Below are positions 1-64,000 of a stretch of DNA of 64,000 nucleotides, one piece after another. The notes under the pieces are model-generated. The model ran no database searches. It saw only the letters and a program-made list of their open reading frames with translations, and was not told where the DNA came from. The stretch covers positions 248,001 to 312,000 of the forward strand of contig NZ_QBKI01000003.1 in the NCBI RefSeq assembly GCF_003054055.1. The letters run 5' to 3'. This DNA is from Pontibacter mucosus (GTDB taxonomy: Bacteria > Bacteroidota > Bacteroidia > Cytophagales > Hymenobacteraceae). Each line of letters starts with the position of its first letter. Within the stretch, counting starts at the first letter, position 1. Both the position numbers and the translations under genes were made by a program.

Positions 1-963
1 ACAGGTAATAACAAGCTCTCGTCCTACAAGGCGTATGTGAAGTTGCGGAATGCCAACATCAAGTACAGCGCTATTCAGCAGGTTCCTGAGGAAGAATTGC
101 CAGACACAGTACAGGCTGGTTCGGTATACCGGGACATAACCACAGATGGAAGCTTTAATCAGGTATTGATTGGTGGTGATATCAGGCTGTTCTATAAAGA
201 GCTGGCCGAATTGACGGGCAGCGCTGAATACCAACTACCCGGTGATTACCGCATCAAAGGGATGGCCAGGTTAGGAGGTGCCTATGGCTCGCTTGAACGT
301 GTGTTGTACTCTCCTTCGCGCGTACAGCGCTATATGCTGAGCAATCACTTTACTTGGACTGAAGACTGGGCCAATATTGCTGTAAACCGCATCGGGGCGG
401 GCCTTCATCAGAAAATTGGTAAACGCCAGTACCTGAAGCTGGACGGCCGTTATACAGACATTAGGCGCTGGATATACTTTGATAAGGACGCTAGACCCGA
501 TCAGCTAAGCGGCAACCAGTATTTCTGGGGTGCCAGCCTGGCACATAAAATAAACTTTGGTCCGCTATACTTTGATAACTATTTAGTCTATACTAACACC
601 GACGAAGCTAAGTATATCCGGACGCCGGATTGGCTGGTGGAGTCGAAGTTATACTTGCAGGGGCCGCTGTTCAAGAACGCCTTGTTTGTGCAGCTGGGTG
701 TGCAGGGTACATATATGTCTGAGTACTATGGCTATGGCTATATGCCGGTTATTCAGCAGTTCTATGTGCAGGATAACTTTGCCGTGCAGGGCTATCCTGT
801 GGCGGAGGTTTTCCTCAACGCCGACATCAAAACTGTAAACGTGTTCCTGAAAATGAGCCACATCAACCAGGGTTTAACCGAGCCGGTATACTTCCTGACG
901 CCGTTATACCCTGGCCTGCGCCGCAGCTTCACCTTCGGCGTAACCTGGAGGTTCTTTGATTAA
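1..963 (+). CDS. Putative porin / outer-membrane beta-barrel protein, 3' part only
   Basis: The reading frame is open from base 1, so the gene starts upstream of the window and only about 320 C-terminal residues are visible. They form alternating aromatic-rich short strands typical of an outer-membrane beta-barrel (for example YLKLDGRYTDIRRWIYF and FTFGVTWRFFD), and the chain ends in an aromatic-rich strand as barrels inserted by the BAM machinery do. Length, composition and the repeated YFWGASL / LYFDNYLVY strands resemble the 'putative porin' family common in Bacteroidota (family assignment from memory). The likely location is the outer membrane and the substrate is unknown. A GTG at 37 lies in frame but is not a credible start because the frame continues upstream without a stop. 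Confidence 0.6.
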   Translation, partial: TGNNKLSSYKAYVKLRNANIKYSAIQQVPEEELPDTVQAGSVYRDITTDGSFNQVLIGGDIRLFYKELAELTGSAEYQLPGDYRIKGMARLGGAYGSLERVLYSPSRVQRYMLSNHFTWTEDWANIAVNRIGAGLHQKIGKRQYLKLDGRYTDIRRWIYFDKDARPDQLSGNQYFWGASLAHKINFGPLYFDNYLVYTNTDEAKYIRTPDWLVESKLYLQGPLFKNALFVQLGVQGTYMSEYYGYGYMPVIQQFYVQDNFAVQGYPVAEVFLNADIKTVNVFLKMSHINQGLTEPVYFLTPLYPGLRRSFTFGVTWRFFD

Positions 964-1121
964 TAATGGCTATTTGTTAATTGGCTGAGCTGCTACAGGT
1001 GGATCAAGGATTTCAGAAGTATCACGAAATGAGGAGCACTGAGGCACTTACCTTATACTTCTAAATGAGCGCTTCTAGTATTCACGCATTCACTCACCCA
1101 CTCATTCAAAATTAATTACCC

Positions 1122-1730
1122 ATGTCCACGACACAACCAACCAAAACCATACTTCGGCTGGAACTGCCTACCGACCCGCGCTGGGTAAATATTGCCGAGA
1201 AGAACATCGAGGAAATTCTGGTAGACCATGCCTATTGCGAGCAGAAAGCGGCTACGTCTGGCATTTCGCTGATTGTGAAATACCCCGACAAGGAGCGCCT
1301 GGTAGACGAGATGACGGAATTGGTGGCCGAGGAGTGGAGCCATTTTGAGCGCGTGATGGAGCAACTGAAGAAGCGTGGCTACAAGTTGGGCCGTAACAGA
1401 CCCGATGAGTATGTGGTGGAACTGGCCAAGCACATTCGTAAAGGCGGCGAGCGCGAGCGGCAACTCATGGACCATCTACTGGTAAACGCCCTTATCGAGG
1501 CTCGTAGCTGCGAGCGCTTTAAACTACTCTGGAAGAATATCCAGGACGAGGAGCTACAGAAGTTTTATTACGAACTGATGGTGTCTGAGGCAGGGCACTA
1601 CGTGAGTTTCGTGAAGCTGGCCAAGGAGTATATGCCTGCCGACGAAGTAGACGCCCGCCTGAAAGAATTGCTGGCCATAGAAGCCGATATCATCCGCAGC
1701 CTGGAACCCCGCCCGGACAGGATGCACTAA
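1122..1730 (+). CDS. miaE: tRNA-(ms2io6A37) hydroxylase, MiaE family
   Basis: A 202-residue all-helical diiron protein of the usual MiaE length. MiaE hydroxylates the isopentenyl side chain of ms2i6A at position 37 of tRNAs using O2 and a carboxylate-bridged diiron centre. Ferritin-like metal ligands are visible in order: the Glu/His of EEILVDHAYCE, the EEWSHFE motif, EARSCERF and the Glu/His of SEAGHYVSF. The ATG at 1122 is chosen because the N-terminal LRLELPTDPRWVNIAEKNI is typical of the family. It stands alone on the plus strand, converging with the next gene. Another methylthio tRNA-37 enzyme (MtaB) lies 5 kb away on the other strand, but that enzyme acts on t6A, not on i6A. Confidence 0.9.
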   Translation: MSTTQPTKTILRLELPTDPRWVNIAEKNIEEILVDHAYCEQKAATSGISLIVKYPDKERLVDEMTELVAEEWSHFERVMEQLKKRGYKLGRNRPDEYVVELAKHIRKGGERERQLMDHLLVNALIEARSCERFKLLWKNIQDEELQKFYYELMVSEAGHYVSFVKLAKEYMPADEVDARLKELLAIEADIIRSLEPRPDRMH

Positions 1731-1744
1731 GTATAGTTTAAAGC

Positions 1745-1808
1745 TAAGAGTTATGAGTTAATAGTTATCAGAACAATTTAACTCAAAACTTTTAACTCAT
1801 AACTCTTA
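1745..1808. terminator. Inverted repeat between convergent genes, probable bidirectional terminator
   Basis: A perfect 17-base inverted repeat, TAAGAGTTATGAGTTAA at 1745-1761 and its complement at 1792-1808, encloses a 30-base loop. It sits between the 3' ends of miaE (plus) and the secreted-protein gene (minus). The arms are A/T-rich and lack a clean T tract, so terminator function is inferred from position. Confidence 0.5.
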
Positions 1809-1816
1809 ACTAAAAA

Positions 1817-3082
1817 TCACGTTTTCTGCTTCTTCTTCTTGGCTGCCGGGAAGAGGATGTTGTTCAGGATGAGGCGATAGCCGGGAGAGTTGGGGTGCAG
1901 GGCCAGGTCGGTGGGCTCTTCGCCTACCAGGTGCTGGTAATCCTCCGGGTCGTGGCCGCCATAGAAGGTCCAGGTGCCGCGGCCGTAGGTGCCGTGCATG
2001 TAGCGTATCTCGCCCAGTTCCTTGTTCTCGCCCATTACCACCACCTCAGGCTTTACCAGGCTGTTTCGGAAAGCAGTCGTCTGACCCATAAAGCCTTTGA
2101 TGGTTTTGGCGTGGTTCTGGGTCAGCATCGTCGGGATCGGGTCCCACTTGGCGGAGAAGGTGAAGAGCTGGAAAAAGTCGTTGGCCTCCGTTACAGGCCG
2201 CTCCTGCGGTTGCATGTCAATGTCAGAGTACTCATACTCCAGCGGGTTGCGCGAAATCCGGAAGTTATGGAAAGCAAAGGTCTTGCTGAAGTCCAGCTTC
2301 TCTTGGGCATTTGGGTCGGCGGCATCACCGTCAAACATGGCCTCCACAATGTCCACGCCCTCGGCGGCCAGGGCAATGTCATACGTGTCGGTGGCCGAGC
2401 ACATGGCAAACAGGAAGCCCCCGCCCGCGGTAAACTCCTTTATCTTCTTCACCACCCCCAGCTTTAACTGAGATACCTTCGCAAAGCCCAGCTCGGTGGC
2501 AGATTCTTCGGACTCGCGTTGCTGTTCCTGGTACCAGGGGTAGTGGCGGTAGCTGGCGTAAAACTTGCCATACTGCCCGGTAAAGTCCTCGTGGTGCAGG
2601 TGCAGCCAATCATACTTGGGCAGGGCGCCCTCTATAATCTCCTTATCATAAATGATGTCGTAGGGAATCTCGGCATAGGTCAGAACCAGCGTTACGGCGT
2701 CGTCCCAGGGCATTTTGGACTTCGGCGTATACACGGCCACTTTCGGTACCTTCTCCAGCTTCATGATGTCCATGTTGGCTTCCGGGTTGCCTATTTCGCT
2801 GAGCACGCCGTTATACTGTGCGTCCGAGATAACGGTATAGCTCACACCGCGCACAATCAGCTCGTTCTCCAGCTGCGGCATGTGGGTAAAGGCAAAGCTG
2901 CCCCCCCGGTAGTTCAGCAGCCAGTCCACGGGGATGTTCTGTTCCAGTACCCAGTACGCCATGCCATAAGACTTCAGGTGATCCTTCTGTGTCTCGTCCA
3001 TCGGAATCAGGATGGTGCTGGCCCAGCCCGGCAGGCAGAAGGTGAGGAGGCAAAGTATAAGAGCGGTGGTACGGAAAAACAT
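1817..3082 (-). CDS. Secreted protein of unknown function (often labelled 'asparagine synthetase B' in Bacteroidota)
   Basis: 421 residues with a clear N-terminal signal peptide (hydrophobic TALILCLLTFCLPGWAS, cleavage near residue 22), so it is exported. The mature start ILIPMDETQKDHLKSYG is a conserved block that, from memory, marks a Bacteroidota family frequently annotated as asparagine synthetase B. The sequence does not support that name: there is no N-terminal nucleophile Cys and no SGGLDS ATP-pyrophosphatase loop. A central segment, GGGFLFAMCSATDTYDIALA, resembles the nucleophile-elbow region of class I glutamine-amidotransferase-like or ThuA-like folds, with a Cys in a plausible position. 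The C-terminus ends in a lysine-rich tail (KKKKQKT). The gene is monocistronic. Confidence 0.6.
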   Translation of the reverse strand: MFFRTTALILCLLTFCLPGWASTILIPMDETQKDHLKSYGMAYWVLEQNIPVDWLLNYRGGSFAFTHMPQLENELIVRGVSYTVISDAQYNGVLSEIGNPEANMDIMKLEKVPKVAVYTPKSKMPWDDAVTLVLTYAEIPYDIIYDKEIIEGALPKYDWLHLHHEDFTGQYGKFYASYRHYPWYQEQQRESEESATELGFAKVSQLKLGVVKKIKEFTAGGGFLFAMCSATDTYDIALAAEGVDIVEAMFDGDAADPNAQEKLDFSKTFAFHNFRISRNPLEYEYSDIDMQPQERPVTEANDFFQLFTFSAKWDPIPTMLTQNHAKTIKGFMGQTTAFRNSLVKPEVVVMGENKELGEIRYMHGTYGRGTWTFYGGHDPEDYQHLVGEEPTDLALHPNSPGYRLILNNILFPAAKKKKQKT

Positions 3083-3215
3083 CTGTTTGGTCTTTAAAAA
3101 GTCAATTACTGTATAAAAGTGGTTCTTTTTTCAGAAAATGCCACTAACTTAGAAGCAGCGTGCCGATTTTTATACTTAACGTAAAAGAAAACAAAAGCGC
3201 ACATCTTTTCAACCC

Positions 3216-4460
3216 ATGAACCTAGCCGAAAACATTTTAGAGGGCCTCCGGGCAATCCAGAGTAACTTGCTGCGCACTATCCTGACGGGGCTTATCATCT
3301 CCATTGGCATCATGTCGTTGGTGGGCATACTTACGGCGGTGGACGGGATGAAGCAGTCGCTTACGCAGACGTTTTCTAACCTCGGCGCCAACGCCTTCGA
3401 CATCCGCAGGAAAGGAATGGATAACCGGGGAAGCCAGGGAGGGCGTACCGAGCGGGTATATCCCAATATTACTTACGAGCAGGCTATCCAGTACAAGCGC
3501 ATGATGGAGGGGGACGCGCGCGTGAGCCTCTCGGCCTTTATTTCGGGGGCTACGGTGGTGAAAAGCCAGACCGAGAAAACCAACCCAAACATCAACGTGG
3601 TGGGCGTGGACGAGAACTACATGCTCAACAACAACCTGAACCTGGCCAAAGGACGCGATTTCTCAGTTTTTGAGCAGGAGCAGGGGATAAATGTCGCCGT
3701 GGTGGGGGATGAAATTGCCACGACACTTTTTAAAGACAAAGACGCGATAGGCGAGTACATTACATTTTTGGGGCGCAGGTTTAAAATAGTGGGACAGATA
3801 GAGAAAAAGGGGACCAGCATGGGCGGCGGCAGCGACAGGCGCATTCTCATTCCGCTGGAAACCGGGCGGCAAATTCCCCGCAGCGGCAACGCCCTGCTTA
3901 ATTTCGATATCAAGACAGCAATCTATAGAGCCGATGAGCTGAACTATGTGATGGGGGAGGCGACAGGCAAAATGCGCAGTATACGGCAGGATGGCCTGGG
4001 GCAGGAGGATTCCTTCGAAATTCGCCGCTCCGACTCGCTGGTGCAAAGCCTGGATGAGATTTCCGGTTACCTGAAGCTGGGTGGCGGTGTGATTGGCTTT
4101 ATTACCTTGCTGGGTGCCTCCGTGGGCCTGATGAACATTATGATGGTGTCGGTGAACGAGCGCACCCGCGAAATTGGCGTACGTAAGGCCTTAGGTGCCA
4201 CCTCTTTCCAGATTCGCCAGCAGTTTCTGATTGAGGCAATTGTGATTTGTGTACTGGGTGGACTGGTGGGGATATTACTTGGTATACTGATGGGCAATGG
4301 CATTGCATCCCTGATTGCGGAAGGTTCAGGATTTTTCGTGCCTTGGCTGTGGGTTATCACTGGCCTCACTATTTGTGTGCTGGTAGGGGTAGTATCCGGA
4401 TATTACCCGGCTTATAAAGCTTCCAAGCTTGATCCGATTGAATCGTTGCGGTATGAGTAG
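3216..4460 (+). CDS. ABC transporter permease, MacB/FtsX type
   Basis: A 414-residue permease with the MacB-like layout: one N-terminal membrane helix (residues about 15-40, [20 protein letters not shown]), a periplasmic MacB-type domain (about 45-275) and an FtsX domain with three C-terminal helices. Conserved signatures are [28 protein letters not shown] (quoted in parts: [12 protein letters not shown] and [13 protein letters not shown]) just after the second helix, and [17 protein letters not shown] at the C-terminus. These permeases pair with a LolD/MacB-type ATPase to drive efflux or lipoprotein handling across the inner membrane. No ATPase gene is adjacent, so the partner is encoded elsewhere. 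Confidence 0.88.
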
Positions 4461-4479
4461 TGCTTTTACCAGCTAACAG

Positions 4480-4522
4480 CCAAACAAGAAGAGACGCATA
4501 TACTGCGTCTCTTTCTGTTTGG
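4480..4522 (+). terminator. Hairpin after the ABC permease gene
   Basis: AAGAGACGCA (4489-4498) pairs with TGCGTCTCTT (4504-4513) around a 5-base loop, extended by an outer CCAAAC/GTTTGG pairing. It begins 20 bases after the permease stop. The following bases are only mildly T-rich. Confidence 0.6.
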
Positions 4523-4561
4523 ACCCTTTATACTTTAAAAGTATAACTTACTGAGCTACGG

Positions 4562-5077
4562 CTATTTTCCCGCTGCTCCCTGCCATTGAGCCAACAACTC
4601 ATCCAGGCCTTCCATGGCCATGGTCAGTCCTTCCTTGAAGCCCATTTGGATGGTGGTTTCCAATTGTGCCAGGTCATCAAACGTTATGCTATTCTCTACC
4701 AAAGTGACATTGCCGTTGTCGGTAAAAGTCACTTCCCATCTTGATTGGGGCAATTCTTCGTTGATGTTCCCTTCAGCGTCTGCAAATGCGTCCAGAACGG
4801 TAAAGCCTTTATGGGGCTGAATGCGTTTGTAATTGGCCAAAGCCCAGTGCTCTTCTCCCTCTGGCCCGACCATGGCGTAAAGCCACGAGCCGCCTTCCCT
4901 GAAGTCCATCGTTTTGGTTTTTGCCTTCCATGGCTTGGGTGCCCACCACTGGTCAAGAAGCTCGCTTTTGGTGTAGGCATCCCACACGAGCGCAAGCTCC
5001 GCTGCAAATTCTCTTTTCACGGTAATCGTTTTGCTTTCCTTGTCCACAGAAAAGTCAAAGGCTAATGCTTCTTTCAT
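4562..5077 (-). CDS. SRPBCC/AHSA1-domain protein
   Basis: 171 residues spanning one START-like helix-grip fold of the AHSA1 family. The typical opening [34 protein letters not shown] is present (seen as [17 protein letters not shown] and DQWWAPKPW), followed by the [12 protein letters not shown] strand and the C-terminal helix [19 protein letters not shown]. Such proteins bind hydrophobic ligands, and the specific ligand is unknown. Its start codon overlaps the stop of the upstream arsR-type gene by four bases, the classic two-gene operon in which an ArsR repressor controls an SRPBCC partner. Confidence 0.85.
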
Positions 5078-5394
5078 CGTTTATTTTGTTTTAAAGTGGA
5101 TAATACATTATCGAGCTCCTGGAAGCGGCCTTCCCAAATACTCCTGAACTGCTCCAGCCACTGATCCACCTCCTTCATTTTACTTGCTTCGAGGTGATAG
5201 TATACTTCCCTTCCCTGCTGCTCTTGCTTTACCAGTTGGCACTCGGTCAGTATTTGCAGGTGCTTTGACACGGCTTGTCTGCTGCTGTTAAAATGCGCTG
5301 CTATGGCATTGGGTGTCATCGCCTGCACCGCAATTAGGCCGATGATGGCCCTTCGGGTAGGATCTGCTATGGCTTGAAATACGTCTCGTCTCAT
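5074..5394 (-). CDS. ArsR-family winged-helix transcriptional regulator
   Basis: From the ATG at 5394 the product is 106 residues and begins [18 protein letters not shown], the standard start of this ArsR subgroup; the frame extends 19 codons further upstream but without family-like sequence. The helix-turn-helix is seen as [20 protein letters not shown], followed by the wing [16 protein letters not shown]. No metal-binding Cys cluster is visible, which fits the SRPBCC-linked, non-metal subgroup. It is the first gene of the operon with the downstream AHSA1 gene. Two operator-like repeats lie just upstream (5407-5450), suggesting autoregulation. Confidence 0.87.
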
Positions 5395-5406
5395 GTAGTA
5401 TAATAC

Positions 5407-5450
5407 GCAACTGAATGGTTGCAAGTTATGTGCAACTAAACGATTGTGCA
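5407..5450. promoter_or_regulatory. Candidate ArsR operators upstream of the ArsR/AHSA1 operon
   Basis: A perfect inverted repeat GCAAC-N6-GTTGC occupies 5407-5422. A related imperfect copy follows at 5431-5450 (TGCAACTAAACGATTGTGCA). The first lies only 13 bases from the ArsR start codon. Spacing and symmetry fit dimer binding by a winged-helix repressor. The match is by eye only. Confidence 0.5.
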
Positions 5451-5701
5451 ATATTTTTTTAGATTTTTTCGGAAGAAGTATAGCTAAGGCAAAATGGACC
5501 TGTTATCGGTGGGGGATGCTAACTTTTATATTGGCAGCATGAACTGCAGAACAGTTTGGATCTTGTACCGATATTATACAAGCTGATGTGCGCCATACTG
5601 ACTTAGTAAAGGTATAATATGCTGAAAGTATAAATAGAAGTATAAAATGCCGAAGGGTTAGGGGATGTGATGCCTCAGATATGGCATGTACAGCAGAAAA
5701 C

Positions 5702-5737
5702 AAAAAAGCCTGTAGCACTTAAGCTACAGGCTTTTTT
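5702..5737 (-). terminator. Rho-independent terminator of the OmpH-like gene
   Basis: GCCTGTAGC (5708-5716) pairs perfectly with GCTACAGGC (5723-5731) around a 6-base loop. A run of A precedes it and a run of T follows, so it can work on either strand. It lies 18 bases beyond the 3' end of the minus-strand OmpH-like gene. Confidence 0.8.
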
Positions 5738-5755
5738 ATACTTGCTTCAGGAAAG

Positions 5756-6379
5756 CTATTTCTTCTTTTCTGCTTCTTTCTTCTTGTCGGCCTCGGCCTT
5801 CTCAGACTCGTAGGTCTTGTTCAGGGCGTCCACCACTTCCTTGGTCACGTCCAGGGTAGAGTCGCCGTACAGGATGGCGCTGTTGCCGCGCTGGTACGTA
5901 AGCACCATTTTATAACCTTGCTCGGTGCTCAGTTGCTTCAGATACTCTTCTACACGGTCGTAGATTTTATTCATCTCCTCAGACTCCTCTGTCATCAGCT
6001 CGTTGCCGGAGCTCTGCTGGAGTGCCTGTAGTTGCTGCTGCTTCTGCATCAGGCGCTGCTCGGTGGCCTGAGCCTGTTGCTGCGTCATAGTAGGGGCGTT
6101 CTGCTGGAAGCGCTGCACTTCTTTCTGGAAAGACTCGGCCTGGGTGCGCAGGTCTTTTTCCTTCTGCTCAGCCTTCTTCTGCAGGCGGTTGCGCACATCT
6201 TTAAAGTATTCGTAGTTGGCCAGCAGCGAATCAGAGTTTACGTAAACGATATCCGGATTGGCGGCTGTGGTTGTCTCAGTGGCAGGTGATGCAGCTGTTG
6301 GGGTGCTATCCTTCTGGTTGCAGGCTACCATCATGGCAGAGGCAGCAGCCAGACCTAATGTCATTTTTAAAAGTTTCAC
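5756..6379 (-). CDS. OmpH/Skp-like periplasmic lipoprotein
   Basis: 207 residues. A lipoprotein signal is visible (lipobox MVAC, Cys20), so the mature protein should be tethered to a membrane in the periplasm. Residues about 40-205 match the Skp/OmpH chaperone layout: an initial strand VDIVYVNSDSLL-type segment (IVYVNSDSLLANYEYFKD), a long coiled coil rich in Gln, Lys and Glu (about 60-140), and the closing strand GYKMVLTYQRGNSAILYGD with DVTKEVVDALN. Skp proteins hold unfolded outer-membrane proteins. A lipidated variant is common in Bacteroidota. The tail is lysine/glutamate-rich. Confidence 0.85.
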   Translation of the reverse strand: MKLLKMTLGLAAASAMMVACNQKDSTPTAASPATETTTAANPDIVYVNSDSLLANYEYFKDVRNRLQKKAEQKEKDLRTQAESFQKEVQRFQQNAPTMTQQQAQATEQRLMQKQQQLQALQQSSGNELMTEESEEMNKIYDRVEEYLKQLSTEQGYKMVLTYQRGNSAILYGDSTLDVTKEVVDALNKTYESEKAEADKKKEAEKKK

Positions 6380-6445
6380 GCTTTAGCTTAATTTTTGGTT
6401 GGAATATTTCGCAGCCTAAATATAAATGATTTCTGAGGCAAAAAC

Positions 6446-7768
6446 CTAATGCCGGAGCACCTCCTGGTAAGTTTCCTCGGCTTCCATCAGTCCCTGGGCG
6501 TTAATTTGGGTCAGGCGCACGTGCTTCATTTCGTTTACCAGCACAGGGTCATACTTGGCTACCACGCGCACGTAGTTCTCCGTCCAGCCCTCCATTTGCC
6601 CGTCTTTCACATCGTCCTCGAACAGCACCGTAAACTCACGGCCAATGTTTTGTTCGTAGAAGCGGCGTTTTTTCTTCTCAGAAAGTATGCGGAGCATATC
6701 GGCGCGGCGGTTGCGGTCTTTTATACTTACCTTGCCCTCCATTTCCGGGGCCAGGGTGTTCTCGCGTTCCGAGTAAGGGAACACGTGCAGGTAACTCACA
6801 TCGAGGCCGTTGATGAAGTTATAGGTCTCCAGGAAATCCTCCTCCGTCTCGCCCGGGAAACCCACGATCACGTCCACGCCAATGCAGCAGTGCGGCATCA
6901 GCGATTTGATTTTGGCCACACGGTCGGCGTACAGCTCGCGGAGGTAGCGGCGGCGCATGAGCCTGAGGATTTTGTTGGAGCCCGACTGCAGCGGGATATG
7001 GAAGTGCGGCATAAAGCGGCGGCTGCCGGCCACAAACTCAATCACCTCGTCTTTCAGCAGGTTTGGCTCGATGGAGGAGATGCGGAAACGCTCAATGCCT
7101 TCCACCTTGTCCAACTCCTGAATCAGCTCGTAGAAAGTCTCCACACGCTTTCCGTCCTGCAGGCCGAAATCGCCGGTGTTCACGCCGGTCAGCACAATCT
7201 CCTTCACACCCGACTCTGCAATCTCGTTTGCCGATCTCACAACGTTTTCGATGCTGTCGGAGCGGCTGTTGCCACGCGCCAGCGGAATGGTGCAGAAGGT
7301 GCAGGAGTAGTCGCAGCCGTCCTGTACTTTCAGAAAGGTGCGGGTGCGGTCGCCGAAGGAGTAGGAGTTATGGAAAGTATTGGCCTCCGATATCGGGCTG
7401 GCGTAGATTTCGGCCTTGTCTTTCTTTTCGAAGGTTTCCAGGATGTCCACCAACTGGAATTTCTCGGCAGCGCCCAGCACGGCATCGACCCCCGGAATCT
7501 CGGAAATTTCCTTCGGCTTAAGCTGCGCGTAGCATCCGAGGATGGCGATAAAGGCATTAGGGGAGTGCTTCTGCGCCTCCTTCACAATCTTGCGGCACTT
7601 CTTGTCGGCGTTATCGGTTACCGAGCAGGTATTGATAACGTAAATATCCGGCGCATCGGTAAACTCTACTTTCTCAAACCCGCGCTCCTGGAAAATACGC
7701 CCGATCGTGCTGGTTTCGGAGTAGTTAAGCTTACAACCTAAAGTATAAAAAGCTACTTTCTTCTTCAT
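6446..7768 (-). CDS. mtaB: tRNA t6A37 methylthiotransferase MtaB
   Basis: 440 residues, the normal MtaB length. MtaB is a radical-SAM enzyme that converts t6A37 to ms2t6A37 in ANN-decoding tRNAs. The N-terminal MTTase domain carries its three cluster cysteines in YTLGCKLN (Cys12), INTCSVT and LGCYAQLKP. The radical-SAM CxxxCxxC motif is CDYSCTFC, followed by IPLARGNSRS. The SAM domain shows VLTGVNTGDFG and PLQSGSNKILRLMRR, and a TRAM domain ends the protein (about residues 375-435). CKLN rather than CQMN near the N-terminus favours MtaB over MiaB or RimO. Confidence 0.93.
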   Translation of the reverse strand: MKKKVAFYTLGCKLNYSETSTIGRIFQERGFEKVEFTDAPDIYVINTCSVTDNADKKCRKIVKEAQKHSPNAFIAILGCYAQLKPKEISEIPGVDAVLGAAEKFQLVDILETFEKKDKAEIYASPISEANTFHNSYSFGDRTRTFLKVQDGCDYSCTFCTIPLARGNSRSDSIENVVRSANEIAESGVKEIVLTGVNTGDFGLQDGKRVETFYELIQELDKVEGIERFRISSIEPNLLKDEVIEFVAGSRRFMPHFHIPLQSGSNKILRLMRRRYLRELYADRVAKIKSLMPHCCIGVDVIVGFPGETEEDFLETYNFINGLDVSYLHVFPYSERENTLAPEMEGKVSIKDRNRRADMLRILSEKKKRRFYEQNIGREFTVLFEDDVKDGQMEGWTENYVRVVAKYDPVLVNEMKHVRLTQINAQGLMEAEETYQEVLRH

Positions 7769-7922
7769 AATCAGGGGGCAAAGTTACGAAAATTAATTTT
7801 TAGATGTGCGGATTAGGGAATTGAAATGAACGCTGTTACAAAGTATAAACTAAGTATAGTTGGGGCCATACTTCAGCCAAATCCATCAGCACCTTATCCG
7901 CATTCCGATCTCCTGAACAACC

Positions 7923-9764
7923 CTACTTCCGCACAAAATCCTCAAACGACGCCTGCATGTACGCCTGCCCTTGCTTTAGCTGCGCGTCCGTTACGCCTTC
8001 TTCCCAGATGATGGGCTGTTTGGCTACGTTGTCATAGGTGAGCACGCCGTTGGGGGTGATGTAGCCAAAGCCATCGTTAAAGACATAAAAGGCAAAAGGT
8101 AAGGCCGTAGGCGAGAGCAGGTTGCGGCTCCAGGTAAACTGCTGGTGCGGCAGCTGCAGTTGCGCGAGTAAGGTCGCGGCAATGTCAGCCTGGCTTCCGA
8201 TGGCGTCTATGGTAATGCCTCCCTTAGCCAATGCCCCTCCAGTAAGTATAAACGGAATCTTGAACTTAGAGGGAACGTGGTTGGGGTCGTTGCCCGGCAG
8301 GCGGTGGCCATGGTCGGCGGCCAGCACCACAAGCGTGTTTTGCCACCAATCCTGCTGCTTAGCTTCTTCTATAAACTTGCCCAGCGCCCAGTCGGTATAG
8401 TATACGCTGTTGCGGAATTGCGCCTCCTCATCGGTGCCCGGAAATTTGGCCGGTATTGGAATCTCGAAGGGCTCATGGCTACTCAACGTATAAACGGTGC
8501 AGAAAAACGGCTGCTTTTCCGTTTTTAGATCCTCTTGCACGCGGGCAAACAGCACATGGTCGTGGGTGCCCCACTTGGAGTTATAGGTGCTCGGGTCGAA
8601 GTCATACTTGTCGATCAGCCGTTTGTAGCCGCCGTTGCGCAGGTACGACTTGATATTGGCAAACTCCAGCTCGCCGCCATAATAATAGCTGGTGCTGTAG
8701 CCCTGCTCCTGCAAAATCTGGCTCAGCTGGGGTAGTTTTTCCGTTTTCTGCGGATACTTTATAATAGAGGTCGTCGTCTGCACCGGGTAACCACTTAACA
8801 GGGCTACCATGCCTTTCTCGCTGCGGTCGCCGGAGGCGTAGATGTTAGTAAAATTAACCCCTTGGGCAGCGAGTTTGTCCAGGTTTGGCGTTACGCCCTT
8901 CTCGCCGCCCAGGCTCCCTACAAACTTAGCGGTATAGCTTTCCAGGATAATGAAAAGCACATTCGGTTGCTGCACCCGCAGCAGGTTTTCAGCAGAATCT
9001 GGTGAGGCAGAAGTATATAGCGCCTGCACCAGTTCCGCAGCCTCTCCCTCGGGCATATATTGATAGGGGTTACTGCCCGATTTCTCATACTTGAGCAGGG
9101 CGTGCATCAGGTTCCAGGGCATGTTGATGCCGGCGTGGTTGGCGAAAGGCTTCTCCGAGAAGTATACCACGCTCTGGTTTATCGGAATCTGCTGCCACCC
9201 GCCGCGCAACGGGAGCACCAGCAAGGCAGCGAAAAGCAGCGAAAAGCCGGCCAGCACCCATGGCTTGGGGTCTGGTTTATACTTTGGCAGGTCGAAGAAA
9301 CGGCGGAAGAAGAGTATAAATACCGCAGCGACGGCAAAAGTTACGATGAAAAGTATAAACAGGGGGGCGGCGGCAGCGGAGGCAGCCATTTCGGCCGGGG
9401 AGCTCAGGTACTGCAGCGGCGAAGCATCCAGCCTAAACCCCCAGTGGCTATACAACTCCAAATCCACCGTGAGCAGGGCAGACAGCAGCACCAGTAGGAT
9501 GGTGGTGTAGTAGCGGATAATTTTTGCTACCTGCAGGCGCTTCCACAGGCTTGCAACCAGCAGGAGCAGGAAGGGCACTATACTTATATAGGCGGCAAAA
9601 GAGGCATCCATCCGCAGGCCATACACAAAAGTATAGAGCACTTCCGAGGAGCTTAAGTCGGCGCTGCGGTCGAGGTGGTAAACCAGGAAGATGGCTCTGG
9701 CTACTATAAAGTAAAGTATCCAGAACAGAAAGTATAAGGGTTGGTAGAAGATACGGCGTTTCAC
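7923..9764 (-). CDS. LtaS-type membrane sulfatase / phosphoglycerol- or phosphoethanolamine-transferase family protein
   Basis: 613 residues. The first 190 residues contain about five membrane helices, after which a periplasmic alkaline-phosphatase-superfamily domain begins near residue 265 (NVLFIILESYTAKFVGSLGG). The segment ASGDRSEKGMVALLSGYP occupies the place where LtaS enzymes have their catalytic Thr, and LAADHGHRLPG supplies metal-binding Asp and His. In Gram-negatives such proteins make phosphoglycerol- or phosphoethanolamine-modified lipids or glycans. Which substrate is used here cannot be told. It is transcribed alone, diverging from glnN. Confidence 0.82.
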   Translation of the reverse strand: MKRRIFYQPLYFLFWILYFIVARAIFLVYHLDRSADLSSSEVLYTFVYGLRMDASFAAYISIVPFLLLLVASLWKRLQVAKIIRYYTTILLVLLSALLTVDLELYSHWGFRLDASPLQYLSSPAEMAASAAAAPLFILFIVTFAVAAVFILFFRRFFDLPKYKPDPKPWVLAGFSLLFAALLVLPLRGGWQQIPINQSVVYFSEKPFANHAGINMPWNLMHALLKYEKSGSNPYQYMPEGEAAELVQALYTSASPDSAENLLRVQQPNVLFIILESYTAKFVGSLGGEKGVTPNLDKLAAQGVNFTNIYASGDRSEKGMVALLSGYPVQTTTSIIKYPQKTEKLPQLSQILQEQGYSTSYYYGGELEFANIKSYLRNGGYKRLIDKYDFDPSTYNSKWGTHDHVLFARVQEDLKTEKQPFFCTVYTLSSHEPFEIPIPAKFPGTDEEAQFRNSVYYTDWALGKFIEEAKQQDWWQNTLVVLAADHGHRLPGNDPNHVPSKFKIPFILTGGALAKGGITIDAIGSQADIAATLLAQLQLPHQQFTWSRNLLSPTALPFAFYVFNDGFGYITPNGVLTYDNVAKQPIIWEEGVTDAQLKQGQAYMQASFEDFVRK

Positions 9765-9854
9765 GACACAAATATAGAGTATAACTCTGCAGCCGTCTAC
9801 AAGAGTTTCCTGAAAGCGTTTGTTTATGCGAAAGTATGGAGGGTTATCTTTTAA

Positions 9855-9967
9855 TAGGGGTATTTGGCAAATATGAGAGCTTTGTTGTGATAGGGGTATG
9901 CAAAGAAAGGGGGTGTTAGATGTTAAGTCAAAAAAAATGCAGATACCCCCTAAAAAAATAGGGGGTA
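9855..9967 (+). promoter_or_regulatory. Repeated TAGGGG(G)TA elements upstream of glnN
   Basis: The 9-mer TAGGGGTAT occurs at 9855-9863 and again at 9891-9899, 36 bases apart in the same orientation. A perfect inverted repeat TACCCCCTA-N6-TAGGGGGTA follows at 9944-9967, ending 6 bases before the promoter-like TTTG. The same short word four times in 115 bases, once as a palindrome, is what a dimeric activator or repressor site array looks like. The regulator is unknown. Confidence 0.55.
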
Positions 9968-9972
9968 GATAA

Positions 9973-10001
9973 TTTGGTTTTAAATTTTGTGCTTAAATTT
10001 G
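9973..10001 (+). promoter_or_regulatory. glnN: Bacteroidota-type promoter of glnN
   Basis: TAAATTTG at 9994-10001 matches the Bacteroidota -7 consensus TAnnTTTG exactly. A TTTG at 9973-9976 could be the -33 element, although the 17-base spacing is slightly shorter than the usual 19. Transcription would start near 10008, leaving a leader of about 25 bases. Confidence 0.5.
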
Positions 10002-10032
10002 GTGCAGATTTAAAACCCAAACCCACACGCCC

Positions 10033-12222
10033 ATGGCAACCATCCGTATCAAAGCGCTGGAGCAGGCTAACCAGCACAAACCAGGAGAGGTAAAACTGCC
10101 TTCTCACATCATCTCGGACTTTTTCGGCGAAAACGTATTTGGCAACGGTGCCCTGCGTTCTACCATGTCCTCGGAGAACTACAAGCGCCTGCAGCGCACC
10201 ATCGAGGCAGGGGAGCGGGTAGACCGCGACCTGGCCGATGCTGTGGCTGCCGCCATGAAAACCTGGGCTATCAGCAAAGGGGCCACGCACTACACGCACT
10301 GGTTTCAGCCACTAAATGGCGCCACTGCCGAGAAGCACGACTCCTTTTTCGACCTTTCCGGCGATGGTGAGGCCATCGAGACCTTTAAAGGCAGCGCGCT
10401 GGTGCAACAGGAGCCCGACGCTTCTTCGTTCCCGAGCGGTGGCATCCGTAACACCTTCGAGGCACGTGGGTACAGCGCCTGGGACCCGTCTTCCCCTGCC
10501 TTCCTGATAGAGAACGCCGGATCCAAGACCCTTTGTATCCCAACCATCTTCGTTTCTTACACCGGTGAGGCCCTCGACTATAAAACGCCGCTTCTTAAAT
10601 CGCTGAAGCTACTCAATGATTCGGCTGTTCCGGTTTGCCAGTACTTTGACAAGGACGTGGTGAAGGTAAACACTACACTGGGTATCGAGCAGGAGTACTT
10701 CCTGGTAGACAAGGCGCTGTACGAGGCGCGCCCGGACCTTGTGATTACAGGACGCACCATTTTCGGACACGCGCCGGCAAAAGGGCAGCAGCTCGAGGAC
10801 CACTACTTCGGCAGCATCCCAAGCCGTGTGCACGCCTTCATGGTTGACTTCGAGAGATCGGCCCTGCGCCTGGGCATTCCCCTGAGAACACGCCACAACG
10901 AAGTGGCCCCCAACCAGTATGAGTGCGCCCCAACTTTTGAGGACGCCAACCTGGCCGTTGACCACAACCAGCTGCTGATGGACATTATGGGCCGTGTGGC
11001 GGAGCGCCATAACTTTAAGGTGTTGTTGCACGAGAAGCCCTTTAAGGGCGTAAACGGCAGCGGTAAGCACAACAACTGGGCCATGAGCACCAACACCGGT
11101 GTAAACCTGCTGAGCCCGGGCAAGAAGCCGAAGGAAAACCTGCAATTCCTGACTTTCTTCATTAATACCATCATGGCCGTGCATAAGCACGCCGACCTGC
11201 TGCGCGCCAGCATCGCCTCTGCCAGCAACGACCACCGCCTGGGTGCCAACGAGGCACCTCCGGCCATCATGTCGGTTTTTATCGGGCAGCAGCTTTCTGC
11301 GGTGCTCGATGAGTTTGAGCGCACGTCCAAGATTCCGATTGAGAAAGGCGACAACATGTACCTGAAGCTGGGTATCGACAGGATTCCGGAGGTATTGCGC
11401 GACAACACCGACCGCAACCGTACTTCTCCGTTCGCCTTCACGGGTAATAAGTTTGAGTTCCGTGCTGTGGGCTCTTCTGCCAACTCTTCTTCGCCGGTTA
11501 CGGCCCTGAACACCATCGTGGCCGATCAGCTGCAGGAGTTCCGCAAGTCGGTGGATGAGCTGATTGAAAGCGGCATGAAGAAAGAGCTGGCCATTATTCA
11601 GATACTGCGTGAGTACGTGGCAGCCTCCAAGAACATCATTTTCGAAGGCAACGGTTACTCCAAAGAGTGGGAAGAAGAAGCTGCCAGTCGCGGACTTTCC
11701 AACATCAAGTCGACACCGCGCGCGCTGGATGTGTACGGCAGGGAAGAAGTGAAAGAAGTTTTCAGTAAGCACGGCATCTACTCGGAGCTGGAGCTGGAGG
11801 CCCGCCACGAGATTCTGCTGGAGGAGTACGTGAAGAAGATTCAGATCGAATCACGCATTATGGGCGACCTGGCCATGAACCACGTGGTACCGACAGCCAT
11901 TGCCTATCAGAACAAGCTGATCCAGAACGTGCGCGGCCTGAAGGAACTTGGTCTGGAGGATGAGTACACTGAAAGCACCATCCAGGGAATCAAGAAAATG
12001 TCCGGCTACATCACCGCCATTCAGAAAAACGTGCGCGACATGGTGAATTCCCGTAAGGTGGCCAACAAGATAGAGGATGCCCGTGAGCGTGCGATCATGT
12101 ACAACGAGGAGGTGCTAAGCTACTTCGAGCCTATCCGCTACGCTGTAGACAAGCTGGAGCTGATGGTAGACGACAACGATTGGCCGCTGGTAAAATACCG
12201 CGAGCTGCTGTTCCGCCACTAA
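10033..12222 (+). CDS. glnN: Type III glutamine synthetase GlnN
   Basis: 729 residues, the characteristic length of GSIII. It condenses ammonia and glutamate using ATP and is the main ammonium-assimilating enzyme in many Bacteroidota. GSIII signatures seen include GATHYTHWFQPLNG near residue 80, GIEQEYFLVDK, NEVAPNQYECAPTFEDANLA, GVNGSGKHNNWAMSTNTGVNL and SASNDHRLGANEAPPAIMS, plus the long C-terminal helical region that sets GSIII apart from GSI. The ATG at 10033 is 32 bases after the -7 element. The upstream region carries repeated operator-like words, and a strong terminator follows, so it is monocistronic. Confidence 0.96.
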   Translation: MATIRIKALEQANQHKPGEVKLPSHIISDFFGENVFGNGALRSTMSSENYKRLQRTIEAGERVDRDLADAVAAAMKTWAISKGATHYTHWFQPLNGATAEKHDSFFDLSGDGEAIETFKGSALVQQEPDASSFPSGGIRNTFEARGYSAWDPSSPAFLIENAGSKTLCIPTIFVSYTGEALDYKTPLLKSLKLLNDSAVPVCQYFDKDVVKVNTTLGIEQEYFLVDKALYEARPDLVITGRTIFGHAPAKGQQLEDHYFGSIPSRVHAFMVDFERSALRLGIPLRTRHNEVAPNQYECAPTFEDANLAVDHNQLLMDIMGRVAERHNFKVLLHEKPFKGVNGSGKHNNWAMSTNTGVNLLSPGKKPKENLQFLTFFINTIMAVHKHADLLRASIASASNDHRLGANEAPPAIMSVFIGQQLSAVLDEFERTSKIPIEKGDNMYLKLGIDRIPEVLRDNTDRNRTSPFAFTGNKFEFRAVGSSANSSSPVTALNTIVADQLQEFRKSVDELIESGMKKELAIIQILREYVAASKNIIFEGNGYSKEWEEEAASRGLSNIKSTPRALDVYGREEVKEVFSKHGIYSELELEARHEILLEEYVKKIQIESRIMGDLAMNHVVPTAIAYQNKLIQNVRGLKELGLEDEYTESTIQGIKKMSGYITAIQKNVRDMVNSRKVANKIEDARERAIMYNEEVLSYFEPIRYAVDKLELMVDDNDWPLVKYRELLFRH

Positions 12223-12244
12223 GTCTATACTTTACGATGAAGAA

Positions 12245-12271
12245 AGGCACCCGCACCGGGTGCCTTTTTTA
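12245..12271 (+). terminator. Rho-independent terminator of glnN
   Basis: AGGCACCC (12245-12252) pairs perfectly with GGGTGCCT (12258-12265) around GCACC, followed by a run of T. It starts 22 bases after the glnN stop codon. Confidence 0.85.
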
Positions 12272-12634
12272 TTGCCTGATGCGCCTGAGCAGCTCACCGG
12301 CCACTTGGGCAAGTATAACCGGAAGCAATACCATGGCCAGGCCAACCGCAATAATCTTGCGCAAACCCAGCCGCATGATCAGTTTTCCAATTACCCGGTC
12401 GCGGAGCTCGTGGTAGAGGAACTGTCCTGCCCGTGTCATAGGCTTGCCCCGAAGCACCTCCTGCACCTCACGCCAGTTGCCGCGCTCCAGCTGCCGGCGC
12501 AGAAACTGAAGCACGGTATCTTTGGTGAGATAGTAGGCCTGGCCAACCTGCTCTTGCCGCAGCCGGCCCCAGTGCTGCAGCTGCTGCAGCCGATGGGATG
12601 CATTTCGGGGGATGAACTGGTGCATGTAAATCAT
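12269..12634 (-). CDS. Small protein with a C-terminal membrane helix, unknown function
   Basis: From the ATG at 12634 the product is 121 residues, starting MIYMHQFIPRNASHRLQQL; an alternative ATG lies three codons further in, and the frame extends 14 codons upstream. The N-terminal 75 residues are hydrophilic and helical, rich in Gln and Arg. A hydrophobic stretch near the C-terminus (KIIAVGLAMVLLPVILAQVAG) suggests one tail anchor. An AAAGGAT sequence lies upstream on the minus strand. The family is not recognised. It converges with glnN and ends right at the glnN terminator. Coding status rests on frame length and a coherent amphipathic-plus-anchor layout. Confidence 0.55.
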   Translation of the reverse strand: MIYMHQFIPRNASHRLQQLQHWGRLRQEQVGQAYYLTKDTVLQFLRRQLERGNWREVQEVLRGKPMTRAGQFLYHELRDRVIGKLIMRLGLRKIIAVGLAMVLLPVILAQVAGELLRRIRQ

Positions 12635-12809
12635 GGTTTTTGTCGTTTTATCCTTTGTACGTAAATCAGGCAGCATCGGGGAGGAGGCTTTTATGCTATA
12701 CTTCCGTAGGTTCAGCTATACTTTAATCCAGCCTTTTAGCAGGAGGTTGCCCGGAAAATTACGTATTTTGCCAATTGAACAAAGCAGACGATACATTAGT
12801 TAGAGACAT

Positions 12810-14810
12810 ATGGAGTGTCAACTTGATCGCACAGATAAATCTTACTGCCCTAGCCTGGTAGAATATAAGCGCCGCAGAACGCGCGTTGTAAATATTGGAG
12901 GAGTACCCGTGGGAGGCGATTACCCCATCCGGGTGCAGTCGATGACCACGGTAGACACCATGGACACCATGGGCTCCGTGGAGCAGTGCATCCGCATGAT
13001 TGAGGCGGGCTGTGAGTATATCCGCATCACGGCGCCAAGTATAAAAGAGGCCGAAAACCTGCAAAACATCAAGGACGAACTCCGCAAGCGCGGCTATAGT
13101 GTTCCGCTTATTGCCGACATCCACTTCACGCCAAACGCCGCCGAGGTGGCCGCCCGCATCGTAGAGAAAGTGCGCGTAAACCCCGGCAACTACGCCGACA
13201 AGAAGAAATTCCAGGTCATAGAGTATGACGATGCTTCGTATCAGGCCGAGCTGGACCGGATCCGGGAGCGCTTTGTGCCGCTGGTGCGCATCTGCAAGGA
13301 GCACGGCACGGCCATGCGCATCGGTACCAACCACGGCTCGCTTTCGGACCGCATCCTGAGCCGCTACGGCGACACCCCGCTGGGCATGGTGGAGAGCGCG
13401 CTGGAGTTTATCCGCATCTGTGAGGATGAGGGGTACTACGACATTGTGATCTCGATGAAGGCCTCCAATACGCAGGTGATGGTGCAGGCGTACCGTCTGC
13501 TGGTGCAGAAGCTAGACGAGGAGGGGCTGCAGCCATACCCGCTGCACCTGGGCGTAACAGAGGCCGGTGAGGCAGAGGACGGGCGCATCAAGTCGGCTGT
13601 GGGCATTGGCACTTTGCTGGAGGACGGTTTGGGCGATACCGTACGCGTGTCGCTGACAGAGGCGCCGGAGGCGGAGGCACCCGTCGCGCAGGCGCTGATA
13701 GACCGTTATACGCACCGCGCTGAAAAGGCACAGCCTATTAAACCTATCTGCCATAACCCAATTGACCCGTTCCAGTACCATCGCCGGGAGACAATAGAGG
13801 TGGAGAATCTGGGCGCGCTGAACGTGCCGCGCGTGGTAGCCGACCTGAGCCGACTGACGGATGTAAAGTATGCTGACCTGAAAGCCGTTGGCCACCTGTA
13901 CTCCATGCTGCTCGACAAGTTCAACATGAATGACCTGGGGGCGGATTATATCTTTACCGGCGATAACCCTGTCTCTTTTATGCTGCCCAACGGACTGAAG
14001 GAGATAGTGAATTACACTGCCTGGCAGCAGGCAGAGCACCAGGAGGATCGGCATCCGCTCTTGACTCCGGAGGTATACCTGAGCGACGCCCGCAGGCACA
14101 GCAAGCTGAACTTTATACTTGCCACCGTGCACGATCTGACGCCGGAGCTAATGGACGCACTGAAGAAAGACAACACCGCCGTGCTGGTGCTGCACACGCA
14201 GAATGGGCACGCCATGCCGGAGTTGCGCAAGGGCTTTATCCGCCTGATAAATAACGGGGTGCAAACGCCTTGCATCGTGAAGCGGGGGTATGGCCAACTG
14301 ACACCGGACCAGGTGCAACTGTACGCCGCTACTGATGTAGGTGGTTTGCTTATTGATGGGTTGGGCGACGGCATCCTGCTGAGCACCGAACTGCTGCCCG
14401 CACAGGAGAAACAGGACGAGCTGCAGACCATCGACACCCTGAACAAACTGAGCTTCGGCATCCTGCAGGCGGCCCGTACCCGGATGAGCAAAACGGAGTA
14501 CATCAGCTGCCCGAGCTGTGGCCGTACCCTGTTCGACCTGCAGGAAACCACCGCCATGATCCGCAAACGTACCGATCACCTGAAAGGCGTGAAAATCGGC
14601 ATCATGGGGTGCATTGTAAACGGGCCCGGCGAAATGGCAGACGCAGACTATGGCTACGTGGGCGTGGGCAAAGACAAGATTGCGCTCTATCGCGGGCAAA
14701 CGGTGGTAAAGAAATCGGTGCCTGCCGAGCGAGCCGTGGACGAGCTGATTGAACTGATTCGGGAAGATAACCGCTGGATTGAGCCTGTTAAACTGGAGGA
14801 GGAAGTATAA
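12810..14810 (+). CDS. ispG: 4-hydroxy-3-methylbut-2-enyl diphosphate synthase IspG (long form)
   Basis: 666 residues, the long three-domain form found in Bacteroidota, Chlamydiae and plants, with an inserted central domain (about residues 300-540). IspG reduces methylerythritol cyclodiphosphate in the MEP pathway using a [4Fe-4S] cluster. The N-terminal TIM barrel shows VGGDYPIRVQSMTTVDTMD, ITAPSIKEAENLQNI and PLIADIHFTP. The C-terminal reductase-like domain carries the cluster ligands in ISCPSCGRTLFDL and IMGCIVNGPGEMADADYG. The start at 12810 places the conserved YKRRRTRVVNIGGVPVG block near residue 20. Confidence 0.96.
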   Translation: MECQLDRTDKSYCPSLVEYKRRRTRVVNIGGVPVGGDYPIRVQSMTTVDTMDTMGSVEQCIRMIEAGCEYIRITAPSIKEAENLQNIKDELRKRGYSVPLIADIHFTPNAAEVAARIVEKVRVNPGNYADKKKFQVIEYDDASYQAELDRIRERFVPLVRICKEHGTAMRIGTNHGSLSDRILSRYGDTPLGMVESALEFIRICEDEGYYDIVISMKASNTQVMVQAYRLLVQKLDEEGLQPYPLHLGVTEAGEAEDGRIKSAVGIGTLLEDGLGDTVRVSLTEAPEAEAPVAQALIDRYTHRAEKAQPIKPICHNPIDPFQYHRRETIEVENLGALNVPRVVADLSRLTDVKYADLKAVGHLYSMLLDKFNMNDLGADYIFTGDNPVSFMLPNGLKEIVNYTAWQQAEHQEDRHPLLTPEVYLSDARRHSKLNFILATVHDLTPELMDALKKDNTAVLVLHTQNGHAMPELRKGFIRLINNGVQTPCIVKRGYGQLTPDQVQLYAATDVGGLLIDGLGDGILLSTELLPAQEKQDELQTIDTLNKLSFGILQAARTRMSKTEYISCPSCGRTLFDLQETTAMIRKRTDHLKGVKIGIMGCIVNGPGEMADADYGYVGVGKDKIALYRGQTVVKKSVPAERAVDELIELIREDNRWIEPVKLEEEV

Positions 14811-14909
14811 ACCTTTTTTAACAAGCCATCCTGGCACAAAGAACACAGTGGAAAGTATAAGGCAAACCGAACGCTTTATACTTCCTCAACATACAAAACA
14901 CCATATAAT

Positions 14910-15077
14910 ATGAAAAAGGGACTTTTTGACCTGACGGAGGTGGCTACTTATTTTTTCCGGAAGAAGGACCCCAACCGCAAAACTAATTTTAACCTGCGCA
15001 CGATGCATACCATCAATAAAATATCTATCCTGATGTTTTTGGCAGGAGTCATTTACTTCATCATCAAGCACATTTAA
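14910..15077 (+). CDS. 55-residue single-pass membrane protein
   Basis: An uninterrupted frame ATG to TAA gives 55 residues. The N-terminal half is soluble and basic (MKKGLFDLTEVATYFFRKKD, then PNRKTNFNLRTMHTINK) and the C-terminal half is one membrane helix (ISILMFLAGVIYFIIKHI). It is not an artefact of low complexity, and the PNRKTNFNLR..H.IN block looks conserved; I associate it from memory with a Bacteroidota small-protein family (possibly DUF6728). It lies 100 bases downstream of ispG on the same strand and may be co-transcribed with it. Function unknown. Confidence 0.65.
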   Translation: MKKGLFDLTEVATYFFRKKDPNRKTNFNLRTMHTINKISILMFLAGVIYFIIKHI

Positions 15078-15162
15078 ATCAAGTACAAGTATAAAAGCCG
15101 GTGCCTGCTAAGAGGAGAGGACGCGAAGGAGGCAGGCAGCTTTGCTATTGAAGGGAAAACAC

Positions 15163-15236
15163 TGATGTAATCACATCAATGTTGTAATGTTAAACGCCTG
15201 GCTTTCAATGTTATGGTAGCAATATAACGTTATTGC
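15163..15236. promoter_or_regulatory. Inverted repeats upstream of the MarR gene
   Basis: TGATGT-AATC-ACATCA lies at about 15163-15178, and GCAATA-N6-TATTGC at 15219-15236. Both are symmetric, are 75 to 150 bases upstream of the MarR start, and are candidates for MarR dimer binding. No biochemical or comparative support is available from this sequence alone. Confidence 0.3.
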
Positions 15237-15311
15237 GATTAATTTATTGTGTTAAAAGTTCATCAATTGTTTTTTTTTTCTTATAATTGGTAAACTCACC
15301 TTAACACAACC

Positions 15312-15812
15312 ATGAACCTTAACGAACAACTAAGCATTACAACTTTCCGGAATGACTGGCAAAAAGCCAGTATGAGCCTGTTGTACACATATGGCTTCTT
15401 AAGCAACGGGTATGAGAACTTCTTTAAAAAATTCTCGCTGACAAACCAGCAGTACAATGCCCTGCGCATTCTGAGAGGTCAGTATCCCACACCTGTCTCT
15501 ACTTCCTTCCTGCGTGAGAAGATGCTCGACAAAATGTCTGATGCCTCTCGCCTGGTAAGCCGCCTGAACGCCAAAGGATTTGTTACCGTAGCACAGAACC
15601 CGGCCGACAAGCGTCTGGTAAACATTGTGATCTCGGATAAAGGCCTGGAGTTGCTCGAAGCGATAGACATAGACTTATACCAACTGGATGGCCTGTTGCA
15701 AGGGCTGACCGAGCAGGAGGCCAGCGTTCTGGTGGACCTGCTGCAGAAAGTACGCGACTCTATTGTGACGGCTGAAGAGAGATTAGCCGCCTACGAAACC
15801 TTAACCGCATAA
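15312..15812 (+). CDS. MarR-family transcriptional regulator
   Basis: 166 residues of one MarR-type winged helix with dimerisation helices at both ends. The recognition region is seen as FSLTNQQYNALRILRGQ, STSFLREKMLDKMSDASRLVSRL, then the wing KGFVTVAQNPADKRLVNIVISDKG, with the D-K/R-R signature of the family. The C-terminal helix LTEQEASVLVDLLQKVRDSI completes the dimer interface. The ATG at 15312 follows an A/T-rich promoter region. It stands alone, so its target cannot be inferred from neighbours. Confidence 0.9.
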   Translation: MNLNEQLSITTFRNDWQKASMSLLYTYGFLSNGYENFFKKFSLTNQQYNALRILRGQYPTPVSTSFLREKMLDKMSDASRLVSRLNAKGFVTVAQNPADKRLVNIVISDKGLELLEAIDIDLYQLDGLLQGLTEQEASVLVDLLQKVRDSIVTAEERLAAYETLTA

Positions 15813-15852
15813 ACCATCTCACTTTACTAACCTTACACCTTAAAACAAACCA

Positions 15853-15896
15853 GAGTTGACCAGAGAGGCCATGGCTTCTTTCGTCAACTCTTTTTT
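15853..15896 (+). terminator. Terminator of the MarR gene
   Basis: GAGTTGAC (15853-15860) pairs with GTCAACTC (15883-15890), directly followed by six T. The 22-base interior contains its own small palindrome around GGCCATGGC. Confidence 0.75.
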
Positions 15897-15936
15897 GTTG
15901 CATGCTCTCTCCGATAACCTGCATAGGCGGAAAATG

Positions 15937-15975
15937 AAGAAGCCGCTTTCGCTAAATCTGCGAAAGCGGCTTCTT
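15937..15975 (-). terminator. Long perfect hairpin beyond leuS
   Basis: A perfect 16-base stem, AAGAAGCCGCTTTCGC at 15937-15952 and its complement at 15960-15975, surrounds a 7-base loop. It lies 32 bases past the 3' end of leuS on the minus strand and probably terminates that transcript, although the T tract is weak. Confidence 0.65.
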
Positions 15976-16006
15976 GATAAAAGTTAGTTGGTATAATGGG
16001 GATCCT

Positions 16007-18775
16007 TTATACTACCACGTTGATGATTTTGTTAGGCACGATAATTATTTTCTTTGGTGCTTTTCCATCAAAAAACTTGGTAACCTGTTCTTCCGCCAAT
16101 ACTGCCTTCTCAATCTCCTCGCGTGGCGCATCTAAAGCAAAGGAAAGCTTGGCACGCATCTTACCATTCACCGACACGGGGTACTCGAAGGTGTTCTCCA
16201 CCAGGTACTCTTCCTTCCACTGCGGGAAAGCGGCGTTGCTTATACTTTCCTGATGCCCCAGCTGCTGCCAAAGCTCCTCGGTGATGTGTGGCGCGTAAGG
16301 GGAGAGGATAACCGTGAGTGGCTCCAGAATAGCGCGTTTGTGGCACTTGAGCTGGCTCAGCTCGTTCACGCAGATCATGAAGGTAGATACGGAGGTGTTG
16401 AACGAGAAACGCTCGATGTCTTCCTCCACTTTCTTGATTGTCTTGTGCAGCGACTTCAGCTCCTCAGCCGTCGGTTCCTCGTCCGTTACCTGCAGGTTGC
16501 CTTCCTTGTCGAAGAACAGCTTCCAGTACTTTTTCAGGAACTTATGCACGCCGTCCATACCGTTGGTGTTCCAGGGCTTGAACTGCTCGAGCGGGCCCAG
16601 GAACATTTCGTACATGCGCAGCGTGTCTGCCCCCTGGCGCTCCACAATGTCATCCGGGTTCACCACGTTATACTTCGACTTCGACATTTTCTCGATCTCG
16701 ACGCCACAGATATACTTGCCATCCTCCAGTATAAACTCCGCATCGGCGTTCTCTGGTCGCCACTTTTTAAAGGCTTCCAGGTCCAGCACGTCGTTCTCCA
16801 CAATGTTCACGTCTACGTGCAGCGGCGTTACCTCATACTGTTCTTTCAGGCCGAAGGAAACATACTTGTTCGAGTCTTTGATGCGGTATACAAAGTTCGA
16901 ACGGCCCTGGATCATGCCCTGGTTGATGAGCTTTTTGAAGGGTTCCTGCTCCACCACCAGGCCCAGATCAAACATGAATTTGTTCCAGAAGCGCGAGTAG
17001 AGCAGGTGGCCGGTGGCATGCTCAGAACCTCCGATGTATAAATCCACGCTTCGCCAGTATGCCACTTTGTCTTTCGCGGCAAATGCAGCGTCGTTTTGCG
17101 GATCCATGTAGCGGTACCAGTACCAACTGCTGCCCGCCCAACCTGGCATGGTGCTCAGCTCATACTCATACTGTCCGTTATACTTCCAATCCACGGCGCG
17201 GCCCAGCGGCGGCTCACCAGTTTCGGTAGGCAGGTAAGCGTCGATCTTAGGCAGCTCCAGCGGCAAGTCCTCTTCCTTAAGCAGGTGCGGCACGCCGTCT
17301 TTGAAGTATACCGGCACCGGCTCACCCCAGTAACGCTGGCGGCTGAACACGGCATCGCGCATGCGGTACTTCGTGCGGCCTTTGCCTACGCCCAGTTCCT
17401 CAGCCTTAGCGATACCTGCCTGGATGGCCTCTTTCACGTCCAGCCCGTTCAGGAAACCGGAGTTGATGATTTTTCCTTCTTTGGCGGCATAAGCCTCTTC
17501 TTCCAGGTTTCCGCCTGCTACCACCTCTCTTATAGGCAGGTTGAAATGTTTGGCAAACGCATAGTCGCGGCTATCGTGGCCCGGAACGGCCATTACAGCG
17601 CCGGTGCCATAACCGGCCAGCACATAGTCTGCTGTCCAAATCGGAACGCGCTCGTTGGAGAGCGGGTTGATGGCGTAAGCACCGGTAAATACCCCGCTCA
17701 CGGTTTTCACGTCCGTCATACGCTCGCGCTCCGAACGGTTTTTGGCCACATTCACGTAGGCTTCCACCTGCTCACGCTGCTCATCCGTAGTAATTTGCGC
17801 CACCAGGTCATGCTCCGGAGCCAGCACCACAAACGTTGCCCCGAAAATCGTATCGATGCGGGTCGTAAAGACCTTGATCTTTTCTTCGTTGCCTTCTACC
17901 GCAAAATCCAGCTCAGCGCCTACGGATTTGCCAATCCAGTTGCGCTGCATTTCTTTGATTGGCTCCGGCCAGTCAATCTCTTCCAGGCCTTGCAGCAGGC
18001 GCTCGGCGTAGGCAGTGATGCGCATCATCCACTGGCGCATTTTCTTGCGCTCCACCGGGTAGCCGCCACGCTCCGACACGCCACCCACCACTTCGTCGTT
18101 GGCCAGCACCGTGCCCAGGGCAGGGCACCAGTTAACCACCGCTTCGGCCACATAGGTCAGCCTATACTTCAGCAGCATCTCAGATTTTTGCTGTTCATCG
18201 AACCCAGCCCAATCTTCCGAAGAAAAAGCCGGGGTATCCTCGTCGCAAGCGGCGTTTACTTTCTCGTTTCCGCTTTGCTCAAACACACGCACCAGGGCAT
18301 CAATCGGCTCGGCCTTATCGGTGCTATAGTTGTAGTAGCTGTTGAAAAGCTGCATGAAGATCCACTGCGTCCACTTGTAGTAGCTGGGGTCTGAGGTGCG
18401 CACCTCGCGCTGCCAGTCAAAGGAGAAGCCAATGTTTTTGAGCTGCTCCACGTAACGGGCAATGTTCTGCTCGGTCGTGATGGCCGGGTGCTGCCCGGTT
18501 TGGATAGCGTACTGCTCAGCAGGCAGACCGAAGGAGTCGAAGCCCATCGGGTGCAGCACGTTGAAGCCTTTGAGGCGCTTGTAACGGCTCACGATGTCAG
18601 AGGCGATGTAGCCGAGCGGGTGACCAACGTGCAGTCCGGCGCCGGACGGATACGGGAACATATCCAGGGCATAGTACTTTGGCTTATCGTCACTTTCCTT
18701 GGCTTTAAACGTCTGGTTTTCTTCCCAGTAGCGTTGCCATTTCTTCTCAATCTGATTGAAATTATACTCTGACAT
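16007..18775 (-). CDS. leuS: Leucyl-tRNA synthetase
   Basis: 922 residues of a class Ia synthetase that charges tRNA-Leu. The HIGH-type motif is in [16 protein letters not shown] (about residues 41-56), and the KMSKS loop is in [19 protein letters not shown]. Between them are the CP1 editing domain with its threonine-rich [21 protein letters not shown] and the leucine-specific insertion. The C-terminal part shows the anticodon-binding helices and the C-terminal domain ending KIINVVV. The N-terminal [19 protein letters not shown] is the usual Bacteroidota start. No T-box or other leader structure was seen upstream. Confidence 0.97.
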
Positions 18776-19046
18776 AGTTTATCGTGTATTCGCTTGTTCC
18801 TAGTTAAGCTGCTAAGATAATTGTTAATTGTTGGATTGTTAAATTGCTGCCCGGCTAAAATGTGAAGTAGCAGGCGCTGGGGCTGTTTTTCTTAGGTTGT
18901 TAGTGTTGGTTTGCCAGCAGAGAAGTACAAGTTCGAGTGCCTGGAGCAGGGGAGGAGCTTTGGCAGTACCGGATCCAACTACAACTGCGCGAGCATTAAC
19001 CCCAGCCCTCCCCTAAGAACAGGGTGGGAGTTCTATTACTTCTACT

Positions 19047-19106
19047 GTCATCTCGAACATTTTTGAGGCGAGAGCCGAAATGAGCCAGCGTAGCAGTGAG
19101 AGATCT
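19047..19106. repeat. Incomplete member of the GTCATCTCGA repeat family
   Basis: Starts TGTCATCTCGA at 19047-19057 and includes GAGAGATCTATT at 19098-19109, the same two words in the same order as in the complete copy at 19258-19329. The complementary right half is absent. Confidence 0.6.
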
Positions 19107-19257
19107 ATTGGGAATTTATGCGGAACTTTTCCAAAGGGCGAGGTAACATCAGGGGTGGAGATTCTATGTCTTAGGTAAGCAATTTACAGCATTACCGGGT
19201 CCAACCACCCCTAACCCCTCCTTGTCTAAGGCGGGGAGTTTATACTTCATACTTTCC

Positions 19258-19329
19258 CTGTCATCTCGAGCAGCGCGAGAGATCTATCCGGAATTCTAAA
19301 GAGATCTCTCCCGATGGTCGAGATGACAG
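19258..19329. repeat. Complete palindromic GTCATCTCGA element
   Basis: A 72-base inverted-repeat element: CTGTCATCTCGA at the left end pairs with TCGAGATGACAG at the right end, and an inner GAGAGATCT pairs with AGATCTCTC. It would fold into one long interrupted hairpin. Its size and position between genes fit a REP- or MITE-like sequence. Confidence 0.7.
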
Positions 19330-19623
19330 TAATGGCCATGGCTATCGATTCTCTTCCCAGCCTTTGGGTTGAGCGCCTCGAGAGGTTCCGGTGCCTGCAA
19401 GGCAGCCCGAGGCACGAGGGCAGGAAGCGAAAGCAGCGCGATGCCTGAAGGCGAGCCCTCTCGGGCTTGAGAGCTCCAAAGCCAGAGATGCAACAAGACG
19501 TTTGTGGGAACTAGAGGATGAACGGTAGTTTGAAAGGATAGCTTGCCTCAATTGGAAGGAAGCAGGGGCACAGCAAGTATAGTATAAATCAGCAAGTATA
19601 AAAGTATAGCCAAAGTATAAGTA

Positions 19624-19646
19624 GGCACAAGCGGACGCTTGCGCCA
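19624..19646 (-). repeat. GCGCAAGCGTCCGCTTG palindromic element
   Basis: CAAGCG-GA-CGCTTG at 19628-19641 forms a short hairpin. Read on the minus strand, the 23-base element is nearly identical (one mismatch seen) to the plus-strand element at 49791-49813 and related to the one at 25206-25226. Confidence 0.6.
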
Positions 19647-19745
19647 GTCTTGGCAGATCATTGCAATTAACCACTATCAAACCACTCCACAGCCATTCCC
19701 AACGTAAAACCAAGTATAAATCCTCCAAAAAGCTACCTTTGCGCC

Positions 19746-20423
19746 ATGGAACAGAAGAAACATGATTTACTCGACGTCATCCACCTGATTTACGTGATGG
19801 ACCCGATGTGCTCCTGGTGCTATGGGTTCGCGCCGGTTTTCAAGCAACTGGTGGCTGAGAACGAGGATAAAATACAGTTCAAACTCGTGATGGGCGGGCT
19901 GCGACCGGGCACGGAAAAGCCGCTGGAAGAGCAGATGAAGGAGGGGATAAAGCAGCACTGGCAGGACGTGGAGAAAATAACGGAACAGCCTTTCGATTAT
20001 ACTTTCTTTGACCGGGATGACTTTGTGTATGACACAGAGCCCGCCTGTCGCGCCGTGGTGACGGTGCGTTACCTCAAGCCTGAGCAGGAGCTGCAGATGG
20101 CGGAGGCCGTACAAAGCGCCTTCTACGCCAAGAACAACGATGTTACCCGGCCGGAGGTGCTAGCCAGCATCGCCACCTCACTGGGCGTAGAAGAAGACGA
20201 GTTTCTGGAGAAGTTTAACTCCGAGGAGATGCAGGAGAAGACAAAGCAGGACTTCACCATCGCCAGGCACCTGCAGGCAACAGCCTTCCCGAGTTTATAC
20301 TTGCTCAACGGCACCAGCATCCACCTCATCAACCGCGGTTACCGCCCTTACGACGGCATGAAGGCCCACCTGGAGCGGGTGCTGCAGGAGCTTGCCCCGG
20401 ATCAGAACCCTTTAGGCGCCTAA
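19746..20423 (+). CDS. DsbA-family (FrnE-like) thioredoxin-fold protein
   Basis: 225 residues without a signal peptide, so probably cytoplasmic. The active site is CSWC in VMDPMCSWCYGFAPV (Cys about residues 22 and 25), followed by the helical insertion of DsbA-like folds and the cis-Pro region ATAFPSLYLLNG. This pattern is typical of FrnE-like or 'putative protein-disulfide isomerase' members, which act on intracellular thiols or 2-hydroxychromene-type substrates. It is followed by two plus-strand genes at gaps of 39 and 58 bases, so an operon is possible although the products are unrelated. Confidence 0.85.
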   Translation: MEQKKHDLLDVIHLIYVMDPMCSWCYGFAPVFKQLVAENEDKIQFKLVMGGLRPGTEKPLEEQMKEGIKQHWQDVEKITEQPFDYTFFDRDDFVYDTEPACRAVVTVRYLKPEQELQMAEAVQSAFYAKNNDVTRPEVLASIATSLGVEEDEFLEKFNSEEMQEKTKQDFTIARHLQATAFPSLYLLNGTSIHLINRGYRPYDGMKAHLERVLQELAPDQNPLGA

Positions 20424-20462
20424 ACTGGTATATAGTAGCGTCAGGGCTCTTTCTTTCTGTTT

Positions 20463-21185
20463 ATGCGCCACCATCACGATCCGTTCGGTATTTGCCAGAT
20501 TACCAAAAAGAGGTTGCCGCAACACCTCCTGGTTCCTGGTAAAGCCATCCGGCCGGGCCTGCTCAAGCTTATTGTAGCCGATTACCCGGATTTTGATGAG
20601 TCGAAGCCGGTTGCCTCCCATATTCTTACCAAGTACCGCAAACTATACCTGGAGCAAATGCTGCGGCAGGAGCTGGGCGAGCTGACAGAATTGGAGGAAG
20701 ATGTTGTAAAAAGTATCAACCAGCAGGAGCTTCTGTCGAGCAACGTGGAGGAGGAGCTGGAGGAGCGAATCAGCTTAGGAGATCGCGCGGCAGACAGGAT
20801 TGCCAGTTTCGGGGGCAGTTGGACGTTTATCCTGCTTTTTTTCTCGTTCCTGCTGCTGTGGATGGCCGTGAACGTGTACTTGCTGGTAAACAGGCCTTTC
20901 GACCCTTACCCGTTTATACTTCTAAACCTGATTTTGTCGTGCCTGGCAGCCATTCAGGCGCCTATCATCATGATGAGCCAGAACCGGCAGGAAGCCAAAG
21001 ACCGCCTGCGCTCAGAGCACGACTACAAAATTAACCTGAAAGCCGAACTGGAGATACGCCTGCTGCACGAAAAGCTCGACCACCTGCTGATGCACCAGAA
21101 CCAGCACCTGGTGGAGATACAGCAGCTGCAGCTGGACATGCTGGAGGATATTATGGAGCACCTTAAGAAGCACAAGCATAAATAA
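20463..21185 (+). CDS. DUF1003 family membrane protein
   Basis: 240 residues. The DUF1003 core DRAADRIASFGGSWTFILLF begins about residue 108 and runs into two membrane helices (WTFILLFFSFLLLW and PFILLNLILSCLAAIQAPII), ending with the conserved MMSQNRQEAKDRLRSEHDY. A C-terminal amphipathic or coiled-coil tail rich in His, Gln and Leu follows (about residues 190-240). The N-terminal 40 residues with a lone Cys (FGICQITKKRLPQ) resemble a small zinc-ribbon-like entry found in many DUF1003 proteins. Function unknown. Confidence 0.85.
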   Translation: MRHHHDPFGICQITKKRLPQHLLVPGKAIRPGLLKLIVADYPDFDESKPVASHILTKYRKLYLEQMLRQELGELTELEEDVVKSINQQELLSSNVEEELEERISLGDRAADRIASFGGSWTFILLFFSFLLLWMAVNVYLLVNRPFDPYPFILLNLILSCLAAIQAPIIMMSQNRQEAKDRLRSEHDYKINLKAELEIRLLHEKLDHLLMHQNQHLVEIQQLQLDMLEDIMEHLKKHKHK

Positions 21186-21243
21186 ATTACCCTTTCTGCG
21201 TCTTTTATGGTCTGCCGCCGTCTTCTGATCAAAAAACAAGCTC

Positions 21244-21855
21244 ATGGAAGTATTGAAAGCATTCGTTTTCGGGGTGACCTTGGCGGTGGCGGTTGGGCCC
21301 ATCGCCATACTTATCATCAACCGTGGCCTTACCCTGGGTCTCAAAAGCGGGCTGTCTAGTGGCCTGGGCGCGGCGCTGGCCGATTTCACCTATGGCCTTG
21401 TCGCCTTCACAATTGGTTCTGTGATAGTCGGATACCTTAACCTGAACGCTCGTCTTTTCGAACTGCTAACTTCGTTCATACTTTTGGTATTCGGCCTCTG
21501 GATGTTACGTGGCAGCCTGAAAGCGACAAAAGATGCGCAGCCTGAGCAGCACAGCGGCAAGAAGCGAAGCGATATCGGATACCTGCTGTCGACGTACCTG
21601 CTGACGGTGGTTAATCCCCTGACCATTGTCGCATTTGTCGGGTTTTCAGGGCAACTCGTTTCTCCGGTGAGCGGGGCGGGGCACATAGTTATACTTGCCC
21701 TGGCAATTTTTGCAGGAAGTGTTCTGATTCAGTTTGTGCTGGCCCTTTTCGGGGCTACGCTGGGCCGATTCCTGAAAAACCAAAGGGTGGTGAGCCTCTT
21801 AAACATGGGCAGCAGCATCTGTATTATACTTTTTGGCCTGGCAGGGATGTTTTAG
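21244..21855 (+). CDS. LysE/RhtB-family translocator
   Basis: 203 residues and about six membrane helices. The opening VFGVTLAVAVGPIAILIINRGL and LKSGLSSGLGAALADFTYGLV carry the GPxxxxxxxRGxxxG...GxGxxxAD pattern of LysE-type exporters, which export amino acids or other small metabolites. The substrate is unknown. Its TAG stop interlocks with the stop of the convergent CrtA-like gene (4-base overlap, 21852-21855). Confidence 0.85.
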   Translation: MEVLKAFVFGVTLAVAVGPIAILIINRGLTLGLKSGLSSGLGAALADFTYGLVAFTIGSVIVGYLNLNARLFELLTSFILLVFGLWMLRGSLKATKDAQPEQHSGKKRSDIGYLLSTYLLTVVNPLTIVAFVGFSGQLVSPVSGAGHIVILALAIFAGSVLIQFVLALFGATLGRFLKNQRVVSLLNMGSSICIILFGLAGMF

Positions 21856-22583
21856 ACATAGCGGTTTGCCAACGCAACCTGCAGCGGGTCTACGCCATTC
21901 CAGGAGCCGGAGCTGCCGATAGGTTTGAAGCGGGCGAAAAGCTCCTCGCTGTACCAGTTCTCGGCGCGGGTGCGGCGCATCACCTCGCGGTGCAGAGGGT
22001 TTTTGTACGCATAAGCTTTCATCGCCTCCTCCGACTCCCACACACTGAAAGTCGCCTGCCGCACGAGCGGCAGTTCGCCAAGTCCGATAGAGCAAAGCAG
22101 GCCCTCTGCCGCGTCCAGCGCCCGGCTTGCCTGGGGTACAAAGCGCCAGAAGGAGGGAAGGGCGCGCCAGTTTATACTTGCCCGCGTCAGCACGGCCATG
22201 GGGCCGCCCGTATACTTTTCCGTCAGCGTGGGGGCGAAGGGCTCCTGCCCGTCCCACTGCCCATGCGATTGGAAAGGCAGCAGCTTCACGGTCCATACTT
22301 CGTCTATATGAAGTTTATACTCCTGCATCAACGCGGATTCCTGCAGAAAGGCGTCTGCGGCGGCTTCGTTCTCCCAGGTGCACAGCAAGCCGTACCTTCT
22401 GAAGTTGGGTTTCATACTGAAGCCTTTGCCATGCCCGCTCCCCAGCAGTTTGAAGAACTGCAGCCCGGGTACCTGTTGCAGTTTTGGGCCGGAGGTACCC
22501 ATCTGAGCCAGCCCCCAGGGGAGGTGCCCGCTCCGGATGCCAAAAAGGGTGAGGGTGGTGAGTCGGGGTGCGGAGGTTTGCAT
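21852..22583 (-). CDS. CrtA-like (spheroidene monooxygenase-type) protein
   Basis: From the ATG at 22583 the product is 243 residues; a TTG-initiated extension to 22640 runs through a terminator and is unlikely. The pattern LTLFGIRSGHLPWGLAQMGTSG, LQFFKLLGSGHGKGFSMKPN, YGLLCTWENEAAADAFLQ and ATFSVWESEEAMKAYAYKN (quoted in parts) matches, from memory, proteins annotated as spheroidene monooxygenase, heme enzymes oxidising carotenoid ends in purple bacteria. The fold is a dimeric alpha/beta barrel with two related halves. No carotenoid cluster adjoins it, so its substrate here is open. Confidence 0.65.
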   Translation of the reverse strand: MQTSAPRLTTLTLFGIRSGHLPWGLAQMGTSGPKLQQVPGLQFFKLLGSGHGKGFSMKPNFRRYGLLCTWENEAAADAFLQESALMQEYKLHIDEVWTVKLLPFQSHGQWDGQEPFAPTLTEKYTGGPMAVLTRASINWRALPSFWRFVPQASRALDAAEGLLCSIGLGELPLVRQATFSVWESEEAMKAYAYKNPLHREVMRRTRAENWYSEELFARFKPIGSSGSWNGVDPLQVALANRYV

Positions 22584-22614
22584 GCCGGGTTTATACTTTA
22601 GGGAGAGGCTTAGG

Positions 22615-22654
22615 TCCAAAAAAACACCTGCCGTTACCAAGGTAAGGCAGGTGC
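22615..22654 (-). terminator. Terminator of the pyridoxamine-oxidase-like gene
   Basis: CACCTGCC and GGCAGGTG (about 22625-22653) pair, with an inner TTACC/GGTAA extension. On the minus strand the stem is followed by a run of seven T (AAAAAAA at 22618-22624 on the plus strand). It lies 30 bases beyond the stop at 22682 and separates that gene from the CrtA-like gene. Confidence 0.75.
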
Positions 22655-22681
22655 TGCAGAGAGATGCAATCTTTATCCAAA

Positions 22682-23182
22682 TTACAGGTTTATTTTCTTG
22701 TTTTCGCCGCCTTTAGATGGTTCACCGGTGATGGCGGCTTTGGCTATGCCTATCAGGGTCACCATGGTGTTGCTTGGTGTATCCCAATACTCGGCTTTCT
22801 CAATCTTCACGCGGATTAAACCAATGTTCTTGTCTTCTTTGCCGTTCGGGAACCAGGCTTTCAGGTCGGGACTCCACAGCTGGTCAATCTTTTGCTGGTC
22901 GCGCAGCACCTGCGCTCTGCCCGAAACCGACACGTAGAGGTTGTCATCGGGGTTGGCGTAGCTCAGGTTCACGTGGGCATCATGCCCAATCTCGTGCGAC
23001 TTGCCCGATTCATAGCCTGTAAAAAACCACAGGTTGCCGTCCGCCTCCGACTGCTGGGTTTTCATGGGGCGGCTGCGCAGGGTGCCATCATCATCCACGG
23101 TGGTCATCATGGCGATTTTCACATCCTTGATTCTCGATATCAGTTTGTCCAGGTTTTCCTTCGTATTTGGATCGTTATTCAT
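22682..23182 (-). CDS. Pyridoxamine 5'-phosphate oxidase family, general-stress-type flavoprotein
   Basis: 166 residues forming one FMN-binding split barrel. The pattern IAMMTTVDDDGTLRSRPM, GNLWFFTGYESGKSHEI, HVNLSYANPDDNLYVSVSGRA and DLKAWFPNGKEDKNIGLIRV matches the GSP26 subgroup of the pyridoxamine oxidase superfamily. These bind FMN or related flavins and are induced by stress in other bacteria; they do not make PLP. The gene is transcribed alone, ending at a clear terminator. Confidence 0.87.
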   Translation of the reverse strand: MNNDPNTKENLDKLISRIKDVKIAMMTTVDDDGTLRSRPMKTQQSEADGNLWFFTGYESGKSHEIGHDAHVNLSYANPDDNLYVSVSGRAQVLRDQQKIDQLWSPDLKAWFPNGKEDKNIGLIRVKIEKAEYWDTPSNTMVTLIGIAKAAITGEPSKGGENKKINL

Positions 23183-23309
23183 AGCTTTATCTTTTTCTGT
23201 TGAGTACGGGGCACCGCAAGCAAGGGTTTATACTTTGCCGCCCGGCCAGCTCCCGCTGAAACCTTAGGAGCCGAAGCGGGTTTATACTTTTAACCTTATT
23301 GCAACACCC

Positions 23310-23894
23310 TTGAACTACCTCGCACATATCTACCTTTCGGGCACTGACGACGAGCTGCTGCTGGGCAATTTTATGGCCGACGCCGTGAAAGGCAAAAAGG
23401 CCGAGCTTTACGCGCCCGGGGTGGCCAAAGGCATCTACCTGCACCGCCTCATCGACACCTACACCGACACGCACCCGGTGGTGGCCGAAACCAAGGCCCG
23501 GCTGCGCCCCAAGTATAGAAAATTTGCGCCGGTGGTGGCCGATATGTACTTCGACCATTTTCTTGCCCGCAATTTTGAGCAGTATGCCCGTGAGCCGCTT
23601 CATGCGTTTGTGCAGCGTTCCTATACGTTGATTGGCAGGCATTACGAGCTGCTGCCGCAGCGGGTGCAGCACCTGTTCAGCTACATGCGCCGCGACAACT
23701 GGCTGGTGTCGTATGCCGAACTGCAGGGGATTGCGCAGGCGCTGGAGGGCATGAGCCGCCGGACTTCCTTTGCCTCAGGTATGGAGACAGCCGCACAGGA
23801 GCTGGAGGAGCAGTATGCGCTATACCTGGCAGATTTTCAGCGCTTTTTTCCGGACCTGGAGCGCTATGTGCAGGAGGTAAAGGAGCAGCTATAG
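23310..23894 (+). CDS. ACP phosphodiesterase (AcpH/DUF479 family)
   Basis: 194 residues starting at a TTG (23310), because the conserved N-terminus MNYLAHIYLSG begins exactly there and no ATG precedes it. The family motif set is present: LLGNFMADAVKGKKAE, GIYLHRLIDTYTDTHPVV, KFAPVVADMYFDHFLARNF and SYMRRDNWL. The His/Asp residues in these blocks are those of the HD-like metal site. AcpH removes 4'-phosphopantetheine from acyl carrier protein. It precedes the Tat-exported oxidoreductase gene by 80 bases, with AAGTATA words in between. Confidence 0.88.
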   Translation: MNYLAHIYLSGTDDELLLGNFMADAVKGKKAELYAPGVAKGIYLHRLIDTYTDTHPVVAETKARLRPKYRKFAPVVADMYFDHFLARNFEQYAREPLHAFVQRSYTLIGRHYELLPQRVQHLFSYMRRDNWLVSYAELQGIAQALEGMSRRTSFASGMETAAQELEEQYALYLADFQRFFPDLERYVQEVKEQL

Positions 23895-23946
23895 TTAGTT
23901 AAGCGGAAGAGGGTAAACCTTTTAGTGACTTATACTTATACTTTGT

Positions 23947-23960
23947 AAAAGTATACTTTT
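23947..23960. repeat. Head-to-head AAGTATA palindrome
   Basis: AAAAGTATACTTTT is a perfect 14-base palindrome made of two opposed copies of the window-wide AAGTATA word, 14 bases before the next ATG. The same 14-mer recurs at 41035-41048. Confidence 0.7.
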
Positions 23961-23973
23961 CTATCCCTTTTCT

Positions 23974-25143
23974 ATGAAACAAACTGACTTTTACTTCCGC
24001 CATAACCGCAGAGAATTTCTGAAAGATTTTTCCCTGGCCCTCGGGGTAACGAGCCTTGGGCTTCCGCTTGCCTCCTTTGCTACTTCCTGCCAACCCAAAG
24101 GCGAAGAGAAACAAGCGCAAACCACACAGGGCACCTCTCAAAATAAGAAGCTAGGCATTGCCTTAGTAGGCTTGGGCTCTTATGCTACCAATCAATTGGC
24201 TCCGGCCCTGCAGGAAACAGAGCACTGCTACCTGGCCGGCATCGTAACGGGTACCCCCGCCAAGGCCGAGGAGTGGAAGCGCAAGTATAAAATCCCCGAC
24301 AAGAACATCTACAGCTACGAGACCTACGACCAGATAGCCGATAACCCGGATATTGACATCATCTACATTGTATTGCCCAACGGCTTGCATGCCGAGTATA
24401 CTGTACGGGGTGCAAAGGCCAGGAAGCACATCATCTCGGAGAAGCCCATGGCCACCTCCGCAGCCGATTGCCAGCGCATGCTCGATGCCTGCCGGGAAAA
24501 TAACGTGAAGCTATCCATCGGGTATCGCCTGCATTTTGAGCCGCACAACCAACGGGTGATGGAGCTGGGCCAGCAGCAGGTATACGGGCATGTAAAGGAG
24601 GTGGAAGCCGCCGACAGTTTCGTGTTTACGGGTAACCCCAAGGCCTGGCGCCTGGATAAAAAGCTGGCAGGAGGAGGGCCGCTGATGGACCTAGGCATCT
24701 ACTGTGTGCAGGGAGCTATTTATACCGTGGGGCAAGCACCGGTAGCCATCACGGCAAAGTATGGTCAGGTGACCAGGCCCGATTACTTTGATGATGTGGA
24801 GCAGTCGATCAGCTGGCAAATGGAGTTTCCGAATGGCGCGGTAGCCAGGTGCCGCACCAGCTACAATGAAAACGAAAGCTTACTGTCCGGCAAAGCGGAG
24901 AAAGGCTGGTGGAAGCTGGACCCGGCTTACAGTTATTCAGGCATCCAGGGAGAGACCAGCGAGGGACCTATGGACCTGCCCCAGGTAAACCAACAGGCGC
25001 GGCAAATGGACGATTTCGCCCTATGTGTGAAAGAGAACAAGGAAACCCGGGTACCCGGGGAGATGGGCCTTCGGGACATGAAGATTCTGGAGGCAATTTA
25101 TGAGGCAGCCAGAACGGGCAAGCGGGTGGAGGTTAAAGTATAA
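23974..25143 (+). CDS. Gfo/Idh/MocA-family oxidoreductase, Tat-exported lipoprotein-like
   Basis: 389 residues. The N-terminus carries a twin-arginine signal (HNRREFLKDF, Arg12-Arg13), a hydrophobic stretch and a possible lipobox Cys39 (FATSC), so it is folded in the cytoplasm with its cofactor and then exported. The Rossmann domain starts LGIALVGLGSYATNQLAPAL and contains the EKPMATSAADCQRM motif of the family; the C-terminal domain includes GGGPLMDLGIYCVQG with the conserved D and Y. It resembles glucose-fructose oxidoreductase. The product, NAD(P)-dependent sugar oxidoreduction in the periplasm, is a family-level inference. Confidence 0.9.
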   Translation: MKQTDFYFRHNRREFLKDFSLALGVTSLGLPLASFATSCQPKGEEKQAQTTQGTSQNKKLGIALVGLGSYATNQLAPALQETEHCYLAGIVTGTPAKAEEWKRKYKIPDKNIYSYETYDQIADNPDIDIIYIVLPNGLHAEYTVRGAKARKHIISEKPMATSAADCQRMLDACRENNVKLSIGYRLHFEPHNQRVMELGQQQVYGHVKEVEAADSFVFTGNPKAWRLDKKLAGGGPLMDLGIYCVQGAIYTVGQAPVAITAKYGQVTRPDYFDDVEQSISWQMEFPNGAVARCRTSYNENESLLSGKAEKGWWKLDPAYSYSGIQGETSEGPMDLPQVNQQARQMDDFALCVKENKETRVPGEMGLRDMKILEAIYEAARTGKRVEVKV

Positions 25144-25205
25144 GCTATAGTAACGTTATTACCAAGATGTAATTCACATGTTTCTTTTTATTAGTTCGCT
25201 CGTTA

Positions 25206-25312
25206 TGGCGCGAGCGTCCACGCTCGTGACTGGCTATCGTTGGGCCTCTGGCCCAGTCGGATTACAAATCCGACCTCATAGTTAGGCACGGGTTGCAAAC
25301 CCGCGCCAGCAA
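25206..25312. repeat. Composite element of four consecutive small palindromes
   Basis: In order: CGAGCG-TCCA-CGCTCG (25211-25226), TGGGCC-TCT-GGCCCA (25241-25255), GTCGGATT-ACA-AATCCGAC (25256-25274) and CGGGTT-GCA-AACCCG (25289-25303). Each is a perfect short hairpin. The outer ends TGGCGCGAG and CGCGCCA are also complementary. The first unit is related to the elements at 19624-19646 and 49791-49814. Confidence 0.75.
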
Positions 25313-25422
25313 ATGGAGTTACCATTCTTGAGGGATAAGCTGTTTCGTTCTGTTCACAACAGCATTAAACTATCTGCCATTCTTTGTAGAAACCTGGTAG
25401 AAGGGAGGTGAAGCTTTTGCCA

Positions 25423-25450
25423 CTTGCCACCAAGATCCTTTCAGGATGAC
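25423..25450. repeat. Half copy of the GTCATCC repeat family
   Basis: The segment ending CCAAGATCCTTTCAGGATG-AC equals the right half of the element at 49686-49760 and closely matches that at 29233-29308. The matching left half is missing. Confidence 0.6.
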
Positions 25451-25534
25451 AAAATGAAAAGAATGAGTCGGCCCTGCCCCCTGAGGGGATAGGGTGGGGT
25501 GGGCAAATGGCTTGCAAAAGAATCGTTAGAAGCC

Positions 25535-26367
25535 CTAGGGTGTGTCTGAAAAATATGGTTTGAGGCAGATTTTCATAAAGGCTAGTTGAACGAAAGCCAG
25601 ATAGCTGTCAGCGAGCTTTTCGAATCTGCAGGCAAACCGCCTCATTTCCTTGAGCCTGCCAAAGAGCCTTTCAATGATGTTTCTTTGGCGGTACATCTGC
25701 CTGCTCACTTTGGGCGGCCTTCCTTTTCTTCTGCGTTTGTTTCCCTCCGGCAGGCCCCTTTCCGGTATCTGGGCCCTGATGGACTGCTCCCGCAGCACCT
25801 TGCGGACGACCTGGCTGTCATAGCCTTTGTCAGCCACCAATACTTTAGGCTTTTTCTCTTCCAGTTCCAGGAGCCTGGGCAACTGTGGGGCTTCACCGGC
25901 CTGGCCACCGGTCAAGAGCACCTGCAGCGGGAAGCCCCTGCCACAGCACAAAAGGTGCACCTTCGTAGAGAAGCCACCCCTGGACCTGCCTAGAGCCTGG
26001 TCTTCTTTTTTTTAGCCCCCGCGGTAGCTTTGTGCGCCTTGTTGATGGTGGCGTCCACAAACCAGGTGTTCAGGTCCAGGTAACCGTCCTGCAGCAGGCG
26101 CAGCCTTAGCTTCTTCAGGATCTTCTCAAACACTCCCAACTGCTGCCACTTCCTGAACCTGTCATATACCGTCTGCCAAGGGCCATACTTGGCCGGCAAG
26201 TCTCGCCAGGGGCTGCCAGAACACAGGATCCAGAAGACACCGTTGAGGATTTTCCTATCAGACCGGCTGGGCCTGCCCCTGCCGTCTTCTCTGATTACTG
26301 GCTGCGGCAGCTCCTCTTCTATAAGCTCCCACTGCCGCTGACTTAGCTCGTATCTGCCGTGACTCAT
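25535..26367 (-). CDS. IS5-family transposase read through a -1 frameshift
   Basis: Two overlapping frames make one transposase. The first (ATG at 26367, 125 residues, stop at 25990) contains the N-terminal domain ELSQRQWELIEEELP, WRDLPAKYGPWQTVYDRFRKW and the first catalytic Asp in WFVDATINKAHKA. The second carries RSRGGFSTKVHLL, the second Asp in VLVADKGYDS, and the catalytic Glu in RNIIERLFGRLKEMRRFACRF. They meet at a run of eight A (plus-strand T run at 26006-26013); slipping back one base there joins AKKK to EDQALGRSRGGFSTK, the normal IS5 sequence. The stop TAG (25535-25537) lies outside the element, in the flanking CTAG duplication. Confidence 0.9.
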
Positions 26368-26434
26368 CCGCTATCCTTCCTCCAAATGCTAAAACCACAG
26401 CAGATTTAACTAAATTCCATTTTTCAGACACAGC
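25539..26434 (-). mobile_element. Complete IS5-family insertion sequence (IS427-like), 896 bp
   Basis: The terminal inverted repeats are GGTGTGTCTGAAAAAT at 25539-25554 and GCTGTGTCTGAAAAAT (complement, 26419-26434), matching at 15 of 16 positions. Both ends are flanked by CTAG (25535-25538 and 26435-26438), a 4-base target duplication typical of this family. Ends, frame and catalytic residues look undamaged, so it is probably active or recently so. It landed in repeat-rich intergenic DNA and disrupts no gene. Subgroup assignment to IS427 is by length, CTAG preference and frameshift, from memory. Confidence 0.88.
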
Positions 26435-26461
26435 CTAGGACAACCAATGGTTCACAAAAAA

Positions 26462-26496
26462 AAACGGCGCGGCAGAAATATCCTGCCGCGCCGTTT
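26462..26496 (-). terminator. Terminator of the SlyD-like gene
   Basis: A perfect 14-base stem, AAACGGCGCGGCAG (26462-26475) with CTGCCGCGCCGTTT (26483-26496) and a 7-base loop, followed on the minus strand by a T run. It lies 23 bases past the stop at 26519. Confidence 0.85.
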
Positions 26497-26518
26497 CTAT
26501 ACTTTGAATTTATACTTC

Positions 26519-27031
26519 TTAGTGATGCACACCGCCTTCGCCGTGTACGTGGCCGTGTGATAGCTCGTCTGGCGTGGCTTCGCGCACTTTCTCCACCTTG
26601 CCTTTAAAGTAGAGTTCTTTGCCGGCCAGCGGGTGGTTAAAGTCCATCTTTACGGTATCAGCGGTTACTTCCACAACACGGCCCTGCAGCTGGTTGCCTT
26701 CTGCGTCTGTCATTGGGATGTAGTTGCCGATTTCCAGCATATCCTCAGGCACGGCGCCTTCCACCTCGAAAGCGGCCTTCGGCAGGTCCACAATCGCCTC
26801 AGCGTCCTGGCTGCCGTAACCTTCTTCAGCGTCCAGTTTAAAATCAAATGTATCGCCAGCAGACAGACCGTCCAGCTTCTCCTCGAACTGCTCTGGCAGA
26901 CCGCTCATGCCGAAGATAAACACCATCGGGTGCTCGTTGTCGGCGGTTTCAATCAGGCTTGGTTCGCCCTGCTCGTTCATGATGCGCAGTTCATAGGTGA
27001 GCGTGACTACTCTGTTTTTTTCAATTTTCAT
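26519..27031 (-). CDS. SlyD-like FKBP-type peptidyl-prolyl isomerase
   Basis: From the ATG at 27031 the product is 170 residues starting MKIEKNRVVTLTYELRIM. It has the SlyD layout: FKBP half-domain (IETADNEHPMVFIFGMSGLPEQFEEKLDGL), IF insert domain (about residues 70-130, EEGYGSQDAEAIVDLPKAAF...GRVVEVTADTVKMDFNHPLAGK in parts), second FKBP part (KELYFKGKVEKVREAT), and a short His-rich tail SHGHVHGEGGVHH that could bind nickel or other metals. It catalyses prolyl cis-trans isomerisation and acts as a cytosolic chaperone. The frame extends 16 codons upstream but the conserved start is at 27031. Confidence 0.92.
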   Translation of the reverse strand: MKIEKNRVVTLTYELRIMNEQGEPSLIETADNEHPMVFIFGMSGLPEQFEEKLDGLSAGDTFDFKLDAEEGYGSQDAEAIVDLPKAAFEVEGAVPEDMLEIGNYIPMTDAEGNQLQGRVVEVTADTVKMDFNHPLAGKELYFKGKVEKVREATPDELSHGHVHGEGGVHH

Positions 27032-27102
27032 CTTGTGTTGCTTTGTTCTAATTTCAGAAAGGTATGGATTTATATGCATACCTCTAAACGATGCACAATG
27101 TT

Positions 27103-29046
27103 TTACGCCATCAACTCCTGTAGCTCCCAGGCACTACGGTAGGCATTTATACTTTCAACGTATTGCAGGAAAGCAGCATAAAACGGGTGCTGGCTCAGCG
27201 TAGCGCTGTCGCCCACAATCACCATTTTTTTCTTAGCCCGTGTCATGGCCACGTTCATGCGGCGGATATCGCCCAGGAAGCCAATCTCGCCCTGGTCGTT
27301 GCTGCGCGTCATGCTGATGTAGATGATGTCGCGTTCCTGCCCCTGAAAACTATCCACCGTACCCACCGACAGGTGGCGCCGCTGGCGTAGCTCGTGCAAA
27401 TGCGGCATGTGCTCCACGCGGTCCTCCAGGTAATTTATCTGGGCGCGGTAAGGGGCAATGACGCCAATGCGCAGGTGCTCCACTTCCTCGTCGGCGTGGC
27501 TGTAGTCCTTGAGCAGGTGGGCCAGGTGGTTAAGGAGCAAGTTTGCCTCATCGGGGTTAGCCGAGCTGGTGCTCTCCGGCGTCTCCACCTCGTTGTAGCC
27601 GCAGCCGGCCGTATCGACGAACTCCACGGCCAGGCCTGGCGTAAAGTGAGCGTTGTATTCGTGCAGGTCGCTACTGTGCACGCTTTCGTGGGCCATCAGC
27701 TCGCCTTTGTAAAACTGCTGGTTCGAGAACTCCATGATGTGGTGGTGCATGCGGTACTGCGTTTTCAGCATCACCGACACGTCCTGCTGCCTCTCAATAC
27801 ATTTCTCGAACAGTGTTTTGCCCAGGCCTTTCTGCTCCGCCTCAAATGATTTAACGGTAGGGGGGAGCTGGCAGTGGTCGCCGGCCAGCACCACGCGCTT
27901 GGCGCGGGAAATCGGAATCCAGCAGGCGGGTTCCAGCGCCTGCGCCGCCTCATCTATAAACACGGTATCGTACTCCAGGTGACGGATGGCTTTGTTGGCC
28001 GCGCCTACCAGCGTACAGGTAATAACCTGCACGTTGTTGAGCAGATCTTCGGTAATATACTCCTCCACACGGTCAGCCTCGTCGAGCAGGCGCTTGCTCT
28101 CGGCCCGAAAAAACTGGCGCTGCATCCGCTCCTCATGCCCGAACTTGCGCTTAAACTGCCCGGCCATGCGCTTATACTCTTCGGCTGTTTTGCGGTAATC
28201 CTTCAGGCTTTTAAACGAGCGGTGCTCCATTATCTGGGCGTCCAGCGTGTGCTCCAGCAGCACATCCGACACACGCGAGGGGTTGCCAATGCGAATCACA
28301 TTCACACCCTCGTTAGCCAACTTTTCGGTCAACAGGTCTACAGCAGTGTTGGAAGGAGCCGTCACGAGCAGGCGCTTCTGCGTTTCCAGTGTTCTAAGGA
28401 TGGCCTGTACGAGCGTGGTGGTTTTGCCCGTGCCGGGAGGTCCGTGGATGATAGCCACATCCTTAGCCTGCACAATTTTGCGCACCGCCTCATTCTGTGA
28501 AGGGTTCAGGACCGGAATTTCTTTCGTGGTATCCTCCGTAAAACGGGCCGGTACATCCCCCAGCAGGATGTCGCGCAGCTCGGCCAGCCTGGTTTTGTAG
28601 GCTTCCGTCACCTTCTTCATGGCTATCTCCATCTCGCGGTAGCTCATCTCGTCGAAGGTCAGGTCGATGCCCAGGCGGCCGTCCTCCACCCAGTCGGGCA
28701 GGTCTTCCTTGTTGGTGGCCAGCTGCACTTTGTTGCGCTTGAGGCCCACAATCACGCCGTTTATACTTTGACGCTCCCCGGAGTTGCTGAAAAGGGCTGC
28801 GGTTTTCCCCACCTGGAACAGGTGCAGCTGGTCGCGGTCTTTGGTACGCTCCAGTTCCACTACCACCTTGTTGCCAAAGCCAAGCTCTTCCTTTGCAATC
28901 ATTACCGGGTACCAGCAGAAGCCCATTTCCTTGCGCTCGGCAATGGTGCTCTTCAGGCTCTTGATTTTATACTGCTGGCGGTCTTCTTCCTGTTCTATTT
29001 TAAGCAGTTCCTGTACCTGCTTGAGTTCAAATAATATTTCGCTCAT
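27103..29046 (-). CDS. Superfamily 1 helicase, IGHMBP2/Upf1-like
   Basis: From the ATG at 29046 the product is 647 residues. The motifs occur in order: Walker A GPPGTGKTTTLVQAIL, motif Ia TAPSNTAVDLLTEKL, Walker B FIDEAAQALEPACW, motif III LAGDHCQLPPTV, motif IV QYRMHHHIMEFSNQQFY, motif V VGTVDSFQGQERDIIY and motif VI NVAMTRAKKKMVIVGD. The N-terminal domain before the ATPase (about 1-185) has the barrel layout of SMUBP-2-like proteins. It is a 5'-3' translocase type acting on DNA or RNA; the bacterial role of this family is not settled. It is 70 bases upstream of the SlyD-like gene on the same strand. Confidence 0.9.
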   Translation of the reverse strand: MSEILFELKQVQELLKIEQEEDRQQYKIKSLKSTIAERKEMGFCWYPVMIAKEELGFGNKVVVELERTKDRDQLHLFQVGKTAALFSNSGERQSINGVIVGLKRNKVQLATNKEDLPDWVEDGRLGIDLTFDEMSYREMEIAMKKVTEAYKTRLAELRDILLGDVPARFTEDTTKEIPVLNPSQNEAVRKIVQAKDVAIIHGPPGTGKTTTLVQAILRTLETQKRLLVTAPSNTAVDLLTEKLANEGVNVIRIGNPSRVSDVLLEHTLDAQIMEHRSFKSLKDYRKTAEEYKRMAGQFKRKFGHEERMQRQFFRAESKRLLDEADRVEEYITEDLLNNVQVITCTLVGAANKAIRHLEYDTVFIDEAAQALEPACWIPISRAKRVVLAGDHCQLPPTVKSFEAEQKGLGKTLFEKCIERQQDVSVMLKTQYRMHHHIMEFSNQQFYKGELMAHESVHSSDLHEYNAHFTPGLAVEFVDTAGCGYNEVETPESTSSANPDEANLLLNHLAHLLKDYSHADEEVEHLRIGVIAPYRAQINYLEDRVEHMPHLHELRQRRHLSVGTVDSFQGQERDIIYISMTRSNDQGEIGFLGDIRRMNVAMTRAKKKMVIVGDSATLSQHPFYAAFLQYVESINAYRSAWELQELMA

Positions 29047-29232
29047 GTATATCAATAAGAAAGGCTGGTCGTGTAGCTCCAGCCTTTATACTTTTAAATA
29101 AGTGGTAGCAGGTGTTACGTTGTACCTGCTTTTATACTTTCTCTGTAGCGTTAGTATAACAAAAACCGCACCGGATAAGATTCATACTTACCGAACTATA
29201 CGTGTACGTATGATGAGAGCCTCCTCCTTTTT

Positions 29233-29308
29233 TGTCATCCTGTAAGGATCTTGTGGGCAAGTTGTATCAGCATAACTTACCTGCCACCAAGTATCTTTCA
29301 GAATGACA
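29233..29308. repeat. Complete GTCATCC-family palindromic element
   Basis: TGTCATCCTGTAAGGATCTTG at the left end (29233 onward) pairs imperfectly with CAAGTATCTTTCAGAATGACA at the right, quoted here as the words GTCATCC, AAGGATCTTG and GAATGAC. The interior GGGCAAGTTGT...ACTTACCTGCC also folds back. Layout and length match the copy at 49686-49760. The 296-base gap between the helicase and the next gene otherwise holds only AAGTATA words. Confidence 0.7.
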
Positions 29309-29342
29309 GCGTATGATCGTTCAATTAATTTATACTTTAAAA

Positions 29343-29921
29343 CTATGCTTTCTTCTTTTTACGGGCTTTGGAGCTGGCCTTGTTCAGGCGCACCTGCAGG
29401 AACACGGCGTACATGAGCAGGATAAAGGCCCCCACGGCCAGCACGCTGATCACCTTATCCTTGCCATACTTGATGTCGTAGCCAGCTTTTACCTGCGTCT
29501 TTAAATCGGCCAGCTCTTTGTCTTTCTTGCGGAGAGTGCTCTCCAGGGTTTTTACCTCGCTTTTCAGGCTGCTAACCTGCTTTTCGAAATTGCGCTGGTC
29601 TTCCAGGGTGAGCTTGCCCTCACGCTTGGTCTGCACGGCTGTTTTGGCATACTCGCGCAGGCTGCTCTCCTTCACCGCTGCCACCAGCTCAGAATCCAGG
29701 TTGATGATTTTTTTGAGGGTTTCGATGATGTTGAGCAGGTCTTTCTTGGATTGAGTGCCCCAGAAACTGCTGTTCTGCTGCCGCAGGTACTGGTACTCCA
29801 AAATCAGCTGCTCCCGCTCGCTCATCAGCCGCGACAATTTGTCTTCCTGCTGTACTTCGGTTTGCGCCTGCGCCCCCGCCACCAGGAGGCAAAGCATGAT
29901 AACGGCAAAAATCTTCTTCAT
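29343..29921 (-). CDS. Exported coiled-coil protein with a C-terminal membrane helix, unknown function
   Basis: From the ATG at 29921 the product is 192 residues starting MKKIFAVIMLCLLVAGAQAQ, a clean signal peptide cleaved after AQA. The frame extends 28 codons upstream without any sign of coding. Residues about 25-150 are charged and heptad-like (SRLMSEREQLILEYQYL; FEKQVSSLKSEVKTLESTL), predicting a long coiled coil. A single helix near the C-terminus (VISVLAVGAFILLMYAVFLQ) and a basic tail (ARKKKKA) anchor it in the inner membrane with the coil in the periplasm. Family not recognised. Confidence 0.7.
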   Translation of the reverse strand: MKKIFAVIMLCLLVAGAQAQTEVQQEDKLSRLMSEREQLILEYQYLRQQNSSFWGTQSKKDLLNIIETLKKIINLDSELVAAVKESSLREYAKTAVQTKREGKLTLEDQRNFEKQVSSLKSEVKTLESTLRKKDKELADLKTQVKAGYDIKYGKDKVISVLAVGAFILLMYAVFLQVRLNKASSKARKKKKA

Positions 29922-30137
29922 CTTCTCACTTCTATACTTATCCCACAAATTACACGCAAATATGGTCAAGGTTATTGGATTAGGCCTAATTAATTTTTTT
30001 AACAAGGTTAGAAAGTATGGCGGTCAGGGGCTTGTAGAGGTATAGGAGAAAGGGATTATACTTTGTTGAAAAATGGCCGTATCGCCGTTAGGAATTAATG
30101 GCTATATTTAAGCCTCCACAATAAGACTTTCCGCACC

Positions 30138-30932
30138 ATGAAACAATATTTAGACCTGATGCAGCACATCCTGGACAACGGGGTGAAGAAGGAAGATCGC
30201 ACCGGCACCGGCACGCTGAGCGTGTTTGGCTACCAGATGCGTTTCGATTTGCAGCAGGGCTTCCCGCTCGTGACCACCAAAAAAGTACACCTGCGCTCCA
30301 TCATCCATGAGCTACTCTGGTTTCTGAAGGGCGATACCAACATCCAATACCTCAAAGAGAATGGGGTGAGCATTTGGGATGAGTGGGCTGACGAGAACGG
30401 CAACCTGGGGCCGGTGTACGGCTCGCAGTGGCGCAACTGGCCCACACCGGACGGCCGCCACATCGACCAGATTACGCAGGTGGTGAACCAACTCAAAAAT
30501 AACCCGGACTCACGCCGCATCATTGTGAGCGCCTGGAATGTGGCCGAAATTGAAAACATGAAGCTGCCGCCCTGCCATGCCTTTTTCCAGTTTTACGTGG
30601 CCGAAGGAAAGCTTTCCTGCCAGCTCTACCAGCGCTCCGCCGATGTGTTCCTGGGCGTGCCGTTCAATATTGCCTCGTATGCGCTGCTGGTGCTTATGAT
30701 GGCGCAGGTAACCGGCCTGGAGCCAGGTGAGTTTATCTGGACGGGCGGCGACACGCACCTCTACCTCAACCACCTGGAGCAGGCCCAACTGCAACTGAGC
30801 CGCGAGCCGCGTGAGCTGCCAAAGATGAAGCTTAACCCGGACGTGAAAGCCATCTTTGACTTCAAGTATGAAGATTTTGAGCTGGTAAACTACAACCCGC
30901 ATCCAGGTATTAAGGCGCCGGTAGCCGTTTAA
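30138..30932 (+). CDS. thyA: Thymidylate synthase ThyA
   Basis: 264 residues, the same length as the E. coli enzyme. ThyA methylates dUMP to dTMP using methylene-tetrahydrofolate. The active-site block [12 protein letters not shown] places the catalytic Cys at residue 146, and other signatures are [53 protein letters not shown] and [10 protein letters not shown]. The ATG at 30138 gives the conserved [12 protein letters not shown] start. A metallo-hydrolase gene follows 77 bases later on the same strand, but no dihydrofolate reductase gene is adjacent. Confidence 0.97.
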
Positions 30933-31009
30933 TGGTTTTTGGTTGAGAGATTATACTTTCTAACTCCATATCGCCTTAAGCGTATGTTAGAAAGTATAAA
31001 ATTTATACT

Positions 31010-31774
31010 ATGAAACTAAAAACCATACTTACCCTGGCCTTTCTGCTTGCCTTTGCGCAGGTGCAGGCGCAGCAGCTGGCCAAACCGGACACTGTTAAAA
31101 CCAGCGGAGGCCCACTGGTGATTCAGCCCATTACGCATGGTACTCTGGCGCTAACGTATAAAGCCAAAACGATCTACGTGGACCCATACGGCGGGGCGGA
31201 GCTCTTTAAAGGGCTACCTAAGCCAGACCTGATCCTAATCACCGACATCCACCCCGACCACCTGGACACGACCACGTTGGCTGCCCTGGACACGGAAAAA
31301 GTACGGATGGTGGTGCCGCGAGCGGTGGCTGAAATGATGCCGGAGCGGTATAAGAAGCAATTGGTGGTGCTGGACAATGGCGGGCAGAGTACGCAGCAAG
31401 GCATCGGTATTTTGGCCATGCCCATGTATAACCTGCCTGACACGGCAGATGCGCGCCACCCGAAAGGCAGGGGCAATGGCTATGTATTGCAGGTAGGTGA
31501 TAAGCGCGTGTACATCTCCGGCGATACGGAGGGTATTCCTGAAATGCGCCGCCTGGAGAATATCGACGTAGCCTTTGTATGTATGAATTTGCCCTACACC
31601 ATGGATGTGGACCAAGCCGCCGACGCTGTGCTGGAATTTAAGCCGAAGATGGTGTACCCGTACCATTTCCGGGGCCAAAACGGCTTTAGCGACGTGGAGA
31701 AGTTCAAGCAGCTGGTAAACGCCAGGGACAAAAACATTGAGGTGCGCCTGAAAGAGTGGTATCCGAAGAATTAA
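31010..31774 (+). CDS. Exported UlaG-like metallo-beta-lactamase-fold hydrolase
   Basis: 254 residues with a signal peptide (LTLAFLLAFAQVQAQ, cleavage after AQA). The MBL-fold metal site appears as DIHPDHLD (the HxHxDH motif with Asp in first position), with further ligands in ISGDTEG and YPYHFRG near the C-terminus. This set is typical of the UlaG-like L-ascorbate-6-phosphate lactonase subgroup. The signal peptide makes it periplasmic, so sugar-phosphate lactonase activity is unlikely and the substrate is unknown. Confidence 0.87.
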   Translation: MKLKTILTLAFLLAFAQVQAQQLAKPDTVKTSGGPLVIQPITHGTLALTYKAKTIYVDPYGGAELFKGLPKPDLILITDIHPDHLDTTTLAALDTEKVRMVVPRAVAEMMPERYKKQLVVLDNGGQSTQQGIGILAMPMYNLPDTADARHPKGRGNGYVLQVGDKRVYISGDTEGIPEMRRLENIDVAFVCMNLPYTMDVDQAADAVLEFKPKMVYPYHFRGQNGFSDVEKFKQLVNARDKNIEVRLKEWYPKN

Positions 31775-31794
31775 GTTATACTTAAGATGAAAGG

Positions 31795-31827
31795 AAAAGC
31801 ACAGGCCTGGGGTCTGTGCTTTTTTTA
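31795..31827 (+). terminator. Terminator of the MBL-fold gene
   Basis: AAAAGCACAG (31795-31804) pairs with CTGTGCTTTT (31814-31823), 9-base loop, followed by T. It begins 21 bases after the stop. Confidence 0.85.
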
Positions 31828-31888
31828 TGGATGTTAGGGATATTCATGCTAGTTTAGGGACGGGTAACCATACTTAATTTGTACCAAT

Positions 31889-34483
31889 TTGAAACAAACT
31901 TTACACGTAACATCCTCCAGCAAATTAGCTGTCAGCTTTTCGCTTTGTTTTAGTTTTCTTAGCCTCTCTGCATCGGCACAAACCACTGCAGCTGATAGCC
32001 TTGTCACGGGGCTTGGCACACATAGAGTAAGCGAAATTACAGAGTCTGTCAGTCAGCTACGGCCCGAAAATTTAAATAAAGGATTCATTACCTCCCCAGA
32101 GCAATTGCTGGTTGGCCGGATACCAGGTTTACGGGTTATTTCAAATGGAGGAGCCCCAGGGGCCGGAGCTGAAATGCTGCTGAGAACCGGAAGCTCGCTC
32201 ACAGCCAGCAGTTCACCTCTGATTATTTTAGATGGCGTCCCGTTCTCAGGGAATGGTGCATCTGATCATGCAGGTGTGCTCACCTTCCTGAACCCTGCGG
32301 ATATTGCCTCAATTACTCTTTTAAAAGATGCCCCACAGGCAGCAATGTATGGTGGGAGGGCGTCAAACGGTGTACTCTACATTACAACCAAAAAAGGAGC
32401 TAAAAATGAAAAAATAAGGCTGCATTACAGTGCAACAGCAGCCATATCGACACTACGCCGGAAAGCCCCTGTGCTTGATGCGAACAGTTTCAGGGACATC
32501 GTAAAAGACCTTTACCCGGACCAGGACCACTTGCTGGGCGCAAGCAACACCGATTGGCAGGATGTCATTTACCGCAAGGCCTTTAGCCACGATCAACACC
32601 TGCAAATGAGCGGTGCCCTTCTTAAAGCAGTGCCTTTTAGTATGTCAGTAGGGCATCTGAAGGAGAACGGCATCCTAAAGGGTTCGAACCAAAGGAGGAA
32701 TTCTTTCTCTGCATCGCTTAACCCAAGCTTACTGAAGGACCACCTGAGCCTGAATTTATACTTTGCGCAGGTAAACCAGAAGCTCCGGGTGGCAGACAAA
32801 GAGGCCATAACCGGCGCCTGGGCTTTCGACCCAACACAGCCCGTGCACCAGGATAACAAGTATGGCGGATATTTCATATACCCGAAATACGGCGTCGAGA
32901 ATCCGCTGAGTATGCTGGAGCAGCGCCACGATTCAGATGAAACCAGGCACCTGCTGGGGCAGGCGCACCTGCAGTATAAGTTCCATTTTTTCCCTTCGCT
33001 TAGCATTAACGCGCGCCATGCTTTCCAAAAGCAGGATAACGAATTTGTAACTTTCAGACCTGCAGACATGTACGCTGTAGCGCACTATAAAGGGTGGGTG
33101 CAACGCAACACGTGGGAGCATAACTGGCATCTAACGGAGTTATTTCTGAACCTGGAGCACGAAATTAAACTTTTGCAGAGCCGCCTGCAGGTAACTTTTG
33201 GCAGTAGGGGAAGAGAAACGGTTCAAAGAGGCCACGACTACGCTCCCCATACTGAAGAGGGCAAAATTATTATGGACCAAGCACGTGAGCGCCACTACCA
33301 GAGTGAATCGGCATCAGCAGGGATGTTTGGAAGTGCTTCGTTCACCTATAAAGATAAGTATACGCTGCATGCTGCAGGCTCCCGGCATGATTTCTCAGCG
33401 TTGAACATGCATACAAAACCTTTGCTCTCCGGAGGTTTGGGCGCATCCTGGGACATTGCCAGCGAAACTTTTCTCAAGGGCAACCCCTGGCTTTCGGAGC
33501 TCCGGGTATACACGAACTATGGCAGGCATGCAAACCCCGATGCCATGGGACGCAAGCATTTTAGGGACAGGCAAATAACGGCAGAAACTACCACTAAGTG
33601 GAACGCAGGCATGCATGGAGCTTTCTGGGATGGCAAACTGCAGGGCAACATAAACTTTTATACTTCTATAACCGATGATATGGTGCTAAATGCACTCGTA
33701 CCCTTTGCATCAAGCCAATTCCGTCTTCCTTTAAACTTAGGTAAGTATAAGGCAACAGGAGTAGAGGTAGACTTGAATTATGTGCTTCGGGAATCCTCTT
33801 CTTTTTATTGGCAGGTTGGGACTCATTTAACCACAACCAACTCTGAGGTGCTAGAACTTGCTGATGGGTACCGTTATTTCCAGTATCCTGATGAAAGGTT
33901 TGCATTAGGCTTGGAGAAAGGCTCCCAGGTGCGTGCCTTTTACCTGCTGGAGCAGCTTTACGACGAAGAGGGATTACCAATACCGGGTAAGTATAAACCA
34001 AATGAATACGGCCACGTTCTTCCGCGCTTATCTCGTTCGTCGGATCCGGCTTATTTGGTTGGGTTCAGCACTGATGTAAAGTATAAAAAGCTCGGGGCGA
34101 GCTTGTTGCTGAACGGTGCGGTTGGTCAGCATATTTACAATCATGCCGGTGATAGGGCGAGTCGAGTTTCCCCCAATTTTGATAAGGGGTACCTTGTAAA
34201 CGGTACAAGAACCTTCGTGGAGACTGAGTACAGAAGCCCACTCTATCAAAGTGATTTTTATTTAGAGAAAGGCTCATTCCTGCGCTTGCAGTACCTTAAC
34301 TTTAGCTATGACTTCAGTAGTGGCTCTTCAGAAAAAGTCGGGTTGAGAGGAATGGCCACAGTGCAAAATGCCTTTGTTTTGACAAAGTATAGCGGCCAGG
34401 ATCCCGAAGTTAAAGATGGCATCGACTATGGCCAGTATCCGCAGCCAACTACTTTCTCACTAGGCATTAGCATGCAGCTGTAA
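31889..34483 (+). CDS. SusC/RagA-type TonB-dependent receptor, short orphan form
   Basis: 864 residues from a TTG at 31889; no ATG lies at the right place and the following SSKLAVSFSLCFSFLSLSASAQ is a clear signal peptide. The plug shows the SusC pattern SPEQLLVGRIPGLRVISNGG, LLRTGSSLTASSSPLIILDGVP and LKDAPQAAMYGGRASNGVLYITTKKG. The rest is a 22-strand-type barrel ending TTFSLGISMQL. It lacks the N-terminal carboxypeptidase-like domain that usually precedes the plug in SusC, and no SusD gene follows; a terminator comes 3 bases after the stop. Its bases look more A/T-rich than neighbouring genes, which may point to later acquisition. Substrate unknown. Confidence 0.85.
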   Translation: MKQTLHVTSSSKLAVSFSLCFSFLSLSASAQTTAADSLVTGLGTHRVSEITESVSQLRPENLNKGFITSPEQLLVGRIPGLRVISNGGAPGAGAEMLLRTGSSLTASSSPLIILDGVPFSGNGASDHAGVLTFLNPADIASITLLKDAPQAAMYGGRASNGVLYITTKKGAKNEKIRLHYSATAAISTLRRKAPVLDANSFRDIVKDLYPDQDHLLGASNTDWQDVIYRKAFSHDQHLQMSGALLKAVPFSMSVGHLKENGILKGSNQRRNSFSASLNPSLLKDHLSLNLYFAQVNQKLRVADKEAITGAWAFDPTQPVHQDNKYGGYFIYPKYGVENPLSMLEQRHDSDETRHLLGQAHLQYKFHFFPSLSINARHAFQKQDNEFVTFRPADMYAVAHYKGWVQRNTWEHNWHLTELFLNLEHEIKLLQSRLQVTFGSRGRETVQRGHDYAPHTEEGKIIMDQARERHYQSESASAGMFGSASFTYKDKYTLHAAGSRHDFSALNMHTKPLLSGGLGASWDIASETFLKGNPWLSELRVYTNYGRHANPDAMGRKHFRDRQITAETTTKWNAGMHGAFWDGKLQGNINFYTSITDDMVLNALVPFASSQFRLPLNLGKYKATGVEVDLNYVLRESSSFYWQVGTHLTTTNSEVLELADGYRYFQYPDERFALGLEKGSQVRAFYLLEQLYDEEGLPIPGKYKPNEYGHVLPRLSRSSDPAYLVGFSTDVKYKKLGASLLLNGAVGQHIYNHAGDRASRVSPNFDKGYLVNGTRTFVETEYRSPLYQSDFYLEKGSFLRLQYLNFSYDFSSGSSEKVGLRGMATVQNAFVLTKYSGQDPEVKDGIDYGQYPQPTTFSLGISMQL

Positions 34484-34485
34484 AG

Positions 34486-34525
34486 CAACAGCCTGAAGCG
34501 ATAACTTCAGGCTGTTGCGTTTTTA
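34486..34525. terminator. Terminator between the SusC-like and SDR genes
   Basis: CAACAGCCTGAAG (34486-34498) pairs perfectly with CTTCAGGCTGTTG (34505-34517) around a 6-base loop, followed by a T tract on the plus strand. It may also serve the convergent SDR gene. Confidence 0.85.
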
Positions 34526-34543
34526 TACTTTAGAAGAATAAGC

Positions 34544-35260
34544 TTACGGATTAGTAGACCAGATACCGGCCTCTTTCACAAACACGCGACGGTTTAGCTT
34601 GAGCTGGGCGATGATGAGTTCGGCGAAGTCCTCGGCTTGCATCACGCGGTCTGGGTTGCCGTCAGTCAGCTTCAGGTCGATGGCCATGTCGGTGGCAACG
34701 GTGCTCGGGGTAAGGGTGCTTACGCGGATATTGTGCTTGCGCACCTCCTGCATCAGCGACTCCGACATCCCAATCAAACCGAACTTTGACGCGCTGTAGG
34801 CGCTGGTTACCGGGGCACCTTTCTGGCCGGCGGTAGAAGAGATATTCACGATGTCACCGGTCTGGCGCTCGATCATCTCCGGCAGTACGGCACGCGTAAC
34901 ATAGTATGGCCCCAGCAGGTTTACCTTGATGATGCTTTCCCATTTCTCCGGCTCCAGCTCCAGGAACTTGCCAAAAGCGCCCACGCCTGCGTTGTTAATC
35001 AGGATGTCGATGGCGCCTAGTTGTGCACGGGCCTCATCCACGGCCTTGTTCACCGCGTTTATATCGGTCACATCAGCGGTTACAACAGCAGCTTTTACGC
35101 CTTTGGCCTTCACTTCCCCGGCCACTTGCTCCAGTTGTGCGGTGGTGCGGGCCATCAGCGCCACGTTTACGCCTTCCGCAGCCAGTGCTATCGCGATAGC
35201 CCGTCCGATGCCTTTTCCGGCGCCGGTTACCAGGGCGTTCTTACCTTTCAATGATTCCAT
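34544..35260 (-). CDS. Short-chain dehydrogenase/reductase (3-ketoacyl-ACP reductase-like)
   Basis: 238 residues of a classical SDR. The NAD(P)-binding GAGKGIGRA motif lies at residues 13-21, followed by NNAGVG, the catalytic Ser in [10 protein letters not shown] and YSASK as the Tyr-Lys pair. The closest look is a FabG-like 3-ketoacyl reductase ([29 protein letters not shown]), but the C-terminus ([14 protein letters not shown]) differs from FabG proper, so the substrate is not assigned. It diverges from the 2'-5' RNA ligase-like gene, with only 41 bases between starts. Confidence 0.88.
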
Positions 35261-35301
35261 ATGCTTTTATTAAATGTTTGTTACTACAAAGATACTTCAA
35301 G

Positions 35302-35862
35302 ATGGGCAGCAATGTTAGTTGCGTCGCGAAAGAAAGGGGTGAAAATCTAAGAAGGCCTCTTATACTTACCTTGGAGCTGGATGCGGAAAGCAGCCTTTTC
35401 TTTAACGAGCAGCGGCGTTTATACTTTCCGAAAGAGCGAAACTTCCTGGAGGCGCACCTGACCCTGTTCCACCACCTGCCGCCGCAGCACCTAGAGGAAA
35501 TCCAGCAGGAGATAACGCAGCTGTGCCAGAAACAGGAAATTATGCTTTTGCAGGTGGCTGAGGTGCGGATGATGGGAAGGGGAGTTGCCTACAAACTCGA
35601 GAGCGAAACCTTGCAACAGCTGCACAGGCACTTGCAAGAACTGTGGCAACCCTGGTTAACACCGCAGGATAGGCAAAAGCTATGGGCGCACGTAACGGTG
35701 CAGAACAAGGTAGCGCCAGACAAGGCAAGGGAACTGCATCAACACCTTAACGTCACCTTTGAGCCTTTTGCTGCCACCGGCGTGGGGCTGCAGCTTTGGG
35801 CGTACCAGGGCGGCCCCTGGCAGTGGCTCAGCAGCTATCCGTTACAAAAATCAGATTTGTAA
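35302..35862 (+). CDS. 2H phosphoesterase / 2'-5' RNA ligase-like protein
   Basis: From the ATG at 35302 the product is 186 residues. Two HxT/S-type motifs mark the 2H fold: AHLTLFHHLPP near residue 55 and AHVTVQNKV near residue 131, about 75 residues apart as usual. Members open cyclic phosphodiesters or join RNA ends, and bacterial roles are largely undefined. The extra upstream frame has no family character. The last 12 bases overlap the 3' end of the convergent aminotransferase gene. Confidence 0.8.
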   Translation: MGSNVSCVAKERGENLRRPLILTLELDAESSLFFNEQRRLYFPKERNFLEAHLTLFHHLPPQHLEEIQQEITQLCQKQEIMLLQVAEVRMMGRGVAYKLESETLQQLHRHLQELWQPWLTPQDRQKLWAHVTVQNKVAPDKARELHQHLNVTFEPFAATGVGLQLWAYQGGPWQWLSSYPLQKSDL

Positions 35863-36663
35863 ACCGTTGCGCAGTTCTTCCAGAAAGGAATTTCGTTGGT
35901 TTAGCTCCCGGCCATTTATACTTGCCACGGCCCTGATGCCAGTCACGTTGGCCGCAAAAACAGCATCAGCTAAGTATAAACCATCCGGATTGTGTTGTAC
36001 CTGCGCTACGGCTATACTTTTGCCACTGCACCAGGCCAGAATATTGCGGCGCAAAATACCATTCACACAGCCGGTGGACAGCTCAGGAGTATAGAGCACG
36101 CCCTCTTTCAACCAAAAGATATTGGAGGAAATCAACTCAGCTACTTTACCCTGCGGATTGAGGAGCAGCATGTCGTCTTGACCTTGTTTTTCGAGTCCGG
36201 CCATCACATAAAGCGGCGCGTTGGGCCCTTTAAAATGCGAAAGCGAAGTATAAGCAGTGCGCACGTGTTGGCAGATGCCCAGGTGCAGCGGCTTGTCTGC
36301 CGCAGGCGTGGCAGGGGCAGCGGTGGCCAGCCAATTCACCTGGTTGGTTTGCGGGGTATAAAGCCCGGCGCCGGCACGCCATACTTTCAGCTTGAGCCGG
36401 CCATACTTTTCTGCTTTCTGCAGCCGTGCCAGTACCAGCAGTTTTGCTTCCAATTCCCCGGAAAAAAAATAGGAGGGAAGCTCGAGTTGCAGCGCCAGAG
36501 CGGCCTCCCCGATGCGCTCCAGGTGGCTGTGCCAGAAGCGGATACGCCCGTCCTGCAGGATAGCCGTCTCAAAAAAACCGTCGTTATACTGAAAAGCCCG
36601 GTCGTGGAGCGGCAGGCGCAGCTCGCTTTCGGGCAGCTGCTGGTTGTTGTAAAGTATAAACAA
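35851..36663 (-). CDS. Aminotransferase class IV (4-amino-4-deoxychorismate lyase / branched-chain type)
   Basis: The true start is probably the TTG at 36663, giving MFILYNNQQLPESELRLPLHDRAFQYNDGFFETAIL as the usual start of the class IV fold (seen in parts as LPLHDRAFQYNDGFFET); the frame is open far upstream but not protein-like there. The PLP lysine is in RLKLKVWRAG, the signature ISSNIFWLKEGVLYTPELSTGCVNGILRRNIL (in parts) completes the family pattern. 270 residues is closest to PabC-type lyases of folate synthesis. The TTG start region itself contains the TATACTT word. Its 3' end overlaps the convergent 2H phosphoesterase gene by 12 bases. Confidence 0.82.
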   Translation of the reverse strand: MFILYNNQQLPESELRLPLHDRAFQYNDGFFETAILQDGRIRFWHSHLERIGEAALALQLELPSYFFSGELEAKLLVLARLQKAEKYGRLKLKVWRAGAGLYTPQTNQVNWLATAAPATPAADKPLHLGICQHVRTAYTSLSHFKGPNAPLYVMAGLEKQGQDDMLLLNPQGKVAELISSNIFWLKEGVLYTPELSTGCVNGILRRNILAWCSGKSIAVAQVQHNPDGLYLADAVFAANVTGIRAVASINGRELNQRNSFLEELRNGLQI

Positions 36664-36777
36664 GTGCCTGTTGCGTTGGTTAAGGTATAAAAGTAAGGTA
36701 TAGCTGCCATACTTCCACGGGGCATTCCTAAAAACCGACCCGCCCTGAAAGCGTACTATAAAGTATAAGCTCCCACT

Positions 36778-37455
36778 ATGATTACCAGAAGTATACTCGT
36801 TTACGTGGTCTTGCTTTTCGGCCTGGCCTCCTGCTCTGAATACAGCGCGTCCGAACGCCTGATGATGACCGGCAGCGAAGCGTCCGCAGAACAGGAAGCA
36901 GATACCGTTGGCCTGCCCAGCGCTGTGTTTGCCGGCGGGTGTTTCTGGTGCACCGAGGCTTACTTTGAGCGCCTGCAGGGCGTGACAGCGGTTATCTCCG
37001 GTTATTCCGGTGGCAAGCAGAAAAAGCCGACCTATGAGCAGGTTAGCTCCGGCCTGACAGACCATGCGGAGGCGGTAGAAGTGTTCTATAACCCGCGCCA
37101 GATAAGCTACCAGGAGCTGCTGGAGGTGTTCTTCGCCACCCACGACCCGACTACCCTCAACCGACAGGGCCCCGATGTGGGCAAGCAGTACCGCTCCATT
37201 GTCTTTTATAAAACGCCGGAAGAGCAGAAGCAGGCAATGGCCTATATCCGGCAACTGGAAGAAGCAGGCGCTTATAAAAACCCCATCGTAACGAAAGTGC
37301 AGCCCTTTGAAAAATTCTGGCCGGCCGAGGCGTACCACCAGGATTATTACCGCCGCAACCCCGACGACCCCTATGTAGTTTCGGTGGCCATGCCGAAAGT
37401 GACCAAGTTTGAGGACAACTTCCGGGACAAGCTGAAACCGGAGTATGTAGAATAG
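36778..37455 (+). CDS. msrA: Peptide methionine-(S)-sulfoxide reductase MsrA, lipoprotein form
   Basis: 225 residues. A lipoprotein signal (LFGLASC, Cys19) and a short linker precede the MsrA domain, which begins SAVFAGGCFWCTEAYFERL with the nucleophile Cys55. Other family blocks are GVTAVISGYSGGKQKKPTYEQV, THDPTTLNRQGPDVGKQYRSIVFY and FWPAEAYHQDYYRRNP. The enzyme reduces the S-epimer of oxidised methionine and here would repair envelope proteins, tethered to a membrane. No C-terminal MsrB domain is fused. The holin-like gene follows 73 bases later. Confidence 0.95.
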   Translation: MITRSILVYVVLLFGLASCSEYSASERLMMTGSEASAEQEADTVGLPSAVFAGGCFWCTEAYFERLQGVTAVISGYSGGKQKKPTYEQVSSGLTDHAEAVEVFYNPRQISYQELLEVFFATHDPTTLNRQGPDVGKQYRSIVFYKTPEEQKQAMAYIRQLEEAGAYKNPIVTKVQPFEKFWPAEAYHQDYYRRNPDDPYVVSVAMPKVTKFEDNFRDKLKPEYVE

Positions 37456-37528
37456 GGTATCCGCTATACCTATTTTGCCTGATGCACGTAGTAAAGTCAG
37501 AATTTATTATCCACTATATCATAAAACT

Positions 37529-37933
37529 ATGGGATTTATAATTGATTTACTCGTGAGCGCCGGCGTTATACTTCTGCTGTCGTATCTTCTGCCCAGTGTG
37601 CATGTCAAAAGTTTCTGGACCGCCCTGTGGGTGGCTTTTCTGATTGGCCTTTTCAATGCCACCATCGGCTGGATCCTGGGAGGCATCCTCAACCTGGTGT
37701 CTTTTTTTCTGATTGAGGCCATTGTGAGCATCATCGTGACGGCGCTTATGATCAAGCTCGTTGATAAATTGGTCGGCAATTTTAAGGTGGATGGGTTCCT
37801 GCCCGCCATTATCATCGCCATTGCCACGGCGCTGGCCCTTTACCTGGTGGGTATGGCCCGCGGCGAGGATGAGGATTACTCGCTCAAATATCCTAATGAT
37901 CAACCTAAGGTAGAATATGTGGCGCAAGCCTAA
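37529..37933 (+). CDS. Phage-holin-family / DUF-type four-helix membrane protein
   Basis: From the ATG at 37529 the product is 134 residues with about four membrane helices (IIDLLVSAGVILLLSYLL, FWTALWVAFLIGLFNATIGW, LNLVSFFLIEAIVSIIVTAL, PAIIIAIATALALYLVG). The NATIGW segment is the conserved turn of the 'phage holin family IV' small membrane proteins (family from memory), which are widespread in Bacteroidota chromosomes and need not be phage-derived. The acidic C-terminal tail faces the cytoplasm or periplasm. The frame extends 18 codons upstream without the family pattern. Confidence 0.75.
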   Translation: MGFIIDLLVSAGVILLLSYLLPSVHVKSFWTALWVAFLIGLFNATIGWILGGILNLVSFFLIEAIVSIIVTALMIKLVDKLVGNFKVDGFLPAIIIAIATALALYLVGMARGEDEDYSLKYPNDQPKVEYVAQA

Positions 37934-37951
37934 CTGTAAAGTATAAAGTAT

Positions 37952-37990
37952 AAAGGCCTGTGCCGCAGTAAGCAGCACAGGCCTTTATTT
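37952..37990 (+). terminator. Terminator of the holin-like gene
   Basis: AAAGGCCTGTGC (37952-37963) pairs with GCACAGGCCTTT (37975-37986) around an 11-base loop. Two AAGTATA-type words lie just before it. Confidence 0.8.
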
Positions 37991-38006
37991 TCCCCATTAA
38001 ACGATA

Positions 38007-38372
38007 CTATACCTGTGGCAGCTGCTCCATTTCCTCGGGCGTGAAAATCCGGGAGCGGATGTGAAAACGAACCCCCAGCGGAATCTCCAGCGAGAAGCTG
38101 GAGCCGCGGCCAGGTATGACGTCCAGCGTTAGCTGCGTGTGTTTCCAGTACTCATACTGATCCCGGGCGATGTAGAACTTGCAGCCGTGTACCTCGCCGA
38201 GCAGCACGTCGCTTTCGCCCACCTTAAATTCGCCTTCCGCAAAGCACATGGGCTGCGAACCGTCGCAACAGCCGCCACTTTGGTGGAACATCAGCGGACC
38301 ATACTTCTCGCGCAGCTCATCAATTACGGCCTCGGCGGCCTCGGTCACTTTCACGCGCTCAACCTTTTCCAT
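38007..38372 (-). CDS. DUF779 family protein, aldehyde dehydrogenase partner
   Basis: From the ATG at 38372 the product is 121 residues. The DUF779 core is clear: FHQSGGCCDGSQPMCF with the paired cysteines, followed by VLLGEVHGCKFYIARDQYEYW and the LTLDVIPGRGSSFSLE strand. DUF779 genes nearly always accompany aldehyde dehydrogenases, and a role in metal or redox support has been suggested but not shown. It is the second gene of the operon, after the aldehyde dehydrogenase (stop at 38437). A hairpin with a T tract separates the two. Confidence 0.9.
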   Translation of the reverse strand: MEKVERVKVTEAAEAVIDELREKYGPLMFHQSGGCCDGSQPMCFAEGEFKVGESDVLLGEVHGCKFYIARDQYEYWKHTQLTLDVIPGRGSSFSLEIPLGVRFHIRSRIFTPEEMEQLPQV

Positions 38373-38383
38373 ACATTCTGCTT

Positions 38384-38422
38384 TAAAAAAGTAGCCCCGC
38401 CGATTTTGCACCGGCAGGGCTA
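38384..38422 (-). terminator. Intercistronic hairpin between the ALDH and DUF779 genes
   Basis: On the minus strand AGCCCTGCCGG pairs with CGGCGGGGCT (plus coordinates about 38392-38421), followed by a run of six T at 38384-38389. It lies between the aldehyde dehydrogenase stop (38437) and the DUF779 start (38372). It could reduce read-through or stabilise the upstream mRNA. Confidence 0.55.
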
Positions 38423-38436
38423 TACTTAACTATCCA

Positions 38437-39969
38437 TTAAAAGAAGCCCAGCTTGTTCTTGTTGTAAGAGATGAGCATGTTCTTGGTCTGGCGGTAGTGG
38501 TTGAGCATCATCTTGTGTGTCTCGCGGCCAAAACCCGACTTCTTGTAGCCTCCAAACGGTGCGTGCGCCGGATAGGCATGGTAGCAGTTCACCCACACGC
38601 GGCCTGCCTGTATGGCACGCGGTATCTGGTAAATCTCGTGTGCGTCGCGGGTCCAGAGACCGGCTCCCAGGCCGTAGAGCGTATCATTGGCAATGGACAC
38701 AGCCTCTTCCGCAGTCTTGAACGTGGTGGCCGATACCACCGGTCCGAAGATTTCTTCCTGAAACACGCGCATTTTGTTGTGGCCCTTAAAGATGGTCGGC
38801 TCGATGTAGTAACCGTTCTCCAGTCCGTTGTTGAGTTTGGCCACGCCTCCGCCTACCAGCACCTCTGCGCCTTCCTGCTTACCGATGTCCATGTAGGAGA
38901 GGATTTTCTCGAACTGGTCGTTGGAGGCCTGGGCGCCCATGGTGGTGTCTTCGGAAAGCGGGTTGCCCACTTTGATGGCCTTGGTACGCGCCACCACGCG
39001 CTCCATAAAGCGGTCGAAAATGCTCTCGTGGATAATCAAACGGGATGGACAGGTGCAGATCTCGCCCTGGTTGAGGGCAAACATCACCGCGCCTTCCACG
39101 CATTTATCGAAGAACTCGTCGTCGGCCTGGGCAATGCTGGGCATGAAAATGTTCGGCGACTTGCCTCCTAGCTCCATCGTTACCGGAACCAGGTTTTCGG
39201 AGGCATATTGCATGATTAGGCGGCCAGTCGTGGTTTCGCCGGTAAAAGCTACTTTGGCTACGCGTGGGGAGGAAGCTAAAGGCTTGCCCGCTTCCGGTCC
39301 GAAGCCGGTGACCACATTCAATACACCTGGGGGCAAGAGGTCCTGGATAAGCTCCATCAGCACCATGATGCTGGTCGGCGTTTGCTCGGCAGGCTTCAGC
39401 ACCACGGTACAGCCGGCAGCCAGGGCAGGGGCCATTTTCCAAGTGGCCATCAACAGCGGGAAGTTCCAGGGAATAATCTGGCCCACCACGCCAATCGGCT
39501 CCTGCAGGTTTATACTTACGGTGTGCTCATCCAGCTCCGACATGGTACTCTCATCGGCGCGGATAACGCCGGCAAAATAACGGAAATGGTCAATGGCCAG
39601 CGGAATATCGGCTGCGCGGGTTTCGCGGATGGCCTTGCCGTTGTCCACGGTTTCCACGCGGGCCAGCATCTCCAGGTTCTTTTCCATGCGGTCGGCGATT
39701 TCGAGCAGGATTTTACTGCGGGTGCCCGCCGAGGTTCTGGACCAGGAAGGGAAGGCGCGGTGGGCGGCATCCAGGGCCCGGTCGATGTCTTCTTTGGTGC
39801 CGCGGGCGGCTTTGGTAAAGGGTTTGCCGTCGATGGGCGAGATGTTGTCGAAGTACTCCCCGTTGGCAGGGGCCACCCATTCGCCGCCTATAAAATGCTC
39901 ATACTTTTCTTTGAACTGCGGCCGCTCCAGTACGGCAGACTGTTCCTGTGGCATTGCTACTGAATCCAT
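38437..39969 (-). CDS. Aldehyde dehydrogenase (AldB/ExaC-like)
   Basis: 510 residues of the NAD(P)-dependent ALDH superfamily. Residues visible include the oxyanion Asn in [20 protein letters not shown], the glycine motif [11 protein letters not shown], the catalytic Glu in [10 protein letters not shown] and the catalytic Cys in [11 protein letters not shown]. The C-terminal [29 protein letters not shown] fits the AldB/ExaC acetaldehyde-type subgroup. Partner DUF779 follows downstream, and an AraC-type regulator gene lies divergently upstream. Oxidation of acetaldehyde or related aldehydes is an inference from that subgroup. Confidence 0.93.
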
Positions 39970-40035
39970 AGGTTATAGTTTTTTAGGTTAAAGAACGATA
40001 CCCCAAGGTCAGCTTTTCCCTTATTTCTTTCTCAA

Positions 40036-40069
40036 CTTATCGTCTCATTCTTTCTTCTTATCGTATCAT
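40036..40069. promoter_or_regulatory. Direct-repeat operator between the aldehyde dehydrogenase and AraC genes
   Basis: CTTATCGTCTCAT (40036-40048) and CTTATCGTATCAT (40057-40069) differ at one base and are 21 bases apart, two turns of the helix. This is the geometry of AraC-family binding sites. A reverse half site ACGATA lies at 39995-40000. The pair sits 29 bases upstream of the regulator's ATG and about 70 bases from the aldehyde dehydrogenase start. Confidence 0.6.
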
Positions 40070-40097
40070 GTTAAGTATAAAATTTTAGACTTTGCTT

Positions 40098-41024
40098 ATG
40101 CCCATCAAGTATAACCTGCAACCAGTGGCCCTGCGCGAGGAGCGATCTCTGTTCACCTTGGTCGAAAACAGGTCGGTGTATAGTATGGATTCCTGTGAGC
40201 TGAACGTGTTTGAGACGCACCAGCAAGCAGAAGGTGTGCAGCTGCAGTTTGATGATTGGGTGCTGACCAGCATGTTGCGCGGCAAAAAAGTCATGCATCT
40301 CTCGGATGGCCCCGGCTTTGACTACCTGCCCGGTGAATCGGTGCTAGTGCCGCCACGCGAGCTGATGACGATTGACTTTCCGGAGGCAAAAAAGGAGACG
40401 CCGACGCAATGCCTGGCCCTGGCTATCTCCGCGGAACAGATACAGGATACGATTGGCTTGCTGAACGAGCGGCATACCAAGGCAGAGGCAGGAGAGGAGT
40501 GGCAAATCAGCAAGGAGCACCTGCACCTGGCCAACAACCTGGAACTGGCCGAGATCATTAACCGCCTTATTCGGCTCGGCCTGCACGAGCAAAGCCGTGA
40601 GAAAGACATCTTGGTGGATCTGGCGCTACGGGAACTGCTGGTGAGGCTGATGCAGACGCAGGCGCGGGCATTTTTTGAGCATAACTACAAACGGCTGGCC
40701 AGTAGCAATCGCTTCGGCTACATCATTCAATATATTAAGGAGAACATCACCTCCAAGATTGATGCCGACAAACTGAGCGAGAAAGCTTGCATGAGCCGCG
40801 CCAATTTTTTCCGCAAGTTTAAAGAGGAGCTGGGCTTTACGCCCGCCGATTATATTCTGAAAGAGCGCATCCGGCTGGCCAAAACTTACTTGCAGAATCC
40901 GCTAAACTCTGTGACCCAGGCCTGCTATATGGCCGGTTTCCAGAACCTCAATTACTTTATCCGGGCCTTTAAAAAAGAAGTCGGCCTGACGCCTAAGGCT
41001 TTTCAGCTGAGTTATTTGAATTGA
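40098..41024 (+). CDS. AraC-family regulator of the aldehyde dehydrogenase operon
   Basis: From the ATG at 40098 the product is 308 residues starting MPIKYNLQPVALREERSLF. The N-terminal cupin-like AraC_N domain spans about 15-190 (ELNVFETHQQAEGVQLQF, YLPGESVLVPPRELMTIDFP). The C-terminal DNA-binding domain has two helix-turn-helix units: DADKLSEKACMSRANFFRKFKEELGFTPADYILKERIRLAK (in parts) and SVTQACYMAGFQNLNYFIRAFKKEVGLTPKAF. The divergent position and the direct repeats in the shared promoter make control of the ALDH/DUF779 operon likely. Confidence 0.9.
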   Translation: MPIKYNLQPVALREERSLFTLVENRSVYSMDSCELNVFETHQQAEGVQLQFDDWVLTSMLRGKKVMHLSDGPGFDYLPGESVLVPPRELMTIDFPEAKKETPTQCLALAISAEQIQDTIGLLNERHTKAEAGEEWQISKEHLHLANNLELAEIINRLIRLGLHEQSREKDILVDLALRELLVRLMQTQARAFFEHNYKRLASSNRFGYIIQYIKENITSKIDADKLSEKACMSRANFFRKFKEELGFTPADYILKERIRLAKTYLQNPLNSVTQACYMAGFQNLNYFIRAFKKEVGLTPKAFQLSYLN

Positions 41025-41034
41025 GGGAAAGTAT

Positions 41035-41048
41035 AAAAGTATACTTTT
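41035..41048. repeat. Second head-to-head AAGTATA palindrome
   Basis: AAAAGTATACTTTT again, identical to 23947-23960, 11 bases after the AraC-type stop and immediately preceded by another AAGTATA. Confidence 0.7.
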
Positions 41049-41118
41049 AAATAGGGTGCTGTTCGTGAAATTGTTTCGGCAGTAGAAGCCTTGCTATTTG
41101 CCTGGCCATCCAGCATAA

Positions 41119-41709
41119 TCATGTCTGCTCAGCTAAAACTATACGCTGTTTCCCTTCATGGTCAATGTAGATTTTATAAAAATTACACCAATCCGTGTCC
41201 GGTACACATACAGTGGCAAACAGGGTAATGATATTTTCTTCCCGATTGAATTCATTCAGCCAAATTTGGTTGAGCCGTGAAGCTCTTCCGAATTCATCCG
41301 TAAAGTCAATGCTTGGCAAATTTTCTTTGGTGAAAGTCTCCGAATAAATCAATGAATCTCCCAGACTCAATTTTATGTCGGATGCATGATGCCTGAAATG
41401 GATTCTCTCCCTGGTGCCGTTCTCATAGACATACACTGTGTCAATTCCTCTATCCATTAGGCTATAGTTTTTTAAGACTAACCTTAGGTTTGCCTCTTGG
41501 TTAAGAACTGTGTCTACTATGTCTTCTTCATATTGCTCCGGATGATAGGTGATTTTTTCACTTTTGAGCCCCAATGGAGCAAGGTCAGAAGCTTGAAGAG
41601 GAGTTATTTCTGCATCTTGATTCCCTTTTACAATGTTCTGAGAACTTTCTGAACAGCATGTAAAGAAGAAACTCAGAATTACAAAATAGACAAAGGTGTT
41701 TGCTCTCAT
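41119..41709 (-). CDS. Putative lipoprotein of unknown function
   Basis: 196 residues with a lipoprotein-type signal (FVYFVILSFFFTCC, Cys18 or Cys19 as the lipidation site), so membrane-tethered on the periplasmic side or surface. The mature part is hydrophilic, with a beta-rich stretch (TVYVYENGTRERIHFRHH, DIKLSLGDSLIYSETFTK) and two cysteines near the C-terminus (VCVPDTDWCNFY) that could pair. It is more A/T-rich than its neighbours and no family is recognised. It is transcribed alone. Confidence 0.65.
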   Translation of the reverse strand: MRANTFVYFVILSFFFTCCSESSQNIVKGNQDAEITPLQASDLAPLGLKSEKITYHPEQYEEDIVDTVLNQEANLRLVLKNYSLMDRGIDTVYVYENGTRERIHFRHHASDIKLSLGDSLIYSETFTKENLPSIDFTDEFGRASRLNQIWLNEFNREENIITLFATVCVPDTDWCNFYKIYIDHEGKQRIVLAEQT

Positions 41710-41811
41710 TTAGATGAATTAGATAGGGCTATCGTAAGGATTAAGAACCTTAGGCAACGGACTTCTAAAGTATAGCAATTCAAGAAGGATGTCAGGCTAT
41801 TCTATACCTAA

Positions 41812-42870
41812 CTATACTTTTACCCTACGCTTTTCCGAGCTGCTTTGCATGGCCAGCTCAATAATGCGGATGGTGTTGCGTGCCTGATCCGGTTTTACCA
41901 CTAACTCCTCCTGGCCCAGTATGGCTTTGTATACATTATGGTAGAGGCCGGTATAGTCGCCGGGTTCGCTGGTGAGTTTGCCTTTGTAATGCATGCCCTG
42001 CACGGTGGTGTTTAGCGTGCCCCACAGGTGCTCTGGCTCCACGCCCCAGTTTGGGGTATCGGCGGGAAAGCGGCTTGCCTTCAGGTTCTCCTCCTGCACA
42101 TCCATGCCATACTTTATAAAGGAGCCCTCGGTGCCATGAAGTATAAAATGCGGTCCCTGCTCGCGCACCAGCATGCCGGCTTTCAGAATGGCCTTCATGC
42201 CTTCATAGAAGAGCACCACCTCAAAATAATCCGGCACCTGCGAGTGCTCGCGCTGCACCTGCACATCGGCGAATACTTCCAGCGGTTCCCCGAACAAGTA
42301 TAAAGCCTGGTCGATGAGGTGGGCGCCCAGGTCGTACAGGATACCGGCGCCGGGCAATGGCTCCTCTTTCCAGCTGTTGGGCTTTAGCTCGTTACGGTAG
42401 CGGTCGAAGTGGGCCTCATACTCTACCAGTCTGCCCAGTAGCCTTGCCTGCACTACCTTCTGCACCGTTTTAAAGTCGGAATCCCAGCGGCGGTTCTGGT
42501 ACACGGTCAACACTTTTTGCTTTTCCTGTGCCAGCGCGATTAACTCCTCGGCTTCAGCGCTGGTGATGGTGAAAGGCTTGTCGACCAGCACGTGCTTGCC
42601 GGCCTGCAACGCGGCTTTGGCCAGGGGATAATGCGTAGGGTTGGCCGTGGCAATCACCACCAGGTCTATACTTGCATCGCTGAAAATATCCTCCTCGCTT
42701 GGCACAATCTGCGCCTCCGGGAAACGGGTGCGGGCCAGGGCTATACTTTCTTCGCGGTTGACTTTTATCTTTTTCAGGTGGAGGCCCGGCACGTTCGAAA
42801 TAAAAGGAGCGTGAAAAGTTCTTCCGGCCATTCCGAAGCCCAGCAGGCCGACGTTTATAGATTGATTCAT
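41812..42870 (-). CDS. Gfo/Idh/MocA-family oxidoreductase
   Basis: 352 residues without a signal peptide, hence cytoplasmic. The Rossmann start is NVGLLGFGMAGRTFHAPFI, typical of the YhhX/MviM-like subgroup, followed by DLVVIATANPTHYPLAKAAL and the DKPFTITSAEAEEL motif with the family Lys. The C-terminal domain shows GILYDLGAHLIDQALYLFG. The cofactor is probably NAD(P) and the substrate a sugar or inositol. It diverges from an aldo/keto reductase gene, and a shared sugar-alcohol role is possible but unsupported. Confidence 0.9.
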   Translation of the reverse strand: MNQSINVGLLGFGMAGRTFHAPFISNVPGLHLKKIKVNREESIALARTRFPEAQIVPSEEDIFSDASIDLVVIATANPTHYPLAKAALQAGKHVLVDKPFTITSAEAEELIALAQEKQKVLTVYQNRRWDSDFKTVQKVVQARLLGRLVEYEAHFDRYRNELKPNSWKEEPLPGAGILYDLGAHLIDQALYLFGEPLEVFADVQVQREHSQVPDYFEVVLFYEGMKAILKAGMLVREQGPHFILHGTEGSFIKYGMDVQEENLKASRFPADTPNWGVEPEHLWGTLNTTVQGMHYKGKLTSEPGDYTGLYHNVYKAILGQEELVVKPDQARNTIRIIELAMQSSSEKRRVKV

Positions 42871-43018
42871 GTGGTTTCTGGTTCAATTTTAGCGAAGCCC
42901 CGGCAGAAGCAAGCCAAAGGCGTGTATTCCTTCAGACGCCTCCGAGGCATCCGCGTAAACTATAGCTGTCCTTTTAAAGGGCGCGTGTAAATTTCACCTA
43001 CAAGATACTAAACTACGG

Positions 43019-44005
<987 letters not shown>

Positions 44006-44021
44006 CCCGTGTCTTTTAAGT

Positions 44022-44056
44022 TAAGCCCAGCGTCTTAAAGTATGGCCCTGGGCTTA
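44022..44056. terminator. Bidirectional hairpin between the aldo/keto reductase and FUSC genes
   Basis: TAAGCCCAG (44022-44030) pairs with CTGGGCTTA (44048-44056), with an outer AAGT/GCTT extension. The right arm overlaps the FUSC stop codon. Confidence 0.6.
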
Positions 44057-45163
44057 GCTTACTTCCTTCTGGGTCGGATCAGGCTCAAGCAGTTCTTCTT
44101 GTTCAGCTGCCGGCCGTTCTGTTTCCGAAACAATACGGCGCAGGTCAGTGAGGATGCTGCCCATGTCCTGCAGCACAGGCAGCGAAGTGATGTTGGTGAG
44201 CGTTTCCAAACTGCGGGCTTGTTCCTGCCTTGCCAACCGGACAGCCTCGTTAAGCCTGGCTGTCTTTTCTTCCGAAGGATTCACTATTGTTTCGCCGAAT
44301 GCGTCGATGCAGTCGGCCGTGGCGTGCAGGCTCTGTATCAGTTGCTCCCGTCCGGTGTAATCAATCAGGAAGGAGGTGTTCAGCTGCAGGTCGGCCAGGC
44401 TTCTGCGGATGCCCCGGATTTGTATCATGATGCTGTGGAGCAGCCGGATGTCAGCCGCCAGGCGGCTCAGCTTTTCGCGTTTGTGGGTGAGCAGGGGGTT
44501 ATACTTCAGGCTTTGCTCGGCCAGCTCAAGCGCCTTGCGGCTCTCCGTCGCTATTTTGGTGAGTGCCTCCACTTCGGAGCGGCCTGTTTTCCGGCGGCCG
44601 CCGGAGTCTATCAGCAGCGCGGTAAGCCCTCTCAGGGTGGCAGCAGCCCGCTTGCTGTACGTCATCATACTTCTCTCCACATCCGGAAGGGCATCCTGCG
44701 GAATGATCAAGGCGTTAATGAGGACAGCGATTCCAGAGCCCAGTATGGTTTCGATGATCCGCTCGTAGGCGTACCCGGACTTGGCCTCACCAAACGCCAG
44801 CACCAAAAGCGAGCTAATCGCCACCTGCGATATGATCTGCGGGTTCATCCGGAAGGCCTTGGCAATTCCCATTCCTATCAGAATGATAAAGAAGATGGAC
44901 AGGGCGCTGACCTGGAACCAATGCCCCAGGAGCATGCTCAGCAACACACCGCCAATAATCCCGATGATGCGCTGCGTAGCCTTGTTCACGGAATCAGCCA
45001 CCGTAACCTGAACCGTAATAATGGCCGCTACCGCCGCGAAGTAAGGGTACTCGGAGTGCAGCAGGCTGGAGGCTATAAACCAGGAAAGAGCCGCGGCAAA
45101 GGCCGTTTTTACGATCTGCAGCGTCAGCCCGAGTTTGCCAAGTATTTCTAAAATCCTCTTCAC
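44054..45163 (-). CDS. Aromatic acid exporter-like FUSC/ArAE family protein
   Basis: 369 residues. Six or so membrane helices fill the first 155 residues (for example FFIILIGMGIAKAF and ILGSGIAVLINALII), then a cytoplasmic domain begins at PQDALPDVERSMMTYSKRAA and continues as long helices rich in Arg, Glu and Leu. This half-length arrangement (one membrane block, one soluble block) matches the ArAE_1 type FUSC proteins. Family members export aromatic acids or related compounds; the substrate is not predictable. The C-terminus is acidic. Confidence 0.85.
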   Translation of the reverse strand: MKRILEILGKLGLTLQIVKTAFAAALSWFIASSLLHSEYPYFAAVAAIITVQVTVADSVNKATQRIIGIIGGVLLSMLLGHWFQVSALSIFFIILIGMGIAKAFRMNPQIISQVAISSLLVLAFGEAKSGYAYERIIETILGSGIAVLINALIIPQDALPDVERSMMTYSKRAAATLRGLTALLIDSGGRRKTGRSEVEALTKIATESRKALELAEQSLKYNPLLTHKREKLSRLAADIRLLHSIMIQIRGIRRSLADLQLNTSFLIDYTGREQLIQSLHATADCIDAFGETIVNPSEEKTARLNEAVRLARQEQARSLETLTNITSLPVLQDMGSILTDLRRIVSETERPAAEQEELLEPDPTQKEVS

Positions 45164-45329
45164 AGGAGTAAATACTTATACTTTAGCGTTAAGTTAGGTT
45201 TGCATGGTTTAAAGCAACCGGAGAAGAGGGCTAAGGTGAAAGTATGATACCCCCGCTTCCACTAAAAAGAAAGTATAAAAGTATAGTTTTCTGGCACGAA
45301 CTGATTCGAATTGCCCTTGGCTGATTTGC

Positions 45330-46622
45330 TTATTGCTTTGTAAAAAGGTAGCTGAGGCTTACTTGCAAAGCATTATACTTAAGTGATGAATTCATGCCTG
45401 GTTTTAAGCTATAGAAATACGTAACCCCCAGGTCATATTTATCTGATTTGACAACGCCAGCTTTCAGCGGCACCGTATACCACAGGCTGTACAAACCTAA
45501 GTAGTTATCCCGGGTGGTAGTATAGTCTGGTTCCCCTGTGATGTCATCATGATAAAACCTGCTGGTCGTATTCTTATTCTGGGTGTAATGCGAGTAGTGT
45601 ACGCTAAAGCCTCCTCCCACATATACTTTCAGAGCATCTGTGCTGTAGGCATGGTAAATAAGTTGGGGGCTATAGGTGAAAGTATAGGAATCCAGTTCAT
45701 AGTCGTTGTGCTCCCGACTTTTGGTACCGGGCCAGGTTCTCTCTTTGTGCAGGTTGTAGCTGGCTTTGGCAGCGTATAGTTCGGAGCGGACAAGCAGGCG
45801 CCTGGTATTCCGGTTCAGAAAAGTATCAAAGCCCAGGAGGAGGGCAGGAGAGTAGGCAACCGAGGCCTCTTGTGTTTCCCTGGAGGCATCCAGGGTCTGG
45901 TAACTCAGAGTGGATCTGTTTATACCCATACCAGCCAGAAACCGAATTTTAGAGTTGTTCTTTTTGAGCTGTTTATGCTCGTGCGCGCTAAGGCCATTAA
46001 TCTGGCTCACGATCTGTCGCAGGTCTGACTCGCTATACCTTATGCGTTTAATATTGCCTTCCAGTGCTGCTGTGCCGCGTTCATACTTAGTAGCTAATCC
46101 CCACAGTTGTCCCCTGTATGGTGTCAGCACTTTTATATCCCGTCCCATCTCATAGCTAAAGTACCTTACATAAAGCATTTCTTGCACGGCATCACCTGCT
46201 ACATCTTTCAGAAAATACCGGGTTTTAACGGCATCTGCGTAGGAAAGCAGGGCAGCGTAAGGGCCATGTACCAGCTCTTTCAGGAAGACAGTATCGGTCA
46301 CGGCAGCAATGTCCGGGCTGGAGGGGAGGTTGGCTGTTTTCAACTCATTCATACTTACCGGACCCACGTAGCGGTGATATGCCTCCAGCCCCGTTATTTC
46401 AAAGTATGTGCAATTGTGTACGGTAAACGTCTGCTGCTCTTGGCTAGTTAGTGCGTGTTTGAAAAGTATAGCCTCCGGGTTTTTAATCCATTCCTGGTAA
46501 TTGATGTATCCCTTTAAGGTATCGCCGTTTGTCACGACCAGCCCAGGTTTGAAATTCACTTGGCCGAGGCTTAGGAATGGGGCAGCGAGGAGAAAAAAGA
46601 GAAGCGTAAAGGTTTGTCTCAT
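45330..46622 (-). CDS. Outer-membrane beta-barrel protein with an N-terminal domain, unknown function
   Basis: 430 residues with a signal peptide (FTLLFFLLAAPFLSLGQ). The N-terminal 210 residues begin FKPGLVVTNGDTLKGYINYQEW, a block I have seen repeatedly in uncharacterised Bacteroidota proteins. From about residue 225 alternating aromatic strands (IRFLAGMGINRSTLSYQTL; LKVYVGGGFSVHYSHYT; NALQVSLSYLFTKQ) indicate an eight- to twelve-strand barrel ending in an aromatic C-terminal strand. Likely outer-membrane; role unknown. Confidence 0.7.
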   Translation of the reverse strand: MRQTFTLLFFLLAAPFLSLGQVNFKPGLVVTNGDTLKGYINYQEWIKNPEAILFKHALTSQEQQTFTVHNCTYFEITGLEAYHRYVGPVSMNELKTANLPSSPDIAAVTDTVFLKELVHGPYAALLSYADAVKTRYFLKDVAGDAVQEMLYVRYFSYEMGRDIKVLTPYRGQLWGLATKYERGTAALEGNIKRIRYSESDLRQIVSQINGLSAHEHKQLKKNNSKIRFLAGMGINRSTLSYQTLDASRETQEASVAYSPALLLGFDTFLNRNTRRLLVRSELYAAKASYNLHKERTWPGTKSREHNDYELDSYTFTYSPQLIYHAYSTDALKVYVGGGFSVHYSHYTQNKNTTSRFYHDDITGEPDYTTTRDNYLGLYSLWYTVPLKAGVVKSDKYDLGVTYFYSLKPGMNSSLKYNALQVSLSYLFTKQ

Positions 46623-46718
46623 AGGTTATGCTTGTTTGCGTTTTAACAGCTGATTCACTCAGACTTAAGTGGCTCTCTAGTGCAGGTTTTCCTCAAGTAC
46701 GATAAATAGAGAAAATAT

Positions 46719-49637
46719 TTACCTGGCACAAATCCCTCGGTAAGCACACCACTGGCATACGTCCAGATCGCGTGTTTTCTGAATGGGTTCCTCCGGGTCC
46801 AGCATGCGGCGCACGAAGTCTCCCAGCAGTTCTTCCGAGGCCGCTACAAAATCCTTTGGCGTGGCACCGCCCTCTTCCACAAAGTTAAACTCTGACGAGA
46901 GCACGCCCGGCTCCAGGTTTCGGAAAGAGATAATGCCGGACTTCGGGGCTATACTTAATGGGGAGATATGGCCGGCATTGCGAAGTATCGTTTCGGGTTG
47001 ATCCTCCAGCACCCGCTTCAGCACGTACTCGTAGAGCCACAGCTGGCGCGCTTTGCCATACTTGGGGTCGGTGAGGAAATGCAGATCCACATCCTCCGGC
47101 TTCACCTTTAGCTGGTTCTGCTCCACTTTGCCGGTTTTATAGTCAATCACGCGTAGTTCATGGCCCGTCAGGTCGATGCGGTCCGCTTTACCGGCGATGC
47201 GCACGTTTACCACCTCCGAGCCCACCTGCACCGGAAGTATGGTCGCCAGCGTGTCCTCCAGGCGCAACACGTACAGGGGTAGTTCGTCGGAGTCTTTAAG
47301 CTTTTGCAGGTATTTTTCCAGCACCTCCACAGCCACTTTATACAGCAGGTAATTCATGCCGCGTTCCGGTTTGGCACCCAGCGTTATCTTGCTAAACTCT
47401 GCTTTCACTTTCTCCGGCAGCGCCTGCAGCATCAGCTCCACGTGTTCGGCAAGTATAGGCTCGCCGCTTTGCGCGTGGGGGCGGAAGAAATCCTCCAGCA
47501 CCTGGTGCACGATGGTACCGAACTGGTCGGCGCCGAGCTGTTCCTCCACCTCGTCCATCTCCTGCATTTTGGCGATGCGGGTAAAGTAGTACTGCAGCGA
47601 GCAGTTGATGTACATGTTCAGGTGCGAAGGGTAGAGGCCGCGCTCCAGTTCCTGCCGCAGTTGGGCAATGGTCTCCGGCGACTTGGGTACCACAATATCC
47701 TCCTCGTACTGCCGCATCTCCTGTTGCTCCACCGCCGCAATCATATCCCGGAAAGTTATTTTCGGGTTGCGCAGCGCCAAATCGTTCTGCAGCTGAAGTA
47801 TAAACCGGCTCTTCTCGCCCGAGCCGTAGGTGTCGGAGGGGAGCACGTAGAGCAGGTTGATTTTTTTGGCGCGCTGCAGCAGGCGGTAAAAGTTGTAGGC
47901 CATAGCACCTTCGGTCTCGGCATAGGTCGGCAGCCCGAACTCGCGCAGCACGTCATACGGCATCAGGCTCTCCTGCCGCTTGGGCGCCGGCAGCACGTTC
48001 TCGTTTACCGACAGGATAATCAGGTTCTCAAAGTCGAGCGCGCGCGTTTCGAGCATACCCATAATCTGCACTTCGGAGATAGGCTCCCCACTAAAAGGCA
48101 GGCGCGTTTGCCCGATCAGCTCATAGAGAAACTTGCGGAAACTGCGCACCGATATCTTATGCTCGCGGCAGTCGAAAATGGTGTCGAGGCGCTTGACTAA
48201 CGTATAAAAAATGTACAGGTACTCCGTTTCGATGCTGTTGCGGCCGTGCGTGTAGACCTGGCGCAGCAGCTCGATGAGCTCGTACAGGGCCACGATGATG
48301 TCGTCGCAATCGCGCCAGGTGCGGAAAAGCGTTTCGAAGAGCGGGTGGTGCTGGCTCAGGTCAATGAGTTCCTGCGCCGTGATGAGTACCCGGTTCTCCT
48401 GCACCATTTTGTCCAGCACCTGCTGAATCATACCGTGGTAGCGAGCCTGCTCCGGGTCATCATTCAGGGATAGCTCATAGCGCCGGATGAACGGATGGGT
48501 GAGCAGCTTGGTGACGCTCAGGTGGTGGTACTGGTATACTTTGTAACCCGAACTTTGCAGCTGCGTGACGCCCGTCAGGTGCACCTCAAAAAGCAAATCG
48601 ATGAGGTTAAAAAGGGGCGTGCCCCGGAAACTGAGGCCCATGGTGACGTTATAGGTCGGCACATCTTGCGGAATAGAGTGCAGCACCGGCAGCAAAAGTG
48701 TTTCGTCGGGCAGCACGATGGCCGTTTGGGCATGCGGGTTTTGTTCGCGTATTTCCTGCAGCAGCTGCCCCGCCAGCTTGCCCTGCATGCTGGCATTGGC
48801 CACCCCAATTACGTCGATTTCCTTCTCATCCGTTAGCAGCAGATTTTGTTGCCAGCGCCATTCGGGTAAATTCCAGGTGCTTTTATACTTGCGCAAAAAA
48901 CTTCCGGCGCGGTTACTCTGGCCCTGCTCGTCCATGTAAAAGTCATCCGTATCAAACAGCACCTCGGCCTTCTCGTGCTTAAGCAGCGTGCGGATAATCT
49001 TTTCCTCAGAAAGGGTGAGGCTGTTCAGGCCGATGAAGATGAACTGGTGGCACTCGCTTTCCTTGGCGATCCGCTCGATGTCTTTGGCCACTTTCCGGAA
49101 GGCCATTCCCGTATAGGCCTGCTTGTTCTCCAACAGACGCTTCTGCAGGTTGTGGTACGTTTTTTCAATATTATCCCAGAGACTGAAGTACTTTTTTAGG
49201 GTAGGAGAGAGTTCTTTGCCCAGGAATTTTGGGTCCCACCGCTCCAGTGCCTTGGCCTCGCCCAGGTACTCGAACAACTTCTTTGTGTCCACCAGGTTCT
49301 GATCGATGCGGCTGAAGTCCTCCAGCAAGGTGCCGGCCCAGGTCACAAAGTTATCGAAGTCGAGCTTGGGGTCCTGCTCGCGCATGAGGTCAAAGAGCTC
49401 CAACTGTAAGTTAATTGGCTCCAGTACCTCGGTTTTGGAGAGGCTGCGGATAAAGTCCTCCATCGCATATACCTCCGGCGACCAAATCGGCTCTGGCGAG
49501 GCCTGTGCCAGCGCAGTTTTAAAGAAAAAGCTTGCACGCCGCGACGGCAGTACAATGCACAGGTCACTGATGTGCTCTTTATACTTCTCGAAAACGTATT
49601 TGGCCGTTAGCTCCAGAAAAGTTGGACTAGGATTCAT
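46719..49637 (-). CDS. AddB-like PD-(D/E)XK nuclease of an AddAB-type recombination complex
   Basis: From the ATG at 49637 the product is 972 residues starting MNPSPTFLELTAKYVFEKYK. AddB-like features are an N-terminal inactivated helicase-like part (DLCIVLPSRRASFFFKTALA), and a C-terminal nuclease with ELRVIDYKTGKVEQN as the catalytic D-X-K segment. Cysteines in MYINCSLQYYF and in VCQWCAYRGICAR provide the four ligands of the AddB iron-sulfur cluster. With the AddA-like gene 0.8 kb upstream it should process double-strand breaks for RecA. The frame extends 18 codons further, but the conserved start is at 49637. Confidence 0.88.
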   Translation of the reverse strand: MNPSPTFLELTAKYVFEKYKEHISDLCIVLPSRRASFFFKTALAQASPEPIWSPEVYAMEDFIRSLSKTEVLEPINLQLELFDLMREQDPKLDFDNFVTWAGTLLEDFSRIDQNLVDTKKLFEYLGEAKALERWDPKFLGKELSPTLKKYFSLWDNIEKTYHNLQKRLLENKQAYTGMAFRKVAKDIERIAKESECHQFIFIGLNSLTLSEEKIIRTLLKHEKAEVLFDTDDFYMDEQGQSNRAGSFLRKYKSTWNLPEWRWQQNLLLTDEKEIDVIGVANASMQGKLAGQLLQEIREQNPHAQTAIVLPDETLLLPVLHSIPQDVPTYNVTMGLSFRGTPLFNLIDLLFEVHLTGVTQLQSSGYKVYQYHHLSVTKLLTHPFIRRYELSLNDDPEQARYHGMIQQVLDKMVQENRVLITAQELIDLSQHHPLFETLFRTWRDCDDIIVALYELIELLRQVYTHGRNSIETEYLYIFYTLVKRLDTIFDCREHKISVRSFRKFLYELIGQTRLPFSGEPISEVQIMGMLETRALDFENLIILSVNENVLPAPKRQESLMPYDVLREFGLPTYAETEGAMAYNFYRLLQRAKKINLLYVLPSDTYGSGEKSRFILQLQNDLALRNPKITFRDMIAAVEQQEMRQYEEDIVVPKSPETIAQLRQELERGLYPSHLNMYINCSLQYYFTRIAKMQEMDEVEEQLGADQFGTIVHQVLEDFFRPHAQSGEPILAEHVELMLQALPEKVKAEFSKITLGAKPERGMNYLLYKVAVEVLEKYLQKLKDSDELPLYVLRLEDTLATILPVQVGSEVVNVRIAGKADRIDLTGHELRVIDYKTGKVEQNQLKVKPEDVDLHFLTDPKYGKARQLWLYEYVLKRVLEDQPETILRNAGHISPLSIAPKSGIISFRNLEPGVLSSEFNFVEEGGATPKDFVAASEELLGDFVRRMLDPEEPIQKTRDLDVCQWCAYRGICAR

Positions 49638-49685
49638 GGGATATAAGGATGAATAGGATATATGGAAATAGGGGGCACCCTTTTT

Positions 49686-49760
49686 TGTCATCCTAAAAGG
49701 ATCTTGTGGGCGAGCTGTGAAGGCCTTAGCTCAATCAACCAAGATCCTTTCAGGATGACA
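49686..49760. repeat. Complete GTCATCC-family palindromic element between addB and the VOC gene
   Basis: TGTCATCCT at 49686-49694 with AAAGGATCTTG pairs with AAGATCCTTTCAGGATGACA at 49741-49760. Inner GAGCTGTGA and TTAGCTC also pair. Length (75 bases) and layout match the copy at 29233-29308. Confidence 0.75.
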
Positions 49761-49790
49761 ATTTAAGATATAGCTTTTATATTATACCGC

Positions 49791-49814
49791 TGGCGCAAGC
49801 GTCCGCTTCTGCCA
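49791..49814 (+). repeat. GCGCAAGCGTCC element
   Basis: TGGCGCAAGCGTCCGCTT and the following TCTGCCA match the minus-strand element at 19624-19646 with one difference seen. It forms an AAGCG/CGCTT hairpin. Confidence 0.6.
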
Positions 49815-49857
49815 ATTATATTAATCTTGTAAATTCTTTAATCCTGTAAATCTTAGT

Positions 49858-50292
49858 CTAGTGAATAGAAGTGTGCCTGTGCCCCTTTGGCTCATCCGGC
49901 AGCAGAAACGGGTTGTAAGCAATCTCCCACAGGTTATCATCCGGGTCAGAAATGTAGCTGCTGTAGCCGCCCCAGAAAACTTTCTCCGGCCGCTTTACCA
50001 CCGTAGCACCTTTCTCCTCCAGTTGCGCCACCAGCTCATCCACTTCCTGCTCCGAGCGCACATTGTAGGCCAGCGAGAACTTTTTAAATCCGCTGCCTTC
50101 CGGAGACACGCCTGCATCGTCAGCCAAAGATTCCTGCGGGAAAAGGGCCAGCTGCATGCCGTTCAGCTGAAAGAAGACTATTCCCTCGGAGTCGCTCTCC
50201 GTAGGTTGCCAGCCAAATACGTTCTGGTAAAATTCCCTGGCGCGTTGCAGGTTCCGCACCCCTAAGGTGATGAGTGTTAATCGTTGTTCCAT
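49858..50292 (-). CDS. VOC-family (glyoxalase/bleomycin-resistance-type) protein
   Basis: 144 residues with the paired beta-alpha-beta-beta-beta units of the VOC superfamily: LITLGVRNLQRAREFYQNVFGW at the start, then FFQLNGMQLALF, and SLAYNVRSEQEVDELVAQLEEKG with SYISDPDDNLWEIAYNP as the second module. The metal ligand positions are not fully conserved (no leading His in the first strand), so it may be a binding or a non-glyoxalase member. It lies between the addA- and addB-like genes on the same strand but is flanked by repeats on both sides, so co-function is doubtful. Confidence 0.87.
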   Translation of the reverse strand: MEQRLTLITLGVRNLQRAREFYQNVFGWQPTESDSEGIVFFQLNGMQLALFPQESLADDAGVSPEGSGFKKFSLAYNVRSEQEVDELVAQLEEKGATVVKRPEKVFWGGYSSYISDPDDNLWEIAYNPFLLPDEPKGHRHTSIH

Positions 50293-50296
50293 GGTT

Positions 50297-50420
50297 ACCT
50301 CCCCCTTGCCCCCTCCTAAAAACAGGAGGGGGTGTTCCGGTTTACTTGTTATTTATACTTATACTTTTGTTTACTATTTTCTCAACCTCTCCTGCTTTTA
50401 GGGGAGGGTTGGGTTGGGGT
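50297..50420. repeat. Paired C-rich and G-rich repeats between the VOC and addA-like genes
   Basis: A C-rich piece with CCCCCTCCTAAAAACAGGAG near 50310-50330 is mirrored by CTCCTGCTTTTAGGGGAGGG near 50393-50412, so the whole interval can fold back on itself, besides smaller hairpins in each half. Related C/G-rich pieces occur near 18999, 19199 and 25474. Confidence 0.55.
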
Positions 50421-53400
50421 TAAAATAACCCCAACTGCTCTGCTTTTTTACCGCCATACTGCCACTCCAGCACCTGTTCAGTCTCGAAGTAGTAGAGCAC
50501 GCATTTCACCTGCTGATACCCCAGCTGGCGGAAGCGCACGGCATAATGGTCGAGTTTATACTTGTGCTCCGGCTCGGGTGGCGGCGTTTTGAACTCCATC
50601 AACACCACAGCCTCACCGTCGAATACGATGCGATCCGGTTTGTAGAGGTAGGCGCGGGCGTCAAGCACTTCCTTTTCATGCTCCACTACCACCTGGTTGG
50701 TGAAGTAGCGGCCCAGCTTCGGGTGGTTGAGCACCTGCGTCAGTTTCTGTTTCAGCTCCGGTTTTTCGCGCTCACTGATAATGCCTTCGTAGCCCATCTG
50801 GCGCAGCACCTTATCCAGCTCTGGGGCAAAGGCGATGCGGGCCAGGGCGTAGTGCAGCTTGCGGTTCTGCTGGCGCTGCACGGTCTGCGTCTCAAAGTCG
50901 AACACGTTATTGGCGTGCTGCTTTATTTTCAGGCGCTGCTCCCAGTCGGCCGAGGTCAGGTGGTCGAGGAAGTAGGCTTTCTCATCAGTAGGACGATGAT
51001 TTATACTTTGGGGCCTGCCTTGCGCCAGCTGGTAGCAGTGCTGGCCGAATGCCCACACTTCTTTATACACCAGGTAGCGGTACAGGATATGGCTCACGTT
51101 TTTAGCCTGGCCGTCCAGCTTGGGTGCCTTTCGCTCCTCCAGCAGGTCCTTGGCATTGCCGATCAAGTATAACCTGTCGATAGGGCGGGTGAGGGCCACG
51201 TAGAGCATGTTCAGGTTCTCGATAAAAGTTTTCTCTAGCTCGGTGCTGTACTGTTTGGCCAGTGTCGTGTTCTCCAGTTTGGAACTTATGTTAACTGCCA
51301 CGCTGCGCAGCTTGCCCGTCACGCTTACCTCCTGTGGCAAGGCGCTCCACATCAGTGAGCCGCGCTTTGGCTCCGTGCTCCAGTCGGCAAAAGGGATGAT
51401 GACGATCGGGTAGGCCAGGCCTTTGGACTTGTGGATGCTCGTAATCGTGACGGCGTCACGGTCCTTGGGCGTATTTATACTTAGCTTTTCCTTCTGCACA
51501 TCCCAGTAAGCCAGGAAGTTGTTGAGGTTGTTGCTGTGCTTGAGGCTATACTCCAGCACCAGGTCCAGGAAGCGGAAAAGGTACTCACTTTCGTTGTTCT
51601 TGCCCAGCAAATCAAAAATGCGGATCAGCTTCTCCGTCAGCTCATAAATAGAAAGATTGCCCGTTTCGCGCTCCTGCACCTCAAAACCGAACACGCGCAG
51701 CTGGTCGAAAAACGATTGGTTCTCCCTGTCGTTGGCAATGTCGGCAATGGTTTTGGTCATCTCCACATCCGGAATCACGCCCAGCGATACTTTGCAGACT
51801 AAGTACAGCGCCTCTGATTTGGCCAGTGAATCGTTGGGGCGGTTGAAAACCCGGAACATGGCAATGATCAGGTTGATGACCTCGGCAAACTGCAGCGAGA
51901 GCGAGTCCTGGGAAATGATGTCATACTTGCGCTCCTTCAGAAACTTGGCAATGAGCTTACTCTTCTGGTTGGTACGGCAAAGTATGGCGATGTCTTTCAA
52001 CGTATAGCCTTCGGCTTTTGCCTGCTGCACCAGCTGCAGCACCATGTTCAGCGTGCTTTCGTCGTAGGTAAGCAGCTCTTTGTGCTGATAGCCCTCATAC
52101 AATTCCCCCGTACGCTCACAGTTGTTGAGGTTATACTTGTAGTTCAGGTCATCGTCGTGCGTGAACATGATCTGGATATGGCCGCCGCTCTTGTCGCTGC
52201 CCTTGGGCACCTGCTGCGTAAAGTCCTTGTCGTATATGGACGTGAACATACCGAACTCCTGGTGTCCCTGGCTGATGAAGGTGAAGAGCTCGTTGTTAAA
52301 GTCGATGATCTCGGAGCGGCTTCGGAAGTTCACGCTCAGGTTCTGCGGCTGCAGCGCCTGGTCCACCGACTCATAGCGTTCGCGAATGAGGGGCCCGTGG
52401 CGGCGGTTTTCGTAGAGCTGGCGCGTGGAGTTTTTATACAGGTGCAGAATCTGCTCCATCTCGCCGCCGCGCCAGCGGTAAATGGCCTGCTTGGCATCGC
52501 CCACCACCATGCTGAAATGGCCCGAAGCCAGGGCGTTGTCTACGAGCGGCAGCAGGTTGTTCCACTGCAGCACCGAGGTATCCTGGAACTCATCAATCAG
52601 GATGTGCCTGTACTTCTCGCCCAGGCGCTCATAAATAAAGGGCACCGGCTCTTTGAGCACAATATCGATGATGCGCTTGTTAAACTCTGAGATGTGCACC
52701 GTGTTCTTGTCGAGCTTGATTTCCTGCAGGCACTTCTCCAGCTCGTTCAGCAGCGATACTTTATAGAGATGCGGCACCACCTGCTGCACCAGCGTAAAGG
52801 TGGCGGCGTACTGTTCTTTTATACTTTCGATGTGGTAGTATAAATCGGTCAGCGGCTGCTTTATACTTTCTATCTGCGCCTTGGCATAGGCAGAGGCCTT
52901 GCCGGCATACCATTTATCATCTTCTATGGTCTGGCGGGCGTAGTTGTTGCCATAGTTCAGGTCCACCGACCTGAGCCAGGTGTTAAAGTAAGACCAGATG
53001 CCCCGGTTGCCCTGGTAGAGGTCGGCAGGGGAGACGTCGGCCTGCTCGAAAAGCTGCATGGCCTGCTGCGCCGCCTCCTGCACCGTTTCGGCTACTTGCT
53101 GCTGCACCAGGTATAACTGTTCGCGCACTTCCTTAAAGTCCTCCAGGCTCAGCTGTTGCAGGTCGGTGATGGCCTCGTATACTTGCTCGTTGAGCAGGTT
53201 GCGGGCAAAGTCCATCAGGTCATCGGGCAACAGGGTCCAGCTTTTGCCTTCGCGCGCCTTCTCCAGCGCATACTGCTCCAGCGTCTGCGAGAGCAGGTCG
53301 TCCTTCGAGTCCGTTACTTTGTCCAGCAGCAGCGACACGGCCGTGCTAAGCAAAGTGTTGGAGTCCAGGTCCACCTCAAAGTTCTGCGGGATGTTCAGCT

Positions 53401-53815
53401 CGCGGGTAAAGGCCTGCACAATCTTGTTCACGAAGCTATCGATGGTGCTCACGCTGAAGTCGGAGTAGTTGTAGAGAATCTGGCGGAAGAGGGTGGCTGC
53501 GCGGCGGCGTACTTCCTCCAGGTCATACTGCTCCTGCGGGTAATCGGCCTGCAGTTCTTCCGTTATCTGTCGCAGCAGGCTTTCACTTTTTTGCTTCTCT
53601 TTCTCTGAAAGCGTGGCATCATTGAAATTACGCAAGGCCCCCAGGATACGCTCCTTCATCTCAGCGGCCGCGTCGTTGGTGAAGGTGATGGCCAGTATGC
53701 CGCGGTAATAATCCGGATCCGAGGTGTGCAGGGCCAGCTTCAGGTATTCCTTCGTCAGGTTATAGGTTTTGCCCGAACCGGCAGAGGAGGAGTATATCTT
53801 GAAAACAGATGGCAT
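50420..53815 (-). CDS. AddA-like UvrD/RecB-type helicase-nuclease
   Basis: 1131 residues. Walker A is SSSAGSGKT (residues 9-17), then motif Ia ILAITFTNDAAAEMKERI, Walker B LIDEFQDTSVLQW, QAIYRWRGGE, FRSRSEIIDFNN, ITSIHKSKGLAYPIVIIP and LNMLYVALTRPIDRLYL. The C-terminal nuclease domain has PDRIVFDGEAVVLMEFKT as its D-E-K centre. This is the RecB/AddA architecture, 3'-5' unwinding with nuclease, partner of the addB-like gene downstream. Between the two lie a VOC gene and repeats. Confidence 0.9.
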   Translation of the reverse strand: MPSVFKIYSSSAGSGKTYNLTKEYLKLALHTSDPDYYRGILAITFTNDAAAEMKERILGALRNFNDATLSEKEKQKSESLLRQITEELQADYPQEQYDLEEVRRRAATLFRQILYNYSDFSVSTIDSFVNKIVQAFTRELNIPQNFEVDLDSNTLLSTAVSLLLDKVTDSKDDLLSQTLEQYALEKAREGKSWTLLPDDLMDFARNLLNEQVYEAITDLQQLSLEDFKEVREQLYLVQQQVAETVQEAAQQAMQLFEQADVSPADLYQGNRGIWSYFNTWLRSVDLNYGNNYARQTIEDDKWYAGKASAYAKAQIESIKQPLTDLYYHIESIKEQYAATFTLVQQVVPHLYKVSLLNELEKCLQEIKLDKNTVHISEFNKRIIDIVLKEPVPFIYERLGEKYRHILIDEFQDTSVLQWNNLLPLVDNALASGHFSMVVGDAKQAIYRWRGGEMEQILHLYKNSTRQLYENRRHGPLIRERYESVDQALQPQNLSVNFRSRSEIIDFNNELFTFISQGHQEFGMFTSIYDKDFTQQVPKGSDKSGGHIQIMFTHDDDLNYKYNLNNCERTGELYEGYQHKELLTYDESTLNMVLQLVQQAKAEGYTLKDIAILCRTNQKSKLIAKFLKERKYDIISQDSLSLQFAEVINLIIAMFRVFNRPNDSLAKSEALYLVCKVSLGVIPDVEMTKTIADIANDRENQSFFDQLRVFGFEVQERETGNLSIYELTEKLIRIFDLLGKNNESEYLFRFLDLVLEYSLKHSNNLNNFLAYWDVQKEKLSINTPKDRDAVTITSIHKSKGLAYPIVIIPFADWSTEPKRGSLMWSALPQEVSVTGKLRSVAVNISSKLENTTLAKQYSTELEKTFIENLNMLYVALTRPIDRLYLIGNAKDLLEERKAPKLDGQAKNVSHILYRYLVYKEVWAFGQHCYQLAQGRPQSINHRPTDEKAYFLDHLTSADWEQRLKIKQHANNVFDFETQTVQRQQNRKLHYALARIAFAPELDKVLRQMGYEGIISEREKPELKQKLTQVLNHPKLGRYFTNQVVVEHEKEVLDARAYLYKPDRIVFDGEAVVLMEFKTPPPEPEHKYKLDHYAVRFRQLGYQQVKCVLYYFETEQVLEWQYGGKKAEQLGLF

Positions 53816-53919
53816 GGCGTTGTATCTATACTTTAAAGATACAGTTTTGCCAGCTCACCAATCAAGTGTTAAGCTAAAAATATTAGCAAGAACTATAAAG
53901 TATAAAGCCACATAAAAGT

Positions 53920-53957
53920 ATAGCAGCCTCTGCCAGTTGCGCGACAGAGGCTGCTAT
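53920..53957 (-). terminator. Terminator of the 178-residue gene
   Basis: A perfect 13-base stem, ATAGCAGCCTCTG (53920-53932) with CAGAGGCTGCTAT (53945-53957), 12-base loop. It lies 21 bases beyond the minus-strand stop at 53979. Confidence 0.75.
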
Positions 53958-53978
53958 GCTTTTCTTTAGCAGGCGTGG

Positions 53979-54515
53979 TTAGGCTACGTATACCAGCTCG
54001 CCCTTGGACTCCTGCATTATTGGAGCGAAGTCTTTTACACATACATGGTACATGATGCGGGCCATGGAGAGCGAGTAGTCCGTTATCAGGCAGTGTTGCT
54101 GCTCGGCGCTCATCAGTACCTTGCCATTTCCGAAACTGAACTTGTTCAGTTCAATCACCTCATCAAAATTCTGGCGGAGTGTTTTCAGGGCCTTGAACGA
54201 AGGCTCGTTGTAGTAGAGCGGGATGACCTGGCACACGGCATAACTGCCTTTCTTGCGCTCCTGCGCAATCATCTTGCAAAGGTCCTCCACATTGGTGCGG
54301 TCAACATCCGAGAGGATAACATAGAAGACATTGCGCTTGTCTGCCGTCATGGCTTTGGCAGGCACACTGCCCAGCAGCATGTTCCGGCTGATTTTGGTTC
54401 CTTTTGTGAACGTGTCATCCTTGAGGATTTTGTTGTGAATTTTAAAGGCCAGCGCTCCAGACGCGATCAGGTTGAAATCCTTGCCTTTAGAGGAGATTTT
54501 GGAAAAGTGCAACAT
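53979..54515 (-). CDS. Uncharacterised 178-residue protein
   Basis: No signal peptide and no membrane helix, so probably cytoplasmic. Mixed alpha/beta character: MLHFSKISSKGKDFNLIASGALAFKIHNKIL (in parts) at the start, a strand-helix segment KRNVFYVILSDVDRTNVEDLCKMIAQE, and QVIPLYYNEPSFKALKTLRQNFDEVIELN. Four cysteines are spread without a zinc-binding spacing. No family recognised. It has its own terminator and a long A/T-rich upstream region, which suggests a separately regulated gene. Confidence 0.65.
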   Translation of the reverse strand: MLHFSKISSKGKDFNLIASGALAFKIHNKILKDDTFTKGTKISRNMLLGSVPAKAMTADKRNVFYVILSDVDRTNVEDLCKMIAQERKKGSYAVCQVIPLYYNEPSFKALKTLRQNFDEVIELNKFSFGNGKVLMSAEQQHCLITDYSLSMARIMYHVCVKDFAPIMQESKGELVYVA

Positions 54516-55182
54516 AGTAAAAAGCTTAAGGGATTAGGGATGTTTATTATATCTTTTCTCATGCTGCATGGGGATAGGGCATACGCCTCCCACACGATGC
54601 AATAGTGAATACTCTGTTATGGTTACCAGTAGTAATAGCCTGCAAAAGTTTTTGCTAGTAGTGCAATGAGAGAACGCGTGCATAGCGCATATGAATACGC
54701 GATTGCTAAAAGTTTTTCTTTATATGTTTCTATTACGCTGGTTTGCCAAAAGTAATTCCCGGTAAACCTTATATTATGGCGAATAGGGCTTTTCTGTTAG
54801 CGAATATAGCTATTTAACGTGCGACTCTCTCAGTTGTTGACTTATTTGGATAAATTTTTATAAATAAGGCGTAATTTAAGCATAAAATTTAAGTATATAT
54901 ATTTTTTTTATAAATACTGGTGAAAGTACTGATTTTTAATCTGTTATTTGTACAGATCTGTCCTATACTAGCTTATACTTATTTTGGAGTGGTTTTGAAG
55001 ATTTGATTAGTTTTTATGAGGGATATGTTGTAACTTTGCGCCCGATTTGGAACAGTCTGCGTTCTTGGATAACTGGTTACTACACTGTTGGCTACTTAGT
55101 TGTTTTTATTTTGTCGTTCTCTTGAGTAAGGGAAATTCGGTATAGACAGGCTGCCTCCAGAAGTACAGTTATAACATATTAG
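54516..55182. other. 667-base A/T-rich divergent intergenic region upstream of the DEAD-box gene
   Basis: No gene is seen. Base composition falls well below the surroundings, with T and A runs near 54840-54930. A TAACTTTG at 55031-55038 matches the Bacteroidota -7 consensus, but its -33 partner is weak (the nearest TTTG at 55002-55005 is 25 bases away). If used, the helicase mRNA would have a leader of about 145 bases. Such long leaders are common in cold-shock helicase genes. Confidence 0.5.
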
Positions 55183-57003
55183 ATGAACAAGATCAGATTT
55201 GACGAGCTTCCGCTTTCGCAGGAAGTACAGCGTGCTATCGCTGACATGGGCTTTGAAGAAGCCTCTCCCATCCAACAAGAAGCCATTCCGGTTGTTTTAG
55301 AAGGAAAAGACATCATTGGCCAGGCCCAGACAGGCACTGGAAAAACGGCCGCTTTCGGTATCCCTACCGTTGAGACCATTGACCCAAACAACCGTAGCGT
55401 ACAGGCGCTTATACTTTGCCCCACCCGTGAGCTGGCCATCCAGGTGTCCGGCGAGATTCAGAAGCTGGCCAAGTATAAGCAGAACATCAGCGTGGTGCCT
55501 ATCTATGGCGGCCAGAGCTACGACCGCCAGCTGCGCGCCCTGAAGCAAGGGGTGCAGATTGTGATCGGTACGCCGGGCCGTGTGATGGACCACATCAACC
55601 GCGGCACCCTGGTGCTCGACAACGTGAAGAAGATTATCCTGGACGAGGCCGATGAAATGCTTGACATGGGCTTCCGCGAGGACATTGAGTACGTGCTGGA
55701 GCGAATCCCGGAGGACAGACAGACCATCTTCTTCTCGGCCACGATGTCCAAGCCGATTATGGAGCTGACCAAACGCTACCAAACCGACCCTGTGCTGGTA
55801 AAGGTGGTACGCCAGGAGCTGACAGTAACCAACATCGACCAGGCCTACTTTGAGGTGCGTAACAGCGCCAAGCAGGAAGTATTGTCCCGCTTGCTGGACA
55901 TGTACAACATGAAGTCGGTGATTATTTTCTGCAACACCAAACGCATGGTGGACGACCTGGTAGCAGGCCTGCAGGCGCGTGGCTACTTTGCCGAAGGACT
56001 GCACGGTGACCTGAACCAGAACCAGCGTACCACCGTGATGAATAAATTCCGAAACGGCACCCTCGAGGTACTGGTGGCGACTGACGTGGCTGCCCGTGGC
56101 CTGGATGTGGAGAACGTGGAGGCCGTGTTTAACTACGACCTGCCGCAGGACGAGGAATCCTACGTGCACCGCATTGGCCGTACCGGCCGCGCCGGCAAGT
56201 CAGGCAAGGCGTTCTCGTTTGTGGGCGGCCGTTCCGACGGCTACAAGCTGAAAGACATCATGCGCTATACCAAGGCCAAGATTGTGCTGCAGCAGGTGCC
56301 GTCGCTGGAAGACGTGAATGAAATCCGCACCAACATCTTCTTCGACAAGGTGAAGGAAGTACTGGATAAAGGTCATCTGGCCAAGCACGTAGCACGCATC
56401 GAACGCTTCGTGAACGAGACAGAGGGCTTTACTCCGCTTGATGTGGCCGCCGCGCTCCTGAAAATGAGCCTGAAGGAGCAGAAAGTCAAGGAGAAGGGCG
56501 CTGAGGCGGAGAAAGAACTTTCAGCCACGAAAGAAGGCATGGACCGCCTGTTCATCACCATCGGCAAGAAAGACCGCGTGCACCCGCGAGACCTCATCGA
56601 CCTGCTGGCCCAGAACTCCAGCATCCCGGAAGGGCGCGTTGGCGACATCGACCTTTACGATAAGTTCAGCTTTGTAGAGGTGCCGAGCGAGTATACGGCA
56701 GAGATCGTGGAGAACATCGGGCGCGTGGAATACGATGGCCGAATGGTGATCGTTGAGAAGTCGCAGAAGAAAGGCTCCGGCCCGAAAGAAGGCCGTGGCG
56801 ATAAGGAAGACTTTGGCTTTGGCGGCGGCGGAGACCGCGACAGAGACAGGGGCGACCGCAGAAGTGGTGGCTTCCGCGACGGCGGAGGTTTCCGTGGCGG
56901 TGACCGCGACAGAGGCGGTTTCAGGGACAGACGCAGTGGCGGCGACCGTGACCGCGGCGGTGACAGAAGAAGTGGCGGAGGGTTCCGAAAAAGAAGATTT
57001 TAA
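55183..57003 (+). CDS. DEAD-box RNA helicase, CsdA/DeaD-like with RGG-like tail
   Basis: 606 residues. Q motif FDELPLSQEVQRAIADMGFEEASPIQQEAIP (in parts), Walker A AQTGTGKT, PTRELAIQ, DEAD in ILDEADEMLDMGF, SAT in FFSATMSKPIM, and HRIGRTGRAGKSG complete the two RecA domains by about residue 370. A DbpA-type RNA-binding domain follows (about 470-545, RLFITIGKKDRVHPRDLIDLL...). The last 60 residues are Gly/Arg/Asp repeats (GGGDRDRDRGDRRSGGF and the like) that bind RNA nonspecifically. It remodels ribosome assembly and mRNA, and is typically cold-induced. Confidence 0.95.
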   Translation: MNKIRFDELPLSQEVQRAIADMGFEEASPIQQEAIPVVLEGKDIIGQAQTGTGKTAAFGIPTVETIDPNNRSVQALILCPTRELAIQVSGEIQKLAKYKQNISVVPIYGGQSYDRQLRALKQGVQIVIGTPGRVMDHINRGTLVLDNVKKIILDEADEMLDMGFREDIEYVLERIPEDRQTIFFSATMSKPIMELTKRYQTDPVLVKVVRQELTVTNIDQAYFEVRNSAKQEVLSRLLDMYNMKSVIIFCNTKRMVDDLVAGLQARGYFAEGLHGDLNQNQRTTVMNKFRNGTLEVLVATDVAARGLDVENVEAVFNYDLPQDEESYVHRIGRTGRAGKSGKAFSFVGGRSDGYKLKDIMRYTKAKIVLQQVPSLEDVNEIRTNIFFDKVKEVLDKGHLAKHVARIERFVNETEGFTPLDVAAALLKMSLKEQKVKEKGAEAEKELSATKEGMDRLFITIGKKDRVHPRDLIDLLAQNSSIPEGRVGDIDLYDKFSFVEVPSEYTAEIVENIGRVEYDGRMVIVEKSQKKGSGPKEGRGDKEDFGFGGGGDRDRDRGDRRSGGFRDGGGFRGGDRDRGGFRDRRSGGDRDRGGDRRSGGGFRKRRF

Positions 57004-57089
57004 TCTTATTTATTCCTGAAACACTGCAATTTGTTTTGCGTAAATATTAATGTAATCAGCGCAAGAAGTTTAAACTTCCGAGCTTGAAG

Positions 57090-57118
57090 AAAAAGCCGGC
57101 CGAAAAGCCGGCTTTTTT
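57090..57118 (+). terminator. Terminator of the DEAD-box gene
   Basis: AAAAAGCCGGC (57090-57100) pairs with GCCGGCTTTTT (57107-57117), 6-base loop, followed by T. It lies about 87 bases past the stop. Confidence 0.88.
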
Positions 57119-57154
57119 GATGCAAAAATTTTCGGAACCATAACCTTTCTTTCG

Positions 57155-57262
57155 GGTGCCCGTTAAAGAGGGTATCATAAAAAGGTTGGAAGATTAAGCT
57201 GACTGTTTAAACAGTTAGATAAGACAAGGGTAATATCAGACGGATGTTACCCTTGTTCTTTT
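57155..57262 (+). ncRNA. Possible small RNA behind the DEAD-box gene
   Basis: A promoter-like pair, TTTG (57116-57119) and TAACCTTT (57141-57148, close to TAnnTTTG), spaced 21 bases, starts right after the helicase terminator. About 100 bases downstream stands a perfect terminator: ACAAGGGTAA (57224-57233) with TTACCCTTGT (57247-57256) and then T. Between them is a perfect 14-base palindrome ACTGTTTAAACAGT (57202-57215) and no open frame. A short structured transcript of about 105 bases would result. The second terminator could instead simply serve the plus strand as back-up. Confidence 0.3.
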
Positions 57263-58051
57263 TTAGGGCCAGCCGGTGAGGTTATATTTTATACTCTTTA
57301 TACTTGCCCTGAAGTACTCATAATCGTGCCCGCCGGGCATGTGCCACACGGCCCGCACCACGGTAGGGATCTTACATTCTCCCAGTGGTCTGTACCTGTC
57401 CAGCAAGGCTGACCATTCCCAGTTCTGATAGCTTTTTCCGTCTGTAGAATAGTACCTGTCCCTGGTGCGGAACGAGGTTATCTCGCCACGGCCGTTAAAT
57501 TGGAACGCTCCACCCACTGTTATGCCCGCATCCGTTATACTTGCGCCAATGCGTCCGGGGCTCAACGCTTGCCAGGTGGTGTGCTGCTGAAAAAAAAGGC
57601 CCGGGAGCAGGGGAGCCTCCGCCAGAAAAGTAACGAGTGCCGCCTGGTCCATTTTAGGCCCGCGGGCATTGCTGATGGTCAGCCCTGCCAGCTTTATGAG
57701 CATGTTGCCCTGGCCGTGCTGGTACTCGTCTCTGGCCCCGAACGGAACAAAGTCATACATTTTCGCCTGCATCAGGGCAAGCCGGGTAGCGGGAGCCACC
57801 GAATTAAACTGCATGCAGCGCAAGTTCAGCCATTCTCCTGCAGGGTTAAGTTTTATCTGGGCATGGTCATACTCCACGAAGAAATTGCGGATGCGGGGCT
57901 TGCCCACGTAGCCGCAGGAAGAGAGGTAGCCCTGAACAGCAGCGGGCAGGGGAGCTAGCGCCTCCGGTGTGACGGTTTCCTGGCCAAGCTGCTGGCTATA
58001 CTGGGCGAGCGCCTGCCGTACCTCTGTTTCGAATAGATTTTTGAGCGACAC
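57263..58051 (-). CDS. DUF6544-like protein, unknown function
   Basis: 262 residues, no signal peptide. PLPAAVQGYLSSCGYVGKPRIRNFFVEYDHAQIKL near residues 35-70 (in parts) is the 'LPxPVxRYLxxxGxVGKP' start that I associate from memory with DUF6544. The rest is beta-rich with many aromatic residues (WLNLRCMQFNS, DFVPFGARDEYQHGQGNMLIK, YYSTDGKSYQNWEWSAL). It could be a lipid- or ligand-binding beta domain. Transcribed alone, ending immediately before the terminator at 57224-57256. Confidence 0.7.
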   Translation of the reverse strand: MSLKNLFETEVRQALAQYSQQLGQETVTPEALAPLPAAVQGYLSSCGYVGKPRIRNFFVEYDHAQIKLNPAGEWLNLRCMQFNSVAPATRLALMQAKMYDFVPFGARDEYQHGQGNMLIKLAGLTISNARGPKMDQAALVTFLAEAPLLPGLFFQQHTTWQALSPGRIGASITDAGITVGGAFQFNGRGEITSFRTRDRYYSTDGKSYQNWEWSALLDRYRPLGECKIPTVVRAVWHMPGGHDYEYFRASIKSIKYNLTGWP

Positions 58052-58106
58052 GGAACGAGGAAGTATACTTGTTCAACTGTAGGAAAACTGTGCTGGCGGG
58101 AACTAA

Positions 58107-58130
58107 AAAAGAGCCCCGAAAGGCTCTTTT
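58107..58130 (-). terminator. Terminator of the DUF2383 gene
   Basis: AAAAGAGCC (58107-58115) pairs with GGCTCTTTT (58122-58130), 6-base loop. On the minus strand it is followed by T and lies 22 bases past the stop at 58152. Confidence 0.8.
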
Positions 58131-58151
58131 ATACTTCACAGAAATCATTGC

Positions 58152-58601
58152 CTATTCTCTTGCGGCGTCACGGAGCGCGCGAATGTGATCGTGCGCATGT
58201 TTTACGTCGCGGTACTGCTGCTCCACAATCTTCTTCAGATCGGCGGGCAGGTTCTTTTGCAGCGCCTCTTCGTAAGCCTTCACGGCATAGTCCTCGCCAC
58301 GCTCGCATTCTTCCAGCACCCGCACGCGATCCTTTGAGGTCAGAGCTGATTTCAGGTCTATCCAGGCGCGGTGCAGCGTGCCCTCTATGGAGCTCGATTC
58401 ATCATCGGTGTGGCCCAGGCGGTGCATTTGGTCCTGTAGCTCGGTAATCATGCTGTCGCGCTGCACGGCATACTTTAGGAAGAGGTCCTTCAGGTCCTGG
58501 TCTTCAATATCCTCCGAAGCGGTTTTATAGCCCTTGGCCCCATCTTTACAGCGCTCTATCAGGTGGTGCACAGTGGATTTAAGTTCTTTATTAATTTCCA
58601 T
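58152..58601 (-). CDS. PA2169-family four-helix bundle protein (DUF2383)
   Basis: 149 residues, all helical. The N-terminal STVHHLIERCKDGAKGYKTASEDI and DLKDLFLKYAVQRDSMITELQDQMHRLG are characteristic, with the GTLHRAWIDLKSAL and YAVKAYEEALQKNLPADLKKIVEQQYRDVKHAHDHIRALRD (in parts) helices completing a ferritin-like bundle. Metal-type residues (H12, E16, and E/H in the last helix) are present, but ferritin activity has not been shown for the family. Often stress-induced. Monocistronic. Confidence 0.88.
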   Translation of the reverse strand: MEINKELKSTVHHLIERCKDGAKGYKTASEDIEDQDLKDLFLKYAVQRDSMITELQDQMHRLGHTDDESSSIEGTLHRAWIDLKSALTSKDRVRVLEECERGEDYAVKAYEEALQKNLPADLKKIVEQQYRDVKHAHDHIRALRDAARE

Positions 58602-58681
58602 AGTTTTATCAGTTTTGTTCTAATATGCATTCATACTGATATGGCTGTACTTTGGTTTCCAAAAACCTGATCTACCGTGGG

Positions 58682-59905
58682 TTAAGCCATGGCTTTCCCG
58701 GCCAGGTAGCCTGTCGTCCAGGCGGCCTGGAAGTTGAAGCCACCGGTGATGCCGTCGATGTCCAGCACCTCGCCGGCAAAGTATAGACCGGGCTGCAGAC
58801 GGCTTTCCATCGTTTTCATGTTTACCTCTTTCAGGTCGATTCCGCCGCAGGTAACAAACTCCTCTTTAAAGGTGGTTTTGCCGTTTACCGCCACCGGCAT
58901 CCGAAGCAGCGCCTCCACCAGCTTGTTTGTGTTTTTGGCCGGCAGCTCTGCCCACCGTACCTCCTCCGGCACCTCGGCCAGTTGTGCAAGCCCCTGCCAT
59001 AGCCGCTGCGGCAGCCCGAAAAGCGGGTTGCTGCTTACGATTTTCTTGGGGTGGGATTGCCTGAAGGTTTGCAGCTCCTGCCGCAGGCGCTCTTCCGTTT
59101 GCCCGGGCACCCACTGGATAAGAGCCGTGAAGTTATACTTCTGCTCATGGAACAGCCGGGCTCCCCAGGCCGACAGCTTTAGAACGGCGGGGCCGGAGTA
59201 GCCCCAATGGGTAATCAGCAGCGGGCCTTCATACTCCAGTTTTTGCCCGGCAATGCGCACCCGCGCCTGCGGTACCGACACGCCCAGCAGCTCTTTTAGC
59301 GGAGAGCCTGGTACATTGAACGTGAAAAGGGAGGGAACGGGCTCCTGAATGGCGTGCCCCAACTGCCGCAGCCAATCGTAGCCCTGGCTCTTGGGGTTGC
59401 CACCGGTGCTCACCAGCACTTTGTCTGCTTTTATACTTTCGCCACCGGCCAGCTGAAGTATGAAATGCTGGGTACCATCCTGCTGCACGGGTAAAATGCT
59501 CTCGACGCTGGCGCTGGTCCTAATGTGCACACCTGCCCGCCTGGCCTGTTGCAGCAGGCATTCAATGATAGTCTCAGCGTTGTCAGTCACCGGAAACATA
59601 CGCCCATCTGCCTCGGCCTTGAGCTTGACACCGCGCTGCGCAAACCAATCCACCGTTTCGCGGGCACCGAACAGCTTGAAAGCCTCTTTCAGTTGCTTGG
59701 CGCCGCGTGGGTAGTTTTGGGCAAACACAGCAGGAGTGAAGCAGTGGTGGGTAACGTTGCAGCGGCCTCCCCCGGAAACGCGCACCTTGGCCAGTAGCTT
59801 ACTCGTCTTCTCCAGCAGCAATACCCTGGCCTTTGGGTTGGCCTCTGCACAGGTGATGGCGGCAAAGAAACCGGCGGCCCCACCGCCAATAATGGCTATC
59901 TGCAT
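58682..59905 (-). CDS. HI0933/YhiN-family FAD-dependent oxidoreductase (BaiN-like)
   Basis: From the ATG at 59905 the product is 407 residues starting MQIAIIGGGAAGFFAAITCA, the dinucleotide-binding motif. Other family blocks are KTSKLLAKVRVSGGGRCNVTHH, STGGNPKSQGYDWL, THWGYSGPAVLKLSAWGARL and TCGGIDLKEVNMKTMESRLQPGLYFAGEVLDIDGITGGFNFQAAWTTGYLAG (in parts). A GTG three codons upstream is possible but less likely. The enzyme class is a flavoprotein dehydrogenase of unknown physiological substrate. Confidence 0.9.
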   Translation of the reverse strand: MQIAIIGGGAAGFFAAITCAEANPKARVLLLEKTSKLLAKVRVSGGGRCNVTHHCFTPAVFAQNYPRGAKQLKEAFKLFGARETVDWFAQRGVKLKAEADGRMFPVTDNAETIIECLLQQARRAGVHIRTSASVESILPVQQDGTQHFILQLAGGESIKADKVLVSTGGNPKSQGYDWLRQLGHAIQEPVPSLFTFNVPGSPLKELLGVSVPQARVRIAGQKLEYEGPLLITHWGYSGPAVLKLSAWGARLFHEQKYNFTALIQWVPGQTEERLRQELQTFRQSHPKKIVSSNPLFGLPQRLWQGLAQLAEVPEEVRWAELPAKNTNKLVEALLRMPVAVNGKTTFKEEFVTCGGIDLKEVNMKTMESRLQPGLYFAGEVLDIDGITGGFNFQAAWTTGYLAGKAMA

Positions 59906-60035
59906 TAATTTCACGTTAATTGTTTTTGTTGATTGCCGGTATTTTTCCTGCCCTTGATTGTGAAAAGGGTGGAATCACTGCTGTCATTTTGGTTATACTT
60001 TAACCATGAGGCAATGCAACCATTCAGCCGCAAAG

Positions 60036-60869
60036 TTACGAAAAGAATGCCATCGGGTCGGGGTGGATGAAGGTATAGGAGAGATCGTCCTTTAGCTTTT
60101 GGCTGCTGATGAGCTTGAACTTTGTCTCCACCATGTCCTGGAACTGCGGCGGCGTAAGCCCCAGCGAATGGGCAGCCGAAGTATAAAGTTCTTTCCGGAG
60201 CGGGTGCAGATCGGAGCAGGCGTTGTACACAGCGCCCCATTTTTCCTGCTCTATGATGCGGTAAAGTATGCTGACGCAGTCCTCCAGGTGGATCAGGTTT
60301 ACCGGGGCGTCGCCGTCCGGCACATTTTGTTTTCCTGCCAGCCAGCGACCCGGGTGCCGCGCGCCGCCTACCAGTCCGGCGAAACGCACTACGGTTGTTA
60401 CCCAATCCTCACGGTCCTGGAACATCCTTTCGGCCTTCAGCAGGGTATTTGCGGGCTCCAGCTCATCTGTAAAAACAATGTCCTCTTCTGTTACCACGCG
60501 GTTCAGGTCCTGGTACACGGAGGTGGAGGAAACGAACAGCAGGCGGCTAACCGGCGAGCTGAGCAAGGACTTCAGGAGGAGCTGCATCTGGTTCATATAG
60601 GCCTCCCCGCCATCCGAGCGCAGGTGCGGCGGGATGTTGAGCACAAGCACGTCTGTTTCCAGGAAGTTCTCCAGGGCGGCGCGATCCAGCTGCTCCTCAT
60701 TTGCCAGGTTGAGCAAGTAGGGCTGAATGCCCTTTTCGAGCATCACCTCTATTTTGTCCGGCGAGGTGGTAGAGCCTTTTACCGAATACCCGTGCCGTAG
60801 CAGCTGCTCTGCCAGCGGCATGCCGAGCCAGCCGCAGCCCATGATGCTAATCCTTCTTTTGTCCTCCAT
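60036..60869 (-). CDS. NAD(P)-binding protein of the extended SDR/YeeZ type
   Basis: 277 residues. The Rossmann motif is RISIMGCGWLGMPLAEQLLRHGYSVKGSTTS, then VLVLNIPPHLRSDG and LLFVSSTSVYQDLN with the SDR-like Ser and a Tyr. RFAGLVGGARHPGRWLAGKQ and VNLIHLEDCVSILYRIIEQ match the YeeZ-like subgroup. The usual YxxxK is not clear, so it may be a binding or regulatory member. It is divergent from the phytoene-desaturase-like gene; only 96 bases separate them. Confidence 0.83.
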   Translation of the reverse strand: MEDKRRISIMGCGWLGMPLAEQLLRHGYSVKGSTTSPDKIEVMLEKGIQPYLLNLANEEQLDRAALENFLETDVLVLNIPPHLRSDGGEAYMNQMQLLLKSLLSSPVSRLLFVSSTSVYQDLNRVVTEEDIVFTDELEPANTLLKAERMFQDREDWVTTVVRFAGLVGGARHPGRWLAGKQNVPDGDAPVNLIHLEDCVSILYRIIEQEKWGAVYNACSDLHPLRKELYTSAAHSLGLTPPQFQDMVETKFKLISSQKLKDDLSYTFIHPDPMAFFS

Positions 60870-60965
60870 TATACTTTCAAAGTCTATACTGCTACAACAT
60901 TACAAACGCCACTTGGTTATTAGTGGCATATACTACTGCTTAAGCCGCCACAAAGTAAAGTATAA

Positions 60966-62420
60966 ATGAGGTACGATGTAGCCATTATCGGATCAGGATT
61001 TGGATCGCTGACGGCCGCGGCCCTGCTGGCCAAGTATGGACTGAGGGTTTGTGTGCTGGAGCAGGCCAAATATCCCGGCGGCTGTGCCACTTCTTACCGC
61101 CGGAAAGGCCACTGGTTCGAGACCGGCGCCACCACGCTGGTCGGGTTAGACGAGCATATGCCCCTGCGCTACCTGCTGGACCAGACAGGCATTAAAGTGC
61201 CGTTGCAGGTGCTGGAAACGCCCATGCAGGTGCACCTGCCCGATGGCCAGTTGCTTACGCGGTATGGCAACCTGGAGTTGTGGATAGCGGAGGCGGAGCG
61301 GGTGTTTGGAAAGTATAAGCAGCGGGAGTTCTGGGAGCATTGCTACGGCATCAGCCGGGAAGTATGGCGCACCTCCCTGCGCCAGCGCAGCTTTCCTTTC
61401 TCCAACACAAAGGACCTGCTGCTTTCGGGCATGCGCGTAACCCCTGGCCAGATTAGGTTGCTGCCCGGCGCCTTCCGGACCATGGAGCAGGTCCTGCAAA
61501 AGTATGGGCTGCACCAGAACGGGCTTTTCACCCGGTTCGTGAACGAGCAGCTGCTGATAACGGCGCAGAACTACCTGCCGGAAGTGAATGAGCTTTTCGG
61601 GGCCACAGCGCTGTGCTATACGTTGTACTCCAACTATTACGTGCCGGGCGGCCTGATAAACCTGGTAAAGCCCGTGGAGCAGTTTATACTTGCCAAGGGA
61701 GCCACGCTAAGTTATGGCCACGAGGTGCAGGAAGTAATAACCTTACCGGAAGGCTACCGGCTGAAGACAAGCAGGGAAGAGGTGGAGTGCCGCTTCGTTA
61801 TTTCCGGCATCCCGCTGAACAATACAGCGCAGTTATTTCAGGAGGAGAAAATCAAGCGGAGCCTGACGCCATACTTGCTGGAGTCTGACAAGCTGAACGG
61901 GGCCTTTACCATGGCGCTGGTGCTGCAGGCCGGGGAGGCCAGGGAGGTACTCCACCACCAGGTGCTCCTACCGCAGCCGCTGCCACAGACGGGCAGCAAA
62001 AGTATCTTCATCAGCTTCAGTCACCCTTCCGACAGGTTGAGGGCACCGGATGGAACCGTTGTGGCAAGTATAAGCACGCACCTGCATCATCCGCAGGCGC
62101 ACCTGATTGAGGATAAGGCTGCCCTGGAGCAGGCGATTGTGCAGGAACTGGAGAGGCGTGGCCTGGTGCGTCCGGAAAGTATACTTTCAGTGCAGTCGGC
62201 CACGCCGGGGGGCTGGATTTTCTGGACCAAACGAGCCTTCGGGGCTGTGGGAGGTTATCCGCAGTACCGCCACATAAAACCCTGGCAAATGAAAGACGCG
62301 CGCCTCGACCACCGGGGCGCTTACCTCTGCGGCGATACGGTTTATCCCGGGCAGGGCATTCCGGGCGTCTGCCTGAGCGGCATCATCGCGGCGAATAAAT
62401 TATTACAGGACCACTTTTAG
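60966..62420 (+). CDS. Phytoene-desaturase-like FAD-dependent oxidoreductase
   Basis: 484 residues. The FAD-binding start DVAIIGSGFGSLTAAALLAKYGLRVCVLEQAKYPGGCATSY (in parts) is typical of the CrtI/CrtO family, and the C-terminal GAYLCGDTVYPGQGIPGVCLSGIIAANKLL is the classic carotenoid-oxidoreductase ending. Whether the substrate is a carotenoid or something else cannot be told. No crt genes are adjacent, though a CrtA-like gene occurs elsewhere in the window. Its stop interlocks with that of the convergent NuiA-like gene (62417-62420). Confidence 0.85.
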   Translation: MRYDVAIIGSGFGSLTAAALLAKYGLRVCVLEQAKYPGGCATSYRRKGHWFETGATTLVGLDEHMPLRYLLDQTGIKVPLQVLETPMQVHLPDGQLLTRYGNLELWIAEAERVFGKYKQREFWEHCYGISREVWRTSLRQRSFPFSNTKDLLLSGMRVTPGQIRLLPGAFRTMEQVLQKYGLHQNGLFTRFVNEQLLITAQNYLPEVNELFGATALCYTLYSNYYVPGGLINLVKPVEQFILAKGATLSYGHEVQEVITLPEGYRLKTSREEVECRFVISGIPLNNTAQLFQEEKIKRSLTPYLLESDKLNGAFTMALVLQAGEAREVLHHQVLLPQPLPQTGSKSIFISFSHPSDRLRAPDGTVVASISTHLHHPQAHLIEDKAALEQAIVQELERRGLVRPESILSVQSATPGGWIFWTKRAFGAVGGYPQYRHIKPWQMKDARLDHRGAYLCGDTVYPGQGIPGVCLSGIIAANKLLQDHF

Positions 62421-62842
62421 CTTTCGTCCCGTTCTTCAATCGAGGACTCGTCGAGCACCACCATACTTTTGTAGCCGGCGTAATTGCCATCCTCCGCTCT
62501 GCCAAGTATATAGGCCTCTGTTCCGATTTGGGTGATGGTGTATACTTTCACATCCTGCAGCAGGCGCTGCAGGGTGCCAAACAGTTGCCGGGTCGCTGAA
62601 TCGGGCCCTTTGCGGGCGTCTGAAGTAATGCCCTGCAGCAGCTGCATGAAGCCTTCGAGGTCATACGCTTTCACGGCCATTCCTGAGGGTTTGCCGGCGT
62701 ACTCCACCACATCCTCGGGTGTTAGTTGCCGCCCCTGCTCCGTTTCCAGGTACACAAACTCCAACGGCGACTCTATCTCGCTGCGCAGCAGAATCCCGTC
62801 TGCAGCCTGCATCAGTTCTTTCTGTAATTCTTCCTTGCTCAT
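62417..62842 (-). CDS. Nuclease A inhibitor-like (NuiA) protein
   Basis: 141 residues. The early block ILLRSEIESPLEFVYLETEQGRQLTPEDV and the following YAGKPSGMAVKAYDLEGFMQLL fit the NuiA fold from memory, as does the C-terminal strand DVKVYTITQIGTEAYILGRAEDGNYAGYKSMVVLDESS (in parts). In Nostoc NuiA blocks a secreted sugar-nonspecific nuclease; here the nuclease target is unknown and none is adjacent. Acidic overall, as expected for an inhibitor of a basic nuclease. Confidence 0.65.
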   Translation of the reverse strand: MSKEELQKELMQAADGILLRSEIESPLEFVYLETEQGRQLTPEDVVEYAGKPSGMAVKAYDLEGFMQLLQGITSDARKGPDSATRQLFGTLQRLLQDVKVYTITQIGTEAYILGRAEDGNYAGYKSMVVLDESSIEERDES

Positions 62843-62945
62843 CTACTTTAATATTTGCTGAAAGTATACGTATGAGTTCAGGGGCTATACTTATATTTAG
62901 AGAGATTTGGTTACGTATAGCCGCTTCATTTTAAACGCGAGACCC

Positions 62946-63821
62946 ATGATAAAAGCTGAACCCATGCTAAGGGAGGGAGCCCTGAAAGGCAAAACCATTA
63001 TTGTGACAGGCGGTGGAACCGGCCTCGGCCGCTCCATGGTGAAATATTTTCTGGAGCTGGGCGCCAACGCCGTTATCTGCAGCCGCAAGCTGGAGGTGCT
63101 GGAGCAAGCCGCCAAAGAACTGGAGGCGGAAACTGGGGGTGCTGTGCTGCCCATCGCTTGCGATGTGCGCAAGTATAACGAGATTGAGGCCATGCTGCAG
63201 GCCACGCTGGAGCGGTTTGGCAGGGTAGACGTGCTGGTAAACAACGCTGCCGGCAACTTCGTGAGCCCCACCGAACGCCTGAGCCATAAGGCCTTCGACG
63301 TGATCACCGACATCGTGCTGAAAGGCAGCTACAACTGCACCCTGGCCCTCGGCAAGCACTGGATAGAACAGAAGCAGGAAGGGACTATCCTCAACATCGT
63401 CACGACGTATGCCTGGACGGGCTCCGGTTATGTGGTGCCCTCTGCCTGCGCTAAGGCCGGCGTGCTGGCCATGACGCGCTCCCTGGCCTCCGAGTGGGCC
63501 AAGTATGGCATCCGCTCCAACGCCATTGCCCCGGGGCCTTTCCCAACCGAGGGCGCCTGGACGCGCCTGTTCCCCAAGCAGCTGGCCGATAAGCTGGACC
63601 CGGTAAACCGCATTCCGGTGGGGCGCTTCGGCGAGCACCAGGAGCTGGCCAACCTGGCAGCTTATCTGGTATCGGACTATGCCTCTTTTGTAAACGGGGA
63701 GGTGGTCACGATAGATGGAGGCGAGTGGCTCTACGGCGCCGGCGAGTTCAACGGCTTCGACCAGATACCGCAGGAGATGTGGGACGTGGTGGAGAAGCAG
63801 GTGCGCGGAAAGGCGCAGTAA
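62946..63821 (+). CDS. 2,4-dienoyl-CoA reductase-like SDR
   Basis: From the ATG at 62946 the product is 291 residues; a TTG at 62907 is in frame but poorly placed, and a second ATG follows at 62964. The NADPH motif is TGGGTGLGRSM, then NNAAGNFVSPTERLS, and the segment TTYAWTGSGYVVPSACAKAG matches the mitochondrial 2,4-dienoyl-CoA reductase pattern, with the catalytic Tyr in TTYA and the Lys in CAKAG rather than the usual YxxxK. The cofactor and fatty-acid beta-oxidation role follow from that resemblance. The C-terminus GEWLYGAGEFNGFDQIPQEMWD is also DECR-like. Confidence 0.88.
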   Translation: MIKAEPMLREGALKGKTIIVTGGGTGLGRSMVKYFLELGANAVICSRKLEVLEQAAKELEAETGGAVLPIACDVRKYNEIEAMLQATLERFGRVDVLVNNAAGNFVSPTERLSHKAFDVITDIVLKGSYNCTLALGKHWIEQKQEGTILNIVTTYAWTGSGYVVPSACAKAGVLAMTRSLASEWAKYGIRSNAIAPGPFPTEGAWTRLFPKQLADKLDPVNRIPVGRFGEHQELANLAAYLVSDYASFVNGEVVTIDGGEWLYGAGEFNGFDQIPQEMWDVVEKQVRGKAQ

Positions 63822-63843
63822 CACCGTGTTCAAAGTTAGAAAG

Positions 63844-63879
63844 ACAGGCGAAGTACGGCATCAGTTATACTTCGCCTGT
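63844..63879 (+). terminator. Terminator of the dienoyl-CoA reductase-like gene
   Basis: ACAGGCGAAGTA (63844-63855) pairs with TACTTCGCCTGT (63868-63879), 12-base loop. It starts 22 bases past the stop; the right arm overlaps a TATACTT word. Nothing gene-like is seen between here and the window end. Confidence 0.8.
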
Positions 63880-64000
63880 TTGCTTTAAGGAAAATGCAGC
63901 CCTTGCCGTTGAGGCCGGGTTATGTTACAACGTGAGGAAAGTATACGTTTTACTAGTTACGGCTGGAGAGCCAAAACCACTCTGTTTATAATTTAAGAAC

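Follow-up and report, generated by a model that had tools for sequence, protein, structure and literature searches.

The DNA upstream of glnN in Pontibacter mucosus is probably the operator array of a regulator of nitrogen assimilation, which would be used in Hymenobacteraceae and, in a simpler form, elsewhere in Bacteroidota and would activate glnN in step with nitrogen supply. The window, i.e. the whole stretch of DNA analysed (64 kb), contains this array between glnN and a divergent ORF beginning at 9764. According to sequence reading and spacing, positions 9840-9967 hold six C/G-run half-sites with the core GGGGT or GGGT, which form three pairs (Table 1). The pair centres are located near 9850, 9903 and 9955.5, giving steps of 53 and 52.5 bp, and ~53 bp corresponds to five helical turns. 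Pair III is the perfect palindrome TACCCCCTA-N6-TAGGGGGTA (9944-9967), with its centre ~49-50 bp upstream of the predicted glnN transcription start. The TTTG element was assigned by the -33 consensus. The transcription start was predicted near 10006, since the Bacteroidota -7 box spans -12 to -5 according to PMC9723704. Two to three ACCC words are found just 5' of the glnN start codon (10014-10032) and also in many congeners' leaders.

Table 1. Features of the glnN upstream region in the window, with the half-site columns of the genus alignment and their occupancy in 37 genomes ("empty" denotes no half-site at the threshold used).
Feature	Sequence	Positions	Strand	Column	Occupancy in 37 genomes	Basis
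Half-site Ia (weak)	AGGGT	9840-9844	+	-192	14 occupied: 13 forward, 1 reverse	sequence; pair detected by spacing
Half-site Ib (word 1 of the earlier note)	TAGGGGTAT	9855-9863	+	-176	21 occupied: 20 forward, 1 reverse	sequence
Half-site IIa (word 2 of the earlier note)	TAGGGGTAT	9891-9899	+	-138	7 forward, 16 reverse, 14 empty	sequence
Half-site IIb (absent from the earlier note)	AGGGGGTGTT	9908-9917	+	-122	29 forward, 0 reverse, 8 empty	sequence
Half-site IIIa (left palindrome arm)	TACCCCCTA	9944-9952	-	-85	28 reverse, 1 forward, 8 empty	sequence
Half-site IIIb (right palindrome arm)	TAGGGGGTA	9959-9967	+	-69	20 reverse, 6 forward, 11 empty	sequence
Likely -33 element, glnN promoter	TTTG	9973-9976	+			sequence
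-7 element (TAnnTTTG consensus), glnN promoter	TAAATTTG	9994-10001	+			sequence
glnN, type III glutamine synthetase, 729 aa (ATG at 10033)		10033-12222	+			ORF; Pfam GSIII_N, E 1.3e-76

An earlier note on this DNA had reported the word TAGGGGTAT twice, 36 bases apart, and a perfect palindrome with N6 just ahead of a promoter. Both are found exactly so (half-sites Ib and IIa; pair III followed by TTTG and TAAATTTG), and the elements named in that note belong to the array, but half-sites Ia and IIb had been missed. The word occurs in exactly these 2 copies in the window, where 0.21 are expected by shuffling, and two copies were reached in 1 of 100 shuffles. For the palindrome, the window contains one perfect match, which is also the only one in the 5.23-Mb genome, and a single further place, at 34168, that differs by 3 mismatches; shuffling gives a mean of 0.01. 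Steps of 50-57 bp from one pair to the next are seen twice in the window and not once in 40 block-shuffled copies; single pairs are not significant within the window (6 against a shuffled mean of 12.9).

For the genus, 37 genomes including that of P. mucosus (G000) were compared. At least one pair is present in the 200 bp before glnN in 30 of them (100 dinucleotide shuffles: mean 2.0, maximum 8), and the total number of pairs is 50 against 2.1 in shuffled sequences; the other seven genomes have no pair at the threshold. The glnN upstream DNA is otherwise near saturation, with a median pairwise identity of 0.57 against a shuffled baseline of 0.54. The earlier note had staked its reading on conservation of the words before glnN, and in these 30 genomes they are kept. 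Half-site distances in the promoter set peak at 14-17, 36-40, 52-55, 67-70, 90-92 and 108 bp. Promoters outside glnN were partly collected by a search with the "<>" form (reverse then forward, as in the palindrome), which biases the orientations in the mixed promoter set; pair orientations and column counts are from glnN only. There, pair III is found as << (16) or <> (6), pair II as <> (13) or >> (6) and pair I as >> (8) or <> (1), and the arrangement >< is absent among the 50 glnN pairs of the genus. Half-site positions are kept across the genus, orientation not always. In each pair, one half seems to be fixed, its T edge facing outward, and the other seems to tolerate flipping, since the columns -122 and -85 are nearly uniform and the columns -138 and -69 are mixed.

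These orientations also bear on whether the palindrome is a terminator or a DNA or RNA hairpin instead of a protein site, a reading which we consider hardly credible. A terminator-like pattern is indeed called on the minus strand (9967-9944), but the palindrome is located between divergent genes, ahead of the glnN promoter, and 16 of 22 proximal pairs are direct repeats, which are unable to form this hairpin and yet keep the distance to the promoter. The hairpin reading was rejected, as the direct repeats at the same position and the location upstream of the promoter strongly disfavour it.

The distance between site and promoter is fixed at glnN: measured from the site centre to TAnnTTTG, it peaks at 36-38 bp and again at 90-92 bp. 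The 126 promoters examined include 60 with a site; in 26 it stands 35-42 bp before TAnnTTTG, and all 26 belong to glnN. None of the 14 glnK and nirB promoters (8 glnK, 6 nirB) has the glnN-type fixed distance to the -7 box. At glnK, the 53-bp step is kept, and such pairs as are present have their centres at about -30, -84 and -136 relative to the ATG; the nearest pair or half-site is just 20-40 bp before the ATG. No TAnnTTTG follows this nearest pair; a one-mismatch -7 box is found at -63 to -69, between two pairs, in 7 of 8 glnK promoters (L194, L189 and L079 among them). At the six nirB promoters, sites are located ~100-600 bp upstream, and there is no clear box at the glnN distance. The array is common to the targets, but the promoter contact is not the same at all of them.

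An activator fits at glnN, because the sites are locked to the promoter at ~-49 and copies follow at five-turn steps. Activation is not general, as the geometry at glnK differs from that at glnN. The same sites could instead bind a repressor, or a regulator which represses some targets (glnK-amtB) and activates others; we consider this somewhat unlikely. It draws on the glnK promoters, in 7 of 8 of which the nearest pair or half-site lies downstream of the one-mismatch -7 box, a layout which would fit repression or else the use of another promoter. However, the glnK promoter is predicted only, and the sites at glnN (~-49, -102 and -155) stand at a constant distance from the promoter, clear of the -7 box. 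With the array across or after the predicted glnK promoter, the regulator may repress there, act with both signs or use an unrecognised promoter.

Further targets were searched with the strict palindrome ACCCCYTN8ARGGGGT, which gives 7 places in 50 genus genomes against 1 for the reversed control. Four places precede glnN (G000, G009, G010, G012) and one precedes glnK-amtB (G025); the remaining two are at an operon with trpD2-like, PilJ-kinase and LuxR-regulator genes (G002) and inside an ORF (G023). In the family, 17 places were found in 16 of 204 genomes (reversed control, 5). Nitrogen genes account for ten of the 17, newly including nirB (G113, G119), glnK-amtB (G209) and glnN (G225); six of the other seven are not at nitrogen genes and one was not looked at. 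When one mismatch was allowed, 4 of 59 genomes had matches, and the place in G037 is not at a pair. The direct-repeat pattern was not used as a search tool because its 8 places in 50 genomes (2 at glnN) equal the 8 in the reversed control. Altogether, the element precedes glnK-amtB in eight genomes (G002, G023, G024, G025, G027, G036, G064, G209), nirB in six (G024, G025, G027, G036, G113, G119), the operon with trpD2-like and narXL genes in two (G002, G027) and, weakly, a second amtB in G023. The gene names nirB, trpD2-like, TonB receptor and curli, as well as most of the relatives' glnK and amtB, were assigned by eye. The element before glnK-amtB and nirB is as expected of a nitrogen regulator and supports the proposal of the earlier note that the array is the site of such a protein.

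In addition, a sequence-only profile of the two-pair unit was built from 22 promoters and run on 50 whole genomes, of which 13 (G059-G071) were left out of the tally because the place of glnN was not known. In 33 of the 37 tallied genomes, the best match is at a nitrogen promoter (glnN 28, glnK-amtB 4, nirB region 1, other 4). The training set contained the best match of 18 of the 37; for the remaining 19, which are relatives of training genomes, the figure is 15 of 19, some of these untrained matches being weak (E from 1.2e-9 to 0.10 for glnN). The four misses are in G007, G013, G031 and G033; inspection covered those in G007 and G031, neither of which is at a nitrogen gene. Twenty stretches from a longer list of further matches comprise 10 nitrogen genes (nirB, glnK-amtB, amtB, glnN), 3 TonB-receptor-like genes and 7 places elsewhere. 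In G000, only glnN is significant among the profile matches listed, and the next match (E 0.08) lies close to an apparent proton-pumping pyrophosphatase gene.

The profile matches before TonB-receptor-like genes (L193, L195 and L196, in G036 and G064) are near amine-oxidase, aminotransferase or peptidase-like genes. It is possible that these receptors belong to the regulon as nitrogen-scavenging members.

Outside the genus, 75 of 80 named glnN loci were used; in the other five the DNA before the gene was short or incomplete. Two of the 75 records carry labels of MAGs from other phyla. A palindrome of C-run, A/T and G-run precedes glnN in 18 of 75 loci (60 shuffles: mean 0.5, maximum 2) and is lacking in the other 57. 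The opposite arrangement was found in 2 of 75 (shuffle mean 0.7, maximum 2), as was the direct repeat (shuffle mean 1.4, maximum 5). Twelve of the 18 palindrome loci are titled Flavobacteriales (Tenacibaculum, Bizionia, Flavobacterium, Brumimicrobium and MAGs) and one is Hymenobacter. With a stricter pair criterion, 7 of 70 loci outside Hymenobacteraceae have a pair, all <>, against 0.8 expected. Half-site distances in these 70 loci peak at 12-14, 39-41 and 51-56 bp, and two half-sites 50-56 bp apart are present in 26 of 70, a count without shuffle control. Nothing similar was seen by eye at the glnN loci of Pedobacter, Mucilaginibacter, Dyadobacter and Spirosoma. The five named Hymenobacteraceae have mainly single half-sites (0 of 5 with a pair at the threshold), and among 22 sequences from the order's other families just one has a pair. 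The conservation extends to part of the phylum, where the palindrome or a 53-bp-spaced set precedes glnN. At four loci (L276, L286, L295, L311), the operator is located between glnN and a divergent ORF read by eye as a type II-like glutamine synthetase.

For comparison, the operator motifs of known nitrogen regulators were counted at the 37 glnN promoters of the genus and at 70 other glnN loci. TnrA activates from about -50. This position was not found in the accessible part of PMC4475385. According to passages of PMC6191146, the MerR-family regulators TnrA/GlnR of Bacillota target glutamine synthetase, amtB-glnK and nitrate/nitrite genes, similar to the putative regulator of the array, and the operator given there is TGTNAN7TNACA. 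This operator is found at 0 of 37 glnN promoters (0.35 expected) and 1 of 70 other loci (0.70 expected). The array also differs from it in the 53-bp period of its pairs, one half of which may be reversed. Actinomycete GlnR belongs to the OmpR family and has a box sequence different from that of the array. It is alike in having several paired a/b boxes within a single nitrogen promoter, with three box pairs at Streptomyces coelicolor amtB (PMC5826061). The NtcA box GTAN8TAC was found at 1 of 37 glnN promoters (2.95 expected) and 2 of 70 others (5.75 expected). NtcA controls glnN and other nitrogen genes in cyanobacteria, and glnN is a target it has in common with the array. In Pseudomonadota, the same physiological role is filled by NtrC and sigma-54 together with GlnB/GlnK. 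TGGCACN5TTGCW and GCACN7GTGC are each absent from the 37 glnN and the 70 other loci, and a looser sigma-54 pattern is found at 1 of 37 and 1 of 70, near chance; in contrast to the NtrC/sigma-54 system, glnN here has a TAnnTTTG promoter and the genome is without a P-II match. NarL and NreC bind C/G-rich, heptamer-like half-sites, which the half-sites of the array resemble, and in G002 a NarXL-like pair shares the operator. However, the half-sites of the array are 14-17 bp apart, with no 7-2-7 arrangement, and the NreC arrangement TAGGGN4CCCTA was not found beyond chance at glnN. Judged by these motif counts, the operators of TnrA/GlnR, NtcA, NarL (7-2-7) and NreC and the strict NtrC and sigma-54 motifs do not fit the glnN array.

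Two proteins were considered as binders. The first is a small (~115 aa) MerR-family protein beside alaS, which would be the functional counterpart of Bacillus TnrA/GlnR and may sense nitrogen via glutamine synthetase; we regard this assignment as unlikely. One strong match of that size is present per genome in 31 of 31 genus genomes (L209 and 30 further genomes), and in all seven loci looked at the gene adjoins alaS, in most followed by a dprA-like ORF (by eye). MerR-family operators such as that of CadR (ACCCT-N11-AGGGT) resemble the palindrome. The target set of TnrA (amtB-glnK and nitrate/nitrite genes; PMC6191146) is similar to that of the array. For the small MerR protein of G021, a glutamine synthetase repressor of solved structure ranks after CarH, with E 1.7e-4, but its best curated models are HspR and MlrA, with the TnrA model ninth and none reaching the cut-off. 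Further points speak against this protein: no site pair precedes its own gene in the 7 loci, the TnrA/GlnR box is not found at glnN beyond chance, and genomes with a weak glnN array (G007, G027) have the protein just as the others do. Pairs in direct repeat, as in the array, would be unusual for a MerR dimer.

The second is a NarL/FixJ-type response regulator (NarXL-like), whose role as the binder appears quite unlikely. The half-site resembles the Escherichia coli NarL heptamer TACYYMT, which is found in 23 of 37 glnN promoters against 12.9 expected, though the 70 other loci show no enrichment (24 against 27.2 expected), and the NarL 7-2-7 site is absent from all 37 and all 70. NarL-type regulators tolerate half-sites in several orientations, which speaks for a binder of this kind. 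In G002, the palindrome precedes the operon encoding a PilJ-domain sensor kinase together with a LuxR-type regulator; among the fetched profile matches, only this narXL-like operon has a regulator gene next to a site. G000, however, has no ortholog of the G002 PilJ sensor (two matches with 31-32 percent identity, in the kinase part only), and the corresponding nirB loci of the outgroup genomes G040 and G046 are without sites by eye. NarXL was therefore set back as the general binder. PilJ-kinase and LuxR-type regulator genes of this NarXL-like kind are found with nirB-, nitrate-transport- or trpD2-like genes in several Cytophagales (L104 13514-17000, L140 5664-9150, L141 2840-8007, L143 4994-9990; names partly by eye).

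Other routes to a binder were tried and abandoned. A search via autoregulation was of no use, as G000 has no second significant place among the profile matches listed. Two HisKA_3 kinases of G000 show no tie to the array; downstream of one (C2) comes a short receiver ORF, in the neighbourhood of curli-like genes, and the other (C12) has a LuxR-type regulator nearby. The regulators in the window, read by eye as ArsR-like (5074-5394), MarR-like (15312-15812) and AraC-like (40098-41024), have no visible link to nitrogen. Elsewhere in G000, a cyanophycinase-like gene is located a few kilobases from a PAS-kinase/LuxR-regulator pair (L237 6641-13281, by eye), and at 25535-26367 of the window two overlapping minus-strand ORFs were read by eye as an IS5-type transposase in two frames.

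In the proposed mechanism, a regulator protein would recognise half-sites (R)GGGGTRT in pairs, with a distance of ~14-17 bp between the two. The proximal pair at glnN, ~49 bp upstream of the predicted start, is beside the -33 element, where a protein on it could contact RNA polymerase; one or two more pairs, in steps of 53 bp farther upstream and on the same face of the DNA, would strengthen binding cooperatively. The regulator would set the level of glnN and, where present, of glnK-amtB, nirB and other nitrogen genes by nitrogen supply; most simply, it would switch on when nitrogen is scarce. We infer that one protein binds all sites, activates glnN and responds to nitrogen, and likewise the cooperativity and the sign of control.

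The earlier note had remarked that Bacteroidota often lack the NtrC-GlnB logic, and as to GlnB this holds for this genome: G000, which is 99.98 percent complete, has no match to P-II (PF00543) or AmtB (PF00909) at E ≤ 0.001. Therefore, the usual P-II relay is unlikely as the sensor, and nitrogen sensing in this genome is probably P-II-independent. In Prevotella ruminicola, large ammonium-dependent changes of amtB, glnK, glnN and gltBD are described in PMC5552732. The direction of control cannot be borrowed from there, because its passages conflict on whether it is limiting or non-limiting ammonium that raises amtB, glnK and glnN; in the main text, the terms "transcription factor" and "promoter" are absent.

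The array would thus be an operator for a nitrogen regulon, of unusual architecture and present beyond its own family, with a putative binder. No description of this operator was found in the literature searched (titles and abstract openings, with few subscription journals covered). Tentatively, and as a real possibility, we propose an undescribed P-II-independent master nitrogen regulator common to a good part of Bacteroidota and ancient enough to span Cytophagales and Flavobacteriales, which would bind pairs with one fixed and one flippable half every five turns and may read nitrogen directly or via glutamine synthetase III. In the literature covered, the control of ammonia assimilation in Bacteroidota, a major phylum in guts, soil and sea, is not settled. 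For finding the regulator, the array offers a bait and a mutable reporter, and its spacing rule can be searched across the genomes of the phylum.
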